Assembly (NCBI GenBank): GCA_947174325.1
Contig: CAMWIL010000006.1
Coordinates: forward strand, 1-35,353
DNA length: 35,353 bases
Reading direction: 5' to 3'
Source: an uncultured Clostridia bacterium
Lineage (GTDB): Bacteria; Bacillota; Clostridia; Christensenellales; UBA3700
A program made the translations under genes and the position numbers. Below the pieces are notes generated by a model that did not search any database, was not told the origin of the DNA, and saw only the letters and a program-made list of their open reading frames with translations. How positions within the stretch are numbered: position 1 is the first letter of the stretch; every line of letters starts with the position of its first letter. Below, piece by piece: positions 1 to 35,353 of this stretch.

Positions 1-2
1 TT

Positions 3-128
3 TACGATTTACCTTTATGTGTCGCTAAAAAATATGGCTTAAATAATTGCGAAACACACTTAAAAGCCATACAAAAATTAAAATCGGCAAATTTAGTGAA
101 GAGTGAAAAGTTAATAGTTAATAACTAA
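3..128 (+). CDS. C-terminal fragment of a hypothetical protein (truncated by window edge)
   Basis: Open frame from the window start reads YDLPLCVAKKYGLNNCETHLKAIQKLKSANLVKSEKLIVNN*, followed immediately by a terminator-like hairpin at 127-162. Confidence 0.45.
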   Translation, partial: YDLPLCVAKKYGLNNCETHLKAIQKLKSANLVKSEKLIVNN

Positions 129-162
129 AATCGGCAAATATCCTACGACATTTGCCGATTTT
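127..162 (+). terminator. Rho-independent terminator-like hairpin
   Basis: aaaatcggcaaat-atcctacgac-atttgccgatttt: 13-bp perfect stem ending in T-run, directly after the stop codon. Confidence 0.65.
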
Positions 163-182
163 GGAGCTACTGGCCAGATTCG
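161..182 (-). pseudogene. Duplicate of tRNA-Thr 3' end (T-arm/acceptor/CCA remnant)
   Basis: ttggagctactggccagattcg is identical to 357-378, the 3' end of the complete tRNA-Thr gene including encoded CCA. Confidence 0.75.
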
Positions 183-290
183 TAAGGAGCGAAGCGACGG
201 CATAGCGAGCAAGCGCCTAGCGTCTCGTGCGAGCGTCACCGTTCGAACTGTCTGCGCCTGTTTTAAACAGAAGAAAGACGAGCGACATTC

Positions 291-336
291 AGAGCATAAA
301 AATAGAAGGGATTGCGCCCTTCTATTTTTATGCTCT
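291..336 (-). terminator. Terminator-like long hairpin downstream of tRNA-Thr
   Basis: agagcataaaaatagaaggg-attgcg-cccttctatttttatgctct: 20-bp perfect inverted repeat with internal T-run on the minus strand. Confidence 0.65.
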
Positions 337-357
337 TCTTTAGCGAGCTCTTTCTCT

Positions 358-433
358 TGGAGCTACTGGCCAGATTCGAACTGGCGACCTGTTCATTACG
401 AGTGAACTGCTCTACCTACTGAGCCACAGTAGC
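358..433 (-). tRNA. tRNA-Thr (anticodon CGT)
   Basis: Minus strand folds as GCTACTG/TG/GCTC-AGTAGGTA-GAGC/A/GTTCA-CTCGTAA-TGAAC/AGGTC/GCCAG-TTCGAAT-CTGGC/CAGTAGC/T/CCA; 76 nt with encoded CCA. Confidence 0.95.
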
Positions 434-513
434 ATAATGCGAATTAAATCGCATTTATTATATACAATTATTTGTCTTTTAGCAACTGATTTGCCGACTT
501 TTCAAAAAAATTT

Positions 514-1905
514 TTAGAAGTCAGCGTTGCCCGTAGTACGAGAGAACGGAATTACGTCTCTGATATTCTGCATTCCCGTAAGATACATTATTAATCTTTC
601 AAATCCAAGACCATAACCGGCGTGCTTTACTCCGCCATATCTGCGAAGATCAAGATACCACCAATAATCCTCTTCTCTCAATCCAAGCTCTTTGATCCTT
701 GCGGTAAGCAGATCCAATCTCTCTTCTCTTTGACTTCCGCCTATTATCTCGCCTACGCCCGGCACAAGAAGATCGACCGCGGCAACAGTTTTCCCGTCGT
801 CGTTAAGTCTCATATAGAAAGCTTTTATCTCCTTTGGATAATTTGTTACAAACACAGGCTTTTTGAATATCTTTTCTGTAAGATATCTTTCATGTTCCGT
901 CTGCAAGTCCGCTCCCCAAAATACAGGATATTGGAATTCGTCTTTATGCTTTTCAAGAAGCTCGATAGCCTCCGTATAAGTTACAGTCGCAAAATCGCTC
1001 TCTACTATTCCTTGTAATCTCTCGATAAGTCCCTTGTCCATAAAGTTGTTGAAGAAAGCCATTTCCTCCGGACATTTTTCCAACACGTCATTTATCACGT
1101 ACTTGACCATATCGCGAGCGAGGTTCATATCGTCTTGCAAGTCCGCAAAAGCGATCTCCGGTTCGATCATCCAAAATTCCGATGCGTGACGGTTCGTATA
1201 GCTTTTTTCAGCCCTGAAAGTAGGTCCGAACGTATAGACGTTGCCAAAAGCAAGCGCAAAACACTCCGCATTAAGCTGTCCGCTTACGGTCAAGCCTGCG
1301 GATTTGCCGAAGAAGTCTTTTGAATAATCTATTTCTCCGTCTTTTGTCAAAGGCGGTTTTTTCATATCCAAAGTCGTGACCTTAAACATTTCTCCCGCGC
1401 CCTCGCAGTCGCTCGTCGTGATAAGAGGAGTATTAACGTAAACAAAGTTTCTCGACGCAAAGAAAGCGTGGATAGCCTGAGCTGCGACTGAACGAACTCT
1501 AAACACCGCTTGGAAAGTATTCGCTCTCGGTCTAAGGTGAGCGATCTCTCTCAAATACTCCATCGTATGTCTCTTTTTCTGCAATGGATAAGAAGGAGTC
1601 GAAGTCGCTTCTATCTCAATCTTAACTGCCTTGATCTCATACGGCTGTTTCATTCCCGGCGTAACCACCACTACGCCCTGTACGCTTATTCCTGCGCCGA
1701 CGTTTTGCGAAATGACAGTTTTGTAATTGTCCAAACTAATATCCGCAATTATCTGCGTGGACTTGAAATAAGTGCCGTCGTTAAGTTCGATAAACGCAAA
1801 ATTCTTGCTGTCTCTTATCGTTCTTACCCAACCGCATACGTTGACTTCTTTATTTGCATATTTTTCAAAATCAAGCGCGAGTTCTTTTAATGTCAGTCTG
1901 CTCAT
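514..1905 (-). CDS. asnS: Asparagine--tRNA ligase
   Basis: Class II AsnRS/AspRS-like protein from [44 protein letters not shown]; internal ATG at 1905 has GAGG RBS. The ORF-track extension to 2178 runs into an upstream ncRNA. Confidence 0.95.
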
Positions 1906-2009
1906 ATCCGCCTCTTTCAACTTTAATATATAAGAGTATAGCATATATACCGTTAAAATACAAACCTTTTTTATTTGTTTTGAGTAAAGAAATCCGCAAT
2001 GTACATATA

Positions 2010-2042
2010 AAAACGGCAAGCATAAAAACTGCTTGCCGTTTT
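2010..2042 (-). terminator. Rho-independent terminator of the upstream ncRNA
   Basis: aaaacggcaagca-taaaaac-tgcttgccgtttt, 13-bp stem with flanking A/T runs. Confidence 0.8.
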
Positions 2043-2049
2043 TTTGAGT

Positions 2050-2209
2050 ACACAACCGAGTGCAATTCTGAACCCGCTTTGTAGCAGGTGGGTATCCTGT
2101 GCAAATCTTTTGTAATCCTTCAACCGCTAAAGCGGTAAGGCGCGCCAGCCAACTTCCAACTCCGGATTCCCTATTCAAGAGTGCGGTACAATGTGCATCT
2201 CGCTTGTGT
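2050..2209 (-). ncRNA. Structured ncRNA upstream of asnS, 6S RNA-like
   Basis: Minus strand: TTGATT-N17-TATAAT promoter, start at ACACAAGCGAG that pairs with CTCGGTTGTGT at the 3' end, inner TGCA/TGCA pairing, 3'-side hairpin ACCUGC-UACAAA-GCGGGU in a large internal bulge, apical ACCGCTTTAGCGGT, then terminator. Rod-like architecture resembles 6S RNA. Confidence 0.55.
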
Positions 2210-2213
2210 ATCT

Positions 2214-2243
2214 ATATTATACTATACCGATATGGCAAAATCA
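2214..2243 (-). promoter_or_regulatory. Sigma-A-type promoter of the ncRNA
   Basis: Minus strand TTGATT TTGCCATATCGGTATAG TATAAT, 17-nt spacer, 7 nt before the ACACAAGCG start. Confidence 0.65.
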
Positions 2244-2647
2244 ATACCCGATTTGTAAAATTTTCTGGCAAAATCAGTAAATTTTTTATTAAGGCAAAAT
2301 TTATGGGATATGTGTCGATTATTCACAACAATTTAACGACAATAAAAAGTCCCCGCGCTTTATGCTCAAAAGAATAAGGAAATACGTCGTCTATTTTTAT
2401 ATATTCCCTTTCACTATCGTACTTTACGATGGCATGAATAAAAGAACTTGTTGGCGATATCAATAGAATAAGCCGTCAAAACGTTCGGCGAATTACAAGA
2501 GACGTAAAAAAGAAAGCGGTAGATTTTGCGCTCAGTGAGTATTAGGCGAGCCGAGTCGTACGTCCGTACGATGAGCGTGAGCCGAGCGCTTAATCAGCGT
2601 AAAAGATATTGCTTTACTTTCATTTCTCTTGTTATTCTCCGAACGCA

Positions 2648-3604
2648 TTATCTAACTGCGTCTTTATATTTTTTAGTTGGATCAACAACGTGTTGAGCGT
2701 CCTTGTAATACTTCTTCGAGCAGTAGTGATAATAAGTCACCATATCGTACGCCTGCGATAAGACGTTTGTCACTCCAAGAACAATAAATAGACCAAAGCC
2801 TAGCGTAAGCACTCCGACAGTTACTGAAAGCAGCAATGATGCAAGGTATATAACAAAATACACGCCCAAAGTATCTCTAAACGTCTTGCTAGCCATCTTG
2901 AAGTTGGCGACAAGACTTTCGTTGACCGTCATATCAGATACGACGTATGCCGGCATCCAACCTGCAAAAAGAGACCTGCGTATTGCAAGAGCAAGGATTG
3001 CGGTAAAATAAGCGACAACCAATCCGAAGAAATTATTCCACGCTCCTACCAAAAAACCAAGTCCTAAGCTCAAACCTATTATAATAATTATCCATAAAAT
3101 ATACATTCCTACGTATGCCAACGAAAACTTTATGGATTTGCCTACGTTTGCAATAAAATTGGAAGTAAATCCATACTCGCTGTCGGAAGACATAAACGCG
3201 TGCAACGTATCTGTTACCGTATACATACACATATGGAAATAAACGCTGAAAAGGAATAGTATAATGACGACTGCAATTATACCGCCCCATATCGCGCCCA
3301 AATGCGATCTCGTCACCTCACCCACTTGTTTGAGCGCATTTACAAGATTTTGATACTCAACGGTCATTCCCTGATGGATGCCGTCTTCCATATCCGCCCC
3401 GCCGAATATTGAGGACAAATACTCTTTTACCGTATTGCCGATCTCCAAATCTTTAAGATCGCTCATATATCCGCTAAGCGTAGGAGCTAATATAGCGTAA
3501 CCAATGATACCGAAAATCAACAAAGCTATCAATACGGCTAGTATAAGTTGATAGACCAACGAAAACTTTGAAATCAAAATACTAAAAGAATTTTTTGTAA
3601 TCAT
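2648..3604 (-). CDS. Hypothetical multi-pass membrane protein
   Basis: 318-aa ORF with several hydrophobic segments; overlaps the upstream ORF by 4 nt. Confidence 0.8.
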   Translation of the reverse strand: MITKNSFSILISKFSLVYQLILAVLIALLIFGIIGYAILAPTLSGYMSDLKDLEIGNTVKEYLSSIFGGADMEDGIHQGMTVEYQNLVNALKQVGEVTRSHLGAIWGGIIAVVIILFLFSVYFHMCMYTVTDTLHAFMSSDSEYGFTSNFIANVGKSIKFSLAYVGMYILWIIIIIGLSLGLGFLVGAWNNFFGLVVAYFTAILALAIRRSLFAGWMPAYVVSDMTVNESLVANFKMASKTFRDTLGVYFVIYLASLLLSVTVGVLTLGFGLFIVLGVTNVLSQAYDMVTYYHYCSKKYYKDAQHVVDPTKKYKDAVR

Positions 3605-4413
3605 ACCTTCAAGTCCTCCCTTTCCAATTCTTCAACGTCAAAATATACGATATAAGTCATCACGCTAAGGTAAGATATAAACACCCAATAAAAAATACAA
3701 GAAAATATCTTCAAAACGTATTTCATATTTTGAAACGGAAAGATAATTATTAATGCCGTCGGCAGCATAAGAAGAATTATCACCCATAACGTTGCAAAAA
3801 ATAGTTTTATACTCTTTGCGCTCAAAGAATTGACGGACTGCGCCAAAGATTTGAACAATCCATAACCTTTCATAGTCATATTCGGTATCGCCAGCAACGA
3901 CAGCGTTATCAGATACAATTCCAACAGCAAAAACAGCGCGGAGAGAATTATACAAGCAGGCAAAGCGTTTTTCAACACCTTTATAGCCGTGTATAGGAAA
4001 GTAGAAAGCAATATAGCAACTATTTCCAACGACACGAAAATAAACAAAGCGTATTTCGCCACAGGCAGAAAATGATCGTTTAGATACTCGCCTATATTCT
4101 TCAATTTACCGTCGTTTCCATAGCGCATTCTCTGTCTGTTGTACCCCGACGTCACGCTCACGAAAATGATTGTGACCAACAACAAGAACAATATCAATAC
4201 AAGTCTTCCAACGCCGGTGAAGTCATTGAGCTTGCTGAAAATATCAATAAAATTATTGTAAGTATTCTCCTTTCTGCCTATACTTACTATGATATCCAAT
4301 ATGCTCAACGGATCGATCACAAGTCCCATCAGTACGGCGGGTATGAACAGCGCTGCCATACTTTTAAGAAAATTATGTCGCATATAGTCAAGCGTCATTT
4401 TTGAATAACTCAT
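3601..4413 (-). CDS. Hypothetical multi-pass membrane protein
   Basis: 270-aa ORF, about six hydrophobic segments, translationally coupled to the next gene. Confidence 0.8.
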   Translation of the reverse strand: MSYSKMTLDYMRHNFLKSMAALFIPAVLMGLVIDPLSILDIIVSIGRKENTYNNFIDIFSKLNDFTGVGRLVLILFLLLVTIIFVSVTSGYNRQRMRYGNDGKLKNIGEYLNDHFLPVAKYALFIFVSLEIVAILLSTFLYTAIKVLKNALPACIILSALFLLLELYLITLSLLAIPNMTMKGYGLFKSLAQSVNSLSAKSIKLFFATLWVIILLMLPTALIIIFPFQNMKYVLKIFSCIFYWVFISYLSVMTYIVYFDVEELEREDLKV

Positions 4414-4427
4414 TATTTTAACTCCCG

Positions 4428-5078
4428 TTACTTTACAGAATAATTTTCTCTTACGAATTCTATCACGTCATAAGGCGTTTTTGCTCTGAAAATCACGTTT
4501 TTGTTGTGGATATTTTCGTAATCTCCAAAGCCCCACAAGCACAGTATGCAATCCATCCCTACTTCTTCAGCGCCTTCTACGTCGTATATGGTATCGCCTA
4601 CCATTACGCAGTCCTCAGCCTTGATCCCGTATTTATCCAACGCGTATTGCAATACTTGCGTCTTCGTCTCTCTTACATTATATACCAATCCGGAGAGTAT
4701 TTCAATACTTTCCCTTACTCCAAACCAATCGAGCAGATGATCGGCTTCTTCGTGTTTTTTGCAAGTAGCCACGCCCGTGATAATGCCCTCCATATCGTGG
4801 CATTGTTTGAGCATATCAGCCACGCCGTCATAGAGTTTGCTTTTGTATATAGCCTTTTCTCCGACGTAAAGCGTCCTGAAATACTGCACGGCTTCGTACG
4901 CTTTATCCTTGCCGATATACTTTTCAAAAGTTTCGGACAGCGGCGGTCCTATAAATCTCGGATACAACGCTTTGTCAACGTCCGTTTTGTAATGTTCAAA
5001 CGTCTTTTCCAGTATATCGCATACTCCGTCGTGGGTATTGCTTATCGTTCCGTCAAAATCAAAAAATACGTACTTCAT
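4428..5078 (-). CDS. HAD-family hydrolase (phosphoglycolate phosphatase-like)
   Basis: MKYVFFDFDGTISNTHDGV (motif I DxDGT), GVATCKK and VMVGDTIYDVEGAEEVGM motifs. Confidence 0.9.
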   Translation of the reverse strand: MKYVFFDFDGTISNTHDGVCDILEKTFEHYKTDVDKALYPRFIGPPLSETFEKYIGKDKAYEAVQYFRTLYVGEKAIYKSKLYDGVADMLKQCHDMEGIITGVATCKKHEEADHLLDWFGVRESIEILSGLVYNVRETKTQVLQYALDKYGIKAEDCVMVGDTIYDVEGAEEVGMDCILCLWGFGDYENIHNKNVIFRAKTPYDVIEFVRENYSVK

Positions 5079-5096
5079 ATCTTAATCTTCACTTTT

Positions 5097-7724
5097 TCAG
5101 TTGCCTAAAAGTGTGTCTATCTCGGATTTAAGCTTGTTAGCCTTCTCCTGATAGTTTATGAGTTTTTCCTTTTCTTTGTCTATCAATGCCTTTGGCGCTT
5201 TTGCTACAAAGCCTTGATTTGAAAGCATCCTGTTGCATCTTTCCACTTCGCTCATCGTAACTTTGTACTCGCCTTGAAGTCTTTCGACCTCCTTATTTAC
5301 GTCTACCAGATCTCCGAGTGGTATCGCTATTTCGCCGAAATCTCCGAAAAGCGAAACGAGTTTTTCCTCTATACCGTTTTTATTGTCGACAAATTCAACG
5401 CTTTCTACGCTTGCAAGTTTGCAAATATAGCTCACGTCTTTTACGTTTACCGAGCTTGCAACGAAATAAGCGCTGATTTTCTTTGACGGAGCAACGCCCT
5501 TTTCCGCTTTCATATTACGGATAGCCTTGACAGCTTCCATAGCCTTTGCGAATTCCCCGCTTTCTTTTGTATAATTGAATTTTTTATTAACGCTAGGCCA
5601 ATTTGATATAACGATACTCTTTTTCGTAGTCGGCAGATTTTTGTAAATCTCTTCGGTGATGAACGGCACGAAAGGATGCATCAACTTGAGAATATTTTCA
5701 AGCACGAATACAAGCACGCTTAGCGTATTCGTCTTTTTGTCCGCGCTGTCTCCGTACAAAGCTACTTTCGCCAACTCGATATACCAGTCGCAGAATTCCG
5801 TCCAAACAAAATCGTAAAGTTTAGCCGCCGCATTGCCGAGTTCGTATTTCTCCAAGTTGACGGTAATTTCCTTGATAGCTTTGTTCATTCTGGACAGTAT
5901 CCACTTATCGGCGTTTGTCAGTCTAAAAGATCCGATCTCTTTTAGCTTTTCGCCTTTTAGATTGAGCAAAACAAATCTAGAAGCATTCCAGAGTTTATTC
6001 ATAAAGTTTCTGGAAAATTCCGTCTTCTGATCAGTATATTTTGTATCGTTGCCGGGCGCTAAACCTTGTATCAACGAAAATCTCAAACTGTCCGCGCCGT
6101 AATTGTCGATGATCTCCAACGGATCGATACCGTTGCCGAGCGACTTGCTCATCTTTCTTCCTTGCGCGTCTCTTACTATTCCGTGTATAAGCACTTCAGG
6201 GAAAGGAATTTCTCCCATATGTTCAAGTCCCGAGAAAATCATTCTCGCTACCCAGAAGAAGATTATATCGTACGCCGTTACCAACAACGAATTAGGATAG
6301 AAGTATTTAATATCTTCCGTCTTGTCGGGATATCCCAACGTAGAGAAAGGCCACAATGCGCTGGAAAACCAAGTATCAAGCACGTCCTCATCCTGACGAA
6401 TACGTCTTCCTCCGCATTTCGGACAAACATCAACGTCAGTCTTAGAAACGGTCATTTCCCCGCAGTCGTCGCAATAATAAGCGGGTATTCTGTGTCCCCA
6501 CCAAAGCTGACGGGAAATACACCAATCTTTTATATTTTCCATCCAGTTGAAATATACCTTACTGAATCTCGAAGGAATAAATTCGACTTGTTTCTTTCTC
6601 ACAACGTCTATCGCAGGTTTTGCGAGAGGTTGCATTTTGACAAACCACTGCTTGCTTACGATAGGTTCTACCGTCGCGTGACATCTATAACATTCTCCGA
6701 CGTTGTGTTTATAGTCCTCGATCTTGACCATATATCCTTGCGACTGCAAGTCTTCGCAAATGCGTTTTCTTGCTTCCACTCTGTCAAGACCTTGATATAT
6801 TCCGGCGTTTTCGTTCATACTGCCGTCGTCGTTCATGACCTTGATGACTTCCAAATCGTGTCTCAAGCCTACTTCGAAGTCGTTGGGGTCGTGAGCAGGA
6901 GTTATCTTCACCGCGCCGCTTCCAAAGTCCATTTCAACGTACTCGTCCGCAACAACGGGGATATGCTTATTCAATAACGGCAAAACCAACATCTTGCCGA
7001 CCATATCCGAATATCTTTCGTCTTTTGGATTGACCGCAACCGCAGTATCGCCGAGCATTGTTTCTGGTCTTGTAGTAGCGACTACGATCTCTCCGCTGCC
7101 GTCCGCAAGCGGATATCTTATATGCCAAAGATGGCTGTCCTGTTCTTTATATTCTACTTCCGCGTCGCTCAACGCAGTCTTACAACAAGGACACCAGTTG
7201 ATGATCCTATCGCCCTTGTATATCAAATTCTTGTTGTAGAGATTGACGAAAACTTCTCTTACGGCTCTTGAACATTTTTCGTCCATCGTAAACGTTTCTC
7301 TCGACCAATCGCACGACGCGCCGAGCTTTTTGAGTTGTTCGACTATCCTGCCGCCATACTGCTCTTTCCACGCCCACGCTCTTTTGAGAAAACCGTCTCT
7401 TCCAACGTCTTTCTTTGTCAATCCCTCTTCGTTTTTCATCTTCTCGACGATCTTGACTTCCGTCGCTATCGAAGCGTGATCCGTGCCGGGAAGCCATAGC
7501 GTGCTAAATCCCTGCATTCTCTTGAATCTTATTATTACGTCTTGGATAGTATCGTTGAGCGCATGACCTATATGCAACTGTCCCGTAATATTTGGCGGCG
7601 GGATAACTATCGTGAACGGTTCTTTCTTAGCGTCTACCTTTGCCTTGAAATAACCTTTATCCATCCACTCCTTATACAGTTTGTTTTCAAACGATTTTGG
7701 ATCGTAAGTCTTTGACATCTCCAT
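5097..7724 (-). CDS. valS: Valine--tRNA ligase
   Basis: 875 aa; PPPNITGQLHIGHALN (HIGH) and GRKMSKSLGNGIDPLEII (KMSKS), ValRS-like editing region and C-terminal coiled coil. Confidence 0.97.
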   Translation of the reverse strand: MEMSKTYDPKSFENKLYKEWMDKGYFKAKVDAKKEPFTIVIPPPNITGQLHIGHALNDTIQDVIIRFKRMQGFSTLWLPGTDHASIATEVKIVEKMKNEEGLTKKDVGRDGFLKRAWAWKEQYGGRIVEQLKKLGASCDWSRETFTMDEKCSRAVREVFVNLYNKNLIYKGDRIINWCPCCKTALSDAEVEYKEQDSHLWHIRYPLADGSGEIVVATTRPETMLGDTAVAVNPKDERYSDMVGKMLVLPLLNKHIPVVADEYVEMDFGSGAVKITPAHDPNDFEVGLRHDLEVIKVMNDDGSMNENAGIYQGLDRVEARKRICEDLQSQGYMVKIEDYKHNVGECYRCHATVEPIVSKQWFVKMQPLAKPAIDVVRKKQVEFIPSRFSKVYFNWMENIKDWCISRQLWWGHRIPAYYCDDCGEMTVSKTDVDVCPKCGGRRIRQDEDVLDTWFSSALWPFSTLGYPDKTEDIKYFYPNSLLVTAYDIIFFWVARMIFSGLEHMGEIPFPEVLIHGIVRDAQGRKMSKSLGNGIDPLEIIDNYGADSLRFSLIQGLAPGNDTKYTDQKTEFSRNFMNKLWNASRFVLLNLKGEKLKEIGSFRLTNADKWILSRMNKAIKEITVNLEKYELGNAAAKLYDFVWTEFCDWYIELAKVALYGDSADKKTNTLSVLVFVLENILKLMHPFVPFITEEIYKNLPTTKKSIVISNWPSVNKKFNYTKESGEFAKAMEAVKAIRNMKAEKGVAPSKKISAYFVASSVNVKDVSYICKLASVESVEFVDNKNGIEEKLVSLFGDFGEIAIPLGDLVDVNKEVERLQGEYKVTMSEVERCNRMLSNQGFVAKAPKALIDKEKEKLINYQEKANKLKSEIDTLLGN

Positions 7725-7771
7725 AGTTGTTACCTTGTCCTGTTATTTATCTTAATATATCCGTATTTTTA

Positions 7772-8032
7772 TCAGTAATGCATTTTTACGATAGCCATCA
7801 ATATGCCTATCAACACTATTGCCACCGAAATAAACTTGAAAGACGCTTGAAGCATCTCGAAATTCTCTACTTCGCCTTTTGCCTTGCGCTTATTTGCTAT
7901 GCTTCTGGCTATCGGCGTACTGCAAAAATTCAGCACCAAACCGACTATCATAATACATACTCCCGCTATGACGGCAGGCTGGGTAAGTCTTTCCCAATGA
8001 AACGTAAACGCGATCAATTCGAGTATCTGCAC
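7772..8032 (-). CDS. Small two-TM membrane protein, unknown function
   Basis: 86-aa ORF between pgsA and valS in the same orientation with tight spacing; two hydrophobic segments. Confidence 0.7.
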   Translation of the reverse strand: MQILELIAFTFHWERLTQPAVIAGVCIMIVGLVLNFCSTPIARSIANKRKAKGEVENFEMLQASFKFISVAIVLIGILMAIVKMHY

Positions 8033-8044
8033 TGACGTTACCTC

Positions 8045-8779
8045 TTACCGTTCCGCTTTCTCTTCGGCGGGCTCTTCCGACCGATCGTCAGCAATATTTG
8101 TTTCGTCTGCTACTTGTTCTTGTTCTTGCGGCAAAGCTCTCTCTTCTACTATCGGCAAAGGTCTGCCGTATCTGTCAAGAGTATCGAGTATTCCGCTCTC
8201 TCTTACCGCCTTGAGTTGTTTTGTATATATCACGGTATACGTTGCAGCCGCCGCTATAGCCAACACGCTCGCAATTATCAAAATAGCAATATCTATCCAT
8301 TTGATTATATCGTTTTTAAGCGTGAAGAAAGACAAAAGTATGCCGACGAAATAAATTGCCGCGCCTGCCTTTCCTATCTTGACGGATTTCTGCTCGACCT
8401 GTCTTTTGCTCGCCCTCATCCAATACTTGGACGTAACGCCCATATATACTTCCTTGACGATAATGATTATAGCGAAAGCCCAGTGGATATTCTGACAAAT
8501 GCATAGCATAAGTACTGCCACGCATTGCAACACTTTATCCGCTATCGGATCTAGCACCTTGCCTATATCGGAAACTTGATTGAAATGTCTTGCTATGTAG
8601 CCGTCGCAAATATCGGTAATTTCCGCAAAGAAAAACACTCCAAAACTTGCCCACATATAAGCGTCCGTCTTTTCGACGAAATATTCCGCCATAAGCCAAA
8701 CGAAAATCGGAATACATATCAACCTGATATAGGTCAATATGTTGGGAATTGTAAATAAATCTTCCTTCTTAAATTCCAT
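8045..8779 (-). CDS. pgsA: CDP-diacylglycerol--glycerol-3-phosphate 3-phosphatidyltransferase
   Basis: IPNILTYIRLICIPIFVWLM and the CDP-alcohol phosphotransferase motif DICDGYIARHFNQVSDIGKVLDPIADK. Confidence 0.92.
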   Translation of the reverse strand: MEFKKEDLFTIPNILTYIRLICIPIFVWLMAEYFVEKTDAYMWASFGVFFFAEITDICDGYIARHFNQVSDIGKVLDPIADKVLQCVAVLMLCICQNIHWAFAIIIIVKEVYMGVTSKYWMRASKRQVEQKSVKIGKAGAAIYFVGILLSFFTLKNDIIKWIDIAILIIASVLAIAAAATYTVIYTKQLKAVRESGILDTLDRYGRPLPIVEERALPQEQEQVADETNIADDRSEEPAEEKAER

Positions 8780-8871
8780 AATAGCCTCTCAAAAATAATA
8801 TTATGCACTTTATTATAACACGCGAAATATATAATTGCAATTACATTTGACAAAAATGCGTATAGAATATA

Positions 8872-8898
8872 GCCGAGTCGAATAATATTCGGCTCGGC
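8872..8898 (-). terminator. Terminator-like hairpin downstream of LRR gene
   Basis: gccgag-t-cgaa-taata-ttcg-g-ctcggc inverted repeat, positioned after the 8930 stop. Confidence 0.5.
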
Positions 8899-8929
8899 AT
8901 AAAAAGCAAATAATAGACTGATTTGATAT

Positions 8930-10765
8930 TTATTTCTTTCCAAATATCTTGGCAAATAATTTTTTGATCTTCTTGAATATACTCTCTTTCTTTATTATCG
9001 GCTTGATGTCGATAGGCACAGGATAATTCCACAGCGTAAAGTTTATCTTTTTCAATCCCATATACTGCGACCAACCTTCCGGTTTTTCTTTCGCGCCGCA
9101 ACGCAACCTCGCATAACAGTCGTCAAACGCGCCGTCGCCTATTTCAACGACGCTATTTGGAATATATATTTCATACAAGCCGCTCCACGCAAAAGCGTGA
9201 TCTCCTATTTTCACCACGCTTTCAGGAATATTAAGATACCTAATTTGACTGCCGTAAAACGCTCTCTCCGCAATTTCCGTTATTCCAAACGGTATTTTAC
9301 TCGTTGGGCAAGCGGCTACGACTCTATTGGCAGATTTCTCTATTATACAGTTTCCGTCGCTATAATATTTGTTATTTTCACTGTCGACAACTAAGCTCTC
9401 CAAAGCGTGGCAACCTTGAAAAACGTCGCCGTTTATTTCATTGACCAAAGAAGGGATATAAATACTTCTCAATTTATCGCAATGACAAAACGCTCGACTT
9501 CCTATTTTTTTCAACGAACACGGAAGCGACAGCTCCGACAAGTTTTTACAGCAACCAAACGCTCTTTCTTCGATCTCTTCAATAAAATCGCCTAACGCAA
9601 ACGATTCAAGACCGTCACATCCGAAAAACGCGTCTTTTTCTATCGTCTTGACCATATTATTATTCATATTTATTTGCGCCAATTTCTTACAACCCGAAAA
9701 AGCCCTCGCGCCCAACTGCTTTAAGGTAGTAGGCAAACTTACTCTAGTTAGATTTCTACATTCTGCAAAAACGTTTTCTCCGATTATTTCGACGCCTTCG
9801 GGTATTTCCACTTCTTCAAGCTGCTGCTTATAAAAAAACACAGGGCTGTACAATTCTTTGATTTTATACGTCACGCCGTCTCCGTCGTCAATTTCAGCGG
9901 GTATTTGCAGACACTTAGGTATAGCGTCTTTATTGTTATATTCCACTATGGCAGCAGTATAATCACTGCCCAAAAAATAAGTATACTCGTCCTTGCTCAA
10001 CATATCCTTGACTTTTTTACCGTCAGCAAACGACTTGTATTTTTTTTCTTTCTTTTCTTCTTTCGATGGAATTTCAGTAGATGAACCGACTTTATTTTTG
10101 CATTTATACAAAACTTTATTCCCGCTCTTTTCTATCAATCTAATTCCGTCGCCGTAATAATATGCGTTGGCGGGATCGACTTGGATATCTTCCAAAGAGT
10201 CGCAATGATCGAAAGCGTGATCTCCGATATGAATAACAGTCGCCGCAATAAACATACTTTTCAAATTAATACATTCGTCAAAAGCGCTTGCGCCTATATA
10301 ATTCAAAGATTCTGGCAAAATCAAGTCGCTCAATTTTTTACATCCGTAAAATGCGCTATCGCCAATCCTTGTGACGGAATCGGGAATAACTATCGTCTGC
10401 AAACTATAACAATCATAAAAAGTTGATTTCTTTAATTCCCTTATACTGTTAGACAATTTGACAGTCCTCAAATTATCGCAACCTGAAAACGCCCATTCTC
10501 CTATTTCTATTATTCCGTCCGGTATCTCTATCGTCTCCAAAACATCGCACGAAGCAAAAGCTTGATAGCCGATTTCAGTAACTTTACAGACTCGACCGTC
10601 GCTATCGCGGATCGCGTCCTCTATCTTTACAAATTTATCTATTTCGCCGGAAGATTGCTCATACACCGTAGCCGTACCGTCGTTATTTATCGCATATTCT
10701 ACGCCGTTAACTGTTTTCAATTCCTTTATATTCTTGCCGTTTTTGGATTTGCTTTCTTTTGCCAT
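8930..10765 (-). CDS. BspA-like leucine-rich repeat protein (LRR_5 type)
   Basis: 611 aa with many repeats of the form IGDSAFYGCKKLSDLILPESLNYIGASAFDECINLKS; no N-terminal signal sequence visible. Confidence 0.9.
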   Translation of the reverse strand: MAKESKSKNGKNIKELKTVNGVEYAINNDGTATVYEQSSGEIDKFVKIEDAIRDSDGRVCKVTEIGYQAFASCDVLETIEIPDGIIEIGEWAFSGCDNLRTVKLSNSIRELKKSTFYDCYSLQTIVIPDSVTRIGDSAFYGCKKLSDLILPESLNYIGASAFDECINLKSMFIAATVIHIGDHAFDHCDSLEDIQVDPANAYYYGDGIRLIEKSGNKVLYKCKNKVGSSTEIPSKEEKKEKKYKSFADGKKVKDMLSKDEYTYFLGSDYTAAIVEYNNKDAIPKCLQIPAEIDDGDGVTYKIKELYSPVFFYKQQLEEVEIPEGVEIIGENVFAECRNLTRVSLPTTLKQLGARAFSGCKKLAQINMNNNMVKTIEKDAFFGCDGLESFALGDFIEEIEERAFGCCKNLSELSLPCSLKKIGSRAFCHCDKLRSIYIPSLVNEINGDVFQGCHALESLVVDSENNKYYSDGNCIIEKSANRVVAACPTSKIPFGITEIAERAFYGSQIRYLNIPESVVKIGDHAFAWSGLYEIYIPNSVVEIGDGAFDDCYARLRCGAKEKPEGWSQYMGLKKINFTLWNYPVPIDIKPIIKKESIFKKIKKLFAKIFGKK

Positions 10766-10913
10766 ACCTCAATAATACCCCTTCCAAAGTTTTATTTATT
10801 TATATTATATGTTACGTTTAATTAACTGTCAAGCGCCTGTCAAACGGCAAATTTGCTTTAACCCCAACGCAAAGAAGCACATATACTGTATTGACCAAAA
10901 TCAGGAGGTAAAA

Positions 10914-11915
10914 ATGAAAAAAATCACATCGATCGTGTTGGTTGTCGCTATACTTGTAGTGGTTTGCGCAGGCGTAATGTGCGGCTGTCAACCCAAAGAC
11001 GAAAACACGATTAAACTTATTGAAGTAACCCACTCCGTTTTCTACGCCCCTCTTTACGTGGCGATCGACGGCGGATACTTTGAAGAGGAAGGTATCAAGA
11101 TCGAACTTTCCAACGGCGGAGGCGCAGACAAGTGCATGACGTCAATCATATCCGGACAGTCCGACATAGGTCTTATGGGACCGGAAGCGGCTATCTATAT
11201 CTACAACGAAGGCAAAAGCGACTATCCGCTTATTTTTGCTCAGCTCACTAAAAAAGACGGATCTTTCCTAATGGCAAGAACGCCAGACGACAACTTCTCT
11301 TGGAGCAGCATTGCCGGCAAGGAAGTTATCGGCGGCAGAAAAGGCGGCGTACCTGCAATGGCGCTTGAATACGGCATCAAGAAAGCAGGTTTGGTAGACG
11401 GAGAATCTTATACTATGAACTACGACGTGCAATACGATCTTATCGGCGCGGCTTTTGAAAGCGGAACGGGAGATTTCTGCACGATGTTTGAGCCTGCCGC
11501 TTCCAATATGCAAAAAGCAGGCATGGGATATATCGTTGCGTCCGTAGGCGAACAATCAGGCAATATGCCGTTTACCGCGTTTATGGCTACCCAAAGCTAT
11601 ATCAACGAAAACCCAGAGAAAATGGAAAAATTCACACGCGCTATCATCAAAGCTATGGATTTCGTAAACACGCACACCGCAAGCGAGATCGCGAAGGTAC
11701 TTGAACCGTCGTTCGTAGGCACGGATATCGAAACGTTAACGAGATCTATCCAAGCTTATAAAGACATAGACGCTTACTGCTCCACTCCGATAATGGAAAA
11801 AGCGGATTTTGAGTTGCTCCAAGACGTGATAATAGATGCGGGCGTAATGACAAAGAGAGCCGATTATGACAAACTCTTTGATGCGTCTATCGCAAACGCT
11901 ATACTCAAAAAATAA
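10914..11915 (+). CDS. ABC transporter substrate-binding lipoprotein (NMT1/SsuA/TauA family)
   Basis: RBS aggaggt 7 nt upstream of ATG at 10914; signal MKKITSIVLVVAILVVVCAGVMCGC with lipobox-like Cys; VTHSVFYAPLYVAIDGGYFEEEGIKIELSNGGGADKC typical of the family. Confidence 0.88.
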   Translation: MKKITSIVLVVAILVVVCAGVMCGCQPKDENTIKLIEVTHSVFYAPLYVAIDGGYFEEEGIKIELSNGGGADKCMTSIISGQSDIGLMGPEAAIYIYNEGKSDYPLIFAQLTKKDGSFLMARTPDDNFSWSSIAGKEVIGGRKGGVPAMALEYGIKKAGLVDGESYTMNYDVQYDLIGAAFESGTGDFCTMFEPAASNMQKAGMGYIVASVGEQSGNMPFTAFMATQSYINENPEKMEKFTRAIIKAMDFVNTHTASEIAKVLEPSFVGTDIETLTRSIQAYKDIDAYCSTPIMEKADFELLQDVIIDAGVMTKRADYDKLFDASIANAILKK

Positions 11916-11930
11916 ATTTATGAGGTAAAA

Positions 11931-12722
11931 ATGAAGACGATTTTACAAATGCAAAAGGTCTGCTTGACCTACCATACTCAAAAAAATGAAACCACCGCGA
12001 TCAAAGATCTTAACATTGAAGGTTACGAAGGCGAATTGTTGGGAATAGTAGGTCCGAGCGGATGCGGAAAGACTACGATACTTTCTCTCTTGTCGGGGAT
12101 ACTCACCCCCTCGCAAGGCGAGGTGCTTATCGAAGGCGAGAGAGCAAACACTCACTCCGGACTGACGGGATATATGTTGCAAAAGGACGAACTGCTTGCA
12201 TGGCGTACTATCATGAGCAACGTACTGTTGGGACTGGAAATAAAAAAGCGCAAAACGCCTCAAAAAGTGGAATACGCGCAACAACTTCTTAAAAAATACA
12301 ATCTATATGAATTCAAAGATTTCTACCCCAACCAACTTTCGGGCGGAATGAAACAAAGGGTTGCATTGATACGAACGCTCGTACTCGAACCTAAACTTTT
12401 GCTTTTGGACGAACCTTTTTCGGCGTTGGACTTTCAAACAAGGCTCAACGTCGTAGAAGACGTCTACTCTATACTCAGGAGCGAGGGAAAGAGCGCGGTT
12501 TTCGTAACTCACGACATAAGCGAAGCAATTTCTCTGTGCGACAGAGTTATAATACTGACCAACCGTCCGAGTACGGTAAAAGAAGTAGTCGATTTATCGC
12601 CATTGAAAGATTATACGCCGTTGCAACGTAGAGAACTTCCTATGTTCAGCGAATACTTCGACAAAATATGGAGCAACCTGCAAACTACTAAGGAGAAAAG
12701 TAATGAAATACCCGCAACGTAA
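11931..12722 (+). CDS. ABC transporter ATP-binding protein (SsuB/TauB-like)
   Basis: Walker A GPSGCGKTT, signature LSGGMKQR, Walker B LLLLDEPFSALD. Confidence 0.95.
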   Translation: MKTILQMQKVCLTYHTQKNETTAIKDLNIEGYEGELLGIVGPSGCGKTTILSLLSGILTPSQGEVLIEGERANTHSGLTGYMLQKDELLAWRTIMSNVLLGLEIKKRKTPQKVEYAQQLLKKYNLYEFKDFYPNQLSGGMKQRVALIRTLVLEPKLLLLDEPFSALDFQTRLNVVEDVYSILRSEGKSAVFVTHDISEAISLCDRVIILTNRPSTVKEVVDLSPLKDYTPLQRRELPMFSEYFDKIWSNLQTTKEKSNEIPAT

Positions 12723-13539
12723 AAAAAATTTATCGCAGACCTACTCCGCCGAGCATATAACGTACTTAAAAAGACAAAGAAAAAAAAGTATCGTGATCAC
12801 GCTTTCGAGAGTGGGACTTCTGTTGATTTTTCTGTTACTTTGGGAACTTCTTGCAAGATTCAACGTAATAGACAGTTTTATATCTTCGAGTCCGTCAAGA
12901 ATGGCAGCTTGCTTCGTCGAGTTGGTCAAAGGCGGCGAACTCGCAAAACACGTCGGCATCACGCTTTGGGAGACAGTAGCAAGCTTCTTTATCGCCACTA
13001 CGCTCGGCACTCTAATCGCCGTACTGTTGTGGTGGTTTGAGAGCGTACGCAGGGTCTTAGAACCGTATATCGTAATCCTAAACGCTCTGCCGAAGATCGC
13101 GCTCGGTCCGATAATCATTATTTGGATGGGAACGGATCAACCCGCGATCATTACAATGGCGCTTGCTATATCGCTTTTTGTGACTATTCTCAACACGTTG
13201 AGCGGTTTTCTAAGCGTGGAAAAAAGCAAACTTATGCTTATGCAGACGCTGGGCGCAAGCAAATGGCAGACTTTGACAAAACTCGTTCTGCCGTCAAATA
13301 TACCCAATATCATTGACGCTCTGAAAATCAACGTCGGTATGTGTTGGGTAGGCACGATAATGGGCGAATATCTCGTTTCGCACGCAGGCTTGGGATATCT
13401 GATAATCTACGGCGGTCAGGTCTTCAAACTCGATCTGGTAATGACAAGCACGTTGATACTCTGCTGTTTGGCAGGCGGTATGTACTACCTCGTCGCGTTA
13501 CTGCAAAAATTCGTCAGCAAAAAACTCAATATCGAATAA
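12703..13539 (+). CDS. ABC transporter permease (SsuC/TauC-like, binding-protein-dependent)
   Basis: LLLWELLARFNVIDSFISSSPSRM...TLGASKWQTLTKLVLPSNIPNIIDALKINVGMCWVGTIMGEYLVSHAGLGYLI (EAA-loop type); overlaps ATPase ORF by 20 nt. Confidence 0.93.
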   Translation: MKYPQRKKNLSQTYSAEHITYLKRQRKKSIVITLSRVGLLLIFLLLWELLARFNVIDSFISSSPSRMAACFVELVKGGELAKHVGITLWETVASFFIATTLGTLIAVLLWWFESVRRVLEPYIVILNALPKIALGPIIIIWMGTDQPAIITMALAISLFVTILNTLSGFLSVEKSKLMLMQTLGASKWQTLTKLVLPSNIPNIIDALKINVGMCWVGTIMGEYLVSHAGLGYLIIYGGQVFKLDLVMTSTLILCCLAGGMYYLVALLQKFVSKKLNIE

Positions 13540-13565
13540 CAACGTCGAGCTTTCGACTATCATAT

Positions 13566-14579
13566 TTACGACCTCTCTTGCAAACGGGAGGTCGGCTTTA
13601 TTGCTGAGCGTCCAACTTTCATATCGAAAATCGCCAACAGTATGGGCAGCAAAACGGTAAACGCGGTATACCCTATACCCACGTAGCCGATAACGGGATA
13701 GCAATACGCTACGAGCGTGGAAAAGTCGAATTTAAGCGCGAGTATAGCAAATACCGCCAAAAGCCCTACGCTGAAAAATCTCGGTATCTTTCTTTGAGAA
13801 TTCTCCTGACAAATCAATTTTGAACAACCGATAAGCGTACTGAATATCGCAAGATAAATGATAAGACCGCTTACAAACTTCATATTATGCATTTTGGAAA
13901 ACTCAAATATCGGCATGGAAAAATTCTTAAAGTCCAAAGATACCGTATAGACCAATGCGATTGAAATAGCAAAGAATACCGCCGTAACGCAACTTATAAA
14001 CAGTATCTGCTTGCGCGAAAAGCTCTCTTCCTGTTCGGCTATAATATATCCGCCCATCATTATGTTCATTCCGCAATAACCCAATATCCTGCTCGGATCA
14101 AATCCGCTGTCTGCAACGAAAACGCTCTGCGCAGAAAGAATAAGCAACAATACCATTATCATAGGCACGATAACAGCGTTGAATTTTCTCATTACGCTCA
14201 TCTCGCACACTCCCAAAACGCTGACGAATATACCCGTCCACAGTCCTACGTTTTTTATGCCGTAACTGTTCTCGATTATCTCCTCGCAACCGCTTACCAT
14301 ACATACGAAGCTCACAAGCGTACAAAGCCATAACGCGCTCTTTATAAGACCGAATACTAGTCTTACCGATCTTCTTTCGCTGTTTTTCAATCTTCTGTAA
14401 CTTTTAGCCGAAAGCAAAAAAAGTCCGCACAGCGCGCCCATAAACAAGCCTGCGACAACGCCGCTCAGAATGCCGCTGTCACCGAAATAGAGCATTACTT
14501 CCCTACCTGTCGCAAAGCCTGCGCCGATTATTGCGCCGATGTATATAAAAGAAATTTGCAGACACTTCAATACTTTCAT
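13566..14579 (-). CDS. YkvI-like membrane protein
   Basis: MKVLKCLQISFIYIGAIIGAGFATGREVMLYFG... multi-pass; the ORF-track N-term (to 14642) covers the upstream terminator so the start at 14579 is preferred. Confidence 0.8.
   Translation of the reverse strand: MKVLKCLQISFIYIGAIIGAGFATGREVMLYFGDSGILSGVVAGLFMGALCGLFLLSAKSYRRLKNSERRSVRLVFGLIKSALWLCTLVSFVCMVSGCEEIIENSYGIKNVGLWTGIFVSVLGVCEMSVMRKFNAVIVPMIMVLLLILSAQSVFVADSGFDPSRILGYCGMNIMMGGYIIAEQEESFSRKQILFISCVTAVFFAISIALVYTVSLDFKNFSMPIFEFSKMHNMKFVSGLIIYLAIFSTLIGCSKLICQENSQRKIPRFFSVGLLAVFAILALKFDFSTLVAYCYPVIGYVGIGYTAFTVLLPILLAIFDMKVGRSAIKPTSRLQERS
13569..13594 (+). terminator. Terminator of the ABC operon, lying within the 3' end of the convergent ORF
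   Basis: cgacctc-tcttgcaaacgg-gaggtcg followed by gcttta. Confidence 0.55.
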
Positions 14580-14615
14580 AATATAAAGTATGTCGGCGTG
14601 ATCGCGTTTATGTAA

Positions 14616-14637
14616 AAAAGGACGTCGACGTCCTTTT
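14616..14637 (-). terminator. Palindromic terminator after the 603-aa gene
   Basis: aaaaggacgtcgacgtcctttt, perfect 22-bp palindrome (stem 9 + tcga loop), six T on minus strand, 7 nt from the stop at 14645. Confidence 0.65.
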
Positions 14638-14644
14638 CTCAAAC

Positions 14645-16456
14645 TTATATATTAGTTTTTATAGTATGCAACTTTGACAACGCGTTGTTCCTAAATTCCG
14701 CGCTCTCTTGCTTTTCTTCGCTATTCATACCTCTTTCCAATTCCTCTATCAAATCGTCCAGATCGTTTATATAGTCGGGCATTCGCTTTTGGGGAAGTTT
14801 CAAGTTCGCGTAATATTCAAGCAAAAAGCCGTATAGAATGTAAGCCTTTACGCTTGCTTCTTGATTTATCATAGAACACAACGTTTTCAATTCGTCGTTT
14901 ACTTTTTCTATGCCCTTAGCGTCTGCTCTCAAACGTATCATAGCGTGCGCCGCAAACATAGCGATTCCGTATTTTACCTGTTCGTTTCCGCCACTGAGTT
15001 CCGCGACTATATTTCTGCGTTTTTCGCCTTTCCACATTATTTGTTTTTTATTGCTATGCAACAAATAATTAGCAAGACAAACCGCTCTGTTTATATCGTC
15101 CACGTCTTCGCTCACCGCTATTCTATTGATCTCGCTTACAATGGGCAACCACCCCGTTCTGTATATTCGTCCCACTCCGTAAGAAAGTCGATCGACGTCG
15201 ATATAATAATCGCAAAGCGCCAAACTCAACTCTGCCGTCTTTTTGTCGTAATCGTCGTAAATATCTTTTGTAGAACTCCAATCGTCCAAATCGCTCATGA
15301 CTATGTCCTTGCAGAACTCTGTCATAACGGCTAAATAGTCAGACCTTTCCAAATAATCGTCTCCGTACTCAGCTTTGACGCGCTCTTCCGCTTGCGCAAA
15401 TACCTTTGGATAACTCAAATAGTATTTTGCTCTGCTGAACTGTCCGTAGATAGAAACGGCTTTTCGCCAACTTTTTTGAGCGGAAATAAAGTCGTCTTTA
15501 CGCTCGAAAGCTCTACCTTCAAGGCACAGTCTTTCGTCGCTTTCTTTCAGATTGCCAAGTGGATTACTCTCTTCAAGCATTTCCCAAAAACCGAAATCTC
15601 CCGTTTCGTCAGAATAGTCAAAAAAGTCCGTCAGTTGATATACGTCATACCCTTCAAGCGTAGCGATATACTTTCTCAACTCTTCAAATTGCGAAATATA
15701 TCCGTCGCTTCTCAATCCTTCAAGCAAAGGCAACATAGCTTCTATGTACATCTTTTCGTCTATAAAAATTTTACAGTGAGAGTAAGCGTTTAGATGTTCG
15801 CCAAGTTCTAGAAAAGCAGTTACGTAAGTCTGCTGACAAAGAAATTGAGTGGATTTTCTTAAATGACGGAATTTGATAGCGTCAAGCTGCGCGATCGCGC
15901 CTATCGCGTCGCCCTCTCCAAGCAATCTCCTTGCCGCATTGTCTTTCATAAAAGCCAAATTATCATTGTCGAAATATTTGAAGATCAATTTGTTTTTTTG
16001 ATAATACTCTACCCAGCCGTCTTTATATTCTACTTTCGCGCCTTTCTTTTTTTCTGACAAACTATAAAAAGTTTCCGCCGGCAACTCTTCCGCGGTGAAA
16101 TTTTCCATAAATGAGTCTCTGTCTTCTTCGGATAGCAATTTGACCGAGTTGAACACTTCGCTTATCCCTAAGACGTCTCCTCTCTTCACGCAACAGTATT
16201 GCATAAGAAGTAAAATATCTTTATTCGAGCCGTTTTCCATTATAAGCTGTCTGCAAAGATTTTCCGCCAATCTATAATCTTCTCTCTCGCAATACCAATG
16301 AGCCAGATAAGTTTTTCGCAATCTCATTTCTCTCGGATCGTCAACCGCATTGAGCGAAAAAAGAATACGACGGGCGATGCTGTCGTCTACGCCCGCATAC
16401 CAGAGATCACCGTTTGTATATTCTTCTATATTTTGAGGAAACTTAATTGCCATCAA
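14645..16456 (-). CDS. Hypothetical protein, TPR-like helical repeats
   Basis: 603-aa ORF; helical repeat character e.g. AHWYCEREDYRLAENLCRQLIMENGSNKDILLLMQYCCVKRGD; overlaps hslO by 14 nt. Confidence 0.75.
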   Translation of the reverse strand: MMAIKFPQNIEEYTNGDLWYAGVDDSIARRILFSLNAVDDPREMRLRKTYLAHWYCEREDYRLAENLCRQLIMENGSNKDILLLMQYCCVKRGDVLGISEVFNSVKLLSEEDRDSFMENFTAEELPAETFYSLSEKKKGAKVEYKDGWVEYYQKNKLIFKYFDNDNLAFMKDNAARRLLGEGDAIGAIAQLDAIKFRHLRKSTQFLCQQTYVTAFLELGEHLNAYSHCKIFIDEKMYIEAMLPLLEGLRSDGYISQFEELRKYIATLEGYDVYQLTDFFDYSDETGDFGFWEMLEESNPLGNLKESDERLCLEGRAFERKDDFISAQKSWRKAVSIYGQFSRAKYYLSYPKVFAQAEERVKAEYGDDYLERSDYLAVMTEFCKDIVMSDLDDWSSTKDIYDDYDKKTAELSLALCDYYIDVDRLSYGVGRIYRTGWLPIVSEINRIAVSEDVDDINRAVCLANYLLHSNKKQIMWKGEKRRNIVAELSGGNEQVKYGIAMFAAHAMIRLRADAKGIEKVNDELKTLCSMINQEASVKAYILYGFLLEYYANLKLPQKRMPDYINDLDDLIEELERGMNSEEKQESAEFRNNALSKLHTIKTNI

Positions 16457-17294
16457 ATAACCTTTGAACGTCTTCTTTTGTAAATTTGTATTTTTTATTG
16501 CAGAATTCGCAACCCACTTCGATATTGCCCTGCGCTTCTACGATCTGCATCGCTTCTATTTTGCCAAGCGTGATCAACATCCCTTCGATCCTCTCTCTTG
16601 AACAACTGCACTTATACTCTTCCTCTATATCGGGAAGTCTGCTTATTTCAAAATGTCCGAAATAAAAGTCTACGATCTGCTGCGCGCTCATCGTTGTCAA
16701 AAGCTCGCCCACGTTTGTGAAATTGCTGACTATATCAGTGAGAATAAAAATTTCTTCTTCCGAACAGTTGGGCATAGGCTGAACTATTATACCACCCGCC
16801 TTCAAACATTTGCCGTCTTGCATTTTCACGCCCAACGCTACCGCCGAAGGAAGTTGTTCGGACGCAGTAAAATAATACGCAAAGTCCTCGTCGATATTGC
16901 CGTTGACCAACTGAGACAAACCGTTGTAAGGTTCTTTCAGCCCAAAGTCCTTGATCACGTTTAACGCACCGTCTTTACCCACGATTTCCGCCACGCTTGC
17001 ATCTTCGCCGTCGCAAGCTTTGGGATTTTCTATATATCCTCTTACCTTTGCGCCGAAATCGCCGCAAAGCACCATCTTTCCGCCTTTGCCGTTGCCGTCT
17101 ATGATTATCGTAAGTTTATTGCCTAAGCCTTTGAAATTTCCGCTCATAAAAGCAGTCATAGTGAGAGCTTTGCCCATAGCTACGGCAACTGGCTCGGAAA
17201 ATCCGTGTATCTTAATAGCGGAATTTATCGTGTCAGTGGTATCGAGTACGCTGACTATAGCTTTTCCGCCAAACAATATCGCTCTCTTTATCAT
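16443..17294 (-). CDS. hslO: Hsp33 family redox-regulated chaperone
   Basis: MIKRAILFGGKAIVSVLDTTDTINSAIKIHGFSEPVAVAMGKALTMTAFMSGNFKG; C-terminal KCSCSRERIEGMLITLGK...VGCEFCNKKYKF (CxC...CxxC zinc/redox switch). Confidence 0.95.
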   Translation of the reverse strand: MIKRAILFGGKAIVSVLDTTDTINSAIKIHGFSEPVAVAMGKALTMTAFMSGNFKGLGNKLTIIIDGNGKGGKMVLCGDFGAKVRGYIENPKACDGEDASVAEIVGKDGALNVIKDFGLKEPYNGLSQLVNGNIDEDFAYYFTASEQLPSAVALGVKMQDGKCLKAGGIIVQPMPNCSEEEIFILTDIVSNFTNVGELLTTMSAQQIVDFYFGHFEISRLPDIEEEYKCSCSRERIEGMLITLGKIEAMQIVEAQGNIEVGCEFCNKKYKFTKEDVQRLFDGN

Positions 17295-17314
17295 AAGTAA
17301 CTCCCTTACGTTGA

Positions 17315-18025
17315 TTATTTCTTTGTCGCGACAAACAGCAATCTCTTTGACTTCGACTTGACGTTTGAAAACGTTTCGCCGTCATAGACTTTGACGTCCC
17401 AATCGCGCAAAACTTCTTCTATATCGTTTTGAGTATGGATATACTGTCTGTGGCTTTCGCCTACGCGCTTATAAGTATCGCCCTGAATTTTTTCAAAAAA
17501 GTCAAGATCCATATCGACGAAGCCTTCGCCGAGAGTGTTGGACCAAATATAAGTTAGATCATCGTAATCTTCGCAAAAGAGATTATCAGCAAGGATTTTA
17601 GAAAGTTTGTAACTCGAAGATATATCAAACACAAACTTTCCGCCCTCTTTCAAATATGTATTCACGCGATCGAAAAAATCTTTTAACCGCGTCTTCTCTA
17701 TATAATTGACTCCGTCGCAAACGCAAGTGACAAAATCTACTTTGTGCGAAAGTTCGAGATCGGCAATGTCCTGTTTTATCCACTTGACGTCAACGCCTTC
17801 CTTCTTTGCCTTTACGGTAGCAAGATTTAGCATTTCACCGCTTATATCTATGCCGGTCATTTTTCTGCCGGATTTTGCAAGCGCGATAGTCATCTCACCC
17901 GATCCGCACGCCAAATCGACGCCCTCGCCTTTCAGACCGTCCTCGACAAACTTCAAATACCCCGTATAATCGAAGTCTCCCATAAGTCTATCATAATACT
18001 TTGCGAGTATACTGTAAGCGCTCAT
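17315..18025 (-). CDS. Class I SAM-dependent methyltransferase
   Basis: YSILAKYYDRLMGDFDYTGYLKFVEDGLKGEGVDLACGSGEMTIALAKSGRKMTGIDISGEML (SAM-binding motif I). Confidence 0.9.
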   Translation of the reverse strand: MSAYSILAKYYDRLMGDFDYTGYLKFVEDGLKGEGVDLACGSGEMTIALAKSGRKMTGIDISGEMLNLATVKAKKEGVDVKWIKQDIADLELSHKVDFVTCVCDGVNYIEKTRLKDFFDRVNTYLKEGGKFVFDISSSYKLSKILADNLFCEDYDDLTYIWSNTLGEGFVDMDLDFFEKIQGDTYKRVGESHRQYIHTQNDIEEVLRDWDVKVYDGETFSNVKSKSKRLLFVATKK

Positions 18026-19029
18026 CTCTTCTTTTTCTTTTTGGAACTTCCGTTTTGAGCCATTTGCTGTTTTTTCTTAGCCTGATTTTTAGCTTTCGCC
18101 TGTTTTTCCTGTTCCTTTCTTTTGATTTTTAATTGCTCTTCATACATATATCCGATCGTATTGTCGCAAGCGTACTGACTGAAAGCAAGTGAGAATACTG
18201 CAAAAGCGCTAAATCCTATCAATGCCATAAATACCAAAAGGAAAAGTCCGATCAAGTTGACGAAGAACAACGCCATAACTCCCGAGAAGAACAACGTAAC
18301 TGTCAAAGTCGGACCGATCATCATTAAAACAAGCGATGAGGTATTTTTGATATACTCTTTCATTTTGTATCTATAGCAAACGTACATACCGTTGCCTACG
18401 AGCATATACATTGCGCTCGCTAAGGCAATAATGCCTATAAATACGACAAGTACCCACCAACCTGCGTTGGCTTGTCCGTTGACGGCAGTTTCTTTAAGTA
18501 TCATTATAAGCGAGCAAGCAAAACCTGTCGCCAATGCTCCAAGCCATGCAAAGGACAATACGAATTTATACCAATGCGACTTTATTCCGCGTAAAAAATG
18601 CTTAAATATTTTTACGTTTGCGCCCCAAAGCATATTTCTGCAACAATAATACAGACCGGACGCAAATAAGCCGAATAACAAACAAGTCGGGAATATGGAA
18701 ATTCCGTAAACTTTCAATCTCACGTCGTAAATTTGCGACAACGCGCTTACGGTATCGTCCTGAACGCCGAAACCTATACCTATACCCGTGCTGAAATTCA
18801 TACCCGAAAGAATAGCCGCTTCCTGCATATTTTGATAGTACATTATCATCACTATCAAAGGAACGCAAGCCACTACCATGATCAAATTCAAAAGCACCAA
18901 CTTCGTCATATTGACCGAGATGGTTTGCATAGCCTGCCGTATTCTTCCTTTGTAAAGAATTGTTCTGCCTTCCGGCGATAGGTCTCTCGTAAGAACAAGG
19001 TTCGCCGCGAGTTTGTTTGTTACGCTCAT
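18022..19029 (-). CDS. Hypothetical multi-pass membrane protein with Lys-rich C-terminal tail
   Basis: 335-aa ORF, several hydrophobic segments, tail KIKRKEQEKQAKAKNQAKKKQQMAQNGSSKKKKKR; 4-nt overlap with the methyltransferase ORF. Confidence 0.75.
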   Translation of the reverse strand: MSVTNKLAANLVLTRDLSPEGRTILYKGRIRQAMQTISVNMTKLVLLNLIMVVACVPLIVMIMYYQNMQEAAILSGMNFSTGIGIGFGVQDDTVSALSQIYDVRLKVYGISIFPTCLLFGLFASGLYYCCRNMLWGANVKIFKHFLRGIKSHWYKFVLSFAWLGALATGFACSLIMILKETAVNGQANAGWWVLVVFIGIIALASAMYMLVGNGMYVCYRYKMKEYIKNTSSLVLMMIGPTLTVTLFFSGVMALFFVNLIGLFLLVFMALIGFSAFAVFSLAFSQYACDNTIGYMYEEQLKIKRKEQEKQAKAKNQAKKKQQMAQNGSSKKKKKR

Positions 19030-19178
19030 AGTCGCTCCGCTTTAAATATTATTATTATAAACAATATTATAGACTAATTTTCCTTGATATGCAACTATTT
19101 GATCGGATTGAAAATATTTATGACTTCTTTTTGTTATTATTTTGTTTAGACGTAAAATAAAAAATATTCCGATTTCGC

Positions 19179-19207
19179 TTTACATATTCCCAATAATATG
19201 CTAAGAT
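19179..19207 (+). promoter_or_regulatory. Sigma-A-type promoter of the asd-dapA-dapB operon
   Basis: TTTACA-N17-TAAGAT, 7 nt upstream of the riboswitch P1 start. Confidence 0.6.
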
Positions 19208-19213
19208 ATTTCT

Positions 19214-19387
19214 TAGTTTACAGAGGCGCAGAATATATCAGTAGAGGGATAAATGCGACAAGACGTACCCTTGAAAGGATATTTTGCCGAAATCATACGC
19301 AGATCTTGCAAAAGCGTACGGTTGGTTGCTACGGTGAACAACCCTGCAACTGTCACCTTAAATTGCTGAGGTGGAGCACTTAAACTG
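19214..19387 (+). promoter_or_regulatory. Lysine riboswitch (L-box)
   Basis: P1 AGTTTA...TAAACT; conserved pieces cagaggcgcagaa, agtagaggga, ttgccgaaat, ggttggttgct, ctgtcacc, gaggtggagcact; upstream of lysine-biosynthesis genes. Confidence 0.92.
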
Positions 19388-19409
19388 ACAGAAAATAATT
19401 TGTCTTTTT

Positions 19410-19439
19410 AATGCTCTGCGACCTCGTAGAGCATTTTTT
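19410..19439 (+). terminator. Riboswitch-controlled intrinsic terminator
   Basis: aatgctct-gcgacctcgt-agagcatt-tttt between the L-box and asd. Confidence 0.85.
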
Positions 19440-19509
19440 ATAGCTCTGTAAATAATACTTGACGTCAAAAGAAAATAAATTTTGAGTACAAACTCACAAG
19501 GAGATATTT

Positions 19510-20529
19510 ATGAAAAAATACAACGTAGCCGTCGTAGGCGCGACAGGCATGGTGGGAAACAAATTTTTGGAAGTATTGACCGAAAAACAACTTCCCGTTG
19601 AAAACTATTACCTTTTTGCTTCCGCAAAGAGCGCGGGAAAAGTTATCGACTTTATGGGCAAGCCCCACACCGTTATTGAATTGACGGAAGAAAACGTAAA
19701 GGCGCATAAAGTTGATATCGCTCTTTTCAGCGCAGGCGGTTCGACAAGCGCAAAGTTTGCTCCCGTATTCGCAAAATGCGGCGCGGTTGTTATCGACAAT
19801 TCCAGCCAATGGAGAATGGATCCTACCGTTCCGCTCGTAGTTCCCGAAGTAAATCCGCAGGATATCGACTGGAACAACGGCATTATCGCCAACCCTAACT
19901 GCTCCACTATCCAAGCTATGGTAGCTCTTAAACCTTTGTATGACAAATACGGTATCAAGAGAATAGTATATAGTACCTATCAAGCGGTAAGCGGCGCAGG
20001 CGTAGCAGGATACAACGATCTTCTCGACGGACTCAAAGCGTTTGTAAACAACGAAGAATACGCTACTAAGAAATTCCCGTATCAAATAGCAAACAACTGT
20101 CTGCCTCACATCGACGTATTCCTCGACAACGGTTATACCAAAGAAGAAGAAAAGATGATGAAGGAGACCAAAAAGATCTTGGGCGACGATAAGATCAAAG
20201 TTACGGCTACTACCGTAAGAGTTCCCGTCCTCAATTCTCACTCCGAATCGATAAATATCGAATTCAACAAGCCTTGCACCAAAGAAGGTATAATCGAGGC
20301 TTTGAAATCTCAAAAAGGTATCGTCGTATGCGATGACGTTGCCAACAACGTATACCCTATGCCTATCGATTCGACCGGACATGACGAAGTATACGTTGGA
20401 CGTATCCGTATAGACGACACTGTAGAAAGCGGTTGCAACCTTTGGGTAGTTGCCGACAACATCCGTAAGGGCGCGGCAAGCAACGCGGTTCAAATAGCGG
20501 AATATATGATAGAAAACGGAAAAATCTGA
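19510..20529 (+). CDS. asd: Aspartate-semialdehyde dehydrogenase
   Basis: MKKYNVAVVGATGMVGNKFLEVL; active-site IIANPNCSTIQAMVALKPL; RBS aaggag. Confidence 0.97.
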   Translation: MKKYNVAVVGATGMVGNKFLEVLTEKQLPVENYYLFASAKSAGKVIDFMGKPHTVIELTEENVKAHKVDIALFSAGGSTSAKFAPVFAKCGAVVIDNSSQWRMDPTVPLVVPEVNPQDIDWNNGIIANPNCSTIQAMVALKPLYDKYGIKRIVYSTYQAVSGAGVAGYNDLLDGLKAFVNNEEYATKKFPYQIANNCLPHIDVFLDNGYTKEEEKMMKETKKILGDDKIKVTATTVRVPVLNSHSESINIEFNKPCTKEGIIEALKSQKGIVVCDDVANNVYPMPIDSTGHDEVYVGRIRIDDTVESGCNLWVVADNIRKGAASNAVQIAEYMIENGKI

Positions 20530-20545
20530 TCCGAGGGAATAAAAA

Positions 20546-21424
20546 ATGTTTGAAGGTACTTACACCGCAATTATTACCCCGTTTTCAAAAACGGGCGTAG
20601 ATTATGAGAGTTTTGAAAAATTGATAGAAAGTCAAATATCCGGCGGTATCAACGGCTTGGTATTTGTAGGCACTACCGGCGAACCTGCCACTATGAGCTC
20701 AAAAGAAAAGCAAGAGCTTAGAGCATTTGCTTTGAAATGCGTCAACAAACGCGTCCCCGTGATTTTCGGCACGGGATGCAACTGTACGCAAACGGCAGTG
20801 GAAAATTCCGTTACCGCGCAAGAAGAAGGCGCGGACGGCATATTGGTTGTGTCTCCGTACTACAATAAATGTACGCAACACGGACTATTTTTGCACTATA
20901 ACGCGATAGCCGAAAAGTGTTCTCTGCCGATGATAATCTACAACGTTCCGGGAAGAACGGGCGTCAATATACTTCCTGAGACCGTCGGCAAACTCGCTCG
21001 CGAAATACCTTCTATTGTCGGAATTAAAGAAGCGTGCGGCAACTTGGAACAAATCGCAAAGACGGCAGAACAGATCAAAGGCACAAACCTTCAACTCATG
21101 AGCGGCGACGACAAACTCGCAGTTGATATCGCAAGATTAGGAGGAACTACCCTGATATCCGTCGCAAGCAACGCCCTTCCAAGAGAATTTACGCAAATCA
21201 TGGCTTACGCAAACGCAGGCAAATTCGACGAGGCTGACGCGCTGTATTCAAAGTACGACAAGTTTGTCGATCTGCTTTTCAGCGAAGTCAATCCCATTCC
21301 GATAAAATACGCTTGTTCACAACTCGGTCTTTGTCAAAATATTTTGAGATTGCCGTTGACGTCTATGAGCGAAGACAAGGCTCAAATCTTGCGCGCGGAA
21401 ATGCAAAGACTGAGCATTATTTAA
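20546..21424 (+). CDS. dapA: 4-hydroxy-tetrahydrodipicolinate synthase
   Basis: MFEGTYTAIITPFSKTGVDYESF...GLVFVGTTGEPATMS...PMIIYNVPGRTGVNI. Confidence 0.97.
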   Translation: MFEGTYTAIITPFSKTGVDYESFEKLIESQISGGINGLVFVGTTGEPATMSSKEKQELRAFALKCVNKRVPVIFGTGCNCTQTAVENSVTAQEEGADGILVVSPYYNKCTQHGLFLHYNAIAEKCSLPMIIYNVPGRTGVNILPETVGKLAREIPSIVGIKEACGNLEQIAKTAEQIKGTNLQLMSGDDKLAVDIARLGGTTLISVASNALPREFTQIMAYANAGKFDEADALYSKYDKFVDLLFSEVNPIPIKYACSQLGLCQNILRLPLTSMSEDKAQILRAEMQRLSII

Positions 21425-21437
21425 TAAAGGTGATTTT

Positions 21438-22211
21438 ATGATAAAAGTTTTAATTTGGGGAATAGGCGGAAGAATGGGCAAGAACATTCTCGAAGGACTA
21501 TCCTCTTTCGACAACGTTCAAGCCGTAGGCGGAGTTGACAAATTTGCCGATCCGTCGCAATTTCCCGTCCCCGTATTCAAAAGCGGTAAAGACGTAAACG
21601 TAAACGCGGACGTAATAATCGACTTCTCCCGTCCCGACGCGCTTGACGAAATTTTAGAATACGCGCTTGCCCGCAAAACAGGTATAATGCTTGCAACGAC
21701 GGGCTACTCTGCCGAGCAACAAAAAGCGATAGATAAAGCGTCGGAAAGTATAGCGGTATTCCAATCGAGCAATATGTCTTTGGGCGTAAATTTGCTTATC
21801 GAACTCTGTCGCAAAGCGTCCAAATTTCTTGGTGAAAACTACGACGTAGAGATTATCGAACAACATCACAATCAAAAGGTAGATTCTCCTTCGGGCACCG
21901 CTTTATCTATTGCGGACGCTATCAACGAAGAGGTTGACAATTCCAAAGAATTCGTATACGGCAGACATGACAAAAATTGCCGTCGCGATAAAAAAGAAAT
22001 CGGCATACACGCCGTTAGAGGCGGCACGATAGTCGGCAAACACGACGTGCTCTTTATCGGAAAGGATGAAGTTATTACCATTTCGCACGAAGCTCAATCA
22101 AGAGCGGTATTTGCGCAAGGCGCGATACGCGCGGGTATATTCCTCTCTTCCAAGAAGAACGGAAAATATTCTATGAAAGACCTATTGCGTTCGGCAGGTC
22201 AAGAGAAGTAA
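21438..22211 (+). CDS. dapB: 4-hydroxy-tetrahydrodipicolinate reductase
   Basis: MIKVLIWGIGGRMGKNILEGL; EIIEQHHNQKVDSPSGTALSIADAI signature. Confidence 0.97.
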   Translation: MIKVLIWGIGGRMGKNILEGLSSFDNVQAVGGVDKFADPSQFPVPVFKSGKDVNVNADVIIDFSRPDALDEILEYALARKTGIMLATTGYSAEQQKAIDKASESIAVFQSSNMSLGVNLLIELCRKASKFLGENYDVEIIEQHHNQKVDSPSGTALSIADAINEEVDNSKEFVYGRHDKNCRRDKKEIGIHAVRGGTIVGKHDVLFIGKDEVITISHEAQSRAVFAQGAIRAGIFLSSKKNGKYSMKDLLRSAGQEK

Positions 22212-22244
22212 AAATAGAGCAATATAAGTATTGACTAAAACATA

Positions 22245-22273
22245 AAAAGAGCAAGCTATCTGCTTGCTCTTTT
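22245..22273. terminator. Bidirectional terminator between convergent dapB and the dnaG-rpoD operon end
   Basis: aaaagagcaagc-tatct-gcttgctctttt with A/T flanks on both sides. Confidence 0.8.
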
Positions 22274-22293
22274 AAACTACGTTCACACTTTCA

Positions 22294-22839
22294 TTATTTC
22301 TTGTTCTTCTCTATACTCAACTCTTCAAGCGCCTGTTCGTACTTTCTATTGAGTTCGGCGACCGCTTCTCTGTTCTCCAAATGCAATTTCATAAGATCGC
22401 AATCAAGCACGCTTTTACCCTTGTATGTCTTTATAGGGAATTCCCCGACCACTTTTAAAGTAAGCACTTCATACCAATTAAATTGACTTGGGCTTTTACA
22501 AACATACGTCTTACCTTCGTCTTCATATTGATATTCTATGTAATATACTGCGACTTTACCTGAAGTCTTTTCCGTATTATACGATAAAAATTTTGCGGTA
22601 GTCTGCTTGCCTAAGGTTTCTATTTGCAAATCTGCTTTTATTTTGACCAGTCTGAAAATAGACGAAACAGCGATCAATACGCCTGCCGCTACCGTAAGCG
22701 CAGAAACGACGTAACTCGCCGCGATCTTTGACTCGGCTAAGTATCTGTAATACACCAAAAGCGCTATTCCCAATATAGTGACTACGCTTCCGATAATAAT
22801 AGGCTTGACAACGCTGTCTTTTATGCTCAGTCTTTTCAT
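22294..22839 (-). CDS. Hypothetical membrane protein (DUF3592-like)
   Basis: 181 aa, two N-terminal hydrophobic segments, then beta-rich region (TTAKFLSYNTEKTSGKVAVYYIEYQYEDEGKTYVCKSP). Confidence 0.65.
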   Translation of the reverse strand: MKRLSIKDSVVKPIIIGSVVTILGIALLVYYRYLAESKIAASYVVSALTVAAGVLIAVSSIFRLVKIKADLQIETLGKQTTAKFLSYNTEKTSGKVAVYYIEYQYEDEGKTYVCKSPSQFNWYEVLTLKVVGEFPIKTYKGKSVLDCDLMKLHLENREAVAELNRKYEQALEELSIEKNKK

Positions 22840-22840
22840 A

Positions 22841-23548
22841 TCAGTCCTTATTGTAAATAATTCTTCCGCAGTTGGGACAATCCTGAATTTTAAGTCCCTC
22901 GCTCAATTTATCTATAATGTCGCTAGCAATCTCCATTCCGCATCCGCCGCAACTGCAAGGCTTGATAAACGGCACAAAAACAGGTCTCTTTTTGTTTGCT
23001 TTGACCTTTTTATATTTATCCAAAAGCAGAGTATTGATATCCTTTTCCAAGTCTTTGAGCTCTCGCATGATCTCGCCCGCCTCGACTGACTTTTCTTTTT
23101 TGAGGTTGTTGAATTCTTCGGTATAAGCTCTATAACTTTTTGAAGATTTGCCCGCTTGCTCGTATTCTTTTTTATATTTTGAATTCGTCTCGCTCAACTC
23201 TTTGTTTATTCTAGACATTTCTCTTTCGAGATCGTCGGCTTGCTGTTCAAGCTTTTCGAGTTGTTTTGCAAAATAATCAAGCTGTTTTTCATCGCAATCA
23301 GGCAAATCGCCCGTAGCGATCTCCTCTATCTGCTTATCGATTTCCGCCAATGCCGACATATTCTTTTTTATATTTTCCATAGCCGTCTCAGCGATTTCGT
23401 TGAGTCTTGTCAACGTCTCGTAAGACTGCTTGGTTGCGTTTTGATAAAATATCATTTTCTTAGCCGGCTCGCTTGTTTTGAGTTCGTTTTCCAACTTAAA
23501 CAACTTCATGTCAACTTCCTGATACTTCAAAATCTTTTCTATACTCAT
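22841..23548 (-). CDS. Coiled-coil protein with C-terminal C4-type zinc ribbon
   Basis: 235 aa; long coiled coil then PCSCGGCGMEIASD...IQDCPNCGRIIY. Confidence 0.85.
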   Translation of the reverse strand: MSIEKILKYQEVDMKLFKLENELKTSEPAKKMIFYQNATKQSYETLTRLNEIAETAMENIKKNMSALAEIDKQIEEIATGDLPDCDEKQLDYFAKQLEKLEQQADDLEREMSRINKELSETNSKYKKEYEQAGKSSKSYRAYTEEFNNLKKEKSVEAGEIMRELKDLEKDINTLLLDKYKKVKANKKRPVFVPFIKPCSCGGCGMEIASDIIDKLSEGLKIQDCPNCGRIIYNKD

Positions 23549-23581
23549 ATTTTACTCCTTTTCCACTTTTCGTGGCGTATA

Positions 23582-24337
23582 TTACTTTATATTGTGATAA
23601 GGGCTTACGTCGGTTTGCGAGATACGTATTATCGAAGAAAACTCTTCAAGCCATTCCTTGAAAATATCTACGCAGAAAATTTCGCTTTCGTAATGCCCTA
23701 CGTCTATCATAGCCAATGAATAGTCTATCACTCGCAGCGCAATAGATATCTTGCTTTCACCGCCGATAATGCAGTCCACGCCGTTTTCTTTTGCGTACTC
23801 TATCAATTCTTCGTCTCTCGCGCCCGCGCCCGTACACACGGCGATCTTTGATATTCTTTTATTCTTATCTCCGACGAATTTAACGTTGCCGTCTTGAAGA
23901 ATGTCGGCGACTTTTTTAGAGAGAGAACTCAAATTTGTCTCTTGTATTTTGCCCTCGCGCGCGCAACCGTCTATGACCTTTACGTCTTTCATTCCCAACA
24001 AAGAAGCAAATCGATCGTTCAGTCCTCCCGAACAACAGTCCAAATTAGTATGACAGCTGTAAAGATTTATTCCATACTCTTTTGCTTTATCGAGAATGCT
24101 TTGCGTATAGCGGTCAATCTCTTCGCCGAATACCGAAGGATGATGCGTGATCAAAAGATTACAACCGCTGTTTCGGCATTCTTCAAGCGTATAATATGTA
24201 ACGTTTTGCGCCAGCAATATACCGCCAACCTCATTCTCCATATCGCCGTAATTCAGTCCCGCGCTGTCAAAATCCAACATTTGAGAAAGCGGAGCGTGTT
24301 TTTCGATTACGGATACCACGTCTTTTACTTTCGGCAT
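23582..24337 (-). CDS. Nif3-like dinuclear metal center hexameric protein
   Basis: MPKVKDVVSVIEKHAPLSQMLDFDSAGLNYGD...LLITHHPSVFGE...SCHTNLDCCSGGLND...DVGHYESE. Confidence 0.93.
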   Translation of the reverse strand: MPKVKDVVSVIEKHAPLSQMLDFDSAGLNYGDMENEVGGILLAQNVTYYTLEECRNSGCNLLITHHPSVFGEEIDRYTQSILDKAKEYGINLYSCHTNLDCCSGGLNDRFASLLGMKDVKVIDGCAREGKIQETNLSSLSKKVADILQDGNVKFVGDKNKRISKIAVCTGAGARDEELIEYAKENGVDCIIGGESKISIALRVIDYSLAMIDVGHYESEIFCVDIFKEWLEEFSSIIRISQTDVSPYHNIK

Positions 24338-24346
24338 AACTACCTC

Positions 24347-25006
24347 TCATTGCCTCTCGTCTATTATCTCGAAAATCTTTTTTAAGATTTTTGCTTCTCG
24401 GCTCTTATCCGCAAACTCTTCCAGCTTGTTTTTCTTTTGCCGTAATTTTTCGATATACAACGAGTAGTCAGGATCGCGATCGCGATTTTTCCCCAAATAC
24501 AATTCTTTTTCACTCAACCTGCAATCTTTTTCAAATCCTTCGATCGCGCTGATTATATTATAGAATTTTCCGCTCTCTTGAACGACGAAATCTTTGTCGA
24601 TATACAGCCCTTTGCTTGCCAAAAATTCTCTCAATTCGATCGTGTTTTTATGAGCGACAAGAATTAATCTTTTTATTCCTTTGGGTATATCGGATAAGAT
24701 TGCCATGATCTCTTTCCCGCCCATACCCGCGATTACCGCGCAATCGACCTCGTTGTCAAGTATCGGTTTAAGTCCGTCGCCGCAACGAAAATCTATATTA
24801 TCCAAGCCGTAAGTTTTTGCAAGTTCGACAGCTTTATCCAAAGACTTTGATGAAATATCGCAAGCTATCGCCTTTCGAACTTTTCCTTCAAGCAAAGCGC
24901 AGACCGCAACTTTGCCGTGATCGCAGCCGATATCGGCAAGGACGATTCCTTGTATACTGTCTACGACAGCGCGCAATCTCTTATCAAGTTTCGGCGCGTT
25001 CATCAA
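24347..25006 (-). CDS. trmK: tRNA (adenine(22)-N(1))-methyltransferase TrmK
   Basis: [46 protein letters not shown]...[13 protein letters not shown], located after rpoD as in Firmicutes. Confidence 0.9.
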
Positions 25007-26091
25007 GGTTTGCCGATATAGTCTTTGAGTTTTTTCGTACGGTTGGGGTGACGAAGTTTTCTCAACGCTTTTGCTTCGATCTGCCTTATACGCTCTCTGG
25101 TAACATTGAATTCTCTGCCCACCTCTTCAAGCGTTTTAGGACGGGAATCGTCAAGTCCGTATCTCTTTCTTATAACTTCGTTTTCTCTCGGCGTAAGCGT
25201 GCTCAACACTTCGAGCAAATGCTCTTTAAGCATTCTCGTTTCCGCCTTTTCAGCAGGAGAAGCCGAAGTATTGTCCTCAATAAAGTCACCGAGGTGGCTG
25301 TCCTCTTCCTCGCCGATAGGCTTTTCTAGCGAAACGGGATCTTGCGCGATCTTTTGGATCTCGATCACCTTTTCTTCGGTTATTCCCATCTTCTCGGCGA
25401 TTTCCGCGGTTGTGGGTTCTCTACCCAACGTCTGCAAAAGCTGTCTTGATACTCTGCCCGTCTTGTTTATGGTTTCTACCATATGCACGGGAATTCTTAT
25501 CGTTCTCGCTTGGTCTGCGATAGCGCGAGTAATCGACTGCTTTATCCACCAAGTAGCGTAAGTCGAAAACTTAAAGCCTTTCGTATAATCGAATTTTTCT
25601 ACGGCTTTCATAAGTCCCAAATTGCCCTCTTGAATAAGGTCAAGGAATTGCATACCTCTTCCTACGTATCTTTTTGCAATAGATACGACAAGACGCAAGT
25701 TGGCTTCGCTCAATCTGTTTTTTGCGGTAATATCGCCTTCGCTCATTCTTTGAGCAAGTTCCTTTTCTTCATCCGACTGCAAAAGAGGAACTTGTCCGAT
25801 ATCCTTGAGATACATCTTTACCGAATCGTCGGTAGTAGCGTCTATACCGTCAAAAGCGATCTCTTTGATATCTTCGCTTTCTTCCTGGATCTCTACGCCT
25901 GAATTTTTGAAAATCTCAAATACCACGCTTGTCTCGTCAGGAAGAAGAGATAGTTTGTCCGTCAACTTTTCAAACTCGCTCATAGTCATGACCTTGTCTT
26001 TATAGTTGGTGGCTATCTTGATCGCTTCGATCCTTATTTTCTCTTCGCGTTGGAGAATTTTCTCGTTTTGCTCTGTCTTTTCTTCGTTCAT
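25003..26091 (-). CDS. rpoD: RNA polymerase primary sigma factor
   Basis: [64 protein letters not shown] and [27 protein letters not shown]. Confidence 0.97.
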
Positions 26092-26120
26092 ACAACCTCC
26101 GAATTATTCTTTTGTCAAAG

Positions 26121-27857
26121 CTATTTTTTCATATTGTTTTGGGCAAGTTGGCTCATCATTATAAATCTCGCTTCCTCGTCGTTTTCGCTGTCGATCGCGT
26201 GAGTAAGCGCTCTTTTGCGTTTCTTGTTGCCCTCTTTGATTATCTTATTTATACAATCGTCAAAATACTTTTTGGCGATATCGTCTCCTATCTTGCTTCC
26301 CTCGTCAAGCACTGCGCGCACTTCCGCGTTTTCTTCTTCATGCGAAATAAACTCTTCCATAGTATTGTTTCCGCTGTCCTTTTTCGCTCTGTAAATATCG
26401 TACAAAGCTCTCTGCTTCGCGTCTACTATATACTGCGAAAGATCTATATCGCAGCTCACGTCTTCCACTCCGCCGAAAAGTCCGTAAAGCGCGTACCTTA
26501 CCGCTCTATCAAACGCCGACGCGCCCAACTTCACCTGTTCGGGCGGAGCGATCGCTCCCGCCGATTCGCTTACGTCCAACTGACGTCTTAAAGTATCCTT
26601 GCTAAGTCCCGTCTTTTTTGCGACGTATTCTATATACGCTTCGATCATTGCAGGATCTTCAAGCGGTTTTATTATCTTCATAGCCTCGACCGCGTATTTT
26701 CCCTTTTCCTGCGGCGAGGAAAGGTCGTACCCGCTTGCCAGAGTATTGAGTTTATGCTCAAAAAGCGGTTTGGCGTCCACGAGCAATTTTAGATAATTCT
26801 CTTTTCCGTATTTGCGAACGTACTCGTCGGGATCGAGCTTTTCGGGCAAACTGACAACGCGCACTTCAAGTCCCTGATTATATAGTATATCCAAACCTCT
26901 CATAGTGGCTTTTTGTCCCGCGCCGTCGCCGTCATAACATATTACCACTTTGTTGACGTATCTTCTGATAAGTTTCGCCTGTTCTTGCGTGAGCGACGTA
27001 CCCATAGACGCGATTGCGTTTTTCACCCCGCTTTGGAATAGCGAAATAACGTCCATGTATCCCTCTACAACGATCAGTTCGTTGACGGCGGTCTCCAACT
27101 TCAACCTCTTGACAGAGTGCTGTCCGAATATCTCTTTCGACTTATTGAACAAAACGGTTTCTCGAGTATTTTTGTACTTTGGCAAACTGTCGTCAAGCAC
27201 TCTTCCGCCGAATGCAACGACTTGTTTCAAGTTATTGATGATAGGCACTATCAATCTACCTGCCATAGTGTCGACAGCGTTTCCCGATTGTGTCGTATCG
27301 ACCAAACCCGCTTCCTGCATATTCTCTTTTGAATATCCCTTGGCGGAAAGATAAGCGACAAGTTGAGTTCTGCCTATCGAATACCCCAGTCCGAAGATCG
27401 TAGCAGTCTGCATACTTAATCCGCGCTTTGCCAAATATTCTCTAGCCGGCTTTCCCGCTTCGGAAATGAGATTTTGATGGAAATACGACGCGGTATCCCT
27501 CATCATCTCAAACAGCTTGTCCTTATGCTTTCTCAAATTTGAATTACCGTCGTTTTTTGAAAAATCAGGTACGGGCACATGATACTTGTCCGCCAGTATC
27601 TTTACAGCGCCCATAAAATCGGTATGTTCTATTTCTTGTACAAAAGATATAGCGTCTCCGCCTACTCCGCAACCGAAACAGTGATAAGACTGCGACTGCT
27701 CATACAAACAGAATGACGGAGTTTTTTCGTGATGGAAAGGACAACACGCCCATTTTTTGCTTCCCCTTTCTTGTAAAGATACGTATGGGGAAATAACTTC
27801 GGCTATGTCGATTTTTGATTTTAACTTTTCCAACCACTCGGAAAATACCTCTGCCAT
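26121..27857 (-). CDS. dnaG: DNA primase
   Basis: CPFHHEKTPSFCLYEQSQSYHCFGCGVGGDAISFV (zinc finger), VEGYMDVISLFQSG (TOPRIM), VVICYDGDGAGQKA. Confidence 0.97.
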   Translation of the reverse strand: MAEVFSEWLEKLKSKIDIAEVISPYVSLQERGSKKWACCPFHHEKTPSFCLYEQSQSYHCFGCGVGGDAISFVQEIEHTDFMGAVKILADKYHVPVPDFSKNDGNSNLRKHKDKLFEMMRDTASYFHQNLISEAGKPAREYLAKRGLSMQTATIFGLGYSIGRTQLVAYLSAKGYSKENMQEAGLVDTTQSGNAVDTMAGRLIVPIINNLKQVVAFGGRVLDDSLPKYKNTRETVLFNKSKEIFGQHSVKRLKLETAVNELIVVEGYMDVISLFQSGVKNAIASMGTSLTQEQAKLIRRYVNKVVICYDGDGAGQKATMRGLDILYNQGLEVRVVSLPEKLDPDEYVRKYGKENYLKLLVDAKPLFEHKLNTLASGYDLSSPQEKGKYAVEAMKIIKPLEDPAMIEAYIEYVAKKTGLSKDTLRRQLDVSESAGAIAPPEQVKLGASAFDRAVRYALYGLFGGVEDVSCDIDLSQYIVDAKQRALYDIYRAKKDSGNNTMEEFISHEEENAEVRAVLDEGSKIGDDIAKKYFDDCINKIIKEGNKKRKRALTHAIDSENDEEARFIMMSQLAQNNMKK

Positions 27858-27940
27858 CGTATACCTCTCTTTTGTTTACATTATTATTATACGTCGTAAA
27901 TTACATTATTCCTTAAAATAAATATAAAAAATATATAAAA

Positions 27941-27973
27941 CTATAAAAGAGCAATTATTTTGCTCTTTTATAG
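27941..27973 (-). terminator. Terminator of the 1782-aa gene
   Basis: ctataaaagagcaa-ttatt-ttgctcttttatag perfect 14-bp stem. Confidence 0.8.
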
Positions 27974-28021
27974 TAGTTCGTTGATTTGATTTTTTGAATA
28001 ATTACGATTAGCTATTCAATT

Positions 28022-31000
28022 TTACTTCTTCATAGCCCGTTGTTCTTTAAGATACTCATTGTACCTTTCTATTTGGTCTTCTCTAAGATCTACCATTTCT
28101 TTTGCCGTAGCCAATGCTTGCATATCTGCAACGATAAGTTCCGTCTCTTTGACTTTCACTTTAGTTCCGTCATTAGTAGCGTTACGGCGAATATCTTTCA
28201 TAAACTCGTCTTCCATCTTGAAGAGCGCAACCGTTGTGTCTTTCTTTATCGTAAGCTTCACAAGCGGATTGACTGAAGACTGTCCTAGTAATATAGAATA
28301 CGTCGATTTCTTCTCTTTGCACTTATCTTTGCTCAACGCGTAGGCTTTGAGAGTATCGAATATCTTCTTTTGCTTTGCAGAGAGTTTCGCGTAAGCCTCG
28401 TCAAGCGTAAGTCTAGGAGCGACTACCTTTGCCTTTGGCGCAGGTTTCGTAGCAGGTATCTCTACTATCTTCTCCACAACCTTTTCCACCTCGATAGGCA
28501 CTTCCTTGACCACTTCTTTTTCAACGATCTTCTCGACAGGTACTTCTACGACTTTCTCTACCACTTTTTCTACTTCGACAGGGACTTCCTTTTCCACTAT
28601 CTTTTCGACGGGAACTTCAACTATCTTTTCTACCACTTGCCGTTCACTAGATTGTTGATTTGCGGATAGTTCCAGTATCTTTTCCATCAACTTCTCTTGA
28701 TTGTCTAGTATACGTTTTATAGTTTCGTCATCATTATTTGCAACAGGTTGCAATTTGCTTGCAAGTCTATCCAATACTTCGTCGCTTACAGTAGTAGCCA
28801 CAACTTCTTTATGAGCGGGCTTCTCTGCAAGTTTTTTCATTATCGCTTTCTGACCCTCGATAAGATCTTTGATGACCTCGTCATTGGTCGATGCTTGTTG
28901 AGGCAAATACTGTTGGAAATTAGGCAACATCGCAGTCATAGTCTCAGATACTATTCCTCTTATCTCATCCGCGCCTAAGCCTTGCCCTGCGTATGCATAT
29001 CCGCCTTGTTGTCCATTGCCGTTAGAATTTCCGCCCATCATATGCATAAACATCATTTTCATATCTTCGTCGCGGCGTTGATTTTCTTCTACTCTTCTTC
29101 TGTTTTCAATATCCTTTTGATTACGCTCATATTCGTCCTTTGCGTCTTCGAGATCTCTTTGAGATTTCTTATATCCTCTCTTCTCTATAAGCATAAAGAC
29201 AAAACTCAACACTGCCAAGCCCATCAACACGCACGCTATTATCGTCCAATTCGTCATACTTAATCCGAATAGTCCCGTTCCGCTCACCGCATAGAACGTG
29301 TTGTATTTGCTCTCTATTGCTCGCTTATTCTCTTTCCTCTTATTCGCATAGCCTATGCCCTTACTTGTAAATATTATTATCAATATTATACTGATTACGC
29401 TGGCTATTACCTGCCACCATTCTTTCAAGACTTGTCCTATCTTATCAAAGTCTACTATACCGTCTTTGTCATCAGGATCAGTGTTAGGATCGTTTGGATC
29501 TTCCGGCAAATTCGGATCTTCTTCAAAGTCATAGTTTGGATTGTTTATATCCGATGGATCGCGCAATTCCTCGCCGGGTTTGACAGTGAATTCTACCGGC
29601 TCTGTATTTGCTTCTCCGTTGTCAAACTCAAAGTTGACGTTGTCTTTCAACACCGCTCTGATATAGAACGTTCCGCCTTTGTTCAAGTCCGAATACTCCA
29701 CCTTGTGCATATCCGCGTCATAGTACTCGTATTCAATACCTTGTTGCAACTGTATGCTCGTTAAATTGCGAAGTACCAGCGGTTTTGCCGTTGTATTCCA
29801 TTCGGTGGATATTATACTCCTCGTTATTGTAAATTGTAATTTCGTTTCTCCGCTCAACACTACTGACGAATTGTTAGATGACACCTCTACCCAATACGTG
29901 CCTACCGTTGTCGGCGCGCTATCTATCTTGTTAACTCCCGCGTCGCCCTCGTAATACGTAAACGTCAAGCTTCCCGTAGGCGTTCCGCTTGGGAATCTCA
30001 ACACAACGGGTTTGCCTGTGTATACGAACGAATTACTTGCTAGACTGACGGTTATCTCCGCAGCTCCTCCGCCTATGCTGAATACTGAAGAATACAAATC
30101 CGCTCCGCTTGGGAATTGGTAGTTTCCTTCATAGATACTTTGTAGTTTCGGCAACGCTTTATAATACTTTGTCTGCGTTGCGCTTACTTCTATCTCGTCT
30201 TCGGAGTACGGCGTATCGTTTATGATCTCGCCATCTCTATTTGTCTCGTAATACTCATAGTCTACTTTATCCGCTAACCTGCTATCCGAAAGCACTAAGA
30301 CTCTAAATGCCGTTCCGTTGCTGTCCTCAGCGTTTTTGTACTCCCAGTTGAGTTTTATCTCTACTGGTACGATCTCCCACGAAACCGTCCAAGTAAAGTT
30401 GCCATCATAACTATCCTCATCGCCTTGCTCGGGCAAGATATAGTTGTTTTCGTCAAATCCGTCTGCTATTTTGAATTGAACAGTTACGTCGCCGTAATTA
30501 TTTACTGCCGTTCCTTTGTCGTTTGCGCCCATTAACTCTCTGATTTCAAGTCCATTAGGCAAGTTTTCAAGACTCGGACTTTGCTGCGATCCGGTATATT
30601 CCAACTTGTTCAACCACTTCACTTCGGATAGATCAAACTTGGCTCTTTCTATCGTCCATTCGATTGAATACTCTTGGTTGTTCTCGGCTAGTTTGATTGT
30701 CGTTCTGTAAGTTCCCGCATCCTTGCCGTCCGCGCTTCCTTGCCCGCTTATTTTCTCAACCGTATATCCGCCGTCTAAGCTATATCCGTTTGGCAACTCT
30801 ACTTCAAATCTAAATTGTTCCCCGCTATACGTCAAAGTGTTGGAAAGATTTTTTACTCCCGTTTCGTTGAGTTCCGTTACCGTTCTGTAATTACTTCTTT
30901 CACTATTACCTTCATACAATTTCCATAGTATATTCGTTCTCTGTCCTGCGGGTAATACTGTAAGCGTAGGAGATGGCGTGTCGCCGTCTTTCTTAAAGTC

Positions 31001-33370
31001 TACCGTATAGTTCTTGTTTGTAGTCTTTACTCCAAAACTATAACTACCCTCAAATAGTCCGCCAAGGTTGCTTAGCTGTTGATTTGTCACTTGATATGAC
31101 ATAGAAGGCAATGAAGATGCGTCCAAACTTATCCCTTGGCTTACGTCTATATCCGTGTTCCCATACGGGATATATATCGTTATCGGTACTACGTCGCTTC
31201 CCAACGGCGCGCCGTTGACGTCAACAAATATATCCACCGATATGCTTGCCGTTCCTTCCGATATGCTAAACGCGCTGTTACTTCCTCCTCCGCTCGCTAC
31301 TATCTTCTCTATTACCAACTGCGCAGGAGTTACTTCTACCTCTATCTTAGGCGTAGATGCAAACTTGTAATTTATCGCCTGATCCGCCTTTATAGTAGCC
31401 ACCAATTCATACGTGCCTGCTGCTTGCGCGCTGACGCTGTACGGCGGTGAAGCAACGTTTATTCCTACTCCGTCATAACTCTCTTTCCATGACAATTCCA
31501 TTGAGTTGGAATCAAATCCGTCCAACTGAAATCTTACGTCATTTCCACCGCTATACGGTTTAGATTTAGCTCCTGTTATTGACGGATAAGCTATAGCCTT
31601 CTTATCTATTGTGAATGTTATTCGCTTTTCTCCCGTAGCAAGATCCGACCACATATAATCAGAATTATTTATTTTATACACTATTTCATACGTTCCCGCA
31701 TCTGTGGGCGCAGACGTCAACTTTGTATTGTCTTTATAATACGTCTCGCTGATTTCGCCTTCTTGTATCGCGTTTTGCAGCGGTGTATTATACCAAGTCT
31801 CTCCGTCAGGCGTAAGCGGTTGTCCCGTATACGTCTTACTGAAAGATTTTGGAGTTGTAAATAGATATTGCGTGTAGCTTCCCGTGATATTCTCAGAATA
31901 CACTTCTCCATTTATACTATCCGCAAAAAGCACCGTAATGCTGTAATCGCTTGCATTGACGTTGCTAGGTAAAGTAGCAGTCGCTACGCCGTTGTTAAAT
32001 GACGCCATAGCTTGATAAGCTACCGACCCGTTTCCGGATTTGTCAGTAAGCAAGAATATTGCGTTACCGCTCTGTCCCGATTTGGTTACGGTAACACTTC
32101 CGTTTGTAGCGGTGATATTCGGTTTTCCGGAAGAAAGCGCATTATAATTGACGTAATCGTCTGCCATCATATAGACCTTATATGCAGGCTTACCGTCCGA
32201 AGAAGCAATAGAACCGACAGAGGAAAACGTATTGCCGATAGAAGTCACGTTTGACGCCGTCGCATAAATCACCCTAGAAGGATCAAAGTTGAAAGCAGGT
32301 CGTATACCGAATGTTTGTGTCATATGCGTACAACCAAAAAATCCTTGTGTCGTTAACGCGCTTGCATGTTTTTCAGAACCGTTGTAATGTCCTACGTTAC
32401 GAAACCAAGTACTTGTTGCCAAAGCATTTGATTCTTTAAGATAATCGCCTCTTATGCTGCCGTGATTCGATCTATCGTCATATCCCGGCAAGCCTTCGCT
32501 ATCCGGCGTCCAATCAGGAAGTACTCTTGTACCGTAGACGAGTTTTGTACCGTCGCTCTGTAAATCATAGAATCCCCAATCAGCATTATTGGCATCGAAA
32601 TAATCAAGCAAAAAAAGTTTATCCTGAGTCGTCTCTATTACGGCTGTACCATTTACATGCGAAAAAGACGCCGCCTGACTTGCAAGTATCGTAGACGTAT
32701 ATTGACCTATTCCATCTCCCACCAAATCTACGGTAGTGAATGCCGGCGAAGCAGACGTAACTCTTCTCCAAAGTTTGGTATCATACTCGACTGAAGTTTT
32801 TATACTCTTGTGTTCTTTCTCGTTAAATATAATATTTATCCAGGCGTCGTCATCTGTTATTGTTTGATCAAGCGCCGCATTTCCACTGGGATTGAGATAA
32901 AGACCGCCGTTGAGCGCCGCCCTAATCTTGCTTGTGCCCCAAAACGCATAATATTGACTGGTATAATAAGCGTTATACTGCGACGTACCAATTTGATAGT
33001 CCGCATAAAGCAATAACGTAGTTCCGTCTCCGTATTTGGTATCGCCATTCGCCAACACTCGCCACTTAATTGCCCCATTACGCGCATAGCTACCGGTATT
33101 TCCATTTGTGCCTACGTCAAAATTCTTGCCAAAATAAATATACTCGTTCTGTCCGCCCGTAATGATCTCAGAAAAATGATCGTACGTCTCGCCCTTCTCG
33201 GTAAGATTAAGCACAGAAGCCATAACCGATGAAGCAGAATCAGCGCGCGCGTTGTCGTTTCTCTCTGTAAAAGACAAGTTTGGTATTGCCATTGCCAAAC
33301 ACAGACTCAATATAATTATCAATGCCGCTAAAGCAAAATATCCCCTTATTTTCTTCTTCCGTATATCCAT
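28022..33370 (-). CDS. Giant putative surface/transmembrane protein (DUF6273-like and MBG-like extracytoplasmic region, TM segments, coiled coil, VEKIVE-repeat, novel C-terminal domain)
   Basis: 1782-aa ORF; N-terminal hydrophobic signal/anchor (YFALAALIIILSLCLAMAIPNLSF); GAIKWRVLANGD...QTFGIRPAFNFDPSRVIYAT; repeated TYTGQPL / YTGKPVVL / EYTGSQQSP motifs; TM VIASVISIILIIIFTSKG and WTIIACVLMGLAVLSFVFML; C-terminal charged repeats. Confidence 0.85.
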   Translation of the reverse strand: MDIRKKKIRGYFALAALIIILSLCLAMAIPNLSFTERNDNARADSASSVMASVLNLTEKGETYDHFSEIITGGQNEYIYFGKNFDVGTNGNTGSYARNGAIKWRVLANGDTKYGDGTTLLLYADYQIGTSQYNAYYTSQYYAFWGTSKIRAALNGGLYLNPSGNAALDQTITDDDAWINIIFNEKEHKSIKTSVEYDTKLWRRVTSASPAFTTVDLVGDGIGQYTSTILASQAASFSHVNGTAVIETTQDKLFLLDYFDANNADWGFYDLQSDGTKLVYGTRVLPDWTPDSEGLPGYDDRSNHGSIRGDYLKESNALATSTWFRNVGHYNGSEKHASALTTQGFFGCTHMTQTFGIRPAFNFDPSRVIYATASNVTSIGNTFSSVGSIASSDGKPAYKVYMMADDYVNYNALSSGKPNITATNGSVTVTKSGQSGNAIFLLTDKSGNGSVAYQAMASFNNGVATATLPSNVNASDYSITVLFADSINGEVYSENITGSYTQYLFTTPKSFSKTYTGQPLTPDGETWYNTPLQNAIQEGEISETYYKDNTKLTSAPTDAGTYEIVYKINNSDYMWSDLATGEKRITFTIDKKAIAYPSITGAKSKPYSGGNDVRFQLDGFDSNSMELSWKESYDGVGINVASPPYSVSAQAAGTYELVATIKADQAINYKFASTPKIEVEVTPAQLVIEKIVASGGGSNSAFSISEGTASISVDIFVDVNGAPLGSDVVPITIYIPYGNTDIDVSQGISLDASSLPSMSYQVTNQQLSNLGGLFEGSYSFGVKTTNKNYTVDFKKDGDTPSPTLTVLPAGQRTNILWKLYEGNSERSNYRTVTELNETGVKNLSNTLTYSGEQFRFEVELPNGYSLDGGYTVEKISGQGSADGKDAGTYRTTIKLAENNQEYSIEWTIERAKFDLSEVKWLNKLEYTGSQQSPSLENLPNGLEIRELMGANDKGTAVNNYGDVTVQFKIADGFDENNYILPEQGDEDSYDGNFTWTVSWEIVPVEIKLNWEYKNAEDSNGTAFRVLVLSDSRLADKVDYEYYETNRDGEIINDTPYSEDEIEVSATQTKYYKALPKLQSIYEGNYQFPSGADLYSSVFSIGGGAAEITVSLASNSFVYTGKPVVLRFPSGTPTGSLTFTYYEGDAGVNKIDSAPTTVGTYWVEVSSNNSSVVLSGETKLQFTITRSIISTEWNTTAKPLVLRNLTSIQLQQGIEYEYYDADMHKVEYSDLNKGGTFYIRAVLKDNVNFEFDNGEANTEPVEFTVKPGEELRDPSDINNPNYDFEEDPNLPEDPNDPNTDPDDKDGIVDFDKIGQVLKEWWQVIASVISIILIIIFTSKGIGYANKRKENKRAIESKYNTFYAVSGTGLFGLSMTNWTIIACVLMGLAVLSFVFMLIEKRGYKKSQRDLEDAKDEYERNQKDIENRRRVEENQRRDEDMKMMFMHMMGGNSNGNGQQGGYAYAGQGLGADEIRGIVSETMTAMLPNFQQYLPQQASTNDEVIKDLIEGQKAIMKKLAEKPAHKEVVATTVSDEVLDRLASKLQPVANNDDETIKRILDNQEKLMEKILELSANQQSSERQVVEKIVEVPVEKIVEKEVPVEVEKVVEKVVEVPVEKIVEKEVVKEVPIEVEKVVEKIVEIPATKPAPKAKVVAPRLTLDEAYAKLSAKQKKIFDTLKAYALSKDKCKEKKSTYSILLGQSSVNPLVKLTIKKDTTVALFKMEDEFMKDIRRNATNDGTKVKVKETELIVADMQALATAKEMVDLREDQIERYNEYLKEQRAMKK
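28446..28640 (-). repeat. In-frame VEKIVE(K/V)xVPVE repeat tract
   Basis: Protein VEKIVEVPVEKIVEKEVPVEVEKVVEKVVEVPVEKIVEKEVVKEVPIEVEKVVEKIVEIP with matching degenerate DNA repeats. Confidence 0.9.
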
Positions 33371-33394
33371 TTTTTTACCCCGTTTTTTGTAGGG

Positions 33395-33420
33395 TCAGTA
33401 AAAGTGTACTTTTCCTGACT
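33395..33420. repeat. Near-perfect 26-bp palindrome in leader of the 1782-aa gene
   Basis: gtcagtaaaagt-gt-acttttcctgac; 11 of 12 arm positions pair; contains one arm of the inverted repeat pair 33400-33419 / 33509-33528. Confidence 0.9.
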
Positions 33421-33470
33421 CTGATTTCATAATCAAAATTCGCCATTATTAGCGATATTTATACATAATA

Positions 33471-33499
33471 AGTATACAATAAAGCAATGTCGAATTCAA
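33471..33499 (-). promoter_or_regulatory. Sigma-A-type promoter driving the 1782-aa gene
   Basis: Minus strand TTGAAT TCGACATTGCTTTATTG TATACT, 17-nt spacer, pointing to the ATG at 33370. Confidence 0.6.
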
Positions 33500-33508
33500 G
33501 AATTTTAG

Positions 33509-33528
33509 GTCAGGAAAAGTACACTTTT
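33509..33528. repeat. Second arm of perfect 20-bp inverted repeat flanking the promoter
   Basis: gtcaggaaaagtacactttt is the exact reverse complement of 33400-33419. Confidence 0.95.
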
Positions 33529-33651
33529 TTTGGAATTTTTTGCTATTTGTCGATTTTTTGCGAATTTTTTCACCAAAATTTTACAGTTATTAATAATAGT
33601 TAAGAAGATAATTAAAAAAATGCAATCGACTCTTTTCTCATAATTGATACA

Positions 33652-33682
33652 AAAATAGAGCGATCGACGATCGCTCTATTTT
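33652..33682 (-). terminator. Terminator of the SPOR-like protein gene
   Basis: aaaatagagcgatcg-a-cgatcgctctatttt, 15-bp perfect arms. Confidence 0.7.
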
Positions 33683-33708
33683 CCCCCATTACCTTTGATC
33701 TACACGTC

Positions 33709-34686
33709 TTACTTGACGCCGGTAGACCAAGCGACGTAATTTTGTATCAACTGAAATTTCGTATATCTTATATCGCACAATAAGTTGGGACGGCTGATAT
33801 TGTCCGAACAGAGATTGGAGAGTAAGCCCAAAGAAACGTTGATATCGCTCAATAGCGTCTTTACGTGCGGATTGTCCGATTTACTTTCGGCGCTCAATTC
33901 GTCAAACTGAACTTGAAGATTATCCCTAATATTCTCTATTTGATCAATAGCGTTTTGCTTATCGATCTGTTGAGAGCTGAGCGACTCGCCTATCTTTGCG
34001 AGTTGAGAGACGATTGCGACCGAATAGCCTCCCATACTCTGCATAAGCGCAGAATTATCAGAGAAAATTTTCTCAAAGTCGATTTCTTCAAACTCATAAC
34101 TGATAAGTTGACTTCCCTCGTTTTTTTCCACCACGGAATTGGCTTGTGTCAAGTCGTCGTAAATATCGCCGATAACTAAATACTTGTCTCCGCTTTTGAC
34201 TATATAACCTGCTCCGCCGACTAGTCTAATTTGATCTGCGGAAATCTTTGCGCCTGAATAGTTATCCGCAGATTTGAGCACAATGGCATAAAAACCGCTT
34301 TTGGGCGCAGATTGCGCGCGATAAAGCGAAGAAACCTTTGCTAAAAGCGCGCCGTTTGTGACAAAATCTCCTATTACGATCGTGAGAAGCAAACAAGTAA
34401 TTATTGCAAGACTCATTATCCAACTTTTTCGCTTTGCGTCGTTGCGGTCGTAATCCTGCGGAATTATATCGATGATAGCGTCGTTTTCGTTGATCTCGTA
34501 ATTAGTCTGAACCATACTCGTAAGTTGTGGCACGACCTCGATCTCTACCCGTCCGTCCTCTTCGTAATAATCGGTAGCGCGATCGTAATTCTGAGCGTCG
34601 TCGATAGTCTTGCGCTCAGGAATATCTTCGGCGTTGCCGTTTTTGTTCTTAAAATAATTTTTGAGATAATAATTGCTATAATCCAT
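33709..34686 (-). CDS. Single-TM membrane protein with SPOR-like domain
   Basis: Start MDYSNYYLKNYFKNKNG at 34686; cytoplasmic acidic N-term, TM SWIMSLAIITCLLLTIVIGDFV, then SGFYAIVLKSADNYSGAKISADQIRLVGGAGYIVKSGDKYLVIGDIYDDLTQANSVVEK. Confidence 0.7.
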   Translation of the reverse strand: MDYSNYYLKNYFKNKNGNAEDIPERKTIDDAQNYDRATDYYEEDGRVEIEVVPQLTSMVQTNYEINENDAIIDIIPQDYDRNDAKRKSWIMSLAIITCLLLTIVIGDFVTNGALLAKVSSLYRAQSAPKSGFYAIVLKSADNYSGAKISADQIRLVGGAGYIVKSGDKYLVIGDIYDDLTQANSVVEKNEGSQLISYEFEEIDFEKIFSDNSALMQSMGGYSVAIVSQLAKIGESLSSQQIDKQNAIDQIENIRDNLQVQFDELSAESKSDNPHVKTLLSDINVSLGLLSNLCSDNISRPNLLCDIRYTKFQLIQNYVAWSTGVK

Positions 34687-34703
34687 AGTATAAAGTATGA
34701 CAA

Positions 34704-34733
34704 AATTGCGCCAAATATAACTTTGACGCAATT
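34704..34733 (-). terminator. Possible terminator after deaminase gene
   Basis: aattgcg-c-caaa-tataac-tttg-a-cgcaatt inverted repeat with T4 on the minus strand. Confidence 0.4.
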
Positions 34734-34813
34734 ATATAAGTAAAGAATTAACAATAACAATTTTTGTATAGATAGAGTTTCCTTGACGTTGCTCGAAATG
34801 ACAGAGTCGAAAA

Positions 34814-35266
34814 TTACTGCTCTTTGTACTTCTCTACCAAAACTTCCGCCTGCTTGAACAAGCTCATAGAAAATTCATCGGGGTAACCGAATTTGTAAAC
34901 TACGCGTTTGATACCCGCGTTGATGATCATCTTCGCGCAAATAACGCAAGGTTGGTGAGTGCAATAAAGCGTTGCGCCGTCAACGGAAATACCTAGTTTT
35001 GCAGCTTGGATAATAGCGTTCTGTTCCGCATGCACGGCATAGCAAAGTTCGTGACGCGTGCCCGATTCGATACCGAGTTTTACGCGCAGACACTCCCCTT
35101 TTTCTACGCAAGAAAGAATTCCCGACGACGCGCCGTTGTAACCCGTAGTAAGTATTCTCTTGTCTTTGACGATGACCGCTCCGACGTGTCTGTCAGTCTT
35201 AAAACAACTCGACCAGCCCGCCACAGTCTCCGCCATTTCCATAAATCTATCGTCCCATTTGTTCAT
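34814..35266 (-). CDS. Cytidine/deoxycytidylate deaminase family protein (ComEB/dCMP deaminase-like)
   Basis: Start [21 protein letters not shown] with RBS GAGG; zinc motifs [11 protein letters not shown] and [19 protein letters not shown]. Confidence 0.9.
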
Positions 35267-35353
35267 AAGTACCTCGTATTCCTTGCGCAGTATAATATAT
35301 ACGGTCTTCATCTCCCTGCCGAGAGCAAAAGCCGCATATATATAATATTGAAT

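Follow-up and report, generated by a model that had tools for sequence, protein, structure and literature searches.

Large surface-antigen repertoires under the control of many promoter inversions have been described in mycoplasmas and in Bacteroides. In the mpl/P35 system of M. penetrans every gene reportedly has its own switch. These lipoprotein genes undergo multiple promoter inversions carried out by a tyrosine recombinase (PMC8593674), and in B. fragilis a single small serine recombinase, Mpi, inverts many dispersed promoters of one genome (PMC5903667, PMC12632263). The C. difficile switches (cwpV and flagellar) are associated with RecV, which is a tyrosine recombinase (PMC5903667).

The element described here occupies positions 33394-33534 of the window, that is, the whole stretch of 35,353 nucleotides that was analysed, which comes from an uncultured Clostridia bacterium. 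From sequence comparison we consider it very probably a phase-variable promoter inverton, flipped by a small serine recombinase at two 26-nt sites. As in the mpl system of M. penetrans, the genome holds a family of paralogous surface genes, each with its own short invertible-promoter element, and surface variation would be the common outcome. However, the evidence here points to a serine recombinase in place of the tyrosine recombinase of M. penetrans, the switched proteins are not small lipoproteins but transmembrane proteins of about 1300-1900 aa, and the host belongs to the uncultured Clostridia. In its working the system would resemble that of Mpi by analogy, with one small serine recombinase proposed to act on many dispersed promoters. 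Mpi is nevertheless known mainly for capsule polysaccharide promoters, and the enzyme considered here falls far below the Mpi cut-off and has its own site sequence. C. difficile, a member of the same bacterial class, also has inversion upstream of large surface-protein genes, but its switches number only a handful and their repeats mostly differ, while here a family of about 20 members has one site type. The arrangement also recalls the gut invertons of the PhaseFinder type, in which a promoter lies between inverted repeats near surface genes and invertases are paired with invertons; in that survey the median for Clostridia-like genomes was three invertons per genome (PMC11892184), whereas the present genome has about 20 that belong to a single type. 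The layout is that of M. penetrans and the proposed working that of Mpi, with differences in the enzyme clade, the site and the host. Through a serine invertase of another kind, the present system would bring such repertoires to a clade of uncultured Clostridia with small genomes, each genome holding about 20 switches.

The element upstream of the 1782-aa protein gene

Two 20-nt arms lie at 33400-33419 and 33509-33528, the coordinates given in a preliminary description of this DNA; one is the exact reverse complement of the other, and 89 nt lie between them. When the window was searched for the arm with up to three mismatches, only these two and a palindromic re-read at 33394 were found, where shuffled sequences lead one to expect none. 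The minus-strand promoter that had been described between the arms is also present. It consists of TTGAAT (33499-33494) and, after a spacer of 17 nt, TATACT (33476-33471), spans 33471-33499 as a whole and is aimed at the gene of the 1782-aa protein (28022-33370, minus strand). This gene starts at 33370, 29 nt past the proximal arm, and the 29-nt leader in between (33371-33399, minus strand) is kept among the paralogous loci. A GGGG run located 5' of the ATG in this leader is a possible ribosome-binding site.

Each arm is part of a longer, 26-nt site. The proximal site, GTCAGTAAAAGT-GT-ACTTTTCCTGAC (33394-33419), is a near-palindrome (22 of 26 positions) with homologous proximal sites in other copies, and the distal site, GTCAGGAAAAGT-AC-ACTTTTTTTGGA (33509-33534), is less palindromic (16/26) and includes a flank, TTTGGAATTTTTTGC, that is kept in the paralogous elements. 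Both have a 12-2-12 layout, as do sites of the serine-invertase type, with two half-sites of about 12 nt around a 2-nt core that matches the core of the partner site.

On the far side of the element there is a perfect 15-bp hairpin (33652-33682) with a T-run on both strands, which is terminator-like and folds at -18.2 and -21.0 kcal/mol; the terminator scan did not report it, as the loop limits of the scan exclude it. It would terminate the transcript of the neighbouring gene, and also the one running outward from the element when this is OFF.

The 1782-aa protein has an N-terminal signal or anchor, a variable ectodomain, two predicted transmembrane helices (aa 1321-1339 and 1377-1395) and a conserved C-terminal tail. 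Searches against Pfam and NCBIfam gave only a sub-threshold MBG domain. The proteins behind the other elements are built in the same manner: they begin with a hydrophobic anchor, continue with a long variable region and two predicted transmembrane helices, and end in a tail that is conserved; these paralogues align poorly with the protein of the window over aa 100-500 and best past aa 1300. The products of the controlled genes are variable and probably anchored in the membrane as surface proteins, and we infer that the 1782-aa protein is exposed at the surface and subject to antigenic variation. The gene downstream of it (26121-27857) encodes a DnaG-type primase, so that the switch sits in otherwise housekeeping surroundings.

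Orientation of the elements in this genome and in related genomes

The genome to which the window belongs (G000; the window is its contig C6) is assembled as 1.68 Mb in 114 contigs and is 94.4% complete. The genome-wide motif search that the preliminary description had proposed yielded 18 exact copies of the arm, including five complete pairs at an identical start-to-start spacing of 109 nt. With a query of 190 nt the flanks aligned in one direction and the segment between them was inverted, at 88-91%, at four other complete loci (C16, C23, C32 and C80). The 89-nt invertible segment (33420-33508) is in the ON orientation in the window and in the opposite one at these four loci. More loci belong to a second subfamily, whose inner half-site is a variant, GTCAGTAAAAGT or GTCAGTAAATGT, and the total for this genome is estimated at 19-22 elements when the halves at contig ends are counted. 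Among the elements with readable orientation, scored by eye, the window copy and the one at the end of C67 are ON and 18 are OFF.

A short, multi-copy sequence with terminal inverted repeats could also be a MITE-like mobile element inserted in either direction upstream of many genes. We regard this as extremely improbable and have rejected it, since the copies remain homologous outside the repeats, on either side and always in one orientation, the gene leader included, and the promoter segment always lies between the proximal gene side and the distal side.

Many contigs begin or end at an element, as repeats or mixed orientations would be expected to cause, which is a warning that these loci break the assemblies of such genomes. 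Beyond the distal arm, the starts of C9, C29, C86 and C103 (L014, L017, L023 and L025) have in common a dispersed repeat with gtgttttgtaattatttgctcatagtttttggttta, seemingly unrelated to the element.

The exact arm was also found in G007 and G015, both uncultured Clostridia genomes. The more general site GTCAGNAAAAGTNNACTTTT is present in 14 of the 46 genomes of the family (a reversed control gave no match), and outside the family the arm motif had one single match among 297 genomes of the order. Site cores are mostly AC in G000, G007 and G015, and AT in the other genomes with listed sites. From five genomes 65 complete elements were collected, and every one of them contains the promoter TTGN3-N17-TA[TC]ANT, where shuffled sequences would give 1.0. 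The two arms carry the same core dinucleotide (AC, GT, AG or AT) in 65/65 elements; as the core varies mostly between genomes, with only G000:C4 (GT) and G015:C2 (AG) departing from the usual core of their genome, both with matched arms, this agreement is suggestive but not a powerful test. Where the two arms differ, the mismatches are never at positions 11-16, as is expected if exchange takes place at the core; most of them affect position 17, in the outer half-site, and this half-site remains with the flank. Ten of the complete elements are ON, 50 are OFF and five are unclear, the gene side in G004 and G006 having been set by the distal-flank motif, with a secreted-protein start read there in only some loci. 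The elements of these two genomes (L180-L219) are related; their segment is shorter, mostly 68-69 nt, and their AT core is palindromic, so that the sites would have no intrinsic polarity.

The comparison of orientation across relatives, also proposed in the preliminary description, gave both orientations with constant flanks, in G000 as well as in the relatives. The closest case is that of two contig ends of G015 (C22 and C24), in which the flanks agree at 34/34 and 35/35 positions and the 90-nt segments are exact reverse complements; other pairs of the same locus in both orientations were sought and this was the only one. Most simply, one locus has probably been caught here in both states. 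Two recent, near-identical paralogues are also possible, because the overlap is short (about 34 nt per flank) and identical segments can also be found at other paralogous loci.

The preliminary description had proposed two readings of the repeats, a phase-variable inverton and a pair of operators for one dimeric regulator around a fixed promoter. The first is strongly supported by the opposite orientations in homologues, by the element of G015 that was probably caught in both states and by the serine invertase gene that abuts elements in relatives (see below). What had suggested the operator pair is that each arm is itself semi-palindromic (AAAAGT-N2-ACTTTT) and that the arms are nearly symmetrical about the promoter, but the semi-palindrome is better read as two half-sites for a recombinase dimer flanking the 2-nt core. 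Moreover, operators would leave unexplained the opposite orientations at loci with conserved flanks, the exactly inverted pair of G015, and the matched variable cores together with the adjacent invertase genes. This reading is not needed, and we reject it as the main explanation and hold it to be very unlikely, although an extra regulator may bind the arms besides the recombinase.

A candidate invertase and the proposed switch

The window had been described as lacking an invertase gene, and this holds for the whole assembly, in which HMM and protein searches detected no significant serine recombinase or Resolvase-domain match. The recombinase search that had been suggested therefore came out empty for the serine class and positive for the tyrosine class, with four tyrosine recombinases in G000. 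Relatives encode a serine recombinase of about 200 aa (PF00239, E 1e-27) whose nearest PDB structures are Sin and Tn3-type resolvases; against the Mpi family NF009949 it scores 46.2 bits, where the curated cut-off is 272. An orthologue is present in 13/46 family genomes, and 11 of these 13 belong to the 14 site-bearing genomes (Fisher p = 1.8e-6, a value that overstates independence since the species are related). At seven loci of G015, G007, G002 and G003 the distal arm and the gene are only about 100-160 nt apart, and the promoter faces the gene at all seven (L170, L171, L178 and L179 in G002/G003; L149, L152 and L150). At four of the seven, the gene read on the other side of the element encodes a surface protein of the type considered here (MDIRKRKLKG...). 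G015 and G007 have only one or two invertase genes each and many elements. This ~200-aa serine recombinase is the likely enzyme inverting these elements.

In G004, G005, G006, G011, G012 and G014 no site was found in the up to 700 nt searched upstream of the invertase gene. A relative of the invertase is present in G022:C25 and G031:C2 (L175 and L177), genomes that have no exact site, and in G031 a diverged site-like sequence lies 207 nt from this gene, perhaps reflecting changed specificity.

Tyrosine recombinases drive the switches of M. penetrans and C. difficile (PMC8593674, PMC5903667), and it could be argued that one of the four found in G000, where no serine recombinase was detected, flips the segment. 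Nevertheless G015 has the sites and a single tyrosine recombinase (355 aa), and likely counterparts of this 355-aa enzyme also occur in site-free genomes. It is the serine invertase that tracks the sites and whose gene abuts the elements, and a 12-2-12 site with a variable yet matched 2-nt core fits serine exchange. A tyrosine recombinase as the inverter is thus disfavoured, as the sites do not track these enzymes, and we consider it quite unlikely.

The lack of an invertase gene in an assembly that is 94.4% complete could also mean that the enzyme has been lost in this strain and that a once-active inverton is now locked, or inverts on an evolutionary time scale only. Against this, the arms are identical within each of the 10 complete elements of G000 (10/10), and the many contigs broken at elements are what mixed orientations or repeats would cause. 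In addition, G001 and G013, which are also fragmented or incomplete, have sites and lack the gene, which suggests loss in assembly. We therefore find a locked state unlikely, and most simply the absence of the invertase from G000 is an assembly gap.

If a serine recombinase is the inverting enzyme, the small Resolvase-domain protein of about 200 aa would probably bind the two 26-nt sites as dimers, cut at the central dinucleotide and invert the 89-nt segment. In the assembled (ON) orientation the promoter would drive the 1782-aa gene; in the OFF orientation it would point through the distal arm into the intergenic region, and the transcript would probably end at the hairpin mentioned above. 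That transcription follows the orientation of the segment is something we infer. With about 19-22 elements, nearly all of them OFF, the genome would hold a repertoire of surface antigens of which probably few members are expressed at once; the bias towards OFF suggests such sparse expression, and cells probably shuffle which surface protein is displayed.

The position of the invertase gene opposite an element whose promoter is directed at it, in 7/7 cases, suggests a feedback loop between the invertase and the switch. We are inclined to propose, tentatively and as a possibility somewhat short of probable, an antigen-switching system across the genome of an uncultured Clostridia genus, in which giant variable membrane proteins are governed by some 20 promoters of one type, each invertible on its own, and the gene of the invertase lies opposite one of these promoters, so that turning its surface gene ON would turn the invertase OFF and the system would be self-limiting. 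If this is true, such a switch shared by the invertase and a surface gene could enforce sparse expression. The system is compact, consisting of an enzyme of about 200 aa and 26-nt sites, and it offers a natural experiment on core specificity (AC, GT, AG and AT) and on how an invertase and its switch feed back on each other.

One element of G015 (L104, G015:C2:213883-214017) has an AG core and is flanked on one side by a serine invertase gene, which its promoter faces, and on the other by a heavy-metal ATPase-like gene in place of a surface-protein gene.
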